From Geobacillus subterraneus (GTDB lineage: Bacteria; Bacillota; Bacilli; Bacillales; Anoxybacillaceae): DNA of 64,000 bases. The notes below the pieces were generated by a model. That model did no database searches. It saw only the letters and a program-made list of their open reading frames with translations, and was not told where the DNA came from. The stretch covers positions 1,612,001-1,676,000 of the forward strand of contig NZ_CP014342.1 in assembly GCF_001618685.1 (NCBI RefSeq). The letters are read 5' to 3'. The position numbers and the translations under genes are program-made. Positions 1 to 64,000 of this stretch are shown here, piece after piece; the first letter of the stretch is position 1; each line of letters begins with the position of its first letter.

Positions 1-348
1 TACGGCAGTTTGGACTTTGATGAGCGTTTGGATCGATCGTTCCTGTCTTTTGACAATTTCCGCCTCTAATAAGCGAATAAGCGGAACAAAAACTCCGAAT
101 ATGGCATATTAAGAGTAACTACGTATTCTACCATGGAGAATCATCGTTCCTCCGTGACAAGCAAATGGAATCGGTGACCATACTCGTGTATTCGTTCTTT
201 CATGATCTTTCCCTTCTCAGGAATGCGTCATAACTCGTGATCATGAACCATTGCTCCTCTTATTGACATTATAGTTCTATTGTAAGTGAGGAATTTTATT
301 CAGCTATATTGGGATTTTATCATCTGCTTTAACACATTATATATGGAA
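1..348. other. Left-edge stretch without a complete gene
   Basis: On the minus strand, 1-109 is open and would encode a hydrophobic then charged peptide that runs off the window. It has a stop just upstream and no start codon, so it is at best the inside of a broken gene. Around 145-208 there is a 20-codon minus-strand reading frame (MKERIHEYGHRF...) behind a GAGAAGGG ribosome site; it stops at once and looks like a gene remnant. Positions 342-348 (TATGGAA) are the left target duplication of the IS that starts at 349. Confidence 0.35.
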
Positions 349-410
349 CTGTAGATGAGTATTTTTCATTACAGTAATTTCCATTCCCTAAGAGACAAAC
401 AGGGGACCCC

Positions 411-1363
411 TTAGGCGACATGGAGCTGTTTTTTGATCACATCAATGGGAATATCTTGCTTTGCGGCGTCATAGATGAACTCGACGACGCTGTGCCCTTT
501 CCGAGACCGAAGAAGCTCCAGGCCGGAAGAGATGTCTTGTTGAGATTCCGCGATGCTGTATACGCAGGCTAACAGCACCACGACCCAATACCGTTTCACC
601 GCCCGAACGTGGCGAACACGGTACCCATCGAGCTTCAGCTGGTCTTTTGCCTGCCGGAAAAAGCATTCGATCGTCCAGCGCTGGGCATAGTAACGCAAGA
701 TGTCTTCGTCACTCAGCTCCCGGTCGGTGCTCAATATGACATGGAGATGATCCGGCGTCATCGGTTGATCCGCCTTCCAAGCCAGCAGCACCACCGCGTC
801 ATCAAGACCGTTGAGCGCGCCTTCGTAGCGGTAGACACGATAGCGCTCGTTCCCCACCGTGACGAGGCGGGTGTCGTTGGGCTCGATATAGCGGGCAAAC
901 TCCTTCGCTTGGATGGCGATACCTTTCGGGTAGAGAATCCGGTTCGTCTTGAGCATGGCGATGACATGGAATCCTTGTTTCAGACAGGCTTCGATGAGCG
1001 CTTGGGACGGATACCATGAATCCATGAGCACATACACCGGCTGAGCCCGCTTCCTCTTGAGCGAGGAAAGCATCTCGATCGCCAGGTCGATTTTGCTTCT
1101 TCCCGATGTCTTGTCATACAGACGAAAGGCGAACGGAAACGCTTGCGTGAAGGTGTGCACCATCAGCCAAACAAGCGAATGCCCCCAGACCAATTGATGA
1201 TCGCTGTGAGAGAAATGCCAGTCACACCCTTGAATGGCGTGCGTTGCCCGTGACGAAGGCTTCGTTTTTTGGCAAATGGTATCATCAATCGAAAGGAACA
1301 GGGGTTGATTCGTCCGTTTGGCCAGGCGTTCGATCTGGCGAAGAACCCACTCCTGAAGCTTCT
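411..1363 (-). pseudogene. IS4-type DDE transposase, C-terminal part (interrupted)
   Basis: This is the larger, C-terminal part of the IS transposase. It carries the first Asp (FLSIDDTICQKT), the second Asp (YVLMDSWYPS) and the IS4 signature Y-x2-R-x3-E-x6-K (YAQRWTIECFFRQAK), so all catalytic residues are present. The reading frame continues upstream into the inner transposon only by chance (MCKKMLLLF... is element DNA). The native N-terminus is at 4470-4709. Joined through the CTTCT site the two parts give one uninterrupted frame of 395 codons ending at 411. As it stands the protein lacks its first 80 residues and should be inactive. Confidence 0.9.
1359..1363. repeat. Target-site duplication CTTCT (left)
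   Basis: CTTCT directly abuts the left end (TGTAAATTA) of the inner transposon and recurs at 4470-4474 against its right end. Five base pairs is the duplication length known for Tn7 and Mu-type transposition. Confidence 0.9.
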
Positions 1364-1513
1364 TGTAAATTATCACTTTATTTTGGAATAAAAGAAGCAT
1401 TTTTTTGCACATTTCTTCAGAAAGCCCTCTCCCCTTTTCTGAAGGAATGTGCTAATTTTTTTGTGAATTGTTTCGGACGAAGATTGCCATTCGTTTCAAG
1501 GGGGGGAGGAAGT

Positions 1514-2065
1514 GTGATCCAGTTTCACGACTTTGGCATTGACATTCAAACGTATACGGATCGTGGGAAAGAGAACGATTTTCCTGATGTAAACCAATGT
1601 CCCCACTGTCTATCCCGCCGCCCCTTGCACCGTCACGGATATTACCAACGCTATGCGTTGACGGCAGAGGGGGAGTATCGCCTTTGGATCGCGCGGTACC
1701 GCTGCCAAGAATGCCGCAAAACCGTGAGTGTGCTGCCTTCGTTCCTCCTCCCGTATGTTCAATATACCCCATCCGTCATCTGGCAAGCGGTCAAAGCATG
1801 GCTCGAAACGCCAAGACGAGGAGCGAAGACCAAACAGGTTGGTTTTCCCACCAAGGGGGTCATTTTGTTTTATGTCCGACGATTTTTCCGGAATCTCCCC
1901 CGCTTGCATCACGTGGCGGCGAGGAGATGGGGGATCATCGGCCCTGTGGGGAACGCAAGAACCGAACGGGCGGTCTGGTGGATGCAGATCTTGGAGGGAC
2001 GGGGGGTGGGCTCGATCATCCAAGACCTGTGGGCCAACGAGAGATGGCATCTGTTTGCAGATTAA
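1514..2065 (+). CDS. DUF6431-type zinc-ribbon protein of the transposon
   Basis: 183 residues from a GTG that follows GGGGGAGGA. The open frame extends further upstream but has no ribosome site there. Residues 28-31 (CPHC) and a later CQEC pair form a probable zinc ribbon, followed by basic, aromatic-rich sequence (RYRCQECRKTVSVLPSF) resembling the N-terminal zinc-binding domains of transposases. It is the first gene of the transposon, 153 bp before the DDE transposase and in the same direction. I recall this family (DUF6431) being found next to IS481-like transposase and ExeA-like ATPase genes, but that is memory and not a search. A DNA-binding or target-selection role is inference. Confidence 0.7.
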   Translation: MIQFHDFGIDIQTYTDRGKENDFPDVNQCPHCLSRRPLHRHGYYQRYALTAEGEYRLWIARYRCQECRKTVSVLPSFLLPYVQYTPSVIWQAVKAWLETPRRGAKTKQVGFPTKGVILFYVRRFFRNLPRLHHVAARRWGIIGPVGNARTERAVWWMQILEGRGVGSIIQDLWANERWHLFAD

Positions 2066-2218
2066 ACCGTTTCCCAATTTTACATTAAAAACCAAAAAAG
2101 GGGACTGTTGATGTTTCCACAAACCCTTCCTCTCGACGAATCTCGAGCCGTTTCGTAAGATAGGGGGCAGAGGGACCGGGACGGTCCAAAATCACAGAGA
2201 GGCAAGGAGGAGATCCGG

Positions 2219-3469
2219 ATGGATGAATCGATGAGACACGATATCGCCCTGTTTCGGTACGGGCTGATCGCTCCGTTGGTGAATGGGCAGGTGGAACCCA
2301 AAGCGTATTTGAATGAGGTGGGCGGGCGAGTGCACTCGATTCCTCATCAAGGGGACAAACTCATTGCGACGAAGACGATTCTGGATTGGTGTGCTCGATA
2401 CAAAAAAGGGGGCTTCGACGCCTTGAAGCCGAAGCGCCGTTCGGACCGCGGCCGCTCCAGACGTCTGTCGCCCGATGATGAGGATCATATTCTAGCATTG
2501 AGGAAGGAACATCCCACCATGCCCGTTACCGTTTTCTATGAACAACTCACCAAGCAGGGGGACATTCCTACCACCCTCTCATATTTTACTATATATCGAC
2601 TGTTGAAAAAACACAACCTAGTGGGAAAAGAAATCTTGCCGATGCCGGAGAGAAAGCGTTTTGCGTATGACCAGATCAATGAGCTATGGCAAGGAGACTT
2701 ATCCCATGGACCCACGATTCGCGTCCATGGGAAAGCCCAGAAAACGTTTCTGATCGCTTATATCGATGACTGCTCGCGGTTGGTGCCGTACGCGCAGTTT
2801 TTCCCTTCGGAGAAGTTTGACGGGCTGCGGGTCGTCACAAAGGAAGCGGTGATTCGTTGCGGGAAGCCGAAACGCATTTACTCGGACAACGGGAAAATTT
2901 ATCGATCCGAGGTGCTGCAGTATGCGTGCGCCGAGATGGGGATTACGCTCATCCACACCCAGCCGTATGACCCGCAAAGCAAAGGGAAAATCGAACGGTT
3001 CTTCCGCACCGTACAGACGCGGTTTTATCCGCTGTTGGAGCTGAATCCGCCAAAGTCGCTTGACGAGTTGAACGAGCGGTTTGGGAAGTGGCTTGAAGAA
3101 GAGTATCACCGAAAACCACACGCCTCACTGGACGGAAAAACGCCGCATGAGGTGTTTCAGTCCCAAGTGGAACGAGTGGTGTGGATCGAAGACATCGACT
3201 GGCTGGATGCGATTTTTCTGAAACGGGAGCACCGCAAGGTGAAAGCCGATGGCACGATCACCCTGAATAAACAGCTATACGAAGTGCCGCCTCGGTTCAT
3301 TGGGCAATCGATTGAGCTCCGCTATGACGAACGAGGCGTCTATGTGTACGAAGACGGCAAACGAGTAGCGGAAGCCATTCGGGTGCGTTTGGAGGATAAC
3401 GCCCATGTGAAGCGTCACCGGTCGCCGTTTGCGGCAGTTCCAGCGAAGGAGGGAGAACACGGTGTATAA
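2219..3469 (+). CDS. DDE transposase, IS481/TnsB-like
   Basis: 416 residues; ATG 6 bp after AAGGAGGAG. An N-terminal helix-turn-helix region (about 40-90, with TKTILDWCARYKKGGFDAL) precedes an RNase H-fold core with D160 (WQGDLSHG), D223 (IYSDNG) and E259 (QSKGKIERF). The spacing D-x62-D-x35-E is the classical D,D(35)E pattern. The C-terminal part (about 330-400) is a small beta domain of the Mu-transposase type. The product should cut and join the element ends, binding the repeated sites at both termini. It overlaps the ATPase gene by 8 bp, so the two are translationally coupled as TnsB and TnsC often are. A plain IS481 element would not need the ATPase. Confidence 0.9.
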   Translation: MDESMRHDIALFRYGLIAPLVNGQVEPKAYLNEVGGRVHSIPHQGDKLIATKTILDWCARYKKGGFDALKPKRRSDRGRSRRLSPDDEDHILALRKEHPTMPVTVFYEQLTKQGDIPTTLSYFTIYRLLKKHNLVGKEILPMPERKRFAYDQINELWQGDLSHGPTIRVHGKAQKTFLIAYIDDCSRLVPYAQFFPSEKFDGLRVVTKEAVIRCGKPKRIYSDNGKIYRSEVLQYACAEMGITLIHTQPYDPQSKGKIERFFRTVQTRFYPLLELNPPKSLDELNERFGKWLEEEYHRKPHASLDGKTPHEVFQSQVERVVWIEDIDWLDAIFLKREHRKVKADGTITLNKQLYEVPPRFIGQSIELRYDERGVYVYEDGKRVAEAIRVRLEDNAHVKRHRSPFAAVPAKEGEHGV

Positions 3470-4262
3470 ATCGTTCTACTCTCTTTCGCGGGAGCCGTTT
3501 GCGAAAGAAACCGCCCCGTCCGAGGCGTATCAAGGGGCAGCGTTTCAAGAAGCGCTGCGGGCGCTGGAGTACGTGAAACGAACCCGGGGAATCGGGCTGT
3601 TGACCGGAGAACCGGGGGCGGGCAAGACATTCGCCCTTCGGGCGTGGAAAGAATCGTTGTCCCCTTCTTTGTATCACGTAGTCTACTTCCCGTTATCGAC
3701 CGGAGGCGTGATGGATTTTTACCGCGGGCTGGCCCTTGGGTTGGGGGAAGAACCGAAATACCGCAAGGTGGATCTCTTCCGCCAAATCCAGCAGGCCATT
3801 GAGCGGTTGTATCATGAACGGCGGATCACACCGGTGTTGATATTGGACGAGATGCATTTAGCGAAGGATGCCTTTTTACAGGACATCGCCATCTTGTTCA
3901 ACTTTGAGATGGATTCAACCAACCCCTTTGTCTTGATGTTAGCTGGGCTGCCCCATTTACAGGGGAAGCTGCGGCTCAATCAGCACCGCCCTCTCGATCA
4001 GCGGATCATCATGCGATGCCGGATGGGGCCGCTCGAGAAGGAGGAGGTGGCGGGCTACATCGAGCATCGGATGAAACAGGCCGGGGCGAAGCATCCGATC
4101 TTCACTCCATCGGCGTTAGAGGCGATTGCCCTGCAGTCGCGGGGATGGCCTCGGGTGATCAACACGTTGGCTACGACATGCCTGCTGTACGGGCATCAGC
4201 TGAAAAAGGACGTCATTGACGAAGAAGTGGTACGCATGGCCACAGAGGAAATGGGGTATTAG
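3462..4262 (+). CDS. AAA ATPase, ExeA/TnsC-like transposition regulator
   Basis: 266 residues from a GTG inside the end of the transposase gene, preceded by GGAGGGAG. It has the ExeA-type start (MYKSFYSLSREPF), Walker A GEPGAGKT at 49-56, Walker B VLILDEMH near 125, and the C-terminal sensor region (RGWPRVINTLATTCLL). ATPases of this group (TnsC, MuB, IstB-like) couple target DNA to the transposase and give target immunity; that is family knowledge. The overlap with the DDE gene supports a joint role. The gene ends directly at the stem of a terminator (4262-4295). Confidence 0.88.
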   Translation: MYKSFYSLSREPFAKETAPSEAYQGAAFQEALRALEYVKRTRGIGLLTGEPGAGKTFALRAWKESLSPSLYHVVYFPLSTGGVMDFYRGLALGLGEEPKYRKVDLFRQIQQAIERLYHERRITPVLILDEMHLAKDAFLQDIAILFNFEMDSTNPFVLMLAGLPHLQGKLRLNQHRPLDQRIIMRCRMGPLEKEEVAGYIEHRMKQAGAKHPIFTPSALEAIALQSRGWPRVINTLATTCLLYGHQLKKDVIDEEVVRMATEEMGY

Positions 4263-4295
4263 CACGAAAGGGGCCGAATCGGCCTCTTTTGTGCT
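4262..4295 (+). terminator. Rho-independent terminator of the transposon operon
   Basis: GCAC-AAA-GGGGCCGA pairs with CGGCC-CTTT-GTGC around a 2-nt loop and is followed by TTTCTCTTTT. The stem begins within the ATPase stop codon. Confidence 0.8.
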
Positions 4296-4469
4296 TTCTC
4301 TTTTCCATCGGTCCACCAGGCGCGCTGGAAATCTTCATCTGAAAGAGCGTGCAAACGTTCCGAAAGAATGTGCAAAATCCGGAACAATCCGCAAAAATTT
4401 TGCACATTATTTCGGAATCCGCCTGAAATAATTTGAAAAAGGGATTCTGAAATAATGTGCTAATTTACA

Positions 4470-4709
4470 CTTCTCAAGCAGTTTTTCCTCGTTCCAAGGG
4501 CTTTTCGTGAAAAAGTGGCTGAGCGTGGTTCGATGATTCGGATGAAAACTCCAGTACCGGACATCCGTCAATGTCCCCGAAAATCCCTTGGTCGTCAAGG
4601 CGTCGACAAGATGAACGAGATGCTTGATGACCGGCTTCGAGAAATAAAGCGCCAATCCCAGCGTCATGAAAAACTTGTGGATTCCTTGATGATGTGCTAA
4701 TCTATTCAT
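4470..4709 (-). pseudogene. IS4-type DDE transposase, N-terminal part (interrupted)
   Basis: This is the first 80 codons of the transposase whose remainder is at 411-1363. It starts MNRLAHHQGIHKFF at 4709, ten bases after AAGGAGG, and reads to NEEKLLEK at the CTTCT duplication. The same N-terminus, nearly identical, occurs at 26300-26529 on the plus strand. Apart from the insertion I see no stop or frameshift, so the interruption may be fairly recent. Confidence 0.88.
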
Positions 4710-5029
4710 GAGACATGAACCTCCTTGTGGGTAGTTGGTAGCACATCTATTCTAACCAAGGAATCGGGTTCATGTCTCCTTTTTTGTTTAGTTTGTAAAT
4801 TTATGTTAGCAAATTTGCTCATCTACAGTATGGAATTTATATACCGCAATGTTCTATACTTTTTTCTTGTAAAAAACAAACGGTAACGAAAGTGCGTATC
4901 GATTCATCGTAGCCATTCGGTTTTCCTTGTCCTGATCCTCCTGTGTTTTTACTCATTTTTCCTTTTTGTTTCCTATATGCGTTACCACGTCGATCACTTC
5001 AGAACAGAATGGTTTAGCACCATGGCTGC

Positions 5030-5056
5030 TTGTTGGTCCCTAATTGGGACCAACAA
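5030..5056. repeat. Perfect 11-bp inverted repeat
   Basis: TTGTTGGTCCC pairs with GGGACCAACAA around the loop TAATT. No T-run follows on either strand, so it is not an obvious terminator. It could be a relic transposon end or a protein-binding palindrome. Confidence 0.6.
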
Positions 5057-5285
5057 AAGAGACGAATCATCGTGCCGAATAATGATAAGGTATTTCCAAA
5101 TGTTGAACACAAGAGGGAGAATAGGGCCTGCTGATCTGCAGAAAAGAATATGTGGGATGAAATACGATTCCTTGTTTACCAATGGTCGGGCTTACGGAAA
5201 AATGGATCCGTAGGTCACAAAGGGGCAGGGGGATGTATTTGCGGATTCAGACAAAATGGTGTTGATGGAACCTATCGTTTCATAA

Positions 5286-5321
5286 GGTTAACTGGGTATA
5301 CAATAACTTACCCAGTTAACC
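5286..5321. repeat. Perfect 13-bp inverted repeat
   Basis: GGTTAACTGGGTA and TACCCAGTTAACC are separated by ten bases. No T-run follows directly. Function unknown; the region around it is non-coding. Confidence 0.6.
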
Positions 5322-6059
5322 CTATGAACAACTTCATTCCCCTTTTCTTTCCACAACCGCGTCAAATCACGGTTTTTTATAAACAAAATCCCCCTTTCCA
5401 AGAAGAGAATTAGGATCTCACATCTCCAAATCCGCTCCTGATTTTTGAATGCCCCCGACGTTTTATCAAGAGTGTTTCCATTGTAAACTTATGAAGATAC
5501 TCATCGACAAATGGATGAAATTTTTACGGAGTGTTTCAATGGCTGGTCACTATTTCTGTATCAGAACAATCATCAAACTCCCACTCCTTTCATTCATAGA
5601 CGCAAAGGAATTCGTTGAAAATGGATCATGTATAGGTACCTATTGCTCGTCACGATGATTAGAAATAAAAAATGACGTCTGTCAGAATCACGATAAGCGT
5701 CAGCTCGATTGCCCCCTTTTTAACCCTTCACTTCGAACTTCTTCCTGCAAAATAACCAATCCACTCCACTTTTTTGATCTGTTGAGCGGATTTTATCCGT
5801 TATGGTGAAGATTTCCCCTATAATAAACAGCGGCCGCGTCACCCGTTCCATCCCTCCGTCATCGATGATTTGGACTTATCCCTATTCCCTCTCACTTTTA
5901 TTTTTTGTCTGACATAAAATATCCATAAACATAGGCTTGCCCATTGGCCAGCCTCATCCACTCTCAGTCATGACCGTCTTCCTTTTTCAGGATATAGTTG
6001 AACATCATCACTTGAAAAGAGATTTGGAGGCTTTGTATATCGGTTTTACATGCCATGTC

Positions 6060-6180
6060 CTATGATATGAAAGAGGCCATATTTCTTTCTGTTTTCTTCG
6101 CCCAATACAGGGCTTGATTGGCTTTCTCCAGAAAACCGCTTATCGATTCCCCAAGAGTTATGGTATCCTTATCACAAAGG
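6060..6180 (-). pseudogene. GGDEF diguanylate cyclase, C-terminal relic
   Basis: The minus-strand frame reads ...LGESISGFLEKANQALYWAKKTERN... to a stop at 6060-6062. The pattern E-KANQALYWAKKTERN matches the C-terminal helix of GGDEF domains (usually ADQALYxAKxxGRN). Upstream sequence no longer continues the domain, and the catalytic GGDEF loop is absent. A second relic of the same kind lies at 36738-36870. Confidence 0.55.
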
Positions 6181-6236
6181 CAACATCAAGGCGGCTAAAA
6201 TAAATCCAAACCCCAATCGAAAGGAGCAACCAAAGC

Positions 6237-6425
6237 ATGGATGATAGCAAAGAATATTGTCCGTTTTGCGGGGCTGATTTGCAAGGACCACCGATCCCGA
6301 AAGAAATCCAGCATCATTACGGCGCTACTCATGGATCCAGAAAAATCGGTATTTACAGTCGGGAAGAAGATCGTGTCATCAAATGGCAATGTCCGGATTG
6401 CGGAAAGGAATGGGAGCGGGAGTGA
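6237..6425 (+). CDS. Small zinc-ribbon protein
   Basis: 62 residues, with GAAAGGAG about 10 bp before the ATG. CPFC near the N-terminus and CPDC near the C-terminus (WQCPDCGKEW) make a two-knuckle zinc ribbon, joined by a charged middle part. Such short ribbons occur as stand-alone proteins of unknown role in bacilli. It has no operon partner here and is followed by relic DNA. The intact ribosome site, start and paired cysteines argue that it is a real gene. Confidence 0.6.
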   Translation: MDDSKEYCPFCGADLQGPPIPKEIQHHYGATHGSRKIGIYSREEDRVIKWQCPDCGKEWERE

Positions 6426-7092
6426 ATCCCCTTTTTTCTTTTTTTACTTTCAATCCTGACAGTATGAGGTCCAGTGCAAAGCAGATTCAAACAACGTGTT
6501 GTAGATTCCGATTTTCCATTCCCTCTACCGTTTCGTTTGGTCGTGGCTGCACCAGCTAGCTCCATCCACTTACCGTTGGCTTTTTGTTTACGGCAAAATA
6601 AATGGACAGAGAGCGGATAGGAATTTTCCTATATCACTTGAACGCGGAAGTGTTGGGGTGATTGCTTCTTAGGTAAAGCAGCCCTTGATACGGCGCTTTA
6701 CTACGCCCGCAGCGGCTTCATGTCAAACGGACATTCTCTACACTTTTTACAAAACGCTGCTTTTTTTCTTTACGGTCCACACATGCCTGCAGTATCCTTC
6801 AACAAATTGAACATACACTCGAACGGTGGCAAGCACCGTTCTCAATATTACAAAATTTTACAATAAAAAAATAGAAACAATATATATTACCTCTGATATA
6901 AATAAAAAACGTGTGATGAGGTGTCCGTTAAATAAAAAAGTTTTTTATGAAGAGGACAAGAAAGGAGTTGAAGTGTCCTCCAACACCTCAACTCCATCAG
7001 CGCAGCATATCCGTTAGATAAACGGTCTTTGTAGTACACGGTGAATAATAAAAATCCATCTGAACTTTTTCCATTTTAATTAAGTGAGTGGT
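6426..7092. other. Non-coding stretch with transposase relics
   Basis: No intact gene. On the minus strand, 6701-6762 encodes AAFCKKCRECPFDMKPLRA before a stop, resembling the cysteine cluster of IS1182-type transposases (weak). At 6964-6993 GGAGTTGA and TCAACTCC form a hairpin. The plus-strand frame at 6826-7017 has no ribosome site and low-complexity content, so I do not call it. Confidence 0.35.
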
Positions 7093-7292
7093 TGTTTAGT
7101 GCAAAATGAAAGTACAGAGTTCTGCAACCGAAAAGTGCAGAGCTTTTCATTATATAAAAAAGACTTGCCAGCCCCTAAAATCCCCTCCGCCACTGTTACG
7201 ATTGTGAAGAATAAAACAGTGGAGTGATAAAAAGGATGCTGGCAATGTCCGACACTCATCCTATCAAACATTTACGTGACAAAAAAAGCGCG
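7093..7292 (+). mobile_element. IS21-like left end with start of istA
   Basis: TGTTTAGTGCAAAATGAAAG begins at 7093. Related TGCA-containing sites follow within 60 bp, as in IS21-family ends. At 7236 a frame MLAMSDTHPIKHLRDKK resembles the start of IstA (a helix-turn-helix protein) but is cut off after about 17 codons, where the hsdR 3' end begins. The mirror-image end is at 16426. Confidence 0.6.
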
Positions 7293-7307
7293 ATCCTATT
7301 CTCGTTG

Positions 7308-10300
7308 TCATGCATTCATCGGCCAGTCTTTGTATTGCTGCTCGGCTTGTTCCATGAATTTGTTTGTTAAAAATTGCAATTGTTGGCCGGTAATTTTTTC
7401 TTTGATGAGTACTTGCTTGACAGCCAATTTAACCTTCGCATAGACGTCCCGACGGTGTGGACTTGTCCAATCTACAGCTAATTGTTTCTTTAAGGCTTTG
7501 ACCACCTTATGGATTAAACTAGCAAGAAACTCGTTTGAGAACGCTTCCTGCTCCATAGCAGTAATCGCTTTGTAAAATTCAATTTCTTCCTCTGACAATC
7601 CCAAATCGTGTCGCTTGCGTATTTCTTCTTCCATTTCTTTGCGCATGTTAATCATAACCCTGACCACATCGGCAGCCTGAATGACACGATTATGGTAATC
7701 CCTTAACGTTTTCTCTAGAAGTTCGCTTAACGCCTTTGACTGTGGGCTTCCTTGGCTAAATGTCACTTTGATTTGGTCCTCTAAAAGTTTTTTCAGCAAC
7801 TTTAAGCGCAAGTCTACATGCTCTTTTTTCGTTAAATCTGCTAAGAATGCATCATCCAATATGCTGATATCTGGGCGTTCAATCCCTGCTATTTGGAAAA
7901 TGTCAACAGTTTCTTTGGCCAATAGACTATTGTCAATCAGTTCTGATAGTCGCTCTTCTAACGTTTTGTTTTCCTTAGATCCCCCTGTTGACGGGCGTAA
8001 ATGTTTGCGAAGCTGCGCTTTCATCATGAAATAAAGCATGACCTCATCTGCAAGTTCAAGTACTTCCGGCTGATGTTTCACCAGCTGATACGATTTTTCC
8101 AGTTTGGCAGCTGCTTGGATATATTCCTCGGGATCTCGGTTTAAAAGAATGTTAACAAGATCTGCAATGAAGTCTTCGCGCTCTATCTTTGGTTTTGCGC
8201 GCCAGTTTTGCACATCAATCTCACTTGGAATAAATCCTCTTACTGCCTTCAGATAATCCATGAAGATATTAACGGCCTCTGAAATATCATAAGTAGGACT
8301 TCCCGTGCCGCCACTTTGCGTATATTTATGAGTTGCTTCTTTCAGGGAAGTGGCGATTCCAATATAATCAACGACTACTCCGCCTTCTTTTCCCGGAAAC
8401 ACACGGTTTACACGGGCAATAGCTTGCATAAGATTGTGACCCCTCATTGGCTTATCGACATAAAGATAGGAAAGCGGTTTAGCGTCCATTCCTGTCAGCC
8501 ACATATCGACGACAATGACAAATTTCAAAGGGTCTTCTGGATCACGAAGTTTGGCTTTCACTTCTTCTTGCTCTTTTTTCGATTTAATATGCGCATATTT
8601 GCTTCCCGGCTGAACCTCTCGCCACTCTTTAGGATCCTTTGATACATCTCCTGTCATAATCACTTCAACAGGAGGGCATTCTGGAATCTCTCTCAGATAA
8701 TTATACAAATCCACCGCAATGCGCCGGCTCATGCAGACAATCATTGCTTTTTGAAACGGATTGGCGACTTGGTTAAAATGTGATACGATATCTTTGGCTA
8801 AACGACGGAGCCGTTTTGGAGTACCGACGACTTTTTCCAGAGCGACCCATTTTCTTTTATAGTTCTCTGACTCTTCATCGTCTCCCCCTGCTTCTTCGAT
8901 AATTTCTCTGTATTTTTCATCAATGTCCTCAGTAGATAAATCAAGCGGAATTAGACGGCTCTCATAGTAGATTGGCAATGTCGCTTTGTCTTCGACCGCC
9001 TGAGCCATATCGTAGCGGTGGATAATATGTCCAAAAATTTCTTCTGTATTGTTATCAACAAAATCAACCGGGGTTCCCGTAAATCCAATATAGGAAGCGT
9101 TCGGCAAAGCATAACGCAACTGAGCGGCAAATCCGCCCGCAAAACCGGCTTGGGTGCGATGTGCTTCATCGGCAATCACAACAATGTTTCGTCTTTCCGA
9201 TAAAATAGGGTGTCGGGTTTCTCCTTCTTTTTTACGGAATTTTTCAATAGTGGAGAAAATAATTTGTCCCGCTTCCCCTCTCAGTAATGTTCGCAACTGT
9301 TCGGTACTTTCCGCGTGATGCACATGGCCGATGTATGATTTCCCCTGCACAAACGTATCATGCAACTGTTCGTCTAGGTCATTACGATCCACTTGAATGA
9401 CAATAGATGGATTTTCCATTTCCGGGTGGCGAGACAAAATTCCTGCGAAAAATAACATGCTTAGCGATTTACCCGAACCCGTTGTATGATACATTACCCC
9501 GATTTTCCGATCCCCATCCGGACGCGTTGCACGGATCGCTTCATTGACAGCGAAGTTTACGCCAAAAAATTGGTGATATTTCGCGCCAATTTTTGTAATT
9601 TTACTTCCTTCCTCCAAAAAGACAATAAAATTACGAATATAGTTTAATAGACGGTCTTTTGGAAATAATCCTTCAATCAGCGTGCGCATCGTATTGGCGC
9701 GGTTGTTATCGACATTTCGTCCATCAATCGATTTCCATGAGGCAAAGAAATCGTAATCGGCAAACGGCATTCCATGCTTCGTTTCCACGTTATCGGAAAT
9801 GACAACAAAAGCGTTGTAGTTAAATAATTGCGAGATATCATACGTATAGTTTTGGATTTGGGTATATGCATCATAAACAGTCGCCTGCTCGTTGTTCGGG
9901 TTTTTTAACTCAAATACAATCATCGGCAAACCGTTAATATATATAACGATATCTGGACGGCGGGACATGCGTCCTTCAATCGGTAATTGATTGACCACTA
10001 AAAAGTCATTGTTCTCCGGATGTTCCCAATCGATCGGGAAAACATGAGGCGTGTACGTTTCATCGTTTACCTCATAAGAAAATTCAATTCCTTTCGTCAA
10101 CATTTGGTGAAAATGCATATTTCGGTTAATCAGTTTTACCCCATCCGGCGCCGTCAAAATTTGAGCAAGCCTTTTGATTTCTTGTTCCGGTATGGCCGGA
10201 TAAGCCTTCTTTAAGAAGGCTTCCAACCGACCGTAAAGAACTACCTCGTGAAGACTGTCCCGCTCTCCACGCTGAAACAATTCCTGCGCATGAAGATAGT

Positions 10301-10370
10301 CATAACCTAACCGTTTTAAACGTTCAATCGTCGTCTCTTCAAATTCCGTTTCACCTAGAGGTCTCGTCAT
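7308..10370 (-). CDS. hsdR: Type I restriction enzyme, R (motor/nuclease) subunit
   Basis: 1020 residues, full length for HsdR. The N-terminal nuclease domain has PDIVIYINGLP...VFELKN (PD-(D/E)xK). It is followed by the SF2 translocase with Walker A TGSGKS (HTTGSGKSLSML), ADEAHRTQ (DEAH box) and TGTPVD. The C-terminal region is helical and charged and docks on the methylase. In the complex it pulls DNA in and cuts it far from the site when the site is unmethylated. It is the last gene of hsdM-hsdS-hsdR, 35 bp after hsdS. Its 3' end directly abuts a broken istA, so the locus boundary is a recombination joint. Confidence 0.95.
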   Translation of the reverse strand: MTRPLGETEFEETTIERLKRLGYDYLHAQELFQRGERDSLHEVVLYGRLEAFLKKAYPAIPEQEIKRLAQILTAPDGVKLINRNMHFHQMLTKGIEFSYEVNDETYTPHVFPIDWEHPENNDFLVVNQLPIEGRMSRRPDIVIYINGLPMIVFELKNPNNEQATVYDAYTQIQNYTYDISQLFNYNAFVVISDNVETKHGMPFADYDFFASWKSIDGRNVDNNRANTMRTLIEGLFPKDRLLNYIRNFIVFLEEGSKITKIGAKYHQFFGVNFAVNEAIRATRPDGDRKIGVMYHTTGSGKSLSMLFFAGILSRHPEMENPSIVIQVDRNDLDEQLHDTFVQGKSYIGHVHHAESTEQLRTLLRGEAGQIIFSTIEKFRKKEGETRHPILSERRNIVVIADEAHRTQAGFAGGFAAQLRYALPNASYIGFTGTPVDFVDNNTEEIFGHIIHRYDMAQAVEDKATLPIYYESRLIPLDLSTEDIDEKYREIIEEAGGDDEESENYKRKWVALEKVVGTPKRLRRLAKDIVSHFNQVANPFQKAMIVCMSRRIAVDLYNYLREIPECPPVEVIMTGDVSKDPKEWREVQPGSKYAHIKSKKEQEEVKAKLRDPEDPLKFVIVVDMWLTGMDAKPLSYLYVDKPMRGHNLMQAIARVNRVFPGKEGGVVVDYIGIATSLKEATHKYTQSGGTGSPTYDISEAVNIFMDYLKAVRGFIPSEIDVQNWRAKPKIEREDFIADLVNILLNRDPEEYIQAAAKLEKSYQLVKHQPEVLELADEVMLYFMMKAQLRKHLRPSTGGSKENKTLEERLSELIDNSLLAKETVDIFQIAGIERPDISILDDAFLADLTKKEHVDLRLKLLKKLLEDQIKVTFSQGSPQSKALSELLEKTLRDYHNRVIQAADVVRVMINMRKEMEEEIRKRHDLGLSEEEIEFYKAITAMEQEAFSNEFLASLIHKVVKALKKQLAVDWTSPHRRDVYAKVKLAVKQVLIKEKITGQQLQFLTNKFMEQAEQQYKDWPMNA

Positions 10371-10405
10371 GTTGCTTGCACCTCCTAGTCGAATCTATAT
10401 CCAAT

Positions 10406-11608
10406 TTAAAGTACTTCTTCTACTTGTTTTTCTGCTTTAGATACATCAATTTCACCTGATAAAAGGCGAGGGAGGAGATAGTCTCTAATGTCTTGTAACT
10501 CTTTGTTTTCTAAAGTGTTTGATAATATTTGTAAAAACATAGGTTTTACTTTCTTCTCAAATTTAATTGCAAAATCCTTATTAAACGGTAACTCTAATGA
10601 TTTTAATGTATCTTTTGTTATAGTGTTAAATACAGAACCATGTGACTGACTAATCAAGGTATTTATTGAACTTTTTAAGGTTAAAAATACAAAACAGTCC
10701 AGTTCATCTTTTGCCTTTACTGCGTAGCACGATTGGTTCATAGTCATCTCTTTACCTATAATACTGATGTTTCCGATTGTACCTCTTGCCGATAAAACTG
10801 TTGAGAATGATGGTAATAATTTTGTGGAACTATTATTCAGCCCTGCTTCAGTTATTTTTTTCTCTGTTTCAATGATCACAGCTGAATTCAAATCCTTTAC
10901 CGAAATCCAAGGAATATTACCATCCCAATATTCTGCAACTGTTGTTTTAGGTGTTCCTCCACCAATAATACTACCAAACTCCTCTATTGAAACTCTCTCT
11001 AAATCCCCATTCTCAACAAACCAATGTTTGTATAAGGTCATAGCCATTTCTTCTAATGTACTGTTAATACGTTTATTTAAAGTAATCTTATAGTTAATGG
11101 AGTGCAATATATCGCAGATTTTTCTCTGTACATTTATTGGTGGTAACAATATTGATAATTTTTTTAATGAATCAATAGTTATTGCTTTTTGCGTTGAACC
11201 TATTGTAATTTTATCTATTTCTCTTTTTCCTACATCAGATTGAAACCAATAATAAATATACTCACTTAAAACATCTGAACGAAAGTTTTTAAACCATGTT
11301 AAATTTCCGTCTTTAAAATAAAATTTATCTTCCTTTTTCACAAGATAGGGTACACCTAACGTACCCACAGATGTCAGTAATAAATCTCCTTCAATTGGTA
11401 CACCATACTTTTCCTTTATCTCTTCATATCTTTCTGTAGATATATATAAAGTTTCATTTATCGGTTCATCATGATGTTTCTTAATAATTTCTTTTGATCT
11501 GTAGAAAGGAATACCCTCATTTACATATTCCTTCATAAATATCCTTTTACTTGAACTTATATCACAAAGATCTCCCATAGACTCTAATTTCCATTCTTTT
11601 TTTATCAA
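10406..11608 (-). CDS. hsdS: Type I restriction enzyme, S (specificity) subunit
   Basis: 400 residues with the usual two target-recognition domains, each ending in a conserved helix (LLPPINVQRKICDILHSINYKI... near 160 and LSNTLENKELQDIRDYLLPRLLSGEI at the C-terminus). The second domain begins IIGGGTPKTTVAEYWDGNIPWISVKDL. It decides the bipartite target read by HsdM and HsdR. The start codon overlaps the hsdM stop (ATGA type). The gene is more AT-rich than hsdM and hsdR, as is common because hsdS genes exchange recognition domains. The sequence alone does not give the DNA target. Confidence 0.93.
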   Translation of the reverse strand: MIKKEWKLESMGDLCDISSSKRIFMKEYVNEGIPFYRSKEIIKKHHDEPINETLYISTERYEEIKEKYGVPIEGDLLLTSVGTLGVPYLVKKEDKFYFKDGNLTWFKNFRSDVLSEYIYYWFQSDVGKREIDKITIGSTQKAITIDSLKKLSILLPPINVQRKICDILHSINYKITLNKRINSTLEEMAMTLYKHWFVENGDLERVSIEEFGSIIGGGTPKTTVAEYWDGNIPWISVKDLNSAVIIETEKKITEAGLNNSSTKLLPSFSTVLSARGTIGNISIIGKEMTMNQSCYAVKAKDELDCFVFLTLKSSINTLISQSHGSVFNTITKDTLKSLELPFNKDFAIKFEKKVKPMFLQILSNTLENKELQDIRDYLLPRLLSGEIDVSKAEKQVEEVL

Positions 11609-13152
11609 ACCAATCCCTCCAAGTCTCTCTTAATCTTCTCTTGAAGGCGATTCGATTCTTCAAATTGTTCCAAGAGACGCTGTGTTAATTCAGCCATTTT
11701 TTCTTCAAATGGTATATCATCCTCATCTGATACTTCTGTTCCAACATAAATGCCCGGTGTTAATTTGTAGTCATTTGCCCGAACTTCTTCAATTGTTGCA
11801 ACTTTACAGAACCCAACAACGTCTTCGTATCCTTCTGCCCCTTCGTATTTATAGGCACGATAAACGGCTGCGATTTTATCAATTTCCTCTTTAGACAACG
11901 CTTTTTGCTTACGACTAACGAGGGTTCCCATTTTACGAGCATCGATAAACAAAATTTCATTTTTTCTTGCCCGATAGCCGTTTTTGCCGTCACGGTTTTT
12001 GCTTAAAAAGAATAAGCAGCATGGAATGCCTGTTGTAAAGAACAGTTTTTCAGGCAATTGAACAATGCAGTCAATATATCCCTCGTCCACTAATTTTTGA
12101 CGAACTTCCTTTTCCTCTTTGACATTCGTTGTCATCGCTCCGTTTGCCATGACAAATCCTGCGGTGCCTGCATCATTTAAATGGTATAGAAAGTGTTGCA
12201 TCCACATATAGTTCGCATTGCTGTTTGTAACAGGCCCAATTAAGCGCGGGTCATTCTTTGATAAACGATCTGCTCCCCAATCTTTTTGGTTAAATGGCGG
12301 ATTGGCAATAACGTAATCGGCCTTTAAATCAGGGAACTGATCGTTTAATAGCGAGTCTCCTAAGCGAATTTCTGCATTGATGCCATGCAACAAAATGTTC
12401 ATTTTTCCAAGACGTACGGTCGTTACTACATTTTCTTGCCCGTAAAACGAAAGAGCGTGTTTGTTTGGAGCATATTCTTCACTTTGTATAAACATCCCAC
12501 CGCTGCCGCACGCAGGATCAAACACAATCCCGCTTTTCGGCTCCAGCATAGCAACAAGCAACTTAACGATACTGGATGGCGTAAAGAATTCTCCGCCTCT
12601 GTTGCCTTCGGAAGCGGCAAAAGAACTAATAAAATACTCATATGTACGGCCCAATATATCTACACTGTCATCCGTATTGGCGCTAAATACATCACGAGAA
12701 AAAATTTCGATTAATCCTGCTACGTTTTCAGGTGGTAAGTTCGAACCTTGGTAAATTCGCGGCAATATCCCTTCCAGTTCTGGGTTTTCCTCTTCAAGAC
12801 GCTTCATCGCGTTATCAAGAATCTCTTTGATATTTGGCTGCTTGGCGTTTTTCATAATATAAGACCAACTTGCTTCTTCAGGCACTACAAAGACGTTTTC
12901 CGCCTTATATTGGTCCGGATCGGTGATAATGACTTGCCGCATTTCATCATCTTCCGTATACCAATCGCTGCTTGGATCTTTTACGATTTGCTCTAATTCT
13001 TTTCGGCGCTTTTCATACTTGTTAGAAAGGTAGCGCAAAAAGATTAACGGAAGAACATAGTGTTTATAATCAGCAGGAGCCACACTCCCGCGCATTTTAT
13101 TTGCCGCCTCAAACAAATCCTTTTGAAAATCGATGTCTGCTTTTACAGTCAT
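11605..13152 (-). CDS. hsdM: Type I restriction enzyme, M (methylase) subunit
   Basis: 515 residues. The N-terminal HsdM helical domain (about 10-150) precedes the N6-adenine methylase core with FFTP near 190, the SAM motif DPACGSGG at 212-219 and the catalytic NPPF at 284-287. Two copies with one HsdS make the modification enzyme; adding HsdR makes the nuclease. It opens the hsd operon. The 116-bp gap upstream separates it from the SCDGHG gene, so it may have its own promoter or be read through from the methylase-specificity fusion gene. Confidence 0.95.
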   Translation of the reverse strand: MTVKADIDFQKDLFEAANKMRGSVAPADYKHYVLPLIFLRYLSNKYEKRRKELEQIVKDPSSDWYTEDDEMRQVIITDPDQYKAENVFVVPEEASWSYIMKNAKQPNIKEILDNAMKRLEEENPELEGILPRIYQGSNLPPENVAGLIEIFSRDVFSANTDDSVDILGRTYEYFISSFAASEGNRGGEFFTPSSIVKLLVAMLEPKSGIVFDPACGSGGMFIQSEEYAPNKHALSFYGQENVVTTVRLGKMNILLHGINAEIRLGDSLLNDQFPDLKADYVIANPPFNQKDWGADRLSKNDPRLIGPVTNSNANYMWMQHFLYHLNDAGTAGFVMANGAMTTNVKEEKEVRQKLVDEGYIDCIVQLPEKLFFTTGIPCCLFFLSKNRDGKNGYRARKNEILFIDARKMGTLVSRKQKALSKEEIDKIAAVYRAYKYEGAEGYEDVVGFCKVATIEEVRANDYKLTPGIYVGTEVSDEDDIPFEEKMAELTQRLLEQFEESNRLQEKIKRDLEGLV

Positions 13153-13268
13153 ACTCTGCCTCCTGTTTCTTTATCTTTTTCATACTAGGATTTGTTGAAA
13201 AACAAAAGTAAAGACTTGAAATCATTAGGATGCTCCAAAGTGTTCCAACTTTAATTATACAGCGTTCC

Positions 13269-13964
13269 CTATTCCTTAGAAACTCTATTATAACGACTCA
13301 ACTTCTTACCAGTAGATGCAGAATAGTTTTTATAAATGTATTCTGATAAAGCTAATGCATCATCCTGTATTTTCTCCACATCCCATTTATCGTTGGATAA
13401 ACGCTTCTTTGCGGTTAGAACAATATTTCTATATCCTTTCTTTATTTCCCAATCATACGCAAAACTGACTTGTTGATTAGCTTCCATAAGTATGTTCCGG
13501 ATTGTTTCAGCATAATCCTGTCTGTGTAGCCAGATGTTTGGTTCTCTTTGCCCATGGCCGTCACAACTCATAGAAGTATATAACCCGACTTTATTTAATG
13601 CAAATACTAGACTAGCAATCCCGCTGTCCAAATCTAATATAGAGAGGTCATTGTCCGGATTATGATTCCATGCCGCTGGGACTTCTTGTGGTCTTGAAAC
13701 AGAAAACCAGTTCCATCCTTGTCGATGAAAAAACTCTATTTGCTGGAATAGTGCATCCGAAACAAGGGTATTCGGCTTCAGCCGAATCCCTTGTTCGCCA
13801 ATGCTAACGCCTATTTGTAATGCTGTTAATAAACTGACCATTTCGATGAAGTTAGATTTTGAATACCATAGATCCAAAACTAATTCCTCATCTACTACGT
13901 TCACCCAAAATCCTCGTCTTCTTAAACTATTTCTTAATTCAAGAAGAAGTTTCTTTTTCAACAC
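13269..13964 (-). CDS. Unrecognised protein with SCDGHG motif, partner of the fused methylase
   Basis: 231 residues from a GTG directly after the stop of the methylase gene, with GGGGGA upstream; tight coupling. I do not recognise the family. Visible features are a basic N-terminus, a mixed alpha/beta middle, and GLYTSMSCDGHGQREPNIWL at 127-146. The Cys-Asp-Gly-His pattern is compact enough to be a metal site or active site. No membrane segment or signal peptide. It could be a regulator, an alternative nuclease or an inhibitor paired with the upstream methylase. All of that is inference from position. Confidence 0.7.
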   Translation of the reverse strand: MLKKKLLLELRNSLRRRGFWVNVVDEELVLDLWYSKSNFIEMVSLLTALQIGVSIGEQGIRLKPNTLVSDALFQQIEFFHRQGWNWFSVSRPQEVPAAWNHNPDNDLSILDLDSGIASLVFALNKVGLYTSMSCDGHGQREPNIWLHRQDYAETIRNILMEANQQVSFAYDWEIKKGYRNIVLTAKKRLSNDKWDVEKIQDDALALSEYIYKNYSASTGKKLSRYNRVSKE

Positions 13965-15899
13965 TCATTCCCCCTGCTTTGTCATTGGTCGGATAAAAGC
14001 TCCGATGCCAAATTTTTGATAAGCATCAAAGTATTTTTTCTTTCTCTCTTCATAAGCTTTGCGAATTAATTCATCTGCCTCTTCCAATTGTCTAATCATC
14101 TCCTGTTGCTGCTCAATAGGAAGCAAAGGCAGCTCGATGGAGCGAATATCATTTGGAGTTAAAACTGTTGCAATAGATCCGCTTTGATGAGCTTCAAAAA
14201 AGTATTGGCCAATCGGACTTTCTAAGAAACGTTTGACGTAGACAGGATCGACTTCTTTTGTAGAATGAAGGCGAATGATAATAAACATATTCGATACTAA
14301 AATCGTTCCATCGTATTCCGGAACAATGGCAATTTTCTGTTGGGTTCCCCTGCTTGACACTAAAATGTCCCCCGGCTGTGCGGTAACACGCTGTACATCT
14401 CTTGTTTGAATCGGAAATTCATCAATGGTTTCAAATCGTATTTCTCCATTTTCGATATCTCGTATTTGAATAACAGGGAATAACTCCCCGTCTGCACTTT
14501 CGATTTGTCTGCGGGTTGGAAGATTCACGCCGCGGATGACCTCCGCAATGTCCCCGATCTGCACAAGTTTTTCCGCTTCGCTTTCGTATTTTTTCTTATT
14601 AAAGACGATCTTGCCGAATTCTGTGTCCAGTTCCACATGAATGAAGTATAAGGATGGGTTTAAGTCCCAATTATTTTCGGCAATTTCATCTATAGTAACA
14701 ATGCGTGAGTATTTTTCTTTGTTTTCATATTCCTCGAGCGTTTCAATGATTTTCTGGACATGTTTGGAAGTCAAATATTTCTGTGTTCTTGTCCGCTCAT
14801 AATCCCCTTCGGCATTAATGAATTGCACTTTGCCTTTTTTGTGGCTTGGTTTATGTTTATTCAATAGAAGAAGCGCCACCTGAATACCCGTTCCGCTAAA
14901 TAAATTGTTTGGAAGGGAAACAATGCTTTCGATTACATCGTCTTTTAATAGGATGGAACGAATTTTTCTTTCTGCCGCACCTCTAACCAGTGTTCCAAAA
15001 GGAACGATTAATGCCGCTTTCCCTTCCTGATTTAAAGACGCCAATGCATGTAATATAAAGGAATAATCTCCTTGTGATTTAGATGGAAGATCATATAATT
15101 CAAATCGATGATAAGGGTCATTGATGGCAAACTCATATCCCCAATCTCTTAAACCGAATGGGAAATTCATCATAATATAGTCAAATTGCATCAGACGCCC
15201 ATTTTCGAGCCATTTCGGGTCACGAATGGTATCACCCAATTTCATATCTCCCTGTTCTGGCAAGATATGATTGACAAACAAATTCAGCTTGCCAATAACA
15301 TATAACTCTTCGTTAATCTCTTGTCCATAAACAGAAATATCTTTTCCTTTGCCTTTAGCGTATCGGTAGGCATCAACCAGTATATTTGCAATTCCAGCGG
15401 TTCCGTCATATACGGATCCCGTAATTGGCTTTAATGCCTGAATCATTAGCTGTGACAGGCCATCAGGTGTGAAGTCATAACCTTTTGAAGATGCAAGCAG
15501 CTCTTTTATTAATGTTTCAAAAAAAACTGTCGTAGCCTCGTTATTTTGATACTCCGTTTTCGTTAATCCATATCGTTCAAGAAGGACCACTAATTTATAA
15601 AGAGTGGTTTCCTCGATGTTCTTGAATGTATCGTTAAGAAACACGCCAGAGAGTGAAGGCTCTATGCTTTCAAGCGTACGGTATAAAGATTGGATGGTCT
15701 CTTTTACATTTCCGCGGCGATTTTTAAGTTCTTCCCTTGTTATGATGTTTGTGAGCTTCTCACCATATTTTTCATTCTCCATGGCAAAAAACAAAGTATG
15801 CAGCTTTAATAATTCTATTACTAATCCTTTTTCCATTTCCTTCTTGTCGAATTGATTTGTCAATTCATAAATAAACGGTAATGCTTTTTCGTTGTTCAT
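13965..15899 (-). CDS. N6-adenine DNA methylase fused to HsdS-type specificity domain
   Basis: About 644 residues; ATG 7 bp after AAGGAGG (an in-frame GTG one codon earlier is possible). The N-terminal 130 residues are helical. The methylase core has DFTP at 143-146, YDGTAGIAN at 165-173 (SAM motif, usually DPACGSGG) and NFPF at 246-249 in place of NPPF. From about 440 to the end there is one HsdS-like recognition domain (AEVIRGVNLPTRRQ..., ending LPLLPIEQQQEMIRQLEEADELIRKAY). Type I-like M-S fusions with a half specificity unit exist and may dimerise. It is separate from the complete hsdMSR set downstream. Whether the altered motifs leave it active is open. Confidence 0.85.
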   Translation of the reverse strand: MNNEKALPFIYELTNQFDKKEMEKGLVIELLKLHTLFFAMENEKYGEKLTNIITREELKNRRGNVKETIQSLYRTLESIEPSLSGVFLNDTFKNIEETTLYKLVVLLERYGLTKTEYQNNEATTVFFETLIKELLASSKGYDFTPDGLSQLMIQALKPITGSVYDGTAGIANILVDAYRYAKGKGKDISVYGQEINEELYVIGKLNLFVNHILPEQGDMKLGDTIRDPKWLENGRLMQFDYIMMNFPFGLRDWGYEFAINDPYHRFELYDLPSKSQGDYSFILHALASLNQEGKAALIVPFGTLVRGAAERKIRSILLKDDVIESIVSLPNNLFSGTGIQVALLLLNKHKPSHKKGKVQFINAEGDYERTRTQKYLTSKHVQKIIETLEEYENKEKYSRIVTIDEIAENNWDLNPSLYFIHVELDTEFGKIVFNKKKYESEAEKLVQIGDIAEVIRGVNLPTRRQIESADGELFPVIQIRDIENGEIRFETIDEFPIQTRDVQRVTAQPGDILVSSRGTQQKIAIVPEYDGTILVSNMFIIIRLHSTKEVDPVYVKRFLESPIGQYFFEAHQSGSIATVLTPNDIRSIELPLLPIEQQQEMIRQLEEADELIRKAYEERKKKYFDAYQKFGIGAFIRPMTKQGE

Positions 15900-16123
15900 C
15901 ACATTTCCTCCTTAATTTTTTCAAAAGGAATTTTCGATTCCTTTATTAGATTGGATTGGTACAAAAAAATTTCCTTATGCAAAAGATTGTTCATTGTATT
16001 GTGACGCTAAAACAAGGTATAACTGATGATCCTTACGTTGTAAATATAGCATATCGATGAATTTTTATAAAGGGTATTTTTAATTCTTTTTATGTTTGGT
16101 TACGATTCCTCAAAAAACAGGAA
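15900..16123. promoter_or_regulatory. Upstream region of the restriction-modification operon
   Basis: 224 bp of AT-rich non-coding DNA before the first minus-strand gene. AAGGAGG lies just before the start of the fused methylase gene. I could not settle on one promoter pair. Confidence 0.35.
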
Positions 16124-16426
16124 TTATGAACCATAATTTGAGCCATGATAAATGTAATAGAGGGGGATGTTTTTTGCAAGGAAAAAGTGCAGAGTATTGC
16201 AGTATATAAATTCGTTTATATTGCATAAAAATTCAATCTGAATTCTCGCTATTGAGGGCTTGACATGGAGCCTCTGCAACCATGATTCTTTTGCCAAGCG
16301 GCCAGCTGTAACAGATTTGGCAAACCCAAACAGGTTATCATGGCTACCCCTCCATGTAAAGCCCCTCTGCATAACCATTTGCATAAAAATTTTGCACATC
16401 TCTGCACTTTAATTTTGCAATAAACA
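16124..16426 (-). mobile_element. IS21-like right end with long imperfect palindrome
   Basis: Read from 16426 on the minus strand, the end TGTTTATTGCAAAATTAAAG matches the left end at 7093 in all but a few positions, in inverted orientation. TGCA-containing repeats continue inward to about 16180. Inside lies an imperfect palindrome of about 107 bp (16257-16363). No istA or istB remains on this side. I see no matching target duplication outside 7093 and 16426. Confidence 0.55.
16257..16363. repeat. Imperfect palindrome with nested arms
   Basis: GGCTTGACATGGAG pairs with CTCCATGTAAAGCC at the outside (one mismatch), CCATGAT with ATCATGG further in, and TTTGCCAA with TTGGCAAA near the centre. 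Several arm levels stay paired over 107 bp. This points to a cruciform, a structured transcript or two fused copies of one end. Confidence 0.6.
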
Positions 16427-16544
16427 GGGGGACCCAAAAGCGATCGCTTTTGGGAAATCCTATTACAAAACTTAGATAATCCTCCCAACCAGAAATTAAA
16501 CATCAATTGGAAAGAATATACCTGAATGCTCTTCTACGATAAAC

Positions 16545-16742
16545 GAACCTTGTTCAGTTATTTTTAAGGAGAAATGTAATTCCTCTTACCTCTTCGTGAT
16601 TCACCTCATCTTCGCGCCCAAACGAATAAATCACTTTCGCTTTCACATAGTTGGCCTTTGGATCCTATTCGTTGTGAGCCAACTGGAGATACGCCACGGT
16701 CGTTCCCTCTTTGTTTTTGCGTATCACTCTTCGTATGTACAT
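16545..16742 (-). pseudogene. IS1634-type transposase, N-terminal relic
   Basis: From an ATG at 16742 the minus strand reads MYIRRVIRKNKEGTTVAYLQ, then LAHNE, a stop, and DPKANYVKAKVIYSFGRED. This is the typical N-terminus of IS1634-family transposases (IRRVxRKNKGKxYVYLQLV...KTKVLYSFGRED). An in-frame TAG and the loss of all downstream sequence show it is dead. Confidence 0.6.
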
Positions 16743-16952
16743 GCCCATAACGAAATTCAGCTGTTTTAAAAGTTAAAACAAACCAGTCGTATGCCTATGA
16801 AATTCGGCGTTTTTTCGAGGATCCACATCGCAAAATCCTTGATATAACAGCATTTTGGCCATTTTCATTTGCCTAAAACGGCCTCAAAACTGTCGAACTC
16901 CGGTTGATGGGTATGAGTAGAATGCTATTATTAATCGTTAAAATGAAAATTT

Positions 16953-16987
16953 AAAAGGATAGATACTGTGAACGAATCTATCCTTTT
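16953..16987 (-). terminator. Terminator of the nuclease-DUF4652 operon
   Basis: AAAAGGATAGAT and ATCTATCCTTTT form a perfect 12-bp stem. On the minus strand it ends in a T-run just after the DUF4652 gene. Confidence 0.8.
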
Positions 16988-17019
16988 CAATAATTTACCT
17001 TACTATAGAATTTGAAAGC

Positions 17020-17523
17020 CTAAAACAGCTGGCTAAGTGGTATTTCATCATAATATTCCCTGAACTCATTTAGAGCTTCATCAATATACTTAATACCATT
17101 TAGGCTCATTATCTCACCTTTAATTGTTAATTTTGTGATTTGAATTTCAGGAGGGTATGAAGTAATTTTTTTTAGTTTCGCACTTGGAATATGATAAATA
17201 AAAACATTTCCGCCTACATGGACAGTACCAAAACCATAACCAATAATTACAGCGATGTTATTATTATCTATCCATATCGCATATTTGGGTATATTTTGGT
17301 CTTCGTCTGGTGAGATAATTTCTTCAATGTATCCATTTTGCAAATTGTATAAATATAAACTACCAAGGCATTCCCATTCTAAAGGATTTATATAGATAGC
17401 CATTTGATTATTAGGAGAAAATACTGGCTTAGAGGGAAATTCACTAGCAATTACCGTTTCTTTACCATGGGGATCAATTTGAATTAATTTATTTTCGATC
17501 TCATCGTATTTTAACTTATACAC
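17020..17523 (-). CDS. DUF4652-like protein
   Basis: 167 residues starting at a GTG that shares one base with the stop codon of the upstream nuclease gene (TAGTG). The sequence MYKLKYDEIENKLIQIDPHGKETVIASEF... with FSPNNQMAIYINPLEWECLGSLYLYNL and a later VIIGYGFGTVHVGGNVFIY looks like a small beta-propeller-type or WD-like repeat protein. I associate it with DUF4652 from memory of bacillus proteins. No signal peptide is visible, so it is probably cytoplasmic. Function unknown. Coupling to a nuclease gene suggests a partner or immunity-type role, which is inference. Confidence 0.6.
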   Translation of the reverse strand: MYKLKYDEIENKLIQIDPHGKETVIASEFPSKPVFSPNNQMAIYINPLEWECLGSLYLYNLQNGYIEEIISPDEDQNIPKYAIWIDNNNIAVIIGYGFGTVHVGGNVFIYHIPSAKLKKITSYPPEIQITKLTIKGEIMSLNGIKYIDEALNEFREYYDEIPLSQLF

Positions 17524-17984
17524 TACACCAAACTCCCTTCATTAATATCTCCATAATATAATATATTTTTCGACTCGGGATATGTATATATTATTTCTTC
17601 TATAACTGCTAATGGAATAAACTTAATCTTAAATGGAAAGTCACCATTTGTGTTCAACCTATTAAACCAGTCAATTTGATTAGGTGTAGGATCAACTGTA
17701 ATTACTAAAACCCAAAAATCAGGTTTGTGTTGACGAGCAGTTTGAATCTCATTAATTATTGTGTTGTTAGATGGCATTTTCCCCCATTTTTTGCACTGAA
17801 AAATCCACTTTCTTTGATATTCTAAGTTGAAGGGGAGTTCTTCAGTAGTATATGCAACAATGTCTCTACCACCATCTCCCCCTCCTTTTCCATACCATCT
17901 TCTGTCATGAAATCCCATTTTACCTAAAACGTAGAATATAAACTTTTCAAAATTTGAAGGTTTTACCTCTTTCCAATTAATCAT
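17523..17984 (-). CDS. Mrr-like restriction endonuclease
   Basis: 153 residues. The start ATG at 17984 has GAGGT 7 bp upstream; the longer TTG-initiated frame begins inside the ribosome-site region. The core is FEKFIFYVLGKMGF...KGGGDGGRDIVAY...WIFQCKKWGK, giving the D and Q-x-K residues of the Mrr-type nuclease fold. A DxK-dependent DNase is the expected activity. There is no separate DNA-recognition domain, so it is shorter than Mrr itself. With the coupled DUF4652 gene it forms a two-gene unit ending at its own terminator. It fits the defence character of the region. Confidence 0.8.
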   Translation of the reverse strand: MINWKEVKPSNFEKFIFYVLGKMGFHDRRWYGKGGGDGGRDIVAYTTEELPFNLEYQRKWIFQCKKWGKMPSNNTIINEIQTARQHKPDFWVLVITVDPTPNQIDWFNRLNTNGDFPFKIKFIPLAVIEEIIYTYPESKNILYYGDINEGSLV

Positions 17985-18244
17985 ATTATTTACCTCATTT
18001 ACCTCCAAGTATTATCAGAATAATGTAAGCAACTTAAAATATCTGTGTTTTTAACAAAGCATATTTTTATTAATCAAGTAGAAGAAAAAGTTTAATATCA
18101 TTTTCATCACTAGTTTCATTAGAATTTAGAGCCATCCTAGATCGGCTTTTTCAATCTTTCATTTTAATCGTATAATATTAACTTAATTGTAACATCTTTT
18201 TTCCTGTTCTTAAAGAATTATTCAAGGAAGAGGGTTATTCAAAG

Positions 18245-18697
18245 CGTGTGGAAGAACTGTCGAATCTTAAATTAACAGACTTAGATTTGGAGTTAAAACA
18301 CATTCGGATCGTGGGAAAGGGGATGAAAGTCCGAACGGTGTCGATCTCGAATATCTTGCTGGCGGAATTGGAGGATTGGTTCGAGTTTCGCGCAGGAATG
18401 GCGAAAAAGAAGCCGCATATCGCTCAATCGCCATACGTCTTTTACAGTCAGCGATCACCGGAATTTTCGGTTCGGGACATTCAGCGAATGATCGAGAGTT
18501 ACAGCCTTCCGAATAAAAAACTGACGTCCCATATGTTCCGGTATACGCTTTGTAAATGGATGTTAAAAGCGACGAACAATGACATCGAGAAGGTACGAAG
18601 GCTTGCTGGTCATAGCAATATCGCTACAACATCACGATATTTAAAAGAAAGCTATAGTGATTTGGCGGATGCTGTAGAGGCATTGCCGAAATTTTAA
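18245..18697 (+). pseudogene. Tyrosine recombinase, C-terminal half
   Basis: From CGT (18245) the frame reads RVEELSNLKLTDLDLELKHI..., the usual start of the XerC/D-type catalytic domain. It carries the first Arg, the Lys of GKGMK, H-x2-R (HMFR), LAGHSN and the Tyr of TSRYL, so the whole catalytic set is present. The N-terminal core-binding domain is missing; upstream sequence changes abruptly before 18245. A matching N-terminal half that stops at this very point lies at 24826-25278, and a decayed second C-terminal copy at 21797-22022. A GTG at 18248 could initiate, but a lone catalytic half is unlikely to work. Confidence 0.8.
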
Positions 18698-18725
18698 CAT
18701 TAAGACTGATGAAAGTTGATATTAA

Positions 18726-18768
18726 AAAGGATATCCCTTTAAAATTGTAAACTTTGGGGATATCCTTT
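18726..18768 (+). terminator. Terminator-like hairpin after the recombinase fragment
   Basis: AAAGGATATCCC and GGGATATCCTTT form a perfect 12-bp stem. T-rich sequence follows on the plus strand and A-rich sequence on the minus strand, so it could serve both the recombinase remnant and transcripts from the operon at 18967-21477. Confidence 0.65.
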
Positions 18769-18966
18769 CGATTATTTTGTAACTCAGTCTCATCTTTTAA
18801 ATATGTCCAAGTATTTTTAACGCCACAGTACTAATTTTGAACTCTTAATAAAGGAACGTAAGGACCAACTTTACCTGTTGGTTGCATCTAGCTCCTTGAA
18901 GGGAATTTTACACAATATCTAGGATCTGAGCGATAGCTTCTAAAGTAACAGCTTATACAAATCCAG

Positions 18967-19626
18967 TTATTCATCTTTATCTTTAAATATGGTACCTAAA
19001 TAAAGTTCATTCATTTCAACTATATCATCTTTTATTAACTTTAAGATCTGTTCGATATTTTCCTTATTTTCTAATTTATTAATAATTAAATCTAAGTACT
19101 TGTAAATCTGATATGATTTCTTGAAAGCTTTTATATGATTACTATATTCTTTGTTTTTTAACTCCTTCAGGAAATCCAAGTAAAATGTAAAGTTTAGCTG
19201 TGTATACACCGCTAGGAAAATTTCCTTTACTTCCTTTTCCTCCGCAATTTCAGCAGCCAAGTCGGATAAAGAGCCTTCCCCCATTATTTTTATGACTTTT
19301 TTTAATACTGCACGGTTATCTTCGAATTCATCTCTTATATTTTCGTAATGTTTTTCTTCGTTTTCTTTCTTTTCCCTTTCCTTACTCTTTTCTTGTAAAT
19401 AAAATATGAAGAAAGCTACAATTCCAGAAAGTGTACTTCCAATCAATACAAAAGAAGCCCTTATATACATATCCAAGAGATCTACACTTTTTTCATCAAT
19501 TAGGAATTTCTTATTAATAAGTAATAAAATAAGTGAAAAGCTTGAAAACACAGCTAGAAAGATTACTAATAAAATTAAGTGGAATGGTGTAATAGATTGT
19601 CTCTTTTCTTGTCTATTACCTGACAT
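18967..19626 (-). CDS. Two-helix membrane protein with coiled-coil tail (third gene of unknown operon)
   Basis: 219 residues with GGGGATAAAAG before the ATG. Two strongly hydrophobic segments (about 15-37 and 55-77) are followed by a very charged, probably coiled-coil stretch (LQEKSKEREKKENEEKHYENIRDEFEDN) and a helical cytoplasmic tail. No signal cleavage site. I do not recognise the family. It starts 5 bp after the zinc-ribbon gene and is the last of three co-directional genes. Small membrane proteins with helical cytosolic tails act as membrane-disrupting effectors in several phage-defence systems; that is analogy, not evidence. It could also be a membrane anchor for the other two proteins. 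Confidence 0.7.
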   Translation of the reverse strand: MSGNRQEKRQSITPFHLILLVIFLAVFSSFSLILLLINKKFLIDEKSVDLLDMYIRASFVLIGSTLSGIVAFFIFYLQEKSKEREKKENEEKHYENIRDEFEDNRAVLKKVIKIMGEGSLSDLAAEIAEEKEVKEIFLAVYTQLNFTFYLDFLKELKNKEYSNHIKAFKKSYQIYKYLDLIINKLENKENIEQILKLIKDDIVEMNELYLGTIFKDKDE

Positions 19627-19631
19627 TACTT

Positions 19632-20234
19632 TTATCCCCTATACATTATATCTCTGTATCTTCTGATTTTTCGTTGGAGTTCCATTGATCTTTTGCCAAT
19701 AGGTTTCCCATCTTTATAAATCAGTTCTTCAGCTGATTCTAGAGAAACTTCTTCATCTATCCCCCTTTCTAATACAGCTGAAGACGATTGTAATACATTA
19801 GAAAGGGGGTTATCCTTTAAATTTTTTTTAACTTCCTCCAGCAACTCTTCATTAATTCTAAATAGTAACTTTACCTCGCTTAAGTAATCAGGTGAAGAAG
19901 TAAGATTATCTTCAAAACCACATTCTCTGCATTTAAAATTAAATAGAGATTCTTCATCTTTAATAATGTTTATTTTACCACACCTATCACATTCATATTT
20001 AAATTGTTGTTTTATAATATGTTCACTATCAGTCAGTCCTAAAAAGAAGCGAATAGCTTCTTTTGGAGATTTCGAATACGATAATGCGAATCTATAAGGA
20101 CTAAGGTACTCAGCTCCTAAACTAACCTCTTTTGCAATAAAATTCTGTAGCAAAGGAAAATATTCATCTAGAGGATATTCTTTGGCAAGAACTTCATTTT
20201 CATTGTATAAATCCCTTAATCTTTTGAATAACAT
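19632..20234 (-). CDS. Zinc-ribbon protein (second gene of unknown operon)
   Basis: 200 residues; ATG after AAGGAAGAG, overlapping the end of the 425-aa gene by 35 bp. Cysteines at 82, 85, 102 and 105 (YECDRCGKIN...FKCRECGFEDN) form a zinc ribbon in the middle. Helical N- and C-terminal parts flank it (LLFRINEELLEEVKKNLKDNPLSNVL; KRSMELQRKIRRYRDIM). Family not recognised. The ribbon suggests nucleic-acid or protein binding. The long overlap with the upstream gene implies coupled expression and a shared complex. Confidence 0.7.
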   Translation of the reverse strand: MLFKRLRDLYNENEVLAKEYPLDEYFPLLQNFIAKEVSLGAEYLSPYRFALSYSKSPKEAIRFFLGLTDSEHIIKQQFKYECDRCGKINIIKDEESLFNFKCRECGFEDNLTSSPDYLSEVKLLFRINEELLEEVKKNLKDNPLSNVLQSSSAVLERGIDEEVSLESAEELIYKDGKPIGKRSMELQRKIRRYRDIMYRG

Positions 20235-21477
20235 ACTCTTCCTTAATCCTCCTTTCGTCTACAGATGAGGCTAATGAATTCGATTGGGTATAATCTACAT
20301 AATAATGAATTTCCAACACACTATGAATTTCTTTAAATGCTACCTCGACAAATGACAAATCCTCTTCCTTCTCTTTACCAGTAAGCCTTTTCATAAAATC
20401 ATTCTTATTAAATCTCCAATAAACTCCAATCTCTGATATTTCTTCATATTCTTTTACCAAATCCTTTAGATTCCAGTAAATTTTAGAATAGTAAACAGGC
20501 TTGTGATCCTCGTTTCGATTGACTGACCTAGTTATTTTTCGATCAATAAAACCGAATCCAAAAATATAACCGCCGTCTTTAATAAAATCTTCTAGTTTCA
20601 TGTTATGAACAGTATCTTGATATTTAACAGTCATTACTTTCTCTACAAAAGGATCTGGATTGGATATGTGGAGTTGCTCTTTCAAGTATTTAGAGATATT
20701 TTGTCTTAATTCTTTCTCCGTTAACTTGGTACTTTCCTTTTCTTCATTTTTGGCAACTTCTTTTTTTATTAATCTTAAGGACTTGTTAGATTCATCTAAA
20801 AACAATTTATATAAACCTTTATGTATTTTTGCTTCTCCAGGTTTTGACGCGATTAAAGCAATTGGTAATTGGTTGTTAACGAATTGATACATATAATTAA
20901 TTACGTGTCTTAACTGTATGTTTGTAGTGTTCCTTAACAAATGTTGGTTTAAACGTATTTCCATATGCTTATGTTTAAAGTCTAGTATACACGAAACATA
21001 AAAAGCACATTTTTCTTTTTTTATACCTAATTCCGCCATTCCCAATTTAAAAAGAAAAATAATTCTGTTTCCTTCTTGTCTAATTGTAATTAACTTTTCA
21101 TCTGGGTGTACAACTTGAGACAACTTACGTTCAATATATGGTGAATATTTACTCGATGTTTTTAGCTCTTGAAAGGCTTCATTTGCTGTTAAGTCTGTAG
21201 TTATATTCAAGTAATAACATCTCTCAGGAAACAAATGTACTATAGCCTCAAAGAATGTTTTATCTATTTCACTATCGTCAAAACCTTGGGATACCTGTTC
21301 ATTTAATACTGTTTGAATTTTTTCGTAAGAACTCCCAGAAGCCTGTCTAAATAATTTATTAAAGTCTTCAATTTTTGTTTTTAGGTAATTTTTAAGTTGA
21401 TTTATCCCAAAATTTCTAAGTAAGCTAAACTTATAGTCATATAAAACGTTATTTGTACTATTTGTACTAATAGTCAT
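20200..21477 (-). CDS. Unrecognised 425-aa protein (first gene of unknown operon)
   Basis: 425 residues; GGGGGAAG lies upstream of the ATG. No signal peptide or membrane helix. The N-terminal half is helical then mixed (DKTFFEAIVHLFPERCYYLNITTDLTANEAF...; FYVSCILDFKHKHMEIRLNQHLL). A charged linker follows near 240 (KKEVAKNEEKESTKLTEKELRQNISKYL). The C-terminal half is mixed and ends with a probable helix (ERRIKEEYVIQKIKGFIQ). I find no Walker, HNH, PD-(D/E)xK, HEPN or nucleotidyltransferase motif by eye. It heads a three-gene operon flanked on both sides by recombinase 3' fragments. A sensor role would fit the layout but is speculation. Confidence 0.7.
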   Translation of the reverse strand: MTISTNSTNNVLYDYKFSLLRNFGINQLKNYLKTKIEDFNKLFRQASGSSYEKIQTVLNEQVSQGFDDSEIDKTFFEAIVHLFPERCYYLNITTDLTANEAFQELKTSSKYSPYIERKLSQVVHPDEKLITIRQEGNRIIFLFKLGMAELGIKKEKCAFYVSCILDFKHKHMEIRLNQHLLRNTTNIQLRHVINYMYQFVNNQLPIALIASKPGEAKIHKGLYKLFLDESNKSLRLIKKEVAKNEEKESTKLTEKELRQNISKYLKEQLHISNPDPFVEKVMTVKYQDTVHNMKLEDFIKDGGYIFGFGFIDRKITRSVNRNEDHKPVYYSKIYWNLKDLVKEYEEISEIGVYWRFNKNDFMKRLTGKEKEEDLSFVEVAFKEIHSVLEIHYYVDYTQSNSLASSVDERRIKEEYVIQKIKGFIQ

Positions 21478-21547
21478 TTTGAACCACTTCCCCCAGTAAT
21501 ATTACAACATAATATTTTAGATTTTTTTGCCATTTTGAGCAATTACA

Positions 21548-21553
21548 ATTATA
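21548..21553 (-). promoter_or_regulatory. Possible -10 box of the three-gene operon
   Basis: TATAAT on the minus strand, about 70 bp upstream of the 425-aa gene. No good -35 at the ideal distance is visible, so this is a weak call. Confidence 0.3.
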
Positions 21554-21796
21554 GCATTCATGATAAATTTCTAATATAATCCAATTCCGGGCTTTTTTAT
21601 CCATATGAAGTTCTGTCAATGCACATTATCGCTCTAGTTCTAAATGCTTAGACTTGGTAACTTGAAACTTCTCTAAGTGCTGATACTTTTCAGGATGAGG
21701 GAGCGGATCCGGTCTTAACTACAATAACCGATTTTGTTGCAAAGCATGGAATTTAATGCTTTCTTGAATTAATTTCCATTTTTGGTTTTTGAGGCA

Positions 21797-22022
21797 TCCA
21801 ACGAATGATTGAAAGTTACAGCCTGCTGAATAAAAAATTAACTCCACATATGTTCTGCCATACGTTTTGTAAGTGGATGCTAAAGGTGACGAACAGCGAT
21901 ATCGAGAAAGTGTGGAGTCTTGCTGGTTATAACAATATCGCCACAACATCGCGATACTTTGATACTTAAAGGACAGCTACAGTGATCTGGTAGATTTTAT
22001 GGGGGTAATGCCCAACTATTAA
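21797..22022 (+). pseudogene. Tyrosine recombinase, decayed C-terminal copy
   Basis: The frame reads QRMIESYSLLNKKLTPHMFCHTFCKWM..., clearly homologous to residues 80 onward of the fragment at 18245-18697. The catalytic Arg of HMFR has become Cys and the His of LAGH has become Tyr. A stop follows SRYFDT. It lies in the same direction as the better copy. The three-gene operon is therefore bracketed by two direct copies of a recombinase 3' end. Confidence 0.8.
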
Positions 22023-22071
22023 AATAAATGCATTAAAAACCATTTATTTTATTATGGGTGATTTTAAATAA

Positions 22072-23684
22072 GTAACTATTCACCCCAGTGCTAGTGTATA
22101 AAAAAGCCCAGCACAAATAGGGCATTTCGGTCATAGAAAATGCCCTAGGTAGCGGAAAGAACTCGATCGATCGTTTCGCCTGCCAACAGAAGACATAACG
22201 AATCCCACACGTTTTTTTCGTGTTTCGTCAGTGTGGAAACGATGCTTCTTGCGATGCAAAACGACTGCGCGAATGTTTCTTCGCGAAACGTACCCGAAAT
22301 GTTCTCTTTGACTTTGACCATGCGAAGATCGCGTTCGGCTTGGTTGTTATCAAAGGGAACATGTACTTCACGTAAGAAACGCAGCGCTTCTTCCTTTCGT
22401 TTTTGAAGGCGTCGAACAAAAGCGAGTGCTTTTTTCGGAAGAGGCGTCATCGTTTCTAATCGGTGTTGTGCTCTTTCTAGGATGCGATCATACACTCGTT
22501 CCCACCGTCTCGCTTCTTCTTCGGAAAGTGCACCGTGATGGGCTTCGACGGCTTGCTTGGCGGCTAACAGAAACGTGGTCATGCGCATCGCCCACGTATG
22601 CCCCTGTTCGATGAATCCTTTTAACTCACGCAAATGGTGGGCATGACAAAGGGCATGGGTGGCATGTGTGTATTTCGGATACGTACCGAACGCATCGTGC
22701 ATCATCGTCCCTTCATATCGGGGAAGAATCCCGATATCATCGGTCGCTTTTTTTCCACGAGAAGCGTGAGGAGCCAAGTATGTATATCTCGATGTACACG
22801 CGACATGCACCCATGCGAGTTTCCCATTGATGCGCAAACTCGTTTCATCGACATGCAGGATGTTGGATTCAAGTAAGGCGTCTTCGATGATGTCCATATT
22901 TGATTCCAGCGCTTCGCGTCCTCGTTTCACCATATTGGCAAGGGTTCCTGTACTAATCGAGTGTTGATATAACGCTTCGATTGTATCACTTAAACGCTTG
23001 TACGGGATCAATTGGATATGATGTAAATAAACAACGAGCGCCGTGAGCCGTGGACCGTATTGCACATGATTCGTGACATGGGATGGGAATTCGGCTTGTT
23101 GCACGCATCGACAATGTGGACACGATTTCACTTCACGTTCATGTTGTGTCACCTCGATCGCCACAGGAGGGACATCAAACACTTGACGGATATCGACTTT
23201 GAACGGTTTGACTTCACGCAAAGAAGCTCCACATCCTTGACACGTATGCACACGGTGGACGACACGATGATGTGGATGTTCCACTTGACGGAGCGTCTTC
23301 CCCTCATGTCCCTCTTGCCCACCAGGCTTTTTGCCAGACGGCTCGCGGGAGGAACGCTTTTTCTCAAAACGGTCAGAAGATGGGGGCAAATGGCTATTGG
23401 AGCTGTTTTTTTTCGTGCGTGCTTCCAGCTCTTGAACACGGTACTTCAGTTGTTCATTTTCTTTGCGTAGTTGTTTGTTTTCGTGACGCAAATGTTCATT
23501 TTCTTGAATGAGTTGATGAATGAGCTGTTTTTGTTGTTGAACTTTGCCGATTAAGCTCTCAACTGTAAATACAGCTTGTTGTACCGTCAACATGCGATTC
23601 ACCTCCTTGTCTATCAATATTCACATCATAGACAAGAAAAGAAGAAAATATTCAGCTCACTTTATGATGTGGCTGAATAGTTAC
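22072..23684 (-). mobile_element. ISBst12-like IS66-family element, intact
   Basis: The ends are inverted: GTAACTATTCA at 22072 and TGAATAGTTAC ending at 23684. TTAAATAA is present as an exact 8-bp direct repeat at 22064-22071 and 23685-23692, the duplication length known for IS66-type elements. A single full-length transposase gene fills it. Exact ends and duplication mean a complete and probably young insertion. Confidence 0.92.
22145..23593 (-). CDS. IS66-family transposase (TnpC type)
   Basis: 482 residues. The start at 23593 (MLTVQQAVFTVESL) has AAGGAGGTGA 6-10 bp upstream. The N-terminus is a leucine-zipper coiled coil (ENEHLRHENKQLRKENEQLKYRV), followed by the NSSNSHLPPSSD and KKPGGQEGHEG motifs. 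A zinc-binding part comes next (TCQGCGASL, CPHCRC), then the catalytic domain with LHVDETSLRINGK and the C-terminal E region (DNNQAERDLRMVKVKEN...). Unlike classical IS66 there are no tnpA or tnpB accessory genes, as in the ISBst12 subgroup. No frameshift, so it should be active. Confidence 0.93.
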   Translation of the reverse strand: MLTVQQAVFTVESLIGKVQQQKQLIHQLIQENEHLRHENKQLRKENEQLKYRVQELEARTKKNSSNSHLPPSSDRFEKKRSSREPSGKKPGGQEGHEGKTLRQVEHPHHRVVHRVHTCQGCGASLREVKPFKVDIRQVFDVPPVAIEVTQHEREVKSCPHCRCVQQAEFPSHVTNHVQYGPRLTALVVYLHHIQLIPYKRLSDTIEALYQHSISTGTLANMVKRGREALESNMDIIEDALLESNILHVDETSLRINGKLAWVHVACTSRYTYLAPHASRGKKATDDIGILPRYEGTMMHDAFGTYPKYTHATHALCHAHHLRELKGFIEQGHTWAMRMTTFLLAAKQAVEAHHGALSEEEARRWERVYDRILERAQHRLETMTPLPKKALAFVRRLQKRKEEALRFLREVHVPFDNNQAERDLRMVKVKENISGTFREETFAQSFCIARSIVSTLTKHEKNVWDSLCLLLAGETIDRVLSAT

Positions 23685-23745
23685 TTAAATAAAATAAATG
23701 TTGTGGCAATGAAATTATATTATAGATTAAGGGGAGGAGATTTAT

Positions 23746-24204
23746 TTGATTAAGAGATTGAAACAGGGGATCATCGCTGCCATTGCAGCAGGATCATTAG
23801 TGTTAGGATTTGGAACTCCAAATACGTATGCTGTTTCCTATACTGACTTTGGACCAGCTTCGTTTGCTAATGGGGATGGTAAATACGAATTGACCATTCG
23901 AACCACTTCGGTAGAAAAGAATGTAACCATCTCAGTCTATGATCTTTATCGAGTAAATCGTAACTCGGGTGCCGTTACCCACATGTATGGTGATACTAGT
24001 GCTTTATCTGTTCGGCTTTGTAATGCTTCGACAGGAAACTGTACAGCCTTTAAATCATTTTCACAAGTGAACGGTAGTGCCATCTTCACGAATATGAAAG
24101 CTGGAACATTTTACGTGGATATACGTGATAGCTGGGCAAGTTACTATTTTAAAGGTACGGCCTCTGCAAAAACGCATAGTCGGGATCCATATGAATGGGA
24201 ATGA
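23746..24204 (+). CDS. Secreted protein of unknown function
   Basis: 152 residues from a TTG 7 bp after GGGGAGGAG. The N-terminus is a classical signal peptide (KRLKQG, a hydrophobic core IIAAIAAGSLVLGFG, then a likely cut near TYA-VSY). The mature part is about 120 residues, Thr/Ser-rich and beta-like, with two cysteines (LCNASTGNC) able to form a disulfide. I do not recognise the family; small secreted beta proteins of this sort occur in bacilli as antimicrobial or cell-surface proteins. It has its own terminator at 24203-24231 and no partner gene. Confidence 0.65.
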   Translation: MIKRLKQGIIAAIAAGSLVLGFGTPNTYAVSYTDFGPASFANGDGKYELTIRTTSVEKNVTISVYDLYRVNRNSGAVTHMYGDTSALSVRLCNASTGNCTAFKSFSQVNGSAIFTNMKAGTFYVDIRDSWASYYFKGTASAKTHSRDPYEWE

Positions 24205-24231
24205 CCGGAGCAATCCGGTCTTTTTATTTTT
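24203..24231 (+). terminator. Rho-independent terminator
   Basis: GACCGGA pairs with TCCGGTC around AGCA-type loop bases and is followed by TTTTTATTTTT. It overlaps the last base of the secreted-protein gene. Confidence 0.85.
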
Positions 24232-24290
24232 GCCTCCCCCTCTTCCTTACTTTTCGTGGTTTTCGCTTGGCTTTTTTTAACCAAAAACAG

Positions 24291-24321
24291 GAACATATAT
24301 TCGCGAATTGAACATATGTTC
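24291..24321 (+). promoter_or_regulatory. Two DinR/LexA boxes
   Basis: GAACATATATTC (24291-24302) and the perfect box GAACATATGTTC (24310-24321) match the bacillus SOS box (CGAAC-N4-GTTCG type). They lie 20-50 bp upstream of the uvrX-like fragment. Confidence 0.75.
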
Positions 24322-24343
24322 CTAAAAGAAGATCCTTGCGTCG

Positions 24344-24520
24344 ATGTTGCTTGATATTTCTTGTCTGCCAAAAAATAGAATTTTATGTATCGATATGAAG
24401 AGCTTCTATGCCAACTGCGAATGCGTCGATCATGTACTGGATCCTCTCGAAGGTTATGTTGTCGTTGTTTCTTTTTCTAGACAAATAAGAACAAATGTGC
24501 TAATATATGTTATAAATTAG
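24344..24520 (+). pseudogene. UvrX/UmuC-type Y-family polymerase, N-terminal stub
   Basis: A 58-codon frame contains RILCIDMKSFYANCECVDHV followed by LDPLEGYVVVVSF, the first catalytic block of UvrX/YqjW-like polymerases (usually RxILCIDxKSFYASxEAVxRGLDPL). After about 45 codons homology ends and a stop follows. The palm Asp is present, but the rest of the enzyme is gone. The two SOS boxes upstream show it was once a damage-inducible gene, as in plasmid- and phage-borne uvrX copies. Confidence 0.65.
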
Positions 24521-24540
24521 CAACTTATTTTTTGTTTACA

Positions 24541-24809
24541 ATTATCATTTTTTTGTACAAATTATCAAAGTTTATCCTCGATTATTAAGTTAACTTACTG
24601 TTTTATCATTTTTTTATCGTTTCACTTTATATTATGTTAACTTATTATTTTCCCGGAATCTCATGACCTCTTCCCTCCAGTGCCCATAAAATCAATTATC
24701 CGGAACTTGTTAACCTAAGTTCCTCATAGTTTTTTGTGTCTACGAATTATCATTTTTTAAACGAATTATCATTATTTTTTTATCGATTATCATCGGTCGT
24801 TGATTATCA
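24541..24809. repeat. Iteron-like ATTATCA repeats
   Basis: ATTATCA occurs in direct orientation at 24541, 24561, 24746, 24765, 24786 and 24803, with a related TTATCA at 24603. Within the clusters the spacing is 17-21 bp, about two helical turns, and several copies are followed by T-runs. They sit immediately before the recombinase start. They could be recombinase binding sites or plasmid-type origin iterons. Confidence 0.6.
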
Positions 24810-24825
24810 ACTGGAGGTGTTTTTT

Positions 24826-25278
24826 ATGTTGTTTCGACAAGCCATTGATGAATTTGTGTTGTACTTGCAAATTGAAAAAAACTATTCACTTAACACCGTT
24901 GATGGTTATGCTTATGATTTGAGATGTTTCGAGAACTTCTTAATTCAACACGGTTATTCTGTACAACTTCATGACATTACAAAAACGCATGTTCGTCGCT
25001 TCATCCAGCATCAGATTACAAAAGAAAATGTTAAACCTAGAACGGTCTATCGGAGAATTTCTTGCTTGAAATCGTTCAGTAAATACTGTGTCAAAGAAAA
25101 TCTAATCGACAACGATTTTATGATTGGAATTGATACTCCTAAAACGGATAGCAAATTACCGACTTATATGTCTTTGTCTGAACTACGAAAACTGTTTCAT
25201 TTTTTAGAGCAAGACAATAGCCGAATGGCGATGCGAAACCATCTTCTGTTTAAACTTTTTTTATTACTGTCTACTTGA
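24826..25278 (+). pseudogene. Tyrosine recombinase, N-terminal half
   Basis: 150 codons from an ATG after CTGGAGGTG. The sequence (IDEFVLYLQIEKNYSLNTVDGYAYDLRCFENFL...) is the SAM-like core-binding domain of XerC/D-type recombinases, followed by the linker and the start of the catalytic domain (LPTYMSLSELRKLFHFL...NHLLFKLFLLLST). It ends just where GLRVEEL would be expected; that block begins the separate C-terminal half at 18245. No catalytic residue remains here. The frame is otherwise clean. Confidence 0.8.
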
Positions 25279-25308
25279 CAGGGGTAAGACCATTTTGAGC
25301 CAGCCTCA

Positions 25309-26106
25309 TTATATACTTGCTTTCTGTATTGTGAAGTTAAGTTGATACTCAAATAGAGAAATTTCAGGGACGATAGAAGCGGCATATTTAAGTTTATCAT
25401 CAACTTTTTTGGCTACTATTACTCCACTAACATTCTTTCCTTTTGCTATATTCTTTTTTACCCAACCCATGTATCGAGCAATTTGACCAATAGCTGCATC
25501 CGGTCCTTTGCTAAGTTTTAGCTCAAATACAACAAAATTACCTTCCTCGTCAACGGCTAAAATATCAATGAGCCCGACATCAGTTGGGTATTCTACTCCA
25601 TTTCGTCCTTCATCGTCAATATATAATTTTAACCTTTTTCCATTCACGTCTAATGATTGAATGTTTTGTGCTATAAAGTCACGTAGATGGCTTTCAACAG
25701 GAAACAACATATCTGGTTCTGTTGACTCCAAGCCATTTTCTGTTTCAGCAATCGCTATGTCTTCTTCTAATCCTTTTTGAGCAACTGTTAATTTCCCATA
25801 TTCATTTTTACGTATTTCCCATACACCATGTTCATTGGGATTATACAATACAACTTGCCCTCTTCCTACAGTAAACAAAAAATCATATTTAGAATTAGCA
25901 ATTCTTGGTTTTTGATTCTCTGGGTAATGAACTCGTGAAGGTTGATTAACAGTACAAACAATGATCTGAGCATTTATCGTGTTTTCGTTAACATTACCAT
26001 ATTTGTTTTTGATATAATTTTTTATTTCAGCATATGTAACTTTTTGATTTGGGCTGTTTTCTACCGCTTCTTTAATCATTTGCCACACATATGGCTTGTT
26101 ACTCAT
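25309..26106 (-). CDS. NucS/DUF91-like endonuclease with N-terminal winged helix
   Basis: 265 residues. Residues about 5-60 (MIKEAVENSPNQKVTYAEIKNYI...) look like a winged-helix domain. The C-terminal half is the PD-(D/E)xK domain of NucS/EndoMS type: GLIDILAVDEEG, VVFELKLSKG, then QIARYMGWVKKN, giving D, E-x-K and the Q-x3-Y motif. NucS-type enzymes cut mismatched or branched DNA; with this N-terminal domain and location a defence role is as likely as repair. The gene stands alone, convergent with the truncated recombinase. The active residues are all present. Confidence 0.8.
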   Translation of the reverse strand: MSNKPYVWQMIKEAVENSPNQKVTYAEIKNYIKNKYGNVNENTINAQIIVCTVNQPSRVHYPENQKPRIANSKYDFLFTVGRGQVVLYNPNEHGVWEIRKNEYGKLTVAQKGLEEDIAIAETENGLESTEPDMLFPVESHLRDFIAQNIQSLDVNGKRLKLYIDDEGRNGVEYPTDVGLIDILAVDEEGNFVVFELKLSKGPDAAIGQIARYMGWVKKNIAKGKNVSGVIVAKKVDDKLKYAASIVPEISLFEYQLNFTIQKASI

Positions 26107-26179
26107 GTTAATTTAATCCTCCATTCTCTTATAGTGTGAGTGCGATCTAATGTGAATTTTACAAAATAACACTCATCTA

Positions 26180-26529
26180 CTGTAGATGAGCAAATTCGCT
26201 AACATAAATTGACAACCAAACAAAAAAGGAGACATGAACCCAGCCCCTTGAGTAAAATAGATGTGCTCAAACCCATTCACACAAGGAGGTTCATGTCTCA
26301 TGAATAGATTAGCACATCATCAAGGAATCCACAAGTTTTTCATGACGCTGGGATTGGCGCTTTATTTCTCGAAGCCGGTCATCAAGCATCTCGTTCATCT
26401 TGTCGACGCCTTGACGACCAAGGGATTTTCGGGGACATTGACGGATGTCGGGTACTGGAGTTTTCACCCGAATCATCGAACCACGCTCAGCCACTTTTTC
26501 ACGAAAAGCCCTTGGAACGAGGAAAAACT
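26180..26529 (+). mobile_element. Truncated second copy of the IS4-type element
   Basis: CTGTAGATGAG at 26180-26190 followed by about 100 bp matching the IS end at 4828, and then the first 76 codons of the same transposase. Homology stops at 26529 (NEEKL). The end is preceded by CTCATCTA, so 26172-26190 reads as a 19-bp palindrome (CTCATCTACTGTAGATGAG), like two abutting IS ends. Confidence 0.85.
26300..26529 (+). pseudogene. IS4-type transposase, N-terminal fragment
   Basis: MNRLAHHQGIHKFF...NEEKL, almost identical to the N-terminal part at 4470-4709 (one visible change, VGYW for VRYW). The frame then runs into unrelated sequence and stops. All catalytic residues are missing. Confidence 0.85.
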
Positions 26530-26668
26530 AAGTGTAGACAGCCAATTTAGGTGTCGGACTGACGAAATGGGCGCCGATCCTTGATGCCACGGCGGTATTG
26601 TATTTGCTTTTTGAAATACTTGGCCGATTAACAAAATGAGAATCGTCGCAAGCAACGATTTCAAAATG
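26530..26668. other. Unassigned fragment between IS stub and DUF3800 gene
   Basis: 139 bp with no complete gene. The minus strand is open here (SKSKYNTAVASRIGAHFVSPTP or MKSLLATILILLIGQVFQK in another frame). Neither reading has a ribosome site or a family I know. Confidence 0.3.
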
Positions 26669-27652
26669 TTAGATCATTTTTACCTGCGGTTCTATAATGG
26701 AATAATTTCTTCCGCGCCCTTCAATCTGGTCTTTATATCCTATAAGTGTATTTAGCATTGTATTAGGATAGTTCACTTTTTCTCTCAACTCTTTCAATGA
26801 TTTTGGGGAATCTTCAAGCATTACTTTCTGGATACGTGTCATTTCTTGCACATCGTACGCGGCTTTATAGGTCATAAAAGGCGATACATAATCACTTATG
26901 TTCATGGGAGTAAGCTCTTCGCTTCCTGTCCATTTGTATAGTTTTATTTGTTTCTGGAACTTAGTAAGGTTATCTTGCTCGATCAGAAATCTATATATGA
27001 GATCGCTTTTTATTTTAGAAACATTTGATTGTTCAAGATAATTTTTTTCTAGCAAAAATACAACAATCCCCATAAAAGTATCGACTATTTGCAAAGGAAT
27101 GGATTTAGCTGAATCTTGGGATATTACACTAACCACTCGATAGTTTTTGTTTCTATAGGCAGAATGTGCGTTCATCTGTTCAATAATTTTATGTCCAAGA
27201 AAAATTTGATCATATTCATCGTTCTGATCCACTTTAATTTTAACTTTAATCATCCCATCGTTTTTGCTAAATTCAGATAAATTTCTAGTCACACCATAGA
27301 ACAGCCTTTCTGGTATCTTTATATAAAATAAATTTCTCAACTCAGGAGTAGTCAATCCTATCCTTTGCGCAGCATATAAGGCGTCCTTATTGTTCACGAT
27401 AAGAATGTTTATTTTTACATCCTCATTGATAACTGTATGGAGAGTTTGGAAGTATTTTTTTACATGGTTGTCTTTCGTATACTCACGAAAGTGTAACTCA
27501 CTAAAGGATTTACATTGTTTAAAGATATTCCGAACTTTTCTAACCACTTTTGCCATCGATATATCTGTACTTCCATAAGCACCATAATAAGAATACTCCA
27601 CGTCAAGTTGATCAATTTTATTACTCTCATCAAAATAGATTAAGTAGTACAT
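26669..27652 (-). CDS. DUF3800-family protein
   Basis: 327 residues from the ATG at 27652, which has GAGGTG 9 bp upstream (the longer frame starts inside that site). The N-terminus YYLIYFDESNKID holds the Asp-Glu of DUF3800, and SIPLQIVDTFMGIVVFLL supplies the later Asp of this RNase H-like fold. A C-terminal extension of about 100 residues ends with a winged-helix-like part (LKELREKVNYPNTMLNTLIGYKDQIEGRGRNYSII). DUF3800 proteins are thought to be nucleases or transposase relatives and are frequent in defence islands. No partner gene is adjacent. The paired hairpins at 27753-27851 lie upstream. Confidence 0.75.
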   Translation of the reverse strand: MYYLIYFDESNKIDQLDVEYSYYGAYGSTDISMAKVVRKVRNIFKQCKSFSELHFREYTKDNHVKKYFQTLHTVINEDVKINILIVNNKDALYAAQRIGLTTPELRNLFYIKIPERLFYGVTRNLSEFSKNDGMIKVKIKVDQNDEYDQIFLGHKIIEQMNAHSAYRNKNYRVVSVISQDSAKSIPLQIVDTFMGIVVFLLEKNYLEQSNVSKIKSDLIYRFLIEQDNLTKFQKQIKLYKWTGSEELTPMNISDYVSPFMTYKAAYDVQEMTRIQKVMLEDSPKSLKELREKVNYPNTMLNTLIGYKDQIEGRGRNYSIIEPQVKMI

Positions 27653-27752
27653 AAATTGACACACCTCATTTTTCTTACTCCAATTGATATATTTTTTATC
27701 TAAACTCTATTGACTAAAACAATTTTATGCCTTATATTTAATTTAAAGCAAG

Positions 27753-27851
27753 GTGTTATTTTCCCCGCTACCGTTTAGGCAGGGCTGATAGCACAAAAGT
27801 TCGGTAAGATAGCTTTTCCCCGCTACCGTTTAGGCAGGGCTGAGCTATCTT
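27753..27851. repeat. Two nested stem-loops sharing an identical 30-bp core
   Basis: An identical 30-bp core occurs at 27759-27788 and 27814-27843. Core 1 is enclosed by GTGTTA/TAGCAC, core 2 by AAGATAGC/GCTATCTT. The outer arms differ between the units but are complementary within each unit. On the minus strand the core itself folds (CTGCC-TAAAC-GGTAG). The second unit is followed by TTTTGTTTTTTG on the plus strand and may terminate transcription. Confidence 0.7.
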
Positions 27852-27859
27852 TTTTGTTT

Positions 27860-28185
27860 TTTGATAGCAACCTCATTGTCCATAGGTTACCTAGTCCTGC
27901 TAAAATAGTAAACCTTCACGCCTCCTAACGGACTCATTAAACTTTCGATTGGTTTACTAAAGTCTGCTCTTTCAACGTTGGACCAACTCTGGCATATGCG
28001 GAAAGGAGCGGCCAATAGCCGAATGCTCGACTGATTGGCCCGCCCCATTTCGTTTGTGCGCTCATTTGGCTGCAACGATGGTGGTCCCATTACTTTGTTT
28101 GTTCTTTTTCGACTCGTTTTGGCATATGCTCTTTTTCATACGATCTGTTGCGGAAGGAAGCGCAAGACAGCTTCCTTCTCCTCGA
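27860..28185. other. Non-coding stretch with hairpins
   Basis: No gene recognised. GGCCAAT...ATTGGCC forms a stem at about 28012-28042, and AAGGAAGC/GCTTCCTT at about 28154-28177 is a terminator-like hairpin after the ABC transporter stump. The minus-strand frame at 27887-28090 has no ribosome site. Confidence 0.4.
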
Positions 28186-28440
28186 TTAACCCACTTTGAT
28201 CGCGTTTTTCTCTCCTTGTTGCAGTTGATACATTTGATAATATTTGCCTTTCTTGTTCATCAGTTCGTCATGAGTGCCGCGTTCGACGATCGTGCCGCGG
28301 TCTAGCACAAGAATTTGATCGGCATTTCGAATCGTCGATAAACGGTGAGCGATGATAAACGTGGTGCGCCCTTTTTTGAGCACATCGAGCGCTTGCTGAA
28401 TGACCGCTTCCGTTTCCGTATCGATGTTGGCGGTTATTTG
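28186..28440 (-). pseudogene. ABC exporter ATP-binding domain, C-terminal stub
   Basis: About 83 codons: ANIDTETEAVIQQALDVLKK then GRTTFIIAHRLSTIRNADQILVLD and GTIVERGTHDELMNKKGKYY. This is the D-loop, H-loop (AHRLST) and C-terminus of a multidrug-type ABC exporter. Walker A, the signature and the membrane domain are missing; upstream of the D-loop the sequence changes abruptly near 28440. The break removed more than 80 percent of the gene. Confidence 0.85.
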
Positions 28441-28486
28441 TAGATTGCAAGCATACTCCCCCATCTACGCTGACGCTTCGCGTTGT

Positions 28487-29059
28487 TTATGATAACCGCT
28501 GAAACACATCATGGAGGCAAACCTTTAAATCTGGATACAGAAAAGAAACGAGTACATCTTGTTCTCCAAATACTTCCCTTTTTTCATATGCTCCGTTATG
28601 CCATCCGTACACCTCCACGGTTCGATGCAGCGGATCAACCATCCAGTACTCTTTTACTTCAAACCGTTGATACAATTTGTATTTTTCATTTCGGTCTTTT
28701 AACGCCGTACTCGGAGACAACACTTCTACGATTAAATCAGGGGCTCCCACGCATCCCTTTTCTGTTATTTTCTCTCGGTTACAAATAACAGAAATATCGG
28801 GCTGCACCACATTTTTCGCGGATTTGTCATCAAGGCTTGAAGCGAATATGACATCAAATGGGGCCATGACCACTACACATCGTTGTTGTTGAAAATCATC
28901 CCGCAATGCCGCATACAACTCACCAACCATATACTGGTGAGCAAACGAAGGAGAAGGAGCCATGCTATATGGCACGCCATCAATCAATTCCCATTGTCCG
29001 TCCCATTTGAGATAATCTTCATATGTATAGTTGTGATTTGAAAACTCCGGAGTCGTCAT
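28487..29059 (-). CDS. Uma2-family (DUF820) nuclease-fold protein
   Basis: 190 residues. It has the usual opening (YTYEDYLKWDGQWELIDGVPYSMAPSPS) and the PD-(D/E)xK-like core QPDISVICN...APDLIVEVLSPSTALKDRNEKYKLYQ, ending in EYWMVDP and a short beta segment. Length and order match Uma2 proteins, which are abundant in cyanobacteria and thermophiles and have no firmly known role. Single gene; the minus-strand ABC stump follows downstream. Confidence 0.85.
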   Translation of the reverse strand: MTTPEFSNHNYTYEDYLKWDGQWELIDGVPYSMAPSPSFAHQYMVGELYAALRDDFQQQRCVVVMAPFDVIFASSLDDKSAKNVVQPDISVICNREKITEKGCVGAPDLIVEVLSPSTALKDRNEKYKLYQRFEVKEYWMVDPLHRTVEVYGWHNGAYEKREVFGEQDVLVSFLYPDLKVCLHDVFQRLS

Positions 29060-29305
29060 CGCGCCTTCACTCCATTTCGTTTTTTGTTTCCATTATATCA
29101 TTGCTATTCTTTTCGTTGGCCATGGATGGAAGCCGTGTTAGCGACAAAAACGGATATTGAATCATCCGTCTCCCCCCTCTTGTTTAGGATGTCATCGAAT
29201 TCAAAAGTTCTATCTATCATCGTTGCCATACTCTTCAAATTATTTTATCATATTAACCGTCTAACTAAGTCTCCATTATTTCTTTGATCACGAAAGGGGA
29301 AAACG

Positions 29306-31345
29306 ATGGGTTCATTTGTACAACAGCCAACCGGCATCTTTCCGTCTGTCTGTTCTCTCGATTGTCCTGATCAATGCGGGTTGCTCGTGCATAAGAAAGA
29401 TGGGAAAATCGTGAAAATTCAAGGCGACCCGGATCATCCTGTGACAAAAGGCCATATATGCAATAAAGTGCGGAATATAACCGAACGAATTTACGACCTG
29501 AAGCGCTTGAAATACCCGATGAAACGTGTGGGTGCTAAAGGGGAAGGGAAATTTACGCGGATCAGCTGGGACGAAGCGCTCGAGACCATTGCGGCCAAAT
29601 GGAAAGAATTGATTGAAACATACGGACCTGAAAGCATCCTTCCTTATAGCTTTTATGGCAACATGGGAAGACTCAGCGCCGAAGGCATGGACCGGCGTTT
29701 TTTCCATCGGCTAGGCGCATCCTTGCTTGATCGGACCATTTGTTCGTCCGCTGGATCTCAAGGGCTTCAATATACGATGGGAGGCGGCTTTGGAATCGAT
29801 CCGGAAGAAACGATTCATGCCAAACTCGTCATCTTCTGGGGAATTAATGCGGTCAGTACGAACATGCATCAAGTCATCCTAGCCCAAAAAGCCCGAAAAA
29901 ACGGGGCGAAGATTGTGGTAATTGATGTTCATAAAAACCAAACCGGGCAGCTTGCTGACTGGTTCATTCCGATCCTGCCGGGCACCGATGCCGCTCTTGC
30001 TTTAGGCATGATGCATATTTTATTTGCAGAAAACATGGTAGACGATGATTTTTTGAGAAAATATACGGTTGGATATGAGGAGCTGTGCGAACATGTGGTT
30101 CAGTACGATCCTATTATGGTTTCCAAAATAACAGGTGTTCCCGTTGAAGATATTTATAAGCTTGCCAGATGGTATGGGCAAACCACCCCTTCCTTCATTC
30201 GAATCGGCAACGGTTTGCAGCATCACGACAACGGAGGAATGTGCATCCGAACGATCGCCTGTCTCCCTGCCCTGACCGGACAATGGTTGGTCAAAGGCGG
30301 CGGCGCCATCAAATCCAATAGCGGCTACCTAGCTCTTAATCAAATGAGCTTGCAGCGCCCGGATCTATTGCAAAACAAACATACACGAATCATCAACATG
30401 AATCGGCTCGGTGAGGCATTGTTGGAATTGGATCCGCCGATTCGTTCGTTATTCGTGTACGGCACCAATCCGGCCGTCGTTGCTCCAAACAGCAACAAAG
30501 TACGACAAGGATTGGCGAGAGAGGATCTCTTTGTCATCGTGCATGATTTGTTTATGACAGAAACCGCCAAATACGCCGATATTGTGCTTCCGGCCACTTC
30601 TTCATTTGAAAATACAGATTTGTATACATCCTATTGGCACCACTATGTTCAAATTCAACAACCAGTGATTGAACGATACGGAGAGTCTAAATCGAATGTT
30701 GAAGTGTTCCAATTGTTGGCGAAACGAATGGGGTTTGAGGATCCGTGTTTATACGAGACAGAAGAAGAAATGATTTCGCAAGCCTTGGATCACCCAACCA
30801 ACCCTTTCTTGGAAGGAATCCGTTATGAAACATTGGTAGAAAAACAGTATATCAAAGCAAAGGTCAAACGGTTGCTGCCGGGAACCTTACCAACGCCGAG
30901 CGGAAAAATGGAGCTGTATTCGAAGAAAATGGAACAAGATGGCTATCCTCCGTTGCCAACGTATACGCCGATTGTTGACGATGGGGATTTTCCGTTTTTC
31001 TTTGTGCCCGGTCCTAATCACAACTTTTTAAACACCACGTTCTCCAATAATGAAAAGCACATTTCGTTGGAAAAAGAACAGCGTTTGTATATGAATGTGA
31101 AAGATGCCCTGGCGAAAGGAATTAAAGATGGGGATCGAGTCCGAGTATGGAACGATCGCGGAGAATGCGTGTTGAAAGCGTCCGTTGGAGAACATGTCCT
31201 CCCTGGTGTCGTCGTCACGCAAGGGTTATGGGCCGATTCTCCGGGCACAAACCATTTGGTCAACTCCCTTACTCCCGATCGGATCGCCGACATGGGCGGC
31301 GGCGCGACCTTTTTCTCCGGCCGCGTCGATGTGGAAAAATGCTAG
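29306..31345 (+). CDS. Molybdopterin oxidoreductase (formate dehydrogenase-like, YoaE type)
   Basis: 679 residues; ATG after GAAAGGGGAAAA. The N-terminus binds a 4Fe-4S cluster (VCSLDCPDQCGLLV, with a fourth Cys in HICNK). The molybdopterin domains follow (RISWDEALETIAAKW; SSAGSQGLQYTMGGGFG; VIFWGINAVSTNMHQ; LPGTDAALALGMMHIL). The C-terminal dinucleotide-binding domain has FVPGPNHNFLNTTFSNN and DRVRVWNDRGE. Length fits the soluble bacillus YoaE group, which lacks dedicated membrane or electron-transfer subunits next door. The substrate is not evident; I see no diagnostic selenocysteine. No Tat signal, so cytoplasmic. It ends at a terminator (31358-31404). Confidence 0.88.
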   Translation: MGSFVQQPTGIFPSVCSLDCPDQCGLLVHKKDGKIVKIQGDPDHPVTKGHICNKVRNITERIYDLKRLKYPMKRVGAKGEGKFTRISWDEALETIAAKWKELIETYGPESILPYSFYGNMGRLSAEGMDRRFFHRLGASLLDRTICSSAGSQGLQYTMGGGFGIDPEETIHAKLVIFWGINAVSTNMHQVILAQKARKNGAKIVVIDVHKNQTGQLADWFIPILPGTDAALALGMMHILFAENMVDDDFLRKYTVGYEELCEHVVQYDPIMVSKITGVPVEDIYKLARWYGQTTPSFIRIGNGLQHHDNGGMCIRTIACLPALTGQWLVKGGGAIKSNSGYLALNQMSLQRPDLLQNKHTRIINMNRLGEALLELDPPIRSLFVYGTNPAVVAPNSNKVRQGLAREDLFVIVHDLFMTETAKYADIVLPATSSFENTDLYTSYWHHYVQIQQPVIERYGESKSNVEVFQLLAKRMGFEDPCLYETEEEMISQALDHPTNPFLEGIRYETLVEKQYIKAKVKRLLPGTLPTPSGKMELYSKKMEQDGYPPLPTYTPIVDDGDFPFFFVPGPNHNFLNTTFSNNEKHISLEKEQRLYMNVKDALAKGIKDGDRVRVWNDRGECVLKASVGEHVLPGVVVTQGLWADSPGTNHLVNSLTPDRIADMGGGATFFSGRVDVEKC

Positions 31346-31357
31346 GATGAATGGCTC

Positions 31358-31404
31358 GAGGGGCTGGCTGGAAATCAATATGTAGGCCAGGTGCCCCTCT
31401 TTTT
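31358..31404 (+). terminator. Rho-independent terminator
   Basis: GAGGGGCTGGC pairs with GCCAG...CCCCTC and is followed by TTTTT, 12 bp after the oxidoreductase stop. Confidence 0.8.
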
Positions 31405-31692
31405 ACTGTTTGCTGAAAACAGAAAACACTATCGTTATCGTTCCGTCTCCGCGAGCTGGCTTTATCCTCTCTCCAATCTCATCGCGAACATATGCGGTAA
31501 ATTTAGCAGTTCTTCTTTCGTTGGCTTAAGTTGGAAAACGAGCAACTCACTTGGCCGTGCCGCCTCCCTTGTCTAAAGCATTCTTTACCTCGCTTGATCG
31601 GTTGGAAGAGCGATTGCTTCGGTCCATCCAGCCGAAGCAAAGCTCTCTGTCGGCGGGCAGGGAAAAGTGGCCGTCAAACAGCTGATCGGTTC
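31405..31692. other. Short gap with possible minus-strand relic
   Basis: The minus strand around 31460-31540 reads FQLKPTKEELLNLPHMFAMRLERG before a stop, protein-like but without a start or ribosome site. Nothing else is supported. Confidence 0.3.
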
Positions 31693-32118
31693 TTATATGT
31701 AATTCAATATCTCACGCGGCGCAAACTCATCGATGCTCTGCAATTCTTCCTTGCTCCACCATTTTACCTGTTGCCATGCATCCTTTTCGTCTTTCGTCAT
31801 ATTTTCGAACGATAATCTCGTATCGGATGGAATCATGATTTTGTAATAAATCTCTCGACTAACAAAAGGACCTTGTTTCCCATCGATCCATACATCGAGT
31901 TGGAATAGGGGTTCGCCGACAAGGTCGACAACAATGCCTAGCTCTTCATATAACTCTCTTTTTAACGCTTCCGCCGGGGTCTCATTTTCTTCAATTCCTC
32001 CCCCTGGAGTCACCCATAACACCTTGTTTCCTACCACATCGCGAAATTCAAATCGCTGAAGAAGAATTTCATTCCGTTCATTGATGATCACGGCTCTAGA
32101 ACATTGGCGTATCTTCAT
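31693..32118 (-). CDS. Nudix hydrolase
   Basis: 141 residues. The Nudix box is complete: GGGIEENETPAEALKRELYE then ELGI, fitting G-x5-E-x7-RE-U-xEE-x-GU. The N-terminus (SRAVIINERNEILLQRFEF) and the C-terminal WWSKEELQSID are typical of small housekeeping Nudix enzymes that hydrolyse nucleoside diphosphate derivatives. The exact substrate cannot be told. Single gene between two terminators. Confidence 0.9.
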   Translation of the reverse strand: MKIRQCSRAVIINERNEILLQRFEFRDVVGNKVLWVTPGGGIEENETPAEALKRELYEELGIVVDLVGEPLFQLDVWIDGKQGPFVSREIYYKIMIPSDTRLSFENMTKDEKDAWQQVKWWSKEELQSIDEFAPREILNYI

Positions 32119-32261
32119 AAAAGGCTGCCCCCTATATCGATGATCGTTTTGATCGACTCATTCGTATTATCATATTTCACCATCTTTCCTCTATCCCTTC
32201 CCCCTTCGATTTTTCCGGTGGGGAGAGCGACGCTGCCGATCGAGCGGTTTTGTATGCCGCA

Positions 32262-32301
32262 AAAACAAGGCAGAGGGAATCCTCTCCCCCTGCCTTGTTT
32301 T
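32262..32301. terminator. Bidirectional terminator of katG
   Basis: AAAACAAGGCAG and CTGCCTTGTTTT form the stem with a GGG/CCC inner part. T-runs occur on both sides, so it can stop transcripts of katG (minus) and from the left. Confidence 0.8.
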
Positions 32302-32303
32302 CA

Positions 32304-34541
<2,238 letters not shown>

Positions 34542-34614
34542 CTAAAAATGGGAATGCCATCATTACCATTTCTAACTGTTTTGTTACCAGTCAAAAATGA
34601 TAACGATTCGTACA

Positions 34615-34629
34615 TTAGAATTATACTAA
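34615..34629 (-). promoter_or_regulatory. PerR-box-like operator upstream of katG
   Basis: TTAGAATTATACTAA matches the bacillus PerR box (TTATAAT-N-ATTATAA) at 11 of 14 defined positions. It lies about 100 bp upstream of the katG start. TGATAACGATT nearby (34598-34608) is a weaker Fur-type site. Confidence 0.6.
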
Positions 34630-34816
34630 ATTTATATTTAATAGTAAATAATAAAAGATGCCTTTTATTATTTTTATCTTAATTAGGCGAGAAGACTCCC
34701 ACTTCAACGAAGCGAAGCGGAGTAAGTGGGAGATGAATCGCCTTAACTATATTTTGCTGAAAATAGGATAGATTCAGTAAAATATAGTACCATATAGTTA
34801 GATGGGAGGTGAAAAC

Positions 34817-36064
34817 ATGTATTTTTGTATCAAACAACAGCTAAATGGTTTGACCAAAGAAGAATACTTGACTCTTCGAGAACTGTGCCATATTGCCAAG
34901 AACATGTACAACGTCGGATTGTACAATGTCAGACAATACTATTTTGAACACAAGGAATTTCTTAATTATGAGAAAAACTATCATCTTGCAAAAACTAACG
35001 AAAACTATAAGCTGTTAAACAGCAACATGGCACAGCAAATTTTAAAAAAGGTCAATGAAGCCTTTAAATCTTTCTTTGGTTTGATCAGTCTTGCCAAACA
35101 AGGAAAATATGACTACAAGGCTATCAGTATTCCAAAATATCTTAAAAAAGATGGCTTTCATTCACTGATCATTGGCCAGATTCGTATAGACGGCAACAAA
35201 TTCACGATACCGTATTCTCGCCTATTTAAAAAGACTCACAAGCCTATCACGATAACGATTCCGCCTGTGTTGCTGGACAAAAAGATTAAGCAGATTGAAA
35301 TCATTCCTAAGCATCATGCCAGGTTCTTTGAGATTCAGTACAAATATGAAATGCCTGAAGATCAAAGAGAATTAAATGACCAAAAAGCACTGGCAATTGA
35401 TTTAGGATTAAACAATCTTGCCACTTGTGTCACATCAGACGGCAGATCATTCATCATTGATGGGCGGAGATTAAAAAGTATAAATCAATGGTTTAACAAA
35501 GAAAATGCCAGACTTCAAAGCATGAAAGATAAGCAAAAAATCAAAGGCACGACTCGTAAACAGGCGTTGCTTGCTATGAATCGCAATAATAAAGTGAATG
35601 ATTATATCAACAAGACTTGCCGTTACATCATTAACTACTGTATTGAAAATCAAATTGGCAAACTTGTCATTGGCTATGCGGAAACATGGCAACGCAATAT
35701 TAATCTAGGAAAAAAGACAAATCAAAACTTTGTCAATATTCCTCTCGGTAACATAAAAGAAAAATTAGAATATCTTTGTGAATTTTACGGCATTGAATTC
35801 TTGAAACAGGAAGAATCATATACGTCTCAAGCCAGCTTTTTTGACGGCGATGAGATTCCTGAATATAATGCCGACAATCCAAAAGAATATAAGTTCAGCG
35901 GCAAACGTATTAAGCGCGGCTTGTATCGAACAAAGTCTGGCAAACTAATTAATGCTGATGTCAATGGCGCATTAAACATCTTAAAGAAAAGTAAAGCTGT
36001 AGACCTGAGTGTCTTATGCTCTAGCGGCGAAGTGGACACGCCTCAAAGAATAAGGATTGCTTGA
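34817..36064 (+). CDS. tnpB: TnpB RNA-guided nuclease
   Basis: 415 residues; ATG 6 bp after GGGAGGTG. It has a helical N-terminal wedge/REC part, then the RuvC core: [11 protein letters not shown] (first Asp), [42 protein letters not shown] and [12 protein letters not shown] (last Asp). The usual CxxC zinc finger between the last two motifs is absent, and the second acidic residue seems to be the Glu of EESYTSQ. TnpB uses the omega RNA made from the element's right end to cut DNA next to a short motif and so keeps the element in place; this is family knowledge. Full length without frameshift. Confidence 0.9.
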
Positions 36065-36132
36065 AGCAGTCAAACTTCTTTGGAAGCCCCCACTTCAAAT
36101 TTTCGCTAGAAAATTAAGTGGGGGTAGTTCAC
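36000..36132 (+). ncRNA. Omega RNA 3' region of the tnpB element
   Basis: It overlaps the last codons of tnpB and runs to the right end. It contains the TGAAG...CTTC pairing and the terminal stem CCCCCACTT/AAGTGGGGG. The guide would be the bases directly after 36132, beginning TTGTGTTGCTATACC. The 5' limit is a guess. Confidence 0.6.
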
Positions 36133-36737
36133 TTGTGTTGCTATACCAGTCCAAGGTGTGTCACTATTAATTTATGTTTCAATTGATGTAGAATTCAGTT
36201 TTTTTAATATAAAAGATGATTGCCTGCTTCATAAAAACGTAATGGCCTAGGAGTCCGGTGATTTAATGAAGCATATAGCTTCACAGCATCGTTTCTCAAA
36301 TAGAAAAACCTTGTAGCATCGGTACTGCTTTTCACACATTCCCTCATCGATCAGGTGAAACACAACGATCGACCCTAGCTGACGTCAGATCACATGAAAT
36401 GAGAAGATGATGCCGCAAAGCTTCCCAATTTGAGAAACATGGCAGTGCAGCGACCCTGCTCCCTTCATCACCGTCCTTCTAGAATGAGATACACAAAATA
36501 AACAAAAGGGAGCAAGCCGGAAACTGCCTTTAGGCGATGAGCCTTGAGCAACTGGCTTCTCCCTCTCTCTGATGCATAAACGGATCATATGCCTTTTCTC
36601 CGCCTATCTCACTGAAAGGCGGGAGCTTCTCAGAGCATCTCGTCTCCGTGGAAAAATGAGCTGAGTGATCTTGTTCATTTGATATTTTTATCGTTTAAAA
36701 ATGGAGAGAACTTCTTTCAAAGTCAAGAAGCTCATTT
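36133..36737. other. 600-bp stretch without a gene, one strong hairpin
   Basis: At 36508-36563 GGGAG-AAGCC pairs with GGCTT-CTCCC around an inner stem (GCCTTTAGGC). On the minus strand CTCCC is followed by TTTTGTTT, so it can terminate minus-strand transcripts. The minus-strand frame at 36385-36588 is read through this structure and is not credible as protein. I see no known riboswitch class. Confidence 0.4.
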
Positions 36738-36870
36738 TTACTTCACAGCCTGTTCGGCCTCTTGGCTGTAAAATTGATAGCGATTGAGTTTAGCTTTTGC
36801 CTAATAGAGGGCTTGGTCAGCATGGAGGATTAATTCTTTTGCCATGCTTCCATGCCACGGATAAAATGCC
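36738..36870 (-). pseudogene. GGDEF diguanylate cyclase, C-terminal relic
   Basis: The minus strand reads ELILHADQALY, a stop in place of a codon, then AKAKLNRYQFYSQEAEQAVK and a stop. This is the last helix of a GGDEF domain (ADQALYxAKxxGKNRYxFY). The nonsense codon and missing active loop mark it as dead. It lies at the 3' end of the c-di-GMP-related cluster and may be the lost cyclase of that set. Confidence 0.65.
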
Positions 36871-36997
36871 CTATAATAACCCGTAGTACTGTTCGATTAG
36901 TATCCTCTCCACCTGTTCCATACAATCCTCCATTGAAAGAATAAGACGATTCAAAGAGATGTTTACAACGTTTAACACTTTCCTCTAAAAAGCCTAT

Positions 36998-37732
36998 CTA
37001 AAGATGTATAGTCGACATTTTCTGTTGTACTTCGTGAAATTTCAATTTCGAAATATAAGCCACTTTTTCACAGCCGAAAAAATGGGCAGCATACGTTTCA
37101 CCAATTTGCACAATTTTCACTACCTTTTTCAAATTGATGATATACGAACGATGGGTTTTCAAAAAACAATCCGTGAGCCTCTTTTCTATATCGTTTAGAG
37201 GGGTTGTCGTCTCGTATTGCTCATCAGCCGTATGAATGATCGTTTTCCTATTTTCTTTCTCCACGAACAAAACATCTTCCAGAGGCAGCCAAACGATTGA
37301 ATGTTTCGAACGGATCTCTAGTCTTTTGTCCGACTTCATTGACACAACGGGATGTCGGGCGATTTCGATGAACTTACGCGCTTTTTCGAGTGCTTGAAAG
37401 AGACGTGTGCGCTCGATCGGTTTCACGATATAATCGGCCGCGGATAGTTCAAACGCTTTGACCGCAAATTCGTCATACCCAGTAGTAAAAATCACTTGAA
37501 CATCCGGCAAAGATTGTCTGCATAGTTTAACAGCTTCTATGCCATCAAGTCCAGGCATGCCGATATCAACAAGTACAATATCTGGCTGCTTCTCAAACAC
37601 AAGCTGTAGCAGCTCCTCTCCGGTAGCCGCCTCCGCTACAACATCATAGTTTGGAAACAAACGGATAAAATTCCGCAAAATCGCCCTTGAAACCGCATCG
37701 TCATCAGCGATCAAGACCTTTAAATCATTCAT
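36998..37732 (-). CDS. LytTR-family response regulator
   Basis: 244 residues. The receiver domain (about 4-120) has the acidic pair IADDD, the phospho-acceptor VLVDIGMPGLDG and the Lys in IVKPIE. The LytTR DNA-binding domain follows (SKHSIVWLPLEDVLFVEKENRKTIIHT...CFLKTHRSYIINLKKV). Such regulators bind paired direct repeats and often control surface or stress genes. It is the last of four minus-strand signalling genes. The MHYT hybrid kinase upstream is a possible but unproven partner, since no dedicated LytS-type kinase is adjacent. Confidence 0.92.
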   Translation of the reverse strand: MNDLKVLIADDDAVSRAILRNFIRLFPNYDVVAEAATGEELLQLVFEKQPDIVLVDIGMPGLDGIEAVKLCRQSLPDVQVIFTTGYDEFAVKAFELSAADYIVKPIERTRLFQALEKARKFIEIARHPVVSMKSDKRLEIRSKHSIVWLPLEDVLFVEKENRKTIIHTADEQYETTTPLNDIEKRLTDCFLKTHRSYIINLKKVVKIVQIGETYAAHFFGCEKVAYISKLKFHEVQQKMSTIHL

Positions 37733-37814
37733 TGAATCCTCTCCTTCTCCCCCTCCCCCTCCCTTATTCTAAACAATCCCCGCTAAACTTTCTTGTATTT
37801 GAAAAACAAGGAAC

Positions 37815-39500
37815 TTAAAAGTGCTTGAACACGATTTTTTCATTCTCTCCTAAGGCTACTTCTATATGGTGTTGCTCTGTTTGGAACGTATAGACGGTTT
37901 GACCAATGTGAACGACAGTTCCCTCTTTCGCTACGCCAAGCCTTACTGTTTGTCCACGCGGCACTGTAATGTAGGTGGAGATTCCTGAATCCGATCCTGC
38001 CTCTTGAATGGACGCACCTTTTTTCGCGTAAGCGCGGCCGCCGCGCATCACCCCTTTAATGTCAAGAAACCCATCGGAATGGATCGTACAGTTATGGCAT
38101 CCTTGACCAAAAACGACGATGTCTCCGTTGCAATAAATGGTGCTATTTAACGCATAGGCCATCTCGACACGGTTGTTCTCATTGTGTTTCCATGCATAGG
38201 AGCCGGTAATCCCTTTTATATCATCAAGCAGTTTGACAAGCTGTTGGAATGAATGCGATTCGTTCGGAACACTTGGAAAAAAACATCGTTGCAACCGCTC
38301 TGCCACGTCGCGCCAAACTGATGAAATTTGTTGGCCATCCTCTTTTTTTACGGCCTCTATATATTCCTTTCCTTTATTTTCTAAATCAGAAAACTTATCA
38401 CGCATTAAATGTTTGATCAGCTTAAAGAAAAGAAGCTGTTCGTTTTTCGTCCAAGCGAACGTTTTCCACGACGGCGAACGAAGTAACTGTTTTATTAAGG
38501 TTACCATGTTTTCTATATCTTCTTCCATTTCGCTTAACAACAAGCGGATAAGCTCAGAAGGCATTGCCCGATCGGTTCCTGCCGAAATAGTGCTCCCGAT
38601 CACATTGTTTCGAATGATCACGGCGTGTTTTGAGGTGACCGTCGCCCGATGGACGTTTTGGTAGATGATAATGCGTCCGTCTGCTTCCACTTCCATACCG
38701 TCTTCCACACTTCCAATAATATCGACATCGCCGTGAAAGCGAATATGACCCGAGCTCACGTTGACATCGCCTTCGTGGATGAATTTGTCAATCACGGAAA
38801 TATGCACATCCAGCCCTTTTTGCCGAAATACTAACCGTCCGGTGGTCGACGCTATTATTTTTGTCCCGTTTTCGACCAACTTTACGCCTTTTCCTACATG
38901 AACAGTGACCGGTCGAACCGGTTTAGGCGGGATCAGCTCGTTTGTCACAGTAATCCCCGGAACACCGGGAACCGGGGGATGAATGACCGCTATAGTTTGC
39001 CCCGACCGAACGGAAGAAATATCTCCCCCTTTTAAACAATCCGCATTCTCGCCTTCACCCGACAGTTCCCTTTTCTGATTATAGTCTGTATTGACCGCCA
39101 GCTCCACCCAGCCGTTTGTTCCCTCCCGCGGCTTCACGCCTCTAGCAACGATAAAATCATCTGGCCGTGTCGTCTGCGCAGCTTCAACGATCGCGGCAAA
39201 ATCGATCCCTTGAACGATATGCATAGATCGGAGTTTTTGCAAAATAGACTCGCAGTCGAACGTGTTTTGCACCTCAAGCAACAGCTCGGTTTGCGACCCG
39301 ATTTGGCCGCTAACGCTGACTTCTTTCAATCCCCTTCGCTTGTTAGCTTCAGGTTCAACGCGTAAAATGGCATGCAGTTTATCTTCATCAACAACAATCT
39401 GCCATTTCATTATGACTATCTCTTCCACCGTCTGTACTCTAAACCGCTTTTCTCCCGCTGTAGCTGTTGTTTCCTTCATCTGCTCACCGGTCTCCATCAT
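37815..39500 (-). CDS. DUF342 / FapA-like protein
   Basis: 561 residues from the ATG at 39500, which follows GGGAGGGAA; the frame is open further upstream without a ribosome site. The N-terminal part (KWQIVVDEDKLHAILRVEPE) precedes the long DUF342 region with beta-helix-like repeats (HIRFHGDVDIIGSVEDGMEVEADGRIIIY...). A helical insert (about 330-450) and a second beta-helix block (STIYCNGDIVVFGQGCHNCTIHSDG) follow. Proteins of this group (FapA) are tied to flagellar or polar assembly in some bacteria, but the mechanism is unclear. The neighbours are c-di-GMP-type signalling genes. Confidence 0.82.
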   Translation of the reverse strand: MMETGEQMKETTATAGEKRFRVQTVEEIVIMKWQIVVDEDKLHAILRVEPEANKRRGLKEVSVSGQIGSQTELLLEVQNTFDCESILQKLRSMHIVQGIDFAAIVEAAQTTRPDDFIVARGVKPREGTNGWVELAVNTDYNQKRELSGEGENADCLKGGDISSVRSGQTIAVIHPPVPGVPGITVTNELIPPKPVRPVTVHVGKGVKLVENGTKIIASTTGRLVFRQKGLDVHISVIDKFIHEGDVNVSSGHIRFHGDVDIIGSVEDGMEVEADGRIIIYQNVHRATVTSKHAVIIRNNVIGSTISAGTDRAMPSELIRLLLSEMEEDIENMVTLIKQLLRSPSWKTFAWTKNEQLLFFKLIKHLMRDKFSDLENKGKEYIEAVKKEDGQQISSVWRDVAERLQRCFFPSVPNESHSFQQLVKLLDDIKGITGSYAWKHNENNRVEMAYALNSTIYCNGDIVVFGQGCHNCTIHSDGFLDIKGVMRGGRAYAKKGASIQEAGSDSGISTYITVPRGQTVRLGVAKEGTVVHIGQTVYTFQTEQHHIEVALGENEKIVFKHF

Positions 39501-39730
39501 ACAAATTCCCTCCCTTGCAGTAATGGGCAAAGAACGTTGCATCCGCCCCTTTCTCCCTTAAGCCTTTTTGGCTTGCCGTTTTCCGTGGCATTCGTATGCT
39601 CTTCGCCCGTGAATGACAAAACCGTGTTTTCCCCACCAAGATTATACGATCGCTTCGTTTGCCCTCCCGTTTTTGCCGCCTTAATCAAAGGAGGGAGCAA
39701 AGCTATACTAGTACATCCGTACGCAGCAGT

Positions 39731-40447
39731 TTAGGTCAACCGGTCCGGCTTGCCTAAAAGATACCCTTGTGCGGCCGGCACTCTTAACAGCTTGGCTTGG
39801 GCAAGATCCGTTTCCTTTTCGATTCCCTCTAGCACGAGCACCATTTTTGGACTGCAATAGTTTACGAGCAAGCTGACCATTTTTTGCTTTTCGACATCGG
39901 CTGCCAATCCTTGGGCGAAATATCGATCCAATTTTACATAATCCGGCTGTAGTTCAATAATTTTTTGTAAAGTAGAGGCTCCTTTGCCAACGTCATCGAT
40001 CGCAATGTAAAATCCGTACTCCCTTATCAACTTTACAGTCGCGTTCAGTTTGCCGTCTTTCCATAGATCGTCGCCTTCTTCCGTTTCGTTCAGTTCGAAC
40101 ACAATCCGATTTTCAATATGCGGAAAACGTTCAACCAGTTTTTTTAATAACTGCGCAAACCCACGATGCAGCATGGTAGATGGGTACAAATTTACAAATA
40201 GGAGACCCCTTTTCCGTTCCCAGAAAGGAAATTGCGAAATGGAGCCCTCTAGCGATGCGAGATCCAGCTCATGCAAGCATCCTTCGTCACGGGCTTTTTG
40301 AAAAAGGTGTTCAATATTTTTGACTCCGTTTACCCGCAACAACGATTCATATCCGAAGATGCTCCAGTTCATTAAATCCCAGAGTGGTTGATAAACATGT
40401 TCAAACTGCTGTTTGCCAATTACATGTCGAACAGAAACAAAAGTCAC
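39731..40447 (-). CDS. EAL-domain protein, possibly degenerate phosphodiesterase
   Basis: 238 residues, a stand-alone EAL domain. The signature is FGYESLLR (ESL instead of EAL). VFELNETE, IDDVGKGAS (usually DDFGTG), PDYVKLDR, LEGIE and QGYLLGKP follow in order. Most metal ligands are present, but the altered DDFG loop may lower or abolish c-di-GMP hydrolysis, as in EAL proteins that only bind the nucleotide or a partner. No membrane or sensor domain. It sits between the hybrid kinase and the DUF342 gene on one strand. Confidence 0.85.
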   Translation of the reverse strand: MTFVSVRHVIGKQQFEHVYQPLWDLMNWSIFGYESLLRVNGVKNIEHLFQKARDEGCLHELDLASLEGSISQFPFWERKRGLLFVNLYPSTMLHRGFAQLLKKLVERFPHIENRIVFELNETEEGDDLWKDGKLNATVKLIREYGFYIAIDDVGKGASTLQKIIELQPDYVKLDRYFAQGLAADVEKQKMVSLLVNYCSPKMVLVLEGIEKETDLAQAKLLRVPAAQGYLLGKPDRLT

Positions 40448-40618
40448 CGCTTCGCTACTCCTTTATCATTCTTTTATCCTATCCTTTAATAGCCGCTAAG
40501 CATGAAAATCACCACAGGAAAAATGGACTATTTGTGTAATTTTCAATATAGCGTCTTTTCATATAGTTGTCTAACTTTTCCTATGCACCAAACACATGCA
40601 GATGCTCCTTAGCGGCAT

Positions 40619-43351
40619 CTAAAAGGACATATTACGCTCTTTTTTCGACTTTTCACGACATATTTCCCCTTCGTTGTTCTTGTTGTGTGTCGAAACATCA
40701 CTCTCTTTATAAGCGAGACTTTCTTCCCATAACCCCACTAACTTTTCAAGAAATGCGCTTACGTCCAACGGTTTCGTTATATAGTCCGTAAATCCCGCTT
40801 GTAATGCCTTTTTGATTTCTTTCGGAACAGCGTTAGCACTGATTGCGATTATTGGGATATGGCTCGTTCGTTCATTATGTCGCAACATGTCCAATACGGT
40901 ATATCCGCTGAAATCCGGGAGATGGATGTCGATCAGGATCAGGTCAAATTGGCCATCGGCCGCCTTTTGCAAGCCTTCACCGCCGCTGTTAGCGAATGTT
41001 AACGAAAGATTGGGGAACGGTTGCAGGATATACTCCAACAATTTTAAGTTGGATGCATGATCTTCAATATATAAAATTTTTTTATGGCCGATTTGCATTA
41101 ATCGCTCCTGATTCACCCGTTTATTTAGAGGCGAATGTGGCCCGTTATGAACGTATCGAATAGCTGGAAGGCTGATCGAAAACTCGCTTCCCTTGCCAAG
41201 TTTGCTATTTACCGCTATTGTGCCGCCAAGCAAGCGCACGACTTGTTTAACGAACGCTAGTCCAATGCCATTGCCATCAACTTGATTGCCTCGGATTCGA
41301 TAAAACGGCTCAAAAATGTTTTCTTTCTCCTCATCCGGGATGCCGATTCCACTGTCTTTGACACGGATCGTGACTTTCCCCTGCTCCTCTGTTCCTTCGA
41401 CCACCACCGTACCGCCATCACGGTTATACTTAATGGCGTTATCAAGCAAATTCAGTAATGCTTGTCTGAGTCTTGTAGCGTCTGTATATAAGTACACATG
41501 CTCGCTCGAAAAAGCTTTATAGATGAGGCTAATGTTATTTTTCTTAGCGAGTGGTTCCATCCATTTCACACTTTCCTCAATGACTTCATTCGGATGCACC
41601 ACATCGTATAGCAAGTGCGATTTTCCCGCTTCCATCTTAGCTAAGTCTAACATGTCATTCATTAAACGCAGCAAATGTCGGGCGCTTCCTAAAATTTCTC
41701 GTACCAATTCGCGCTGCTCGGTATTGAGAGAATCATCCATCTCAAGCAATTGGGCAAACCCTAACACACCATTTAGCGGAGTCCGAATTTCATGACTTAG
41801 ACGCGAGATGAAATGGGACTTTGCTTCGTTGGCTTTTTCCGCCTCTTCTTTAGCCTGCCATAACGCTTTCTCCATCATCTTTCGTTCTGTAATATCGATT
41901 GCCGAGCCGATGATTTCCGTTACTTGGCCGTTCTCTTTGATTGGGCGCAAGCTGACTAAGTAGTCAATTCCGTTGATATTTCCTTCATAGTACAACGCTT
42001 CCCCCGTTTCCCACGCATACTGATAATATCGTTCTTTTTTGTCGGCGATGGGCTTGGGCAAAAAATCGTGCACTGTCTTGTCCAACACGTGTTTTGGATC
42101 AATTCCTAGATGGTGAAACAACTCGCCGCCGCATAACGTATGAACGAATCGGCCGTCTCTTTTGGTGAATTTAAAGATAAGCCCTTGTTGTTGGCAGATG
42201 GTGTTCCACAAATCTTGTTGCACTTTCTTTATACGTTCCTGATATTCGACTAGTTCGGTGACATCCTTTCCGATCATAAACAATCCAATGACATCCTTGT
42301 CTCCTATAATCGGGATCAAAGTAAGTTCCATCATCACCGGGTTGTCGCGGTCAGTTTTTATGGGCACAGACAAAACGGAAGATTCCCCCTTTTTCGCCTT
42401 TGCTAAGCATTCCTCAATTTTTTGATGATCCTTCCTAAAAAACAAGTCATATACATTGTCTGGCAGGTCACCTTGACGAACTTGTAACATCTCTATTGCT
42501 TTTGGATTGATGCTCGTAATCCTCCCATTAAAGTCCACGGACAGTACGAGATGGGGATTGCGGTCCACTAAACATTGATAATGGACCTCGGTTAGCCGCT
42601 TTTGCCGCAATACCTCGCGCCGCTCGATATGGATCATAGTGCTGGTCATGATCAATATAGCCAGCGTAATAAACGCAAGAATGTCAGCCAAGCCGTCAGT
42701 CGGGATCGCTATCGTCTGTTCTATGGGCCGTGCTTCCTGGCCATGAGGCAGCCGGAACGACATTCCTTTCATTGCGGTATAATGCATGGCCGCGATTCCG
42801 CACCCCACCACGATAGAGCTAATGGTCTTTTTGAACACTTGACCGCTATTCGTGCGATAGACCATAAAAAGAATAAACAATGCTAGAAACGAAGCAAAAA
42901 ACGACAGAACAATCGACAGACAAACAAAAAACGGATGATGATGCATAACCATCTCCGTTTTTATCGCCACCATCCCTACATAATGAAGCAAACTAATGGC
43001 CGTTCCCATGAAACTGCCGCTCAGGGCAAAATGCCAACCTTTTTTTCGATGATAAGAAACTATATACAAAGCATGAAACGACCAGCACACTGCCAGTAAA
43101 AACGATAAAACAGCCGGAGTCGCTCTGTAAGACACAGGAAAAGGTAGCCGATACCCAAGCATGGCAGTAAAATGCATAGACCAAATTCCCAATCCAATAA
43201 TGATGGATCCTAAAAAGACCCAAGCAGCTTTCCCTTTATCACTTTCGGCGACCTTCGCTGAAATGGCCAAGGATACGTAAGAAGAAACAACAGCAATCAC
43301 TGCGGAAATGACGATGAAATATGGATCGTGGTATCCTGTAATTCCCATCAT
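40619..43351 (-). CDS. MHYT-domain hybrid histidine kinase
   Basis: 910 residues. Seven membrane helices form the MHYT domain (about 10-250), with the repeats SMHFTAM, LLHYVGM and AMHYTAM that are thought to bind copper and sense oxygen, CO or NO. Two PAS-type domains follow (YQCLVDRNPHLVLSVDFNGR...; VQQDLWNTICQQQG...), then HisKA (SHFISRLSHEIRTPLNGVLG), the HATPase (NLLDNAIKYN, DSGIGIPDEEKENIF, GNGIGLAFVKQ) and a receiver (ILYIEDHASNLKLLEYIL, LILIDIHLPDFSG). The start has two ATGs next to GGGGAAG; either may be used. Output probably passes to the regulators downstream. Confidence 0.93.
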   Translation of the reverse strand: MMGITGYHDPYFIVISAVIAVVSSYVSLAISAKVAESDKGKAAWVFLGSIIIGLGIWSMHFTAMLGYRLPFPVSYRATPAVLSFLLAVCWSFHALYIVSYHRKKGWHFALSGSFMGTAISLLHYVGMVAIKTEMVMHHHPFFVCLSIVLSFFASFLALFILFMVYRTNSGQVFKKTISSIVVGCGIAAMHYTAMKGMSFRLPHGQEARPIEQTIAIPTDGLADILAFITLAILIMTSTMIHIERREVLRQKRLTEVHYQCLVDRNPHLVLSVDFNGRITSINPKAIEMLQVRQGDLPDNVYDLFFRKDHQKIEECLAKAKKGESSVLSVPIKTDRDNPVMMELTLIPIIGDKDVIGLFMIGKDVTELVEYQERIKKVQQDLWNTICQQQGLIFKFTKRDGRFVHTLCGGELFHHLGIDPKHVLDKTVHDFLPKPIADKKERYYQYAWETGEALYYEGNINGIDYLVSLRPIKENGQVTEIIGSAIDITERKMMEKALWQAKEEAEKANEAKSHFISRLSHEIRTPLNGVLGFAQLLEMDDSLNTEQRELVREILGSARHLLRLMNDMLDLAKMEAGKSHLLYDVVHPNEVIEESVKWMEPLAKKNNISLIYKAFSSEHVYLYTDATRLRQALLNLLDNAIKYNRDGGTVVVEGTEEQGKVTIRVKDSGIGIPDEEKENIFEPFYRIRGNQVDGNGIGLAFVKQVVRLLGGTIAVNSKLGKGSEFSISLPAIRYVHNGPHSPLNKRVNQERLMQIGHKKILYIEDHASNLKLLEYILQPFPNLSLTFANSGGEGLQKAADGQFDLILIDIHLPDFSGYTVLDMLRHNERTSHIPIIAISANAVPKEIKKALQAGFTDYITKPLDVSAFLEKLVGLWEESLAYKESDVSTHNKNNEGEICREKSKKERNMSF

Positions 43352-43748
43352 ACTTCCCCATTCATAAAAAAATCGGGAATCCCCTACTTCATGATAAAAA
43401 AAGACCGTAACATTGACAACAGAGTCATCTACCTACTCTTTCCCCTATTTACTACCAAGACAAAAGGCGGGCGAGAACGTTTTGAGCAATCCGCCCTAGC
43501 GTTCTTAACCGTTTACGGCACTGATTTTGCCGATGTTCTTTGTCCGGTTAGCTATGGTGCAAGTCATTTCTTTCATGTCCAAGTCTTGTTTGTCCTACCA
43601 TCGATTTATGCTGCGAGGCGAAGAACATGTTTCGGTTCACCATGTTTTCTTCCATCTTTCTATTGCCTGCTATTATTTATCGCACAAAAAGGCGATGAGC
43701 TTCTTCTGCCTATGCGTCATTCTGGAAACAGGGAATTTCTCAGTTAAA
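43352..43748. other. 400-bp gap without a gene
   Basis: Contains only short frames without ribosome sites. No RNA gene or repeat recognised. Confidence 0.4.
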
Positions 43749-43776
43749 AGCCCATCCCGGTTTGTGGGGATGGGCT
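43749..43776 (-). terminator. Terminator downstream of uvsE
   Basis: AGCCCATCCC and GGGATGGGCT form the stem with loop ACAAACC-type bases; TTTT follows on the minus strand. Confidence 0.7.
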
Positions 43777-43875
43777 CGATTAGCGAGGCCCTTCGGCCGT
43801 CTTTTGTGGTCTATCAGCTTTTCGCTGCTCGATCTAGCGGAGCATTTGGCCAAAAGTTTGGCGGATAGGGATTGA

Positions 43876-44849
43876 TTATTTGACAAAAAAACTCGCCCCG
43901 TCGATCCATTCGATGTCGTCATATTGTTTGAGGTCGCGTACAAGCTGGAACAGCGCTTCATCTTTTTGTTTCGCTTCGATCATGCAGTCAAGCTGCCGGA
44001 CGGTGCCTTTGACTTCTCGCAAAAAGCGGATGAACATCTCAGCATCGACAAAATCGTGATGGGCGCGGAACTGTCTGTCGCTTTTTGGGCTTGAGAGATG
44101 CATTTTCATCGGCAGCGGCGAGTGGCGCCATGTCGCCACGATCCGTTCCCAGTCCGGCCGCCAGTCTTCTTCGTCGTGATTGGCGAGATGATGGTGCAAA
44201 TCAAAAACGAGCGGCACGCCGAGTTTTTCGCATGCATAGAGGGCATCGCGCAACGTAAACACCGTATCATCATTTTCGAACATGATCATTCGCTGCAGCG
44301 GAGCGGGGATGTACGCCCAATTATGGATCAGCTGCTCCAACGCTTTTCTTTGTCGCCATACCCGCCGCCCATGTGGAGCACGCACCGGTGTTCTAGGTCA
44401 ATCCCCATCCCTCGCAGCAACTCCCCATGCAGCTTTAGCGCGTTCAACGAGGCATGGAAGACATCGGAGTCAGGAGAATTGAGCACGACAAAATGCTCCG
44501 GGTGGAAATCAAGCCGCATCGGATACTCATGCAAAAACAGCGCGATCGATCGCAACGCTTCACGGATCGGAGCGAGATAATCCCAGCTCTCTAGTTCCGG
44601 ATGATTGGCAAGCGGAATGAGCCGCGAGCTGAGGCGGAAAAAACGGATGTCATGCGCCTTGTTATATTTGAGCAGGCGAAGGCAGTTTTCGACATTGGAG
44701 AGAGCAATCCGCTCAAGCTTGCGGATCGCCGCCTCGCGATCGCGAATGGCGCGAAATCGCGCCACGGTCATCGTTTGAGAGGGAGAGCAATGGGGAACGT
44801 GCACACTCATAGCGACATAGCCAAGCCGGACGACGATCATAACCTTCAC
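43876..44849 (-). pseudogene. uvsE: UV damage endonuclease, one-base frameshift
   Basis: Two overlapping frames together give a normal UvsE. The N-terminal part (MIVVRLGYVAMSVHVPHCSPSQTMT to VLHMGGGYGDKEK) is in one frame, and the rest (ALEQLIHNWAYIPAPLQRMI...VFDLHHH...PKSDRQFRAHHDF) in another. The break is in an A-run: the minus strand has GAAAAGCG where GAAAAAGCG would restore the frame (plus-strand T-run 44344-44347). UvsE is a TIM-barrel nuclease that incises next to UV photoproducts. Everything else is intact, so this is either a recent mutation, a slippery site or a sequencing error. Confidence 0.9.
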
Positions 44850-44965
44850 CTCGATAGTTTAGCCAACGATCCATTTCCGCCCGTTTTGGCGGACAACGTT
44901 ATTATGCGGCCGAAACCGATCCGTTATGCAGCTACACGTTCCTCTTGCTTTTAAAGCGGACACCG

Positions 44966-45235
44966 TTAAGAAGGAAAATAGAGCTCTACAGCCCGATGCT
45001 GGCCATAAAACCGATAATGCCTCGGGAAATCGTGTACGATCTCATAGCTTGGGTAGTCATCCAACCGAATGGACCAGCGAATGCGCCCATCTTTGATGAA
45101 AGATAGCAGACCGTTTGATCGCTCGATGCCATCAAAGAAAAACCCGTCACGCGCCACCAGCTCGTCTTCTTCATAGAAGTTGACGACAACTTGGCGATGG
45201 CGGTATTCCGTCAGCAACGAAAGCAAGTCACCCAC
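44966..45235 (-). CDS. Small protein, function unknown
   Basis: 89 residues from a GTG behind GGGAGAG. It has a beta-rich pattern (RQVVVNFYEEDELVARDGFFFDGIE...RIRWSIRLDDYPSYEIVHDF) like a small barrel. It faintly recalls the C-terminal barrel of YolD-type proteins, which accompany Y-family polymerases, and dinB is near, but the match is too weak to name it. The membrane-protein gene ends 24 bp upstream on the same strand. Confidence 0.6.
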   Translation of the reverse strand: MGDLLSLLTEYRHRQVVVNFYEEDELVARDGFFFDGIERSNGLLSFIKDGRIRWSIRLDDYPSYEIVHDFPRHYRFYGQHRAVELYFPS

Positions 45236-45259
45236 GTTTTCTCTCTCCCTTACACGTGA

Positions 45260-45760
45260 TTAGATCGGCCAAAAGAGATGAAGGAGAAACAAACCGGCAA
45301 ACAGCAAGGCAGAGACAAGATGAAACTTTCTTCTCCACCCTGACGCTTTTTGCCGGCGGAGGACGCCGGCAAATAAGGTGATGGCCAACATCGTGAGGCT
45401 TGCATAACCGGTCACTAGCTTCCCATGGCCAAAACCGATCACCGCTCCGAGTTTCCATGCCATCATTGCTCCATGGAGGACAATCAAGCTCGTTCCAGCG
45501 ACGGCAAGCGGGATGTGGGCTTTCATCATGCTTCTTGCTATCCGCGCTAACGTGACTTTGACCTTCCGGATTTTTGTTTTGCGGATGACAAGGAAGATAA
45601 AATACATATTGACATTGACCAAAAACAGCAGCACCGCCACTTGCGCCAGCCATTTTCCTGCCAACACCGCAGCCGAGTCGTTCGGGCGGAACAGCCAGAT
45701 ATAAACCGCCGTGCCGATCACCAACAGCGCATTAATGATCATCCAAACATAGTGGGCCAT
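45260..45760 (-). CDS. Four-helix membrane protein, cytochrome b561/ferric reductase-like
   Basis: 166 residues from the ATG at 45760, which follows GGAGGGA; longer starts have no ribosome site. Four to five membrane helices: HYVWMIINALLVIGTAVYIW, WLAQVAVLLFLVNVNMYFIFLV, HIPLAVAGTSLIVLHGAMMAW, LVTGYASLTMLAITLFAGVL and FHLVSALLFAGLFLLHLFW. The paired histidines in helices 3 and 5 (H-x14-H and H-x12-H) could bind heme. No partner reductase gene is next to it, so the function is unsettled. Confidence 0.7.
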   Translation of the reverse strand: MAHYVWMIINALLVIGTAVYIWLFRPNDSAAVLAGKWLAQVAVLLFLVNVNMYFIFLVIRKTKIRKVKVTLARIARSMMKAHIPLAVAGTSLIVLHGAMMAWKLGAVIGFGHGKLVTGYASLTMLAITLFAGVLRRQKASGWRRKFHLVSALLFAGLFLLHLFWPI

Positions 45761-45839
45761 ACATCCCTCCATGGTTGTTCCGTTTACCATCCATTTTACC
45801 CCAAAAAACCATCCCGCCGGAGTGAGGATCATCACACCA

Positions 45840-46030
45840 CAAACGCAGGGGGGTGGCACTTCCGATGCCTAGACGCTTCCCCTCATTGGCGGTTTTCACT
45901 CAACCAACGCCAATCGATTCATCCCATGTCCAAGAGAGCGACGCTCTGCCTGAGATGAACCGATGGCTACTTTGTCACCAGGGCTCGATGGTCCATAACC
46001 GTTTGTCTCTAACCGGTGCCGCAGCATCTA
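45840..46030 (-). ncRNA. Orphan omega-RNA-like relic of an IS605/IS1341 element
   Basis: The minus strand carries, in order, GGTTAGAGACAAACGGTTAT, CCATCGGTTCATCTCAGGCA, a GAGCG-tc-GCTCT hairpin, GGGATGAATCG and GGAAGTGCCACC before a final CCAC...GTGG stem. The motifs GGTTCATC...GGCAGAG...GGGATGAATC fit my recollection of tnpB-associated omega RNAs in thermophilic bacilli. No tnpB reading frame remains upstream (46030-46060), so it is a relic or a free-standing RNA. Confidence 0.45.
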
Positions 46031-46060
46031 AACTCGACGGCGGGCATCGTCTTTCGCTTG

Positions 46061-46249
46061 TTATAACGCCAGATATACCCCGATTCCTGCCGCTAGCACA
46101 ATGGCCAATCCGGCATAAATCAACGCTAGGCGGGTGAGATTGCCTTTGGTTGCTGATGTGTACTGTTCGTCTCCCCGCCCCGACAGCGCGAGCGTGCCGA
46201 TGAGGCCTGCAAGCATCACGACAGCCGCGGCAATTAGTAAGATCGTCAA
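46061..46249 (-). CDS. Two-helix small membrane protein
   Basis: 62 residues starting at a TTG that overlaps the dinB stop (TTGA), with GGGGAAG upstream. Helix 1 (ILLIAAAVVMLAGLIGTLALSG) and helix 2 (LALIYAGLAIVLAAGIGVYLAL) flank a short polar loop. Translational coupling to dinB suggests it is a real gene read from the same transcript. Family unknown. Confidence 0.6.
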   Translation of the reverse strand: MTILLIAAAVVMLAGLIGTLALSGRGDEQYTSATKGNLTRLALIYAGLAIVLAAGIGVYLAL

Positions 46250-47475
46250 CGTTCTTCCCCCTCTTTCGTTTGTCTGTCGGACGAAAGCAGCTCAACACCC
46301 ATCTGCAAGGCGCGGGCGCCAAACTTCGCCCGCAGCTGTTCCACCGCTTTCCAAAGCGGTTCCATTTTCGCCTCTTCTTCATATTGAAACAAATCCAGCT
46401 GCTTCACCGCCCTGGCCCGGTCAAACACATGGAGCGCGGCGACGCCAAGAAGACGCACCGGACGGCCGTCCCAATGCTTTTGGAACAACCGCGCCGCATA
46501 GGAAAAGATTTCTTCGCCGTCCGATAACGGCTCGATTCCAGTTTGGCTGCGGGTGATCGTGTGAAAATCGTGGTAGCGAATGGTCAGTTGAACGGTTCGC
46601 GAGGCAACCCGCTTTTCGTTCATCCGGGCGCCGACCGATTCGGCCAGCTGGCGCAAGACAGCGAGCAGTTTCTGTTCTTCCTCGATATCGTACGGCAGCG
46701 TTGTTGAGTGTCCGATCGATTTTCGCTTTTCCGCCGCTGTTGGATCCACCGGACGCGGGTCGATGCCGTTCGCCCGCTCGTAAAGGCGCGAGCCATAAAT
46801 GCCAAACGTCTGGCGAAGCCGCTCGCGGTCAGCTTTGGCGAGATCGCCGATCGTATGGAGGCCAAGCGCATGCAGCTTCTTCGCTGTTTTGTCGCCGACG
46901 CCATGCATCTGTTCGACCGGAAGCGGCCATAACACAGACGGGATATCGCGCTTGCGCAGCACGGTGATGCCAAGCGGCTTTTTCCTGTCGCTTGCCATTT
47001 TCGCCAAAAACTTATTCGGGGCGATGCCGATGCTCACCGGAATCGACAGCCGTTCAAGCAGCTCTTGTTGGATATGGCGCGCCAATGCGAGCGGGTGAAC
47101 CGTCGGCATCCGCCCGGTCACGTCCAAATAGCCTTCATCAATCGAGGCCCGCTCCAAAACAGGCGAGAAGCGCTCGAGCCATTGGAACAAGCGGCGGCTC
47201 ATTTCGCGATACAATGGGAAATCCGGCGGCCGCACGACGAGCGATGGACAGCGTTTTTTCGCTTCCCAAAGCGGCATCGTCGTATAGATGCCAAACTGTT
47301 GTTTCGCCACATAACTGGCCGCCAGCACAATTCCTTTCCGTTCTTTCGGGTCTCCTGCCACAACGACCGGTTTTTTCTGAAGCGACGGATCACGGGCGAT
47401 CTCACAGCTGGCGAAAAACGAATTGGCGTCTACGTGAAAAATAATCCGTCCATGCGATTCGCGCTCCGTTTGCAT
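46246..47475 (-). CDS. dinB: DNA polymerase IV
   Basis: 409 residues, Y-family. The palm has HVDANSFFASCEIARDPSL (first Asp) and ERASIDEGYLDVTGR (Asp-Glu pair). The thumb includes GVGDKTAKKLHALGLHTIGDLAK (helix-hairpin-helix). The little-finger domain starts near 240 (KSIGHSTTLPYDI). The short C-terminus lacks an obvious clamp-binding hexapeptide by eye. It copies past damaged bases at the cost of fidelity. I see no LexA box in the 130 bp upstream, so it may be constitutive. Confidence 0.95.
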   Translation of the reverse strand: MQTERESHGRIIFHVDANSFFASCEIARDPSLQKKPVVVAGDPKERKGIVLAASYVAKQQFGIYTTMPLWEAKKRCPSLVVRPPDFPLYREMSRRLFQWLERFSPVLERASIDEGYLDVTGRMPTVHPLALARHIQQELLERLSIPVSIGIAPNKFLAKMASDRKKPLGITVLRKRDIPSVLWPLPVEQMHGVGDKTAKKLHALGLHTIGDLAKADRERLRQTFGIYGSRLYERANGIDPRPVDPTAAEKRKSIGHSTTLPYDIEEEQKLLAVLRQLAESVGARMNEKRVASRTVQLTIRYHDFHTITRSQTGIEPLSDGEEIFSYAARLFQKHWDGRPVRLLGVAALHVFDRARAVKQLDLFQYEEEAKMEPLWKAVEQLRAKFGARALQMGVELLSSDRQTKEGEER

Positions 47476-47603
47476 CTTTCTCTCCTTCTTTTCTTTCGTT
47501 GATTCCTATTTTAGCAGATCATCCGTTCGCTGGGAACAACTCAGGCCGCTTCAAGATACGGTTTCGTTGTATTCATGCTAGGTGCGCCATCCCTTCGGAC
47601 GTC

Positions 47604-48230
47604 TTAGGGCAGCCAATCACGAAATAGCTTCATGAGCATATATCCGCCCACTCCCCAAATGAGGAGCGCGGAAATCCGGTTCATCCAGCGCAGTCCTCCC
47701 CCGCTGCCGTCGAAACGGCCAACCATTCTTCCGGCGAGGGACAGCCCCACAAACCAAATCCAGGAGACAACAATGCACGCCGCCGCAAATATCGCTTTCT
47801 CCATTCCCGTATAGCGGAGCGAACCCGTGCCAATGACGCCGATCGTATCGAAAATGGCATGAGGGTTCAGCAGCGATACCGAGGCGGCAAAAGCGATTTG
47901 TTTGCGGGGCGGAAACCGTTCCGCCGCTTCGCTTCCGCCAGCGGCGGGGGCGCTTTTCCATGTACTCCAGCCCATATACAGCAAAAAAAGAATGCCAGCT
48001 CCCATCACGGCTGTTTTCAGCCAAGCGGAACCAAGCCAAACGAGCGAGACGCCCAAAACGGCGAGGAAAATCAACAACGTATCACACAACGACGCCGTCA
48101 GCACCGCCGGCAAGGCATGCCGCCAACGCCGCTGAACCGCTCCTTGGGTCAAAATGAACACGTTTTGCATCCCCAGCGGCAAAATGAGTCCAAACGCAAG
48201 GATAAGCCCGTGAAGAAAGGCCTTCATCAT
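47604..48230 (-). CDS. LysE/ArgO-type amino-acid exporter
   Basis: 208 residues with six membrane helices. The family signature LILPLGMQNVFILTQGAVQRRW at the start and NPHAIFDTIGVIGTGSLRY in the middle match LysE/ArgO basic amino-acid exporters. The exact substrate is not evident. The start codon overlaps the stop of the ydbT-like gene by 4 bp, which places it in that operon although the functions seem unrelated. Confidence 0.88.
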   Translation of the reverse strand: MMKAFLHGLILAFGLILPLGMQNVFILTQGAVQRRWRHALPAVLTASLCDTLLIFLAVLGVSLVWLGSAWLKTAVMGAGILFLLYMGWSTWKSAPAAGGSEAAERFPPRKQIAFAASVSLLNPHAIFDTIGVIGTGSLRYTGMEKAIFAAACIVVSWIWFVGLSLAGRMVGRFDGSGGGLRWMNRISALLIWGVGGYMLMKLFRDWLP

Positions 48231-49669
48231 GCTTGGTTCCTCCCTTTCCCTTGCAGCCAGCGATAGATTGAAGCCGCATCCTCTTCATCCACATCGACGA
48301 CGCGGGCGCGGGTGCCAAGCGGCATAACAGCGGCGGAAATCGTGGCTAATCGTTTTCGCTGTTGCCACCATGTCGCCGCCACCTCAACCGCTTGCAGGCG
48401 ATGTTTCAACATGTATGTGGTCGTTCGGCGGAACCAGCCGCTGCGGAGTGTTAACTGCCTTGAAGAAAGCGCCCAGCCGGCTGCTTGATAGCGCCGCGAC
48501 CCGATCCACAGAGCAAGCGGCAGCGCAAACAAAAGCCCCGCTCCCCATGGACGCTCGATGTAAGCAGCCAATGCCAGCGGGGCCGCTAACCAATAAAGCG
48601 GCCGAAGCATATAGCGGATTTGAGCCCGCTTCGGCAATGGACGGAACGCAACACCGAGATCGTACTCCGGCAGGCACGCGTGAATAATCGAGGAGACGCG
48701 CTCTTTTTTTACAAGCGGGCAAAGAACCACATCCCCCGGTGGACCGCCATCAAGCGCCCCGCCGGCATGAATGAGCGATACGGTCGCATACCCGAACAGA
48801 CGACGCAGCCAGCTCTCATGGATCATCACCCCTTGAACGCGGCCAATAGGGACTGAAACCGTTTGGCGTTCGAGCCAACCGCGGGTGATGACAATCGTAT
48901 CTTCTTGCCTGCGCACGGCAAACGAAGCGAAACGGATCATATTTTGCCCGATCGCCACCCCATACGCGGCCAACAGCGCCACCAAACCGATGACTCCGAT
49001 GTACCACCGCCCATGTCCGTTCCATGTCGTCTGTACATTGCGAAAGAGCGCTTCATACGGGATCAGGTCGCCAAGTTGGGACAAAAAGGTCCAAACGGCC
49101 GCCACGACGCCAAACGCTCCCCCGCTTGTCACAGCGGCAAGCCATACTTCCTTTATCGAAAGCGTAAATAAAGGAAGAGACAATGGCCGATTCCCGTGCT
49201 CACACGGCGGCCGCCCCCCTGCCTGCTCTTTTGCCCGCTCAATCTCGCGCTGCAAGCGGTGCACTTCTTCCCTCGACACGGCGGCAAGCGCCACTTCTGC
49301 TTCCCCAAGCCCGCCCCCGGCGGTTTCAATATGAACTTTTACGACTCCAGCTAGCCGCTGCCATATTCCTTCCGTTGTAGAAATGCCTTGAATGCGCTCA
49401 AACGGGATCGTCCGTTTTTTGCGGACAAACAACCCTTCTTCCACTTCCAGCGTTTGGCCGTCCCAGCCGTATTTGAAACGAACCCAGGAAAGAACGCCGG
49501 CAACGATCGTGTAGGCGAGCACAAGAAGCGGCATGACGAGATCCCGCCAAGAAAAATCACCGCGGCTGCCAGCTATGACAACTACCAAAAGCGGGAGCAG
49601 CACGTGTTTCAGCTCCCTCCCTACTCCCGTTACCATCGCAATGGGATGAAGACGGCGCTTAGTCATCAT
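48227..49669 (-). CDS. ydbT: PH-domain membrane protein, YdbT type
   Basis: 480 residues with several bacterial PH (bPH2) domains, each after membrane helices: LEVEEGLFVRKKRTIPFERIQGI, ITRGWLERQTVSVPIGRVQGVMI and LTLRSGWFRRTTTYMLKHRL. About six hydrophobic segments alternate with them. It overlaps the ydbS-like gene by 11 bp. In Bacillus the YdbS-YdbT pair has been linked to resistance against antimicrobial peptides; the molecular role is unclear. Confidence 0.88.
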   Translation of the reverse strand: MMTKRRLHPIAMVTGVGRELKHVLLPLLVVVIAGSRGDFSWRDLVMPLLVLAYTIVAGVLSWVRFKYGWDGQTLEVEEGLFVRKKRTIPFERIQGISTTEGIWQRLAGVVKVHIETAGGGLGEAEVALAAVSREEVHRLQREIERAKEQAGGRPPCEHGNRPLSLPLFTLSIKEVWLAAVTSGGAFGVVAAVWTFLSQLGDLIPYEALFRNVQTTWNGHGRWYIGVIGLVALLAAYGVAIGQNMIRFASFAVRRQEDTIVITRGWLERQTVSVPIGRVQGVMIHESWLRRLFGYATVSLIHAGGALDGGPPGDVVLCPLVKKERVSSIIHACLPEYDLGVAFRPLPKRAQIRYMLRPLYWLAAPLALAAYIERPWGAGLLFALPLALWIGSRRYQAAGWALSSRQLTLRSGWFRRTTTYMLKHRLQAVEVAATWWQQRKRLATISAAVMPLGTRARVVDVDEEDAASIYRWLQGKGRNQA

Positions 49670-50141
49670 CCTGATCCGCCGCCTTCGCCCGCTCGGCGAT
49701 CAGCCGGCAGAGCCGTTCCGCCTCCGATTCAGACAGAGCGGGGATTTCATGGACGGTAGCGGCCGTGAAAATCACGACCGAAGCCAACCCGTACCGTTTG
49801 AGCAAAGGGCCTTGCCGGACATCGACATGTTGGACGCGATTCATCGGAACTAACGTCCATGTCGTTGACCAAACGCCGTGCTGAATTTCTATGTCTTCGT
49901 CGCGAATATCGTAACGCCATCGTTTCTGGCGCAAGGGAGGCAGCCATCCGATCCATAAGACCGCTTTCACTCCCCAAATGCCCGCCAACGGCGCTAACCA
50001 CCACTCAGGAACATGGAAGCGCGACAACACCCAAGCGATTGCACCGATGATGACGCCGCCAGCCAATGTTCCCAACACTCCGGTCAAGCGCCAGACGGTG
50101 ATGGCTTTTTCCGAAATCGGTTTGCCGCTGTTGCCAAGCAT
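49659..50141 (-). CDS. ydbS: PH-domain membrane protein, YdbS type
   Basis: 160 residues: two membrane helices (GTLAGGVIIGAIAWVLSRF; WWLAPLAGIWGVKAVLWIGW) and one bPH2 domain (RYDIRDEDIEIQHGVWSTTWTLVPMNRVQHVDVRQGPL), then an acidic C-terminus. It forms the first gene of ydbS-ydbT-lysE-like. Order, overlap and domain content match the pair in B. subtilis. Confidence 0.88.
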   Translation of the reverse strand: MLGNSGKPISEKAITVWRLTGVLGTLAGGVIIGAIAWVLSRFHVPEWWLAPLAGIWGVKAVLWIGWLPPLRQKRWRYDIRDEDIEIQHGVWSTTWTLVPMNRVQHVDVRQGPLLKRYGLASVVIFTAATVHEIPALSESEAERLCRLIAERAKAADQDDD

Positions 50142-50228
50142 CCTACCAATCTCCTTTTGGCGAGTTCAAAACCTGTTTCCAGTATAACAAAACATTTCCA
50201 CATTGACGACGTGTTTTTTCGCGAACCA

Positions 50229-50257
50229 TTGACAGAAAAACAAAACTATTATATTCT
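50229..50257 (+). promoter_or_regulatory. Sigma-A promoter of the amino-acid permease
   Basis: TTGACA (50229-50234), a 17-bp spacer and TATTCT (50252-50257), about 90 bp before the permease start. Confidence 0.65.
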
Positions 50258-50347
50258 AAAACTATCTTTTTTGCTTAACTGCATAAAAGCGTAAAAGCAA
50301 AAAAGTACATCATGGAATGAACTTCGTGTGAGAAAGGTTGTTGCTGT

Positions 50348-51721
50348 ATGGAACATTCCCGCCCCTCATTGCAAAGAGGGCTGCTGCCCCGCCATGTGCA
50401 ATTGATGGCGCTAGGCGGCATGATCGGCACCGGCATTTTCAAAGGGAGCTCTGATACGATTCACATGGCCGGACCGAGCGTTATTCTTACGTATTTGCTC
50501 GGTGGCGCGCTGTTGTTTCTCATTATGGCCGCCTTAGCGGAGATGGCCATCGCCTATCCGGGCGAAAACGTTCAGCATTTGATCCGCCGGGCGTTTGGCT
50601 TTCGCTGGTCGTTTCTCGTCGGGTGGCTGTATTGGGCGAACTGGACGTTGGTCACCGTCGTCGAGCTGCTGGCGGCAGGCAGTTTTTTGCGCTATTGGAT
50701 GCCGTCGGTGCCGCTTTGGCTGCTCGCTCTGAGTTGCGCGCTGTTTATCATCGCGCTGAACTTGTTTCCGGTTCGCTACTATGGGGAAACAGAATTTTGG
50801 CTCGCCGGGTTGAAAGTGGCGGCGCTGGCTGTGTTCATCTTGCTTGGAGCCGGCATGTGGTTGGGAGTGATTGAAGGAGCGGACGGAAACCCATGGAGCC
50901 GTTATGCGACGTATGACGCCTGGTTTCCGCATGGGGTCGGCGGCATGATCAGCGCCTTGCTTGTCGTCATGTTTTCATACGGCGGAGCCGAGTTGATCGG
51001 TGTAGCGGTGACGGAGATGAAAGATGCTGACCGGGTGCTGCCGCGGGTGATCAAAACGACGGTATGGCGGGTCATCGGCTTTTACGTGCTGCCGATCGCC
51101 ATCATTTGCGGCATCATGTCATGGAACGCCGTATCGGCGGAAAACAGCCCGTTCGTCCAAGTGCTCGAGGCCACCGGCATTCCGGGTGTCGCCCATGTGA
51201 TGAACGCCGTTTTGCTCATTGCCGTCTTATCGGCAGCGAACACCGGGGTGTACGCCACGTCCCGCTTGCTCTTTTCGATGGCCGAACAAGGAGAAGCGAG
51301 CCGCCGCTTGTTGCGGACGACGCGACAGGGGGTTCCGATCTACGGGATGGGAATGGTCGCTCTCTGCATCGCGTTAGGGATCGTTGGCGCGTACTTGGCG
51401 CCGGGGCGAATCATCGGCGAGCTGATGACGATCCCCGGGTTTACGGTGCTGATCGTCTGGATGATGATCGGCGCGGCCCAACTGAAACTGCGGCCGCATT
51501 ACGATACAAATCCGTTCTTCCGCGTCAAAGCATTTCCGTACACGACACTCATCGCCGTCGTGTCGCTCGGCGCGATTTGGGTAAGCTTTTTATTTCAGCG
51601 CGATCATCGAATCGGGTCAGTTCTTTGCCTGGTGATCCTGGCGGTTCTGGCGATGTATGGGGCGGTCAAAGAAAAGCAAAACCGGCGGCCGGAACAAAAC
51701 GTCGACGAACAATCCGCCTAA
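50348..51721 (+). CDS. APC-family amino-acid permease
   Basis: 457 residues, about 12 membrane helices. The first helix has the family motif LMALGGMIGTGIFKGSSDT. The region SYGGAELIGVAVTEMKDADRVLPR between helices 5 and 6 and ANTGVYATSRLLFSMAEQGEASRRL are typical of the bacterial amino-acid/GABA permease group. It imports an amino acid with protons; which one cannot be read from sequence. Single gene with its own promoter and terminator. Confidence 0.92.
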   Translation: MEHSRPSLQRGLLPRHVQLMALGGMIGTGIFKGSSDTIHMAGPSVILTYLLGGALLFLIMAALAEMAIAYPGENVQHLIRRAFGFRWSFLVGWLYWANWTLVTVVELLAAGSFLRYWMPSVPLWLLALSCALFIIALNLFPVRYYGETEFWLAGLKVAALAVFILLGAGMWLGVIEGADGNPWSRYATYDAWFPHGVGGMISALLVVMFSYGGAELIGVAVTEMKDADRVLPRVIKTTVWRVIGFYVLPIAIICGIMSWNAVSAENSPFVQVLEATGIPGVAHVMNAVLLIAVLSAANTGVYATSRLLFSMAEQGEASRRLLRTTRQGVPIYGMGMVALCIALGIVGAYLAPGRIIGELMTIPGFTVLIVWMMIGAAQLKLRPHYDTNPFFRVKAFPYTTLIAVVSLGAIWVSFLFQRDHRIGSVLCLVILAVLAMYGAVKEKQNRRPEQNVDEQSA

Positions 51722-51734
51722 ATAAGAGTTCAGA

Positions 51735-51773
51735 AAAACAGGCGCTCGTGCCGTTATGGCCGGCGCCTGTTTT
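51735..51773 (+). terminator. Terminator of the permease gene
   Basis: AAAACAGGCGC and GCGCCTGTTTT form a perfect 11-bp stem. The T-run within the 3' arm and the flanking A-run allow use in both directions. Confidence 0.8.
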
Positions 51774-51836
51774 CTGTCGTCCCCAAACGAAGCGCTCAAG
51801 CTCACGACTTGGGAAGACCCCCTTGCCATCGATTCC

Positions 51837-52421
51837 TTATTTCACCGGCGACAGTTCGTCTTCGGTCACCCATTTATGGTTGGTCACTTGTTCGCCGGTC
51901 TCTGTATCGGTGTAATCGACCATATACACCGTCGTTTGTTGAGCGGAGTCGATGACGGCTTTCGCGCCTTTCATCCCTTTCATATGGTCAGCGTTCAAAA
52001 CGACTTCGTCGCCCGGCTGAAACGGCTCATCCCCGGCGTTTTCGATTTCTTTGTGGATCACCCATTTATGGTTTTTGACCGGAGGACCGCCCGTTGTCGG
52101 CGTGTACGTCACCGTATAGACAGTCGTGTCAAACGCCCCGGAAACGGTCGCTTCCGCCCCGTTCATCCCCGGCATATGGTCGGCGTGAATGATGACTTTG
52201 CTTCCGACCGGGTAGGTTGGCTGTTTCGCTTCTTCCAATCCAGCCGGGACGTCGCCTGAACCGGAGTGATTCATTTCCCCGTGGCCGGCATGAGGGGTGT
52301 TTTCTTCTTGGCTGGCGTTTTCTTTTGGCGCCGCTTCGTCATTTCCAGCGCCTGCGCAGGCGGACAGCAACAAAGCCGCTGCCAAAGAAGCAACTCCCCA
52401 TACGATTCTCCTGTTTTTCAC
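51837..52421 (-). CDS. ydhK: YdhK-type DUF1541 lipoprotein
   Basis: 194 residues from the second GTG (52421), 9 bp after AAAGGAGG; the first GTG touches the ribosome site. A lipoprotein signal ends LLLSACAGAG. A His/Met-rich linker (HAGHGEMNHSG) is followed by two DUF1541 repeats, each with ADHMxGMxGAxA and YTVTYTPTTG.../NHKWVxxxEL. The Met/His motifs suggest metal, probably copper, binding at the outer face of the membrane. It sits directly after the truncated copA under CsoR-type control. Confidence 0.88.
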   Translation of the reverse strand: MKNRRIVWGVASLAAALLLSACAGAGNDEAAPKENASQEENTPHAGHGEMNHSGSGDVPAGLEEAKQPTYPVGSKVIIHADHMPGMNGAEATVSGAFDTTVYTVTYTPTTGGPPVKNHKWVIHKEIENAGDEPFQPGDEVVLNADHMKGMKGAKAVIDSAQQTTVYMVDYTDTETGEQVTNHKWVTEDELSPVK

Positions 52422-52426
52422 GTTTT

Positions 52427-53872
52427 TCACCCTCCTTTAAAGAGAATGCCGTATTCCGCCCCCTTGCCGGTGCCGACCATAATCGATGTCGGCGTCGCCA
52501 AACCGAGCGCGCACGGACAAGCGATGACGAGCACGGCGATGGCCGCCTCTAGAGCGGCGGTGACGTCGCCCGGCGCCACGAAAAAGTACCAAACGAGAAA
52601 CGAAACGGCCGCGATGGCAACGACAATTGGGACAAAAATGCCGGAGATGACATCGGCCATCCGCTGAATCGGCGCCTTGGACCCTTGCGCTTCCTCGACG
52701 ATGCGGACAATGTGGGCAAGCGCCGTATCTTTCCCGACTTTTTCCGCCCGGATGGTCAACACGCCGTTTTGGTTGATCGTCGCGCCAATGACAGAGTCGC
52801 CTTCTTTTTTATCGACCGGAATCGATTCGCCCGTGATCATCGATTCGTCGACCGATGAGGCCCCGGCGATGACCGTTCCGTCCACCGGAATTTTTTCACC
52901 GGGCCGCACGATGATCGTATCGCCGACAACGACTTGTTCAAGCGGCACGTTTTGTTCGGCACCGTTGCGGATGACAGTCGCCTCTTTGGCCTGCAGGCTC
53001 AGCAGCTTCGAAATCGCTTCTGTCGTCCGCCCTTTAGCGAGCGCCTCGACATATTTGCCAACGAAAACGAGTGTAATCAACACCGCGCTTGTCTCAAAAT
53101 ACAATCTTGGCGCATAGCCCGGGTCAGCCAGCGTTTTGAGCGCCTCATACAAGCTGTAAACATAGGCCGCCGACGTGCCGAGAGCGACAAGAACGTCCAT
53201 GTTCGCGCTCTTGTTGCGCAACGCCCGGTACGCACCGAGATAAAACGGGCCGCCGATGTAAAACTGCACCGGAGTGGCCAAGAGAAGCTGCACCCATGGA
53301 TTCATCAGCCCATGCGGCATCGGCAGACTGAGATCGAGCGGCAAATGGGCGACCATCGTATACAACAGCGGCAGCGAGAGCACCGTTGACAACATGAGCC
53401 GGCGCCGCTTTTGTTTCCATTCGTCTTCATGGCGGACATCCGTTTGCTCCTCACGGGGGCGTCCTTTGTAGCCAAGATGCTCGATTTTCTTGAGAATCTC
53501 CTCGATGGACAGCACGCCTTCTTCGTATTCGACGACGGCGCTGTTCGTCGCTAAGTTGACCGTCGCCGCGGTGACGCCTTCCAACCGTTTTAACCCTTTT
53601 TCAATCCGCGTCGCGCACGCCGCGCACGTCATCCCGGCAATATCGAGCGTCACCTTTTCCTTTGCCACGCCATAGCCTAGTTGCTCAATTTTCGTTTCAA
53701 TATCCCGAAGGCGCTGCTTTTCGGAATCGTATTGAATCGTCGCCCGCTCCATCGCCAAGTTGACGTTCGCCTCGACTCCGTCTAGTTTGTTCAACACTTT
53801 TTCGATCCGGTTGGCGCAGGCGGCGCACGTCATGCCGGTGATGTGAAGCGTCGCCGTTTTCCGTTCTCCCAT
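52427..53872 (-). CDS. copA: Copper P-type ATPase, truncated before the phosphorylation domain
   Basis: 481 residues, against about 800 in full-length CopA. Two heavy-metal domains ([13 protein letters not shown] near 14, [13 protein letters not shown] near 82) and membrane helices follow in order. The actuator domain has [10 protein letters not shown], and the ion-binding CPC lies in [17 protein letters not shown]. The protein stops right after GILFKGG. The DKTGT phosphorylation site, the nucleotide domain and the last two helices are missing. The last codons AAA-GGA-GGG double as the ribosome site of ydhK, so a deletion probably ran between two AAAGGAGG-like sequences. It cannot pump by the normal cycle; metal binding may remain. 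Confidence 0.9.
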
Positions 53873-53886
53873 CGGTCACCCCCCCC

Positions 53887-54204
53887 TTATTTCGAAACGT
53901 GTTTGATCACATCCATCAGCTCGCGAAGCGATTGTTCGCCGTTTCCTTCGCGGATCGCTTTCGCCACGCAATGGCTGGCATGACGTTCAAGCAGCTGCAT
54001 TCCTACTTGGCGCAGCGCCGCTTGGATGGCGGAAATCTGCACTAAAATATCTATACAATAGCGATTGTCTTCCACCATTTTTTGCACGCCGCGCACTTGC
54101 CCTTCGATGCGCTTCAATCGTTTCATGATGTTCTCCACTTCCTCTTTCGTGCGCGGAACCATCGTCCGGTGAACCGCATGTTCTTCTTGCGGCGGGTGGG
54201 TCAT
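53887..54204 (-). CDS. csoR: Copper-sensing repressor CsoR
   Basis: 105 residues from the ATG at 54204; the longer frame would start inside the operator. All-helical CsoR/RcnR fold with the copper ligands C50 (NRYCIDIL), H75 and C79 (LLERHASHC). Cu(I) binding releases it from DNA. It precedes copA by 14 bp on the same strand, and a palindrome (54237-54255) sits at its promoter, so it represses its own operon. Confidence 0.93.
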   Translation of the reverse strand: MTHPPQEEHAVHRTMVPRTKEEVENIMKRLKRIEGQVRGVQKMVEDNRYCIDILVQISAIQAALRQVGMQLLERHASHCVAKAIREGNGEQSLRELMDVIKHVSK

Positions 54205-54236
54205 CCTGTTCACCTCTTTCCTCGATCTATATACAT

Positions 54237-54255
54237 TATACCCGAACGGGGTATA
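54237..54255. promoter_or_regulatory. CsoR operator
   Basis: TATACCCGAACGGGGTATA: 7-bp arms with a GC-rich centre, the known form of CsoR boxes (TATACCCC-GGGGTATA type), 33 bp upstream of csoR. Confidence 0.8.
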
Positions 54256-54386
54256 TAGATGCAATGAATTTCCTTCTTTTTAGGACAAAAAAGAAAAGCG
54301 GCCCGATCGGCGACGGATGATGGCACTTGTCCATCCCTTCCTTCATAAACCCGCCACCTTGCGATGCAAGCCGCTTCTTTTGTTTG

Positions 54387-54617
54387 CTAAAACCGATTCA
54401 TCATCGTTTGAGACGGCTGGCCCGTTTTTCCTCCGTTTCCCCCATGGCAGGCGTTATACATATCTTGCAACTGCTGCTCCGACAAGTTCGGATGCATGCT
54501 TTTCATATGAGGGAGCATTTGGTCAAACGTGAGCGGACCGTTCGTATCGGCCAAGACAACCGTTCCTGCCCCTAGCGCCAACGCCATCGCCAACAAGCCT
54601 CCTGCGGCTTTTTTCAT
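54387..54617 (-). CDS. Small secreted protein with Met/His residues
   Basis: 76 residues. Signal peptide KKAAGGLLAMALALGAGTVVLA, then FDQMLPHMKSMHPNLSEQQLQDMYNACHGGNGGKTG and a C-terminal MMNRF. Similar short exported proteins (Met, His, one Cys-His) occur in bacilli; a copper or other metal role fits the neighbours but is inference. No ribosome site is visible before the ATG, and the sequence upstream belongs to a broken gene, so its promoter and leader may have been deleted. Confidence 0.6.
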   Translation of the reverse strand: MKKAAGGLLAMALALGAGTVVLADTNGPLTFDQMLPHMKSMHPNLSEQQLQDMYNACHGGNGGKTGQPSQTMMNRF

Positions 54618-54631
54618 GGCTTGCCAAAGAG

Positions 54632-55174
54632 TTGCGTATGCATCATGCGTTCAGCCCTTCCGTCTCATTAGGGGCAAACCAACTCGGAATCGCCCGCCAA
54701 TACGGAAACGGGCTGTTGTCGCGCTACCCGATCGCCACTCACCAGAGTCATTCGTTGAATATGGGGCTCAAGATGGCCGAAGGACGGTCGCTGCTTGAAG
54801 CCATCATTGACGTTCAGGGCCAACCGTTTGCGGGCTATGTCACCCACTTAAGCCTCAACCCGTTTTTGCATCGAAGACAGACCGATTTCATTATCGGCCA
54901 GCTAGACCGTCAACCGTTTCCGTCTCTCATCATGGGTGACTGGAACATGAGGCCTGGCTCAAAGCCTTGGAACAAAATGACCCGAAAAATGGATGATGTG
55001 TGGCAAAAAGCAGGAACGGGAAATGGCGATACGTACCCGTCTTTTCGCCCGCGGCGGAGGCTTGACTATATCTTTATCAGCCGGCAGCTTCACGCTATAG
55101 ACGCACAAGTGGTGGCCATCAGGCCGACAGCGTCCGACCATTTGCCGCTAAGGGCGACGCTGCGCCTAGACTGA
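54632..55174 (+). pseudogene. Endonuclease/exonuclease/phosphatase-family protein, 5'-truncated
   Basis: About 180 codons of the C-terminal part of a DNase I-fold enzyme: GNGLLSRYPI, VTHLSLNPFLHRRQTDFI, LIMGDWNMRPGS (metal/phosphate site GDxN), RLDYIFIS and TASDHLPL (catalytic SDH). The N-terminal strand with the metal-binding Glu (usually QEV) is missing and there is no ribosome site, so the gene is cut at about 54625, facing away from the secreted-protein gene. Confidence 0.8.
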
Positions 55175-55196
55175 CCGTCTTTTTGGCGGATTCATG

Positions 55197-55754
55197 TCAT
55201 TCGGCCTTGTTTCGCCTTATCTTCCGCCAGACGAAAAGAAAGATCGCCGCGGATAAGGCGGCCAAAATGAGCTTTCCTTGCCATGTGGCGCGAAGAAGTT
55301 GATGGACAGCATACGCCTCCATCCATAAGGCCGGGAGCTTGCCAAGCGAACTGGCGGCCGCAAAGACGGGAAGAGACGTACGGCCGATCGCGGCGACAAA
55401 CGTCACGACCCCTGATGGCATGAGCGGCAGCAACCGGAGCGAAAACACAAGCCAAAACGCCTCCTTGCCGCTTGCATGAAGCAGCGGCTTCACGTTTGGA
55501 TGGGAAAGCCATGTCGTCTCACGCAGCCGGCGAAATCCTTTTCGGTACAAGATGAACGAGACGACCGCCCCGAGCGCTTCGCCGGCAAACGAGATCCAAA
55601 AACCGGGCCAAAACCCGAAAACGGCTAAATTGGCCGCGGTCAAAAACGCGCTCGGGACGACCCCGAGCACGCTGATGGCGAGGTTGGCGAGCAGGCTGAG
55701 GAGATACGCCGCCTCGCTATATGTTTGCAGAACATCGATCATGTTGTCTTTCAC
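55197..55754 (-). CDS. TVP38/TMEM64 (DedA-like) membrane protein
   Basis: 185 residues with five to six hydrophobic segments. The family core is visible: GVVPSAFLTAANLAVFGFWPGFWISFAGEALGAVVSFILYRKGFR, then FSLRLLPLMPSGVVTFVAAIGR and a C-terminal helix with a basic end. Such proteins are thought to move lipids across the membrane (DedA superfamily). The stop is near the 3' end of the truncated nuclease gene (convergent). No operon partner. Confidence 0.88.
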   Translation of the reverse strand: MKDNMIDVLQTYSEAAYLLSLLANLAISVLGVVPSAFLTAANLAVFGFWPGFWISFAGEALGAVVSFILYRKGFRRLRETTWLSHPNVKPLLHASGKEAFWLVFSLRLLPLMPSGVVTFVAAIGRTSLPVFAAASSLGKLPALWMEAYAVHQLLRATWQGKLILAALSAAIFLFVWRKIRRNKAE

Positions 55755-55796
55755 GCGATCGACCGCCTCTCTTTCTTAGAAGCCGTGCGGGCTAGA

Positions 55797-56480
55797 CTAC
55801 GATTTGTGCCTTTTCCATTTGTAGCCGACGCCCCAGACCGTCTGCAAATGTTCATCCACCGGAAACCCGGCCCGGCGCAGTTTTTCGCGGATGTTTTTCA
55901 TATGGGAGTCGATCGTTCGTTCCTCTGTCTCCGCAAGCGCCCCCCATAACGACGTAATGATTTGCCCGCGGCTGAACACTTGATTCGGGTGTGTTAACAA
56001 CAGCCCTAAAATGGCGAACTCTTTCGGCGTCAGCGCAATCGGCGTTTCCCCGTAGCGGACCGTATGTTCCTGTTCATCCCAGACAAGCCCAGCTGCACGG
56101 ATGACTGAACGGCTGCCGGCCGTGCGGCGCAGCACCGCTTCAATGCGCGCCAATAACTCCGCCTCATCAAACGGTTTGGTCACGTAATCATCCGCTCCGA
56201 TTTTCAATCCTTGGACGATATCGGCCGTCTCGTCACGGGCAGTGACCATCATGACCGGAACATCGGAAAATGAACGGATGCGGCGGCACGTCTCCCATCC
56301 GTCCATCTCGGGCATCATCACATCGAGCAGCACTAAATCAGCATGATGATGCCGCAAATAATCAACGGCTTCCGTTCCCGAACGCCGCTTCACGCAGCGG
56401 TAGCCGTTAGGAGCTAAATACAATTCCAACAAATCCAGCATTCGCTCTTCATCATCGACCAACAATAGCGTGTACATCAC
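55797..56480 (-). CDS. OmpR-family response regulator
   Basis: 227 residues. The receiver has LLVDDEE, the acceptor LVLLDVMMPEMDG and YVTKPFDEAEL. The winged-helix domain follows (TPKEFAILGLLLTHPNQVFSRGQIITSLWG...RTIDSHMKNIREKLRRAGF...VWGVGYKWKR). It is paired with the kinase gene, which it overlaps by 4 bp. Target genes are not evident here. Confidence 0.94.
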   Translation of the reverse strand: MMYTLLLVDDEERMLDLLELYLAPNGYRCVKRRSGTEAVDYLRHHHADLVLLDVMMPEMDGWETCRRIRSFSDVPVMMVTARDETADIVQGLKIGADDYVTKPFDEAELLARIEAVLRRTAGSRSVIRAAGLVWDEQEHTVRYGETPIALTPKEFAILGLLLTHPNQVFSRGQIITSLWGALAETEERTIDSHMKNIREKLRRAGFPVDEHLQTVWGVGYKWKRHKS

Positions 56481-57853
56481 GATCCCTCCGGCAGCGTCAT
56501 GATGATGGTCGTTCCTTTTCCTTGTTCGCTTCGAGCGGTGATCGTCCCCCCATGCGCCTCGACGATCTCTTTGGCAATGGAAAGCCCAAGCCCCGTCCCG
56601 CCGCTTATTCGCGATCGCGACTTATCGACGCGGTAAAACCGTTCGAAAATGCGGGGCACGTCTTCTGGCGGGATGCCGGCTCCTTGATCGGAAACGGCCA
56701 CGACGACCTCGCGTTTTTGCGGATGGACGGCAATCTCCACCGTTGTGCCAGGAAACGCATATTTTCGCGCGTTGTCGAGTACGTTGATCATCACTTGCTC
56801 AAACCGCTCCTGGTCGATCGCCGCTGTGACCGAACCGGGGCACCGGCACACAAGCGACAGCGATTTTTCCTGAAACGCCGGGCGCAGCTTTTCGCACAGT
56901 TTGGCGAAAAACGAACAAAGATCGGTCGGCTGCGTTTCGATCTGGAACGAGTGCCGCTCGAGTTTAGCTAGTTCAAACAAGTCTTTCACCATTTTTTCGA
57001 TCTTTTCCGCCTCTTCATAAATGATCGCCGCGTATGTCATTCGCTCGTCCTCGGCAAGGTGCGGCCGTCTGGCGATGTCTGCGTACCCTTTCACATACGT
57101 CAGCGGCGTGCGCAGTTCATGAGAGATGCTCGCTAAAAATTCGCTCCGCTCTTGTTTCAAATACGCCAAATCGTTCGCCAGCGTTTGAATGGCTTTGCCT
57201 AACTGCGCCAGCTCATCGTCTCCTTTCACTTCGACGCGCACGGAAACATCGCCTTGGCTGAGCGCTTCGGTCGCCCGCTTCATGCGAAGAAGCGGCATCG
57301 TAATGGCGCGGGAGAAAAAGGCGATCGTCATCATCGTAATCGCCACGGACAGCACGCCGACGACAACAAAATGATGTTTCAATTTGTACACCATCGTCCG
57401 GACCGAACGGGTGTCTTGAAACATATACACATACCCGCTCGTTTCGCCGCCGATTTGGATCGGGCTGACGGTGGCGATATGAGACGCCCGCTTCCAATCG
57501 GTTTCGACCATCATGCCTTCGCGGGGAATGGAGCGCCCGTGAGTCAACGGAATGAGTTCCCTAGCAAACGGGACAATGCCGCTAGAAGCCGATACAATCT
57601 GGCGCTTGGCATCGGTGATGACGACATCGGTTTCGGCTTCGGACTCCATCATCACGACATGCTCAACCGTCGTGTGATCGTAGTTTTTTTCCAACACATT
57701 GCGATGGCTGTTTCCCCGCGCCAGAAGCTGCGCGAATTCTTCCTCGATGCGCGCGTGAACAAGCGTCGCATAGAGAGAAACGAACAGCACCATTTCCACA
57801 GCCAGGACGAAGGCAAAAAACAGCATGCCGAGTTTCCAAGAAAGCTTTTGCAC
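56477..57853 (-). CDS. Sensor histidine kinase
   Basis: 458 residues. Two membrane helices (about 10-32 and 166-186) enclose an extracytoplasmic sensor of about 130 residues. HAMP follows (RATEALSQGDVSVRVEVKGDDELAQLGKA), then HisKA (ASISHELRTPLTYVKGYAD) and the HATPase (VLDNARKYAF, VSDQGAGIPPEDVPRIFERFYR, GTGLGLSIAKEIVEAHGG). It phosphorylates the adjacent OmpR regulator. The order here is kinase upstream, regulator downstream on the minus strand. The stimulus is unknown. Confidence 0.94.
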   Translation of the reverse strand: MQKLSWKLGMLFFAFVLAVEMVLFVSLYATLVHARIEEEFAQLLARGNSHRNVLEKNYDHTTVEHVVMMESEAETDVVITDAKRQIVSASSGIVPFARELIPLTHGRSIPREGMMVETDWKRASHIATVSPIQIGGETSGYVYMFQDTRSVRTMVYKLKHHFVVVGVLSVAITMMTIAFFSRAITMPLLRMKRATEALSQGDVSVRVEVKGDDELAQLGKAIQTLANDLAYLKQERSEFLASISHELRTPLTYVKGYADIARRPHLAEDERMTYAAIIYEEAEKIEKMVKDLFELAKLERHSFQIETQPTDLCSFFAKLCEKLRPAFQEKSLSLVCRCPGSVTAAIDQERFEQVMINVLDNARKYAFPGTTVEIAVHPQKREVVVAVSDQGAGIPPEDVPRIFERFYRVDKSRSRISGGTGLGLSIAKEIVEAHGGTITARSEQGKGTTIIMTLPEGS

Positions 57854-58206
57854 GTGTTTCTCTCCTTATCGATGAAGACCGTAGGATGGTTCCAATTTTA
57901 CTATTTTATCCTGAAAATGTGCAGAAAGTATGGATATGACCGAAAAGAACGAAAAAACCGTGATGCTAGAACAATGGCCATTTGGTTGTAAATTGAAGCC
58001 AGGAGAAAAACGGCCTTCATCTCCATGCTCTCTTTCATGCGTGCAACGAGCGATACCGTGCGCCACCGCCCTTTCCAAGCGGGCCTTGCCGCCTCCGCCA
58101 TTCCGTTTCGTCAGGCGCCAAGCCTAGCGGATGCGTCTTTTTCTTTCTTCCATTATACTAGTAAACAGACCGCACTCAGTGGGAGACGACAGAAAGGAGT
58201 TTGTTT
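57854..58206. other. Intergenic region before topB
   Basis: 350 bp without a credible gene. A divergent promoter region for the kinase operon and topB is expected; I could not fix the boxes. AAAGGAG at 58192-58198 serves topB. Confidence 0.4.
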
Positions 58207-60297
58207 ATGAAATCGCTCGTGTTAGCGGAAAAGCCGAGCGTCGCCCGCGACCTTGCCCGCGTGCTCGGCTGCAAAGAAACGCATAAATCGTATATGGAAG
58301 GACCGCGCTACATCGTCACGTGGGCGCTTGGGCATTTGGTCGAACTCAAAATGCCGGAAGACTATGACCGGAAATACGAAACGTGGCGGCTTGAGGACTT
58401 GCCGATCATTCCGAAACAAATGGGCTTGAAAGTGATCCGGCAAACGAGCCGCCAGTTTCGCGCCATTGAACATTTAGCCAAACGCCGCGATGTGAAAGAT
58501 TGCATTATTGCGACCGACGCCGGCCGCGAAGGAGAGCTGGTCGCGCGCTGGATTTTGCAAAAAATCGGCTGGACGAAGCCAATTTGGCGTTTATGGATTT
58601 CGTCGCAAACCGATCAAGCCATCCGCGACGGGTTTCGCCAGTTAAAGCCCGGGTCGCAGTTTGACCGACTGTATGAATCAGCCGTCTGCCGCGCCGAAGC
58701 CGACTGGCTGATCGGGTTGAACGTGACGCGCGCCTTGACGACGAAATACAACGACCCGCTCTCGGCCGGGCGCGTGCAAACGCCGACGCTGGCGATGATC
58801 ATCGAACGCGAGCGGGAGATTCAATCGTTCGTTCCCGTTCCGTATTGGACGATTCATGCCCGCATCGGTTCTGTCGCGGCGGTATGGGAACGGCACGGCG
58901 GGAAGCGGCTGTTTGATCAAGACGAGGCCAACGGGCTGATGGCTCGTCTCAACGGCCAGCCGGCGCGCGTCACATCGGTCAAGCGGAAACGGAAAAGCGA
59001 ACCGGCCCCGCTGCCATATGACTTAACTGAGCTGCAGCGGGAGGCGAACAAACGGTTTGGCTTTTCGGCGAAAAAGACGCTCTCGGTGTTGCAGCGGCTG
59101 TATGAACAGCACAAGCTCGTCACGTATCCGCGCACCGATTCTCGTTATTTGCCAAGCGACATGACATCGACGATGACGGATCGGCTTTCGGCGATGAAAT
59201 CGGGGTATGAGGACATCATCGCTCCGCTTCTTGCCAAGGGCAAGGCCAAAGCGGCCAACCGGGTGTTTCAAGATGACAAAGTGACGGACCACCACGCCAT
59301 CATTCCGACCGATGAACGGCTTGACCTCGGGAAGCTGTCGGCCGATGAGCGCAAGCTGTATGACATGATCGCCCGCCGCTTTTTGGCGCTCTTTTACCCG
59401 CCGTATGAATATGAAACGACAACCGCCACTTTCGAAATCGGCGGCGAGACGTTTGTCGCCCGGGAAACAGCGGTCGTGAACGCAGGATTTCAAGCCGTTC
59501 TTGGCAAGGAAGAAACAGAAGTGAAACCAACATGGCTCCATCTATCGGAAGGTCAAACGCTCGCACCGGTGCAGCTTGAGATGGAACAATCGTTCACCGA
59601 ACCGCCGTCCCGTTACTCGGAGGCCGACTTGCTCGCGCAAATGGAGAAATACGGGCTCGGCACGCCGGCGACAAGAGCGGACATCATCGAGCGGCTCGTC
59701 GAAACGGAAGTCGTCGAGCGGAAAGACGGCCGCTTTTATCCGACGAAAAAGGGAAAACAACTGATCGAGCTCGTCAATGAGGAGCTGAAATCGCCGGAGT
59801 TGACCGCCCGCTGGGAGCGCGAGCTCGAGGCAATCGCCCGCGGAAAAGGGAATCCGAAACAGTTTTTGGCCAGCATCCGCCGGCAGACGGAGCAGCTTGT
59901 CGCCGAAATCAAGCAGAGCGAGCGCGTATACAAAGCGCCGAATCTCACCAATCTCGCCTGCCCGGAATGCGGCGCGCTCTTAAAAGAGCGGAAAACGAAA
60001 GACGGGCGGATGCTCGTCTGCTCGAACTTATCATGCCGCTACCGCCGGAGGCGCGACCCGAAGCTCTCGAACCGCCGCTGCCCACAATGCCATCGGCGCA
60101 TGGAAATGCACGAAGGGAAAGCCGGGCTCTATTTCCAATGCCGCCCGTGCAATAGGGTGGAAAAAGCGGAAGAAACGAAACGCACCGCCGCGAAAGGAAA
60201 GGAGCGGGCGCTGCTGAAAAAATACAGCCCGTCCAATGAATCGTTTGGCACGAGTTTAGGAGAGCTGCTCAAACAGGCACTCGAAAAAAAGGAGTAA
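58207..60297 (+). CDS. topB: DNA topoisomerase III
   Basis: 696 residues from the ATG with AAAGGAG upstream. Toprim domain with VLAEKPSVARDLARVLG and ATDAGREGELVARWIL (Glu and DxD-type acids). The active-site tyrosine is in HKLVTYPRTDSRYLPSD. The strand-gate region GLGTPATRADIIERL and a C-terminal zinc-finger part (LACPECGALLKERK, CSNLSC, CPQCHRRM, FQCRPCNRV) follow. Type IA enzymes unlink single-strand crossings and help resolve recombination intermediates. Length and domains match bacillus TopB. Terminator follows. Confidence 0.95.
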   Translation: MKSLVLAEKPSVARDLARVLGCKETHKSYMEGPRYIVTWALGHLVELKMPEDYDRKYETWRLEDLPIIPKQMGLKVIRQTSRQFRAIEHLAKRRDVKDCIIATDAGREGELVARWILQKIGWTKPIWRLWISSQTDQAIRDGFRQLKPGSQFDRLYESAVCRAEADWLIGLNVTRALTTKYNDPLSAGRVQTPTLAMIIEREREIQSFVPVPYWTIHARIGSVAAVWERHGGKRLFDQDEANGLMARLNGQPARVTSVKRKRKSEPAPLPYDLTELQREANKRFGFSAKKTLSVLQRLYEQHKLVTYPRTDSRYLPSDMTSTMTDRLSAMKSGYEDIIAPLLAKGKAKAANRVFQDDKVTDHHAIIPTDERLDLGKLSADERKLYDMIARRFLALFYPPYEYETTTATFEIGGETFVARETAVVNAGFQAVLGKEETEVKPTWLHLSEGQTLAPVQLEMEQSFTEPPSRYSEADLLAQMEKYGLGTPATRADIIERLVETEVVERKDGRFYPTKKGKQLIELVNEELKSPELTARWERELEAIARGKGNPKQFLASIRRQTEQLVAEIKQSERVYKAPNLTNLACPECGALLKERKTKDGRMLVCSNLSCRYRRRRDPKLSNRRCPQCHRRMEMHEGKAGLYFQCRPCNRVEKAEETKRTAAKGKERALLKKYSPSNESFGTSLGELLKQALEKKE

Positions 60298-60302
60298 TCG
60301 CC

Positions 60303-60336
60303 ATCAACCGCCAGAAGTGCAACGCTGGCGGTTGAT
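60303..60336 (+). terminator. Terminator of topB
   Basis: ATCAACCGCCAG and CTGGCGGTTGAT form a perfect 12-bp stem with T-rich sequence after it. Confidence 0.8.
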
Positions 60337-60412
60337 TTATCTCTTTGAATCCGAAACCTTCTTTTTGTTGTTCCGTATATATAAGTAAATCTACCGTAAA
60401 GGAGCGATCAAG

Positions 60413-60610
60413 ATGTTCAAGAAGTTGTTAAAGGCGCTGTTGGGGCAGCACCATCACTCGTCGCACTATAAAAAGCATCATAGCAGCAGCGATTACCACC
60501 ATTACGGCCCGAAATATCATTCACACCAGCCCCCGTCCCAGTACGGCCATCACCATTACAAAAAGAAACATCATAACGGCAGCTTTTTCTCGAGCTTTTT
60601 TGGCAGCTGA
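60413..60610 (+). CDS. Histidine-rich small protein coupled to a protein kinase
   Basis: 65 residues; ATG after AAAGGAG. About one quarter of all residues are His, in clusters (QHHHSSHYKKHH, DYHHYGPKYHSH, HHHYKKKHH), mixed with Tyr, Lys and Ser and ending GSFFSSFFGS. Low complexity, no membrane helix. The stop codon TGA overlaps the start of the kinase gene (TGATG), so both are made together. Metal storage or being the kinase's substrate (many Ser/Tyr) are possible; neither is shown. Confidence 0.75.
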   Translation: MFKKLLKALLGQHHHSSHYKKHHSSSDYHHYGPKYHSHQPPSQYGHHHYKKKHHNGSFFSSFFGS

Positions 60611-61437
60611 TGAAGCGATTCATTGACCGCCATCCGCTTATCGCTCGCTGGGTTGACCGCCCGCACCGGAGCGGAAAGGTGCTGTCTGGCCGCTACGAAA
60701 TCATCGAAGAACTCGGGATGGGGAGCTACGGCATCGCCTATAAAGGACGCGATTGCGCCAACGGGCGCGCTGTTGTCATTAAACAGGCGCGGCGGACAAA
60801 AGGGGAAGACGGCCGTCGCCTGCTTCAGCGCGAAGCAGACGTGCTCGCACATTTACGCCATCCGCAAATTCCGGCACGATACGATACGTTTATCGAAGGC
60901 GGACAGCCGCATCTTGTGATGGACTATATCGACGGAGAAACAGTGGAAGATCGGATTTTTCACCTCGGGGTCATGTACACGGAACAGGCGGCGTTTCGAT
61001 TGTTGCTCGATGTGCTTGACGTCGTGCGGTATATCCACGCTTTTGGCATCGTCCACCGCGATTTGCGCATCCCGAACATCGTCTGGCGCAATGGAACGGT
61101 ATTTGTCATCGATTTCGGACTGGCGTGCCGCATCGGCGAACGAGTAGATTTCCGCGATGACGATCCGCTTGAAAAGCGGCTGCGACGCGAACCGCACCCG
61201 CGAAGCGACTTTTATGCGCTCGGGCATTTCACGTTATTCTTATTATATTCCGCTTACGAGCCGATAAGTGAGGATGAAAAAAGCTGGGAAGAAGAGTTGG
61301 ATCTGTCTCCGAAAGCTCGGGCAATCTTGCGGAAGATGCTGCAGCTGGATGCGCCGTATGATCACGTCGACGAGCTGATGATGGATGTGAGGCGGCTATT
61401 GGCCGAGCGCGGCCAAGCGCAAACGGGTGTGCGTTGA
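60610..61437 (+). CDS. Serine/threonine protein kinase-like protein
   Basis: 275 residues, a soluble kinase fold. The glycine loop is ELGMGSYGIAYKG, the ATP lysine is K58 (AVVIKQ), the catalytic loop is HRDLRIPN at 149-156 (Arg where most kinases have Lys) and the metal loop DFG is at 168-170. A C-lobe with SDFYALGHFTLFLLYS and a helical tail follows. It lacks the PASTA sensor domains and membrane helix of PrkC. Length and the HRDLR variant resemble bacillus YbdM/YrzF-type kinases, from memory. It is translationally coupled to the His-rich peptide. Confidence 0.87.
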   Translation: MKRFIDRHPLIARWVDRPHRSGKVLSGRYEIIEELGMGSYGIAYKGRDCANGRAVVIKQARRTKGEDGRRLLQREADVLAHLRHPQIPARYDTFIEGGQPHLVMDYIDGETVEDRIFHLGVMYTEQAAFRLLLDVLDVVRYIHAFGIVHRDLRIPNIVWRNGTVFVIDFGLACRIGERVDFRDDDPLEKRLRREPHPRSDFYALGHFTLFLLYSAYEPISEDEKSWEEELDLSPKARAILRKMLQLDAPYDHVDELMMDVRRLLAERGQAQTGVR

Positions 61438-62070
61438 CACTCGACACGGCGGATGTTTGGAACGTTAACTCCCTCATCCCCCTCTCGTTTGGACAACGCC
61501 GACGTTTGGGGCTGTGTCCTCGGCTGATCTCATCGGGTTCCCCTGCCCGATAAGCGACGCACCGGCGGTCGATGCGCTAGTTCGGCCCTCTATCCTGAAA
61601 ATACCTGAATGTGAAAATGGGCCAAGGTATTTTCATTCTTCCGATGGTGACGAATTTTTCCCGTCATGAGAGTCTATCCTAAAATCGCTTGGGCGATGCC
61701 GATCGGGCCATCGAAGCCGGCGCCCATGGCGGCGGCCGCGTTTTCAGAATGAAATGCCAAGCTTGTTCCTAGAAAGGCAAACAGCTTTCGGGAGTGAGTG
61801 CGCGTTTTATTAATGAAAAGCCAAGCCCCTCCCGCCTCTTGAGGCGCGACAGAGGGGCTGATTCGTTATAAGAGCATGTCGCGCCGAAACTCGCGGCGGA
61901 CATGATTCTTGAACGATTGGCAAAGAATGTGTTCGATAGGTTAAGCATCGCGGTAGAAACAAATGGACCTTTTAACAGTTTTTACACGAATCCCCGCTTC
62001 AAGCGAAGGAGTTAACATCATTGTCCGCTTGGTCCCGCTTCTCGTTCGAATGAACTCAACAGTGGGCTGA
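61438..62070. other. 630-bp region with gene relic and hairpins
   Basis: On the minus strand 61674-61800 reads FLGTSLAFHSENAAAAMGAG then FDGPIGIAQAILG and a stop: protein-like, no start, so a C-terminal relic of an unknown gene. A hairpin GAAAATACC/GGTATTTTC spans 61597-61634. AGCCCCTC...GAGGGGCT with an inner CGCCTC/GAGGCG stem at 61824-61859 is terminator-like. No RNA gene recognised. Confidence 0.45.
61824..61859 (-). terminator. Terminator-like stem downstream of the enoyl-CoA hydratase gene
   Basis: Two stacked stems, AGCCCCTC/GAGGGGCT outside and CGCCTC/GAGGCG inside. It lies about 210 bp after the enoyl-CoA hydratase stop; which gene it serves is uncertain. Confidence 0.5.
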
Positions 62071-62850
62071 CTATTTGCCTTGAAACACCGGCTTTCGTTT
62101 CTCCTGAAACGCCGCCACCCCTTCGCGATGGTCGTCCGTTTCGACCATCAATCCTTGGATGAGCCGCTCTTCTTCGAGAATCTCTTCGAGTGTCGCGGTC
62201 AAGGCGTGCTCGATCAGCCGCTTTTGCTTGCCAATCGCTTTCGTCGGCCCGTTGGCCAGTTTGGCAGCGAGCGCTTTTGCTGCTTCGTGCAGCCCCTCGG
62301 CCGGAACAACCTCACTTAAGACGCCAAGTTCATACAAACGGCGGGCCGGAATCGGCTCGGCCGTGAAGAAAAATTGCTTGGCTAAATGTGGGCCGACAAG
62401 CCGCGGCAGCCAATAGGAGCCGCCCCCGTCGGAGACAAGGCCAACGTTCGCAAAGCTCAAAATGAACTGGCTGTCTTCTGCAGCCAAGATGAGATCACAA
62501 GCGAGCGCCAAATTGAATCCCGCCCCAGCAGCAACCCCGTGCACGGCGGCGATAATCGGCTTTTCACACGCTTTTATCGTCACAATCAACCGGTTGAGGC
62601 GGCCGATATGCTCGTACGCCTTTGGGGCATTCGATTGCCCCATCGTTTTGACGTCGCCGCCGGCGCTGAATGCCCGGCCGGCGCCGGATAGAACGATCGC
62701 CCGAACGGCATCGTTCGCGGCGGCGCGTTCGATTTCACGAGTCAACCCGGCGATCATCTCCGGGCTGAAGGCATTGAGCCGCTCCGGACGATTTAAGGTC
62801 AACCATAGGATCGCTCCCGATTGTTCCACAAGCAAATGCGCGGTTTCCAT
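62071..62850 (-). CDS. Enoyl-CoA hydratase/isomerase (crotonase fold)
   Basis: 259 residues. Oxyanion-hole motifs GAGRAFSAGGDVKTM and HGVAAGAGFNLALACDLILAA are present. In the catalytic region SFANVGLVSDGGGSYWLPRLVG an Asp stands where PaaG-type isomerases have it, rather than the Glu of classical hydratases. The C-terminal AxxxK and EGVAAFQEKRKPVFQGK ending is typical. It acts on acyl-CoA in beta-oxidation or a phenylacetate-type path. It precedes no partner on its 3' side, but SDR genes on the same strand lie upstream. Confidence 0.9.
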   Translation of the reverse strand: METAHLLVEQSGAILWLTLNRPERLNAFSPEMIAGLTREIERAAANDAVRAIVLSGAGRAFSAGGDVKTMGQSNAPKAYEHIGRLNRLIVTIKACEKPIIAAVHGVAAGAGFNLALACDLILAAEDSQFILSFANVGLVSDGGGSYWLPRLVGPHLAKQFFFTAEPIPARRLYELGVLSEVVPAEGLHEAAKALAAKLANGPTKAIGKQKRLIEHALTATLEEILEEERLIQGLMVETDDHREGVAAFQEKRKPVFQGK

Positions 62851-63015
62851 CTTCCTCTCCCTTTCCTTTTTTCTTCTTGTCGCCTTTTGATAAGTTTGGG
62901 AAAAGCGAATTCGGCTCTCGTCAGCCCCCTCGTGCTCAACGGAGCCGGTTGCATGGAGCTTTCATCCAATTTTTGACGCCGCCCTTCTTTTCGCAAATTC
63001 ATCGAAGCATGACCG

Positions 63016-63786
63016 CTACTTAATGAGCCAACCGCCATCGACCAGCACATCAGAGCCCGTCATGTACGACGCTTCCGAAGAGGCAAGAAACGCAATGACG
63101 TTGGCGATCTCTTCCGGCGCCCCCACCCGGCCTAAGGCGGTATTGCGCTCAATGGCTTTGACAAACCGCTCGTTTTGCAGGCCGCGCTCGGTGAGCGGCG
63201 TCTCGACAAAGCCAGGCGAGACGGAGTTGACGCGAATGCCGTATGGGGCCAGCTCCAAGGCGAGCGATTTCGTCAAGTTGATCACACCGGCTTTGGCAGC
63301 GCTGTAGTGCGGAATGTGCGCTCCTGCCTGATGTCCGGACAGTGACGCGACATTGACGATCGCCCGGTTGGAGCGCTCCCGCTTCGCCCCTTCGATCATC
63401 AGCGGAGCGAGCGTTTGCGAGACGAGAAAGACGCTTTTGATATTGACCCGCTGCACATCATCCCACTCTTGTTCCGTGAGCTCAAGCCATTTCGTATGGG
63501 TCGAAATGCCGGCATTGTTGACGAGCACATGCAAGTCGCCGTACTGATTTTGGACGTATGCGGCCAAGGCGCGCACTTGTTCACGGTCCGTGACATCGGC
63601 CGCAAACCGATCGGCCGTCCCTGGCGCCCCAAGACGCGTGATGTCTTGCACGGTTTCTTCCAGTTTGGCAGCGGTGCGGCCGACAAGCACGACGGTCGCT
63701 CCTTCCTGAGCGAGGCGGATGGCCGTCGCCCGGCCAATGCCGCTTCCCCCTCCGGTAACCACAGCGACGGTATTTACAAAACGCAT
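63016..63786 (-). CDS. SDR-family oxidoreductase (FabG-like)
   Basis: 256 residues. NAD(P) motif TGGGSGIGRATAIRL, NNAG (VLVNNAGIS), catalytic Ser in NVASLSG, and Y-x3-K in HYSAAKAGVINLTKSLALEL. The C-terminal part ends MTGSDVLVDGGWLIK. The lack of an Asp after the glycine loop (VLVGRTAAK has Arg) favours NADP. The substrate is a hydroxy- or ketoacyl compound, not definable here. A second SDR lies directly upstream on the same strand. Confidence 0.9.
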   Translation of the reverse strand: MRFVNTVAVVTGGGSGIGRATAIRLAQEGATVVLVGRTAAKLEETVQDITRLGAPGTADRFAADVTDREQVRALAAYVQNQYGDLHVLVNNAGISTHTKWLELTEQEWDDVQRVNIKSVFLVSQTLAPLMIEGAKRERSNRAIVNVASLSGHQAGAHIPHYSAAKAGVINLTKSLALELAPYGIRVNSVSPGFVETPLTERGLQNERFVKAIERNTALGRVGAPEEIANVIAFLASSEASYMTGSDVLVDGGWLIK

Positions 63787-63855
63787 TCGTTTCCTCTCCC
63801 TTCTCGTTTGTGCACCTTTGTTTTCATCCGTTGTCCCGTATCAGTCGTCTGACGT

Positions 63856-64000
<145 letters not shown>

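Follow-up and report, generated by a model that had tools for sequence, protein, structure and literature searches.

Within the window, the 64,000-bp stretch of Geobacillus subterraneus DNA analysed here, a 3106-bp transposon with tips TGTAAATTA and TAATTTACA spans positions 1364-4469 and interrupts an IS701-family transposase gene. Both tips, each abutted by a copy of CTTCT, lie where the original prediction had placed them. Only three genes are found between the tips, encoding a DUF6431 protein, a transposase and an AAA+ ATPase; phage structural genes are absent, so that the element does not qualify as a Mu-like phage. In window coordinates, the features of the locus are as follows.

411..1363, minus strand: longer portion of the target gene that the insertion splits, coding for an IS701-family transposase (191.1 bits with NCBIfam NF033540, cut-off 150; the joined frame has 409 codons)
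1359..1363, no strand: target duplication CTTCT, left copy, read from the sequence
1364..1478, plus strand: left end, tip TGTAAATTA, with four 19-bp sites at 1370-1388 (+), 1404-1422 (+), 1437-1455 (-) and 1460-1478 (+)
1514..2065, plus strand: DUF6431 gene with a GTG start codon, encoding 183 aa that include a CxxC...CxxC zinc ribbon, above the PF20020 cut-off
2219..3469, plus strand: transposase gene, 416 aa, D160-D223-E259, with HTH_32, rve and Mu-transpos_C domains
3462..4262, plus strand: AAA+ ATPase gene of the MuB/TnsC type, 266 aa, overlapping the transposase gene by 8 bp
4337..4469, minus strand: right end, tip TAATTTACA, with six 19-bp sites at 4337-4355 (-), 4358-4376 (-), 4377-4395 (-), 4399-4417 (+), 4421-4439 (-) and 4445-4463 (-)
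4470..4474, no strand: target duplication CTTCT, right copy, read from the sequence
4475..4709, minus strand: 5' portion of the split IS701-family transposase gene

Protein components, mobility and distribution

The predicted overlap of a D,D(35)E transposase gene with the ATPase gene is present, and D160, D223 and E259 are invariant across 18 aligned transposases. The transposase scores 247.9 bits against the NCBIfam IS481 model (NF033577; cut-off 224), which 18 of 18 relatives match at E<=1e-10. The top solved match of its profile is TnsB of ShCAST (E 2.1e-31), as befits the TnsB-type DDE transposase of a Tn7-like transposon, and IstA of IS5376 is matched at 2.6e-20. Among solved proteins, the ATPase profile best matches MuB (5.7e-13), then VchTnsC (4.3e-8) and ShTnsC (3e-7), a profile match consistent with the TnsC-type AAA+ ATPase of Tn7-like systems; of the earlier label "ExeA/TnsC-like" the TnsC part stands, and MuB/TnsC-like is the better term, MuB being the top match. 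The predicted ATPase fold (pLDDT 81.8) is close to those of Cdc6/ORC, MuB and TnsC, and Pfam TniB is matched by only two of 18 members, the window ATPase not among them.

The 183-aa protein scores 45.1 bits against Pfam PF20020 (cut-off 26.6), which upholds its assignment to DUF6431. Across 23 aligned homologues C64 and C67 are invariant and C29 and C32 nearly so. Its structure was modelled with low confidence (pLDDT 63.9), and the model gave no Foldseek match at E<=0.001; VIA-align paired it, over ~45 residues and with Z <=4.3, with zinc ribbons of NrdR and RNA polymerase, indicating a zinc-ribbon shape and no more. The VIA-align matches include no TniQ or TnsD chains, which is uninformative. 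A full-text literature search found DUF6431 named in a single paper, and there in a gene table only.

A second copy, 100% identical to the window element, lies at a different site in the same genome, indicating recent movement. Near-identical copies (99.5-100% over the aligned part) were also found in genomes G109 (n=4), G292 (n=3, one without a located right end), G157 (n=3) and G510 (n=7). A circular or tandem intermediate, in which right and left ends are joined across a spacer of 0-12 bp, was found in none of 14 genomes of the genus, a weak test since such junctions are short-lived. As predicted, one site recurs several times in each end and in both orientations; it is 19 bp long. Random stretches of matching make-up (n=300) held a mean of 0.39 and at most four such sites, versus ten in the element ends, of which five formed the search seed and five are independent. 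Multi-site ends recur in relatives, with positions partly kept and with the query tip site included in the relatives' counts.

The DUF6431-transposase-ATPase cassette occurs in Bacillota and Pseudomonadota, and in Rhodococcus with a weak DUF6431 match; it is often accompanied by a fourth small ORF, which the window copy lacks. A DUF5348 identity for the fourth ORF, annotated in one record, was set aside; Pfam gave no such match in five other small ORFs tested. Transposase and ATPase genes remain adjacent across phyla and are under purifying selection (dN/dS 0.04-0.22, omitting an ATPase pair with L085 that fits poorly, at 0.30, and L026/L048, which are nearly identical). DUF6431, which in some relatives combines a zinc ribbon with an HTH, diverges fast and is also under purifying selection (dN/dS 0.11-0.31 where the frames are intact; for some pairs no value was obtained, and those with L009, L010 and L003 were unused because a frameshift inflates the values). 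It is a conserved zinc-ribbon component, probably exchanged between lineages, and is present in 11 of 12 compared elements and in 14 of 17 plasmid records (our selection from search matches). Among 398 genomes sampled from the phylum it was found in 95, in 88 of them above the curated cut-off. At 30 DUF6431 loci taken, a transposase of this kind adjoins in 22 and the ATPase in one, giving 23/30. In viral contigs, the transposase scan found no relative and the ATPase-profile scan at least seven loci, two of which (L200, L201) show the whole gene order by eye; 14 matches came from phage records, none spanning 80% of the query.

Relation to known systems

Tn6049 (Cupriavidus metallidurans CH34 pMOL28; Pseudomonas plasmid pHS87a) is similarly compact at 3517 bp and encodes, in order, a small Cys-rich protein, an IS481 transposase, an AAA ATPase (gspA) and a small ORF, the first three types being shared with the window element. 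Its transposase is a full-length homologue (hhalign probability 100, 436 columns) that is 26-29% identical to ours, and its target-site duplications (TSDs) are of 4 bp (CTGC) and 5 bp (TATGG). The differences are that the first gene bears only a weak resemblance to DUF6431, the tips (TGTGCATAAGCA) are unlike those of the window element, and the fourth ORF has no counterpart there. Passages of PMC2864759 and PMC4739549 describe features that Tn6049 shares with the element; in print, Tn6049 is termed uncategorised.

With the TnsB-TnsC core of ShCAST and Tn7, the element has in common the transposase type, the ATPase type and the arrays of end sites, along with TGT/ACA tips (given for ShCAST/Tn7 in a passage of PMC11406308). 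Several transposase sites per end are a Tn7-like trait to which the four left and six right repeats would correspond. Unlike ShCAST and Tn7, the element is without TnsA, TniQ, TnsD/E or a guide, its TSDs are of 4-8 bp, and its targets are unshared. A fixed 5-bp duplication is characteristic of Tn7-like transposons, and their Tn5053 and V-K branches are not known to encode TnsA either. The 5-bp duplication foreseen in the original prediction is present at the window copy, but as a general trait it gives way to lengths of 4-8 bp over 30 sites. With TnsA and TniQ lacking, TSDs of 4-8 bp, unshared targets and IS481 as the curated transposase family, membership among Tn7-like transposons is not retained. 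The accompanying description as a "minimal TnsBC system" survives as a mode of action, for which the matches to TnsB, to MuB and then TnsC, and the multi-site ends of relatives speak; judged from sequence, a TnsBC/MuAB-like mechanism is well supported.

The MuA-MuB pair of phage Mu shares with the element the top solved match of the ATPase, the Mu-transpos_C domain and insertion at many unrelated targets; unlike Mu, the element is not a phage, has varied TSDs and carries DUF6431. IS21 (IstA-IstB), a TnsB/TnsC relative for which, according to a passage of PMC10293859, no target selector has been reported, likewise pairs a transposase with a helper ATPase. The element falls far below the IS21 cut-offs (IstA 57.8 against 160, IstB 16.8 against 200), which places it outside that family, and the DUF6431 gene is an extra relative to IS21.

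The IS481 match and varied TSDs, which in IS481 range from 2 to 15 bp according to a passage of PMC10045372, raise the alternative of an ordinary IS481-family IS with passengers, its ATPase and DUF6431 being dispensable for movement. The match of all 18 relatives and the 4- and 7-bp duplications flanking L009 and L010, whose DUF6431 frames are broken, are in its favor. Unlike a single-gene IS481 element, however, this one has two further conserved genes, and its relatives often three; the lasting adjacency of transposase and ATPase genes across phyla, the purifying selection on both, the target-activator type of the ATPase and the purifying selection on DUF6431 also argue against this alternative, which we regard as very unlikely.

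Insertion sites and target choice

Duplications at 30 clean sites were most often 7 bp long (18 sites), followed by 5 bp (5), 6 bp (4), 4 bp (2, the weakest of the set) and 8 bp (1). Clean duplications flank 13 of 26 Geobacillus-group copies checked and a duplication was found at 17 of 19 copies in relatives. Among the 13 Geobacillus-group copies without one, three (L037, L041 and L045) have an end that is truncated or mis-set; L047, whose right tip was not located, lay outside the test, and the 7-bp duplication GTTTCAC of L153 was kept out of the counts. Comparing insertion targets over homologous loci, proposed with the original prediction, yielded a weak palindromic core, nTAwTAn, and an excess of insertions in IS genes in the Geobacillus group, but no common target: the 30 sites share no gene or long motif, ruling out a common attachment site or gene, such as the dedicated attachment site of Tn7-like transposons. 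The data do not bear out the proposal that DUF6431 is the target selector: targets of DUF6431 elements have no gene or long motif in common, and copies with a broken DUF6431 frame also lie at duplicated sites, although intact-frame copies in the same genomes could have helped there.

Clean insertions inside transposase genes of other ISs number 6 of 13 in the Geobacillus group and 1 of 17 in relatives (Fisher P 0.025). The six hit five IS families, all antiparallel to the element, and this bias may point to some target choice. For IS genome shares of 1.9-8.4% (from 44 and 69 DDE_Tnp_1 genes, assuming 1.5 kb each, x1 or x3 for other families), the chance of at least 6 of 13 is 7e-8 to 3.6e-4; with IS DNA set at 30% of tolerated targets it is 0.17. 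Of 39 further ends, the eight that by eye abut a transposase gene were tested against transposase models: seven match, three over cut-off, and L017 has no match. These seven are of mixed orientation, four antiparallel and three parallel. Where an end has no duplication, later rearrangement may have brought it next to an IS. IS701 copies were set aside as a neutral comparison for insertion of one IS into another; the 25 viewed appear, in our reading, to favor AT-rich flanks, with 5-8 bp repeats where found.

These data bear on whether DUF6431 might be a target adaptor that replaces TniQ, recognises a DNA feature or DNA-bound protein, recruits the ATPase and biases insertion to mobile DNA such as IS transposase genes. 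The low chance of six IS-gene insertions, their common antiparallel orientation, the seven matching further ends and the fast divergence of DUF6431 are consistent with such a role, and TniQ proteins likewise join zinc and HTH modules. Yet the relatives, with a single IS-gene insertion, likewise have DUF6431; selection against insertions in needed genes could yield the excess; positions within IS genes vary, with no motif beyond nTAwTAn; and the further ends are of mixed orientation and, where duplication-less, may reflect rearrangement. We consider this role unlikely, and give an equally slim chance to the broader notion that DUF6431 is a new adaptor class for MuB/TnsC-type ATPases, unrelated to TniQ, steering to mobile DNA (transposase genes of other ISs) or to a DNA or protein feature there, and swapped between elements as a module.

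Probable TniQ independence and possible roles of DUF6431

TnsA, TnsD and TniQ are, as predicted, absent from the three genes of the element. TniQ (PF06527) has no match in the source genome (G000) or in G011, G292, G510 and G642, and TnsA (PF08722) none in the source genome. TniQ genes do occur in G109, G157 and G175, and a TnsA-type gene in five of eight genomes, including G292 and G510, so that help in trans is excluded only in genomes without a match. Since the element has multiplied in genomes without detectable TniQ, the transposase-ATPase core apparently works without known Tn7 selectors.

We favor, as the likely explanation, that this is a transposon of the Tn6049 kind which moves by itself and independently of TniQ, and in which DUF6431 is accessory and not a sequence-specific target selector. 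The lack of a clean duplication at half of the Geobacillus-group copies and the bias of that group to IS genes count against this explanation. The transposase, a TnsB/IstA-like DDE enzyme of the IS481 group, would bind the end sites and pair the ends; the ATPase, by analogy with MuB and TnsC, would assemble on target DNA and activate strand transfer; and DUF6431 may bind DNA and act on end assembly or expression control. Insertion occurs at many unrelated sites with a weak nTAwTAn core, yielding 4-8 bp duplications outside TGT/ACA tips. The element is akin to a widespread, barely studied kind of compact TnsBC/MuAB-type transposon; as a small system, it allows the contribution of a third factor to a TnsC/MuB-type ATPase to be examined.

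A special case compatible with this explanation, which we put forward tentatively, would have DUF6431 repress the element or control its copy number by binding near the left end and promoter. DUF6431 is the first gene, adjoining the left end and separated by ~150 bp from the transposase and ATPase genes. Additionally, between the element and L013 or L047 the left end and DUF6431 diverge jointly (83% and 68%), against 98% for the right end, although linkage of these neighbours alone may explain their joint divergence. Copies with broken DUF6431 frames, also in line with such control, occur at three sites in three genomes.

Anatomy, copies and end sites

The element belongs with the Tn6049-like IS481 transposons, and it is real and recently active. 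Its features in the window are:

1364-4469, element of 3106 bp with tips TGTAAATTA and TAATTTACA
CTTCT, target duplication flanking both element ends (from the sequence)
1514-2065, DUF6431 gene
2219-3469, transposase gene
3462-4262, ATPase gene

As originally predicted, the transposase and ATPase genes overlap (2219-3469 and 3462-4262), sharing 8 bp. The interrupted gene, on the minus strand, encodes an IS701-family transposase, whose frame is restored to 409 codons when the flanks are joined minus one repeat. Read from the sequence, the interrupted IS701-type element (349-4828, tips CTGTAGATGAG and CTCATCTACAG) appears complete; it is bordered by TATGGAA at 342-348 and 4829-4835.

The host genome (G000), a single 3.47-Mb contig, holds a second copy (1096527-1101525), both parts of which are 100% identical to the window element. 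This copy interrupts an IS982-type gene and is flanked by a different repeat, CCTAAAA. An insert of 1886 bp divides its DUF6431 gene; the largest frame of this insert looks, by eye, like the IS1634-type target at locus L013. A third copy is 91% identical. Close copies occur in named records of Geobacillus, Parageobacillus, Anoxybacillus and one Ureibacillus, and relatives at 61-67% transposase identity occur as near-identical copy sets in other genomes: four in G109, three in G157, seven in G510 and three in G292, where the right end of one was not found. At locus L043 of genome G011 (1223-10739), copies of the same kind of element are apparently nested: a copy flanked by a clean duplication lies in an IS4 gene, which is itself enclosed by both ends of an older one.

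The expectation that each end carries several copies of one site in both orientations was borne out: four copies of a 19-bp site like TTAGCACATTATTTCAGAA lie in the left end and six in the right. Left-end positions are 7, 41, 74 and 97 in the window element, 7, 41, 75 and 98 in the copy at L048, and 41, 74 and 97 in the more distant G510 element; the site at 74 is retained in G292 and G157, and G109 has, at its left end, the tip site only. Totals in the four distant elements, including the tip site used as query, are 3, 3, 3 and 6, against 0.3-1.1 by chance. From these positions and totals, the layout is partly conserved in relatives, with the signal weak in three of the four distant elements.

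Transposition proteins and affinities

The transposase meets the NCBIfam IS481 model (247.9 bits; cut-off 224), which all 18 members of a broad transposase alignment match at E<=1e-10; D160, D223 and E259 are invariant. Among solved structures, the top match to the transposase profile is ShCAST TnsB (2.1e-31), followed by IstA of IS5376 (2.6e-20) and then integrases. The profile of the ATPase, which has an AAA_22 domain, matches MuB best (5.7e-13), then TnsC of Tn6677 and ShCAST and, more weakly, Tn7 TnsC (5e-4), with unrelated AAA+ proteins interspersed among these matches; the predicted ATPase model (pLDDT 81.8) lies near Cdc6/ORC, MuB and TnsC. That the element would work like a TnsBC/MuAB system is well supported by such profile comparisons. 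To this extent the original reading of a minimal TnsBC system stands. Membership of the Tn7-like group is not supported: the fixed 5-bp duplication and shared target are absent, as are TnsA and TniQ.

The predicted lack of TnsA and TniQ extends to the host, G000 giving no match to either. TniQ matches were also absent from G011, G292, G510 and G642, and TnsA-type matches from G011 and G642, each being present in the remaining genomes searched. In G292 and G510 the element has multiplied without detectable TniQ, with one TnsA-type match in each; the window element is apparently TniQ-independent. Genomes G109, G157 and G175 carry TniQ and TnsA-type genes ~4-7 kb apart, which are probably true Tn7-like elements.

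A layout like that of the window element is found in Tn6049, described from C. metallidurans (PMC2864759; 12 copies, with gspA as the ATPase gene) and from pHS87a (PMC4739549); the first gene of Tn6049 resembles DUF6431 only weakly, and its fourth small ORF is absent from the window element. The Tn6049 transposase aligns with that of the window element over 436 columns, and its gene is 100% identical between pMOL28 and pHS87a; Tn6049 is 3517 bp long, with 5- and 4-bp repeats in these two plasmids. Other papers state that the transposition module of Tn6049 'could not be categorized' (PMC6210171), mention Tn6049-related transposons in Acidithiobacillus (PMC3414803) and, in a review, describe TGT/ACA tips as common to IS481-family and Tn7-like elements (PMC11406308). 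We found no description of the window element in full-text literature on DUF6431, DUF5348 transposases or Geobacillus ExeA transposons, or, judged by titles and passages among the matches listed, in IS481 literature with AAA ATPase, TnsB/TnsC, TniQ or MuB/TSD, most subscription literature lying outside the search.

Insertion sites and duplications

A fixed 5-bp stagger is a Tn7/Mu trait. The 5-bp duplication holds at the window element (CTTCT) but is not general: lengths at 30 clean sites were 7 bp (18), 5 bp (5), 6 bp (4), 4 bp (2) and 8 bp (1), and therefore a fixed 5-bp stagger does not hold. Within the Geobacillus group they were 5 bp (five), 7 bp (four), 4 bp (two) and 6 bp (two). The 18 sites of 7 bp show a weak symmetric core (raw counts T 10, A 11, T 14 and A 10 at positions 2, 3, 5 and 6). 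Duplications of 2-15 bp are in print for IS481 members (PMC10045372).

Targets at the 13 Geobacillus-group sites
Transposase genes: IS701, IS4, IS1634, IS4 and IS982, each above the NCBIfam cut-off
IS256 fragment (80.9 bits, under the cut-off of 150)
Trehalase gene
Transporter permease gene (under the Pfam cut-off)
ArdC gene, on a plasmid
NOV_C-domain gene
ORF without assignment
Site upstream of a sigma-54 gene
Site with no convincing gene

At the relatives' 17 sites, where every spanning frame was scanned, targets were istB (1/17) and HTH_3, acetyltransferase, TetR, DUF1643, UvrD, SSF symporter, ABC-3C and S-layer genes; eight gave no Pfam match, five of them in frames of <90 codons. No target was shared over the 13 and 17 sites. 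The IS share of Geobacillus-group targets is high relative to the 4-69 DDE_Tnp_1 genes per genome, and selection may account for it. Among 39 further ends, eight were chosen by eye and tested; seven abut matches to transposase models (three above cut-off), four antiparallel and three parallel.

The DUF6431 protein

In DUF6431 a CxxC...CxxC zinc ribbon precedes a variable helical region, with an HTH_23 match in some relatives; its model (pLDDT 63.9) gave no usable fold match. Of 12 elements compared, 11 have the gene upstream of the transposase; in this set the 5' part of L151 is truncated and the DUF6431 frame of L131 is short. The same holds for 14 of 17 plasmid records hand-picked among 60 matches listed of 4998 (nine by annotation, three by tblastn, two by Pfam, of which Rhodococcus is under cut-off); the Undibacterium, Streptomyces and C. 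metallidurans records gave no DUF6431 match. Conversely, among 398 genomes sampled from the phylum, 95 contain DUF6431, and at the 30 loci listed its neighbours were the transposase (22), the ATPase only (1) or neither (7).

Compared with L013 or L047, the window element has 68% nucleotide identity (dS 1.4) in the DUF6431 region and 88-93% (dS 0.36-0.37) in the transposase. Because dS is also raised, module exchange is favored over selection alone, and the region has probably passed as a module between lineages. DUF6431 dN/dS is 0.11-0.31 for pairs with intact frames.

The original prediction cast DUF6431 as a possible target selector. Copies at L003, L009 and L010, in three genomes and at three sites, have one frame-breaking change in common, located at the second CxxC, and thus a lineage with a broken DUF6431 gene seems to have spread. 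Since L009 and L010 are flanked by 4- and 7-bp duplications, an element may not need DUF6431 in cis; general dispensability does not follow, as the same genomes hold other copies with intact frames. Current evidence makes a target-selector role for DUF6431 less likely than one in regulation or assembly.

The host genome also gives a 30.6-bit DUF6431 match at G000:C1:3419795-3420040, within an open frame of 396 aa that may encode another kind of transposase bearing this domain. A fourth ORF of ~85 aa after the ATPase gene, mostly overlapping it, occurs in L126, L131, L134, L147-L149 and others and is absent from the window copy; one record labels such a protein DUF5348. By eye, the whole DUF6431-DDE-AAA-small ORF cassette is also present on an IMG/VR viral metagenome contig (L201, 1627-4661).
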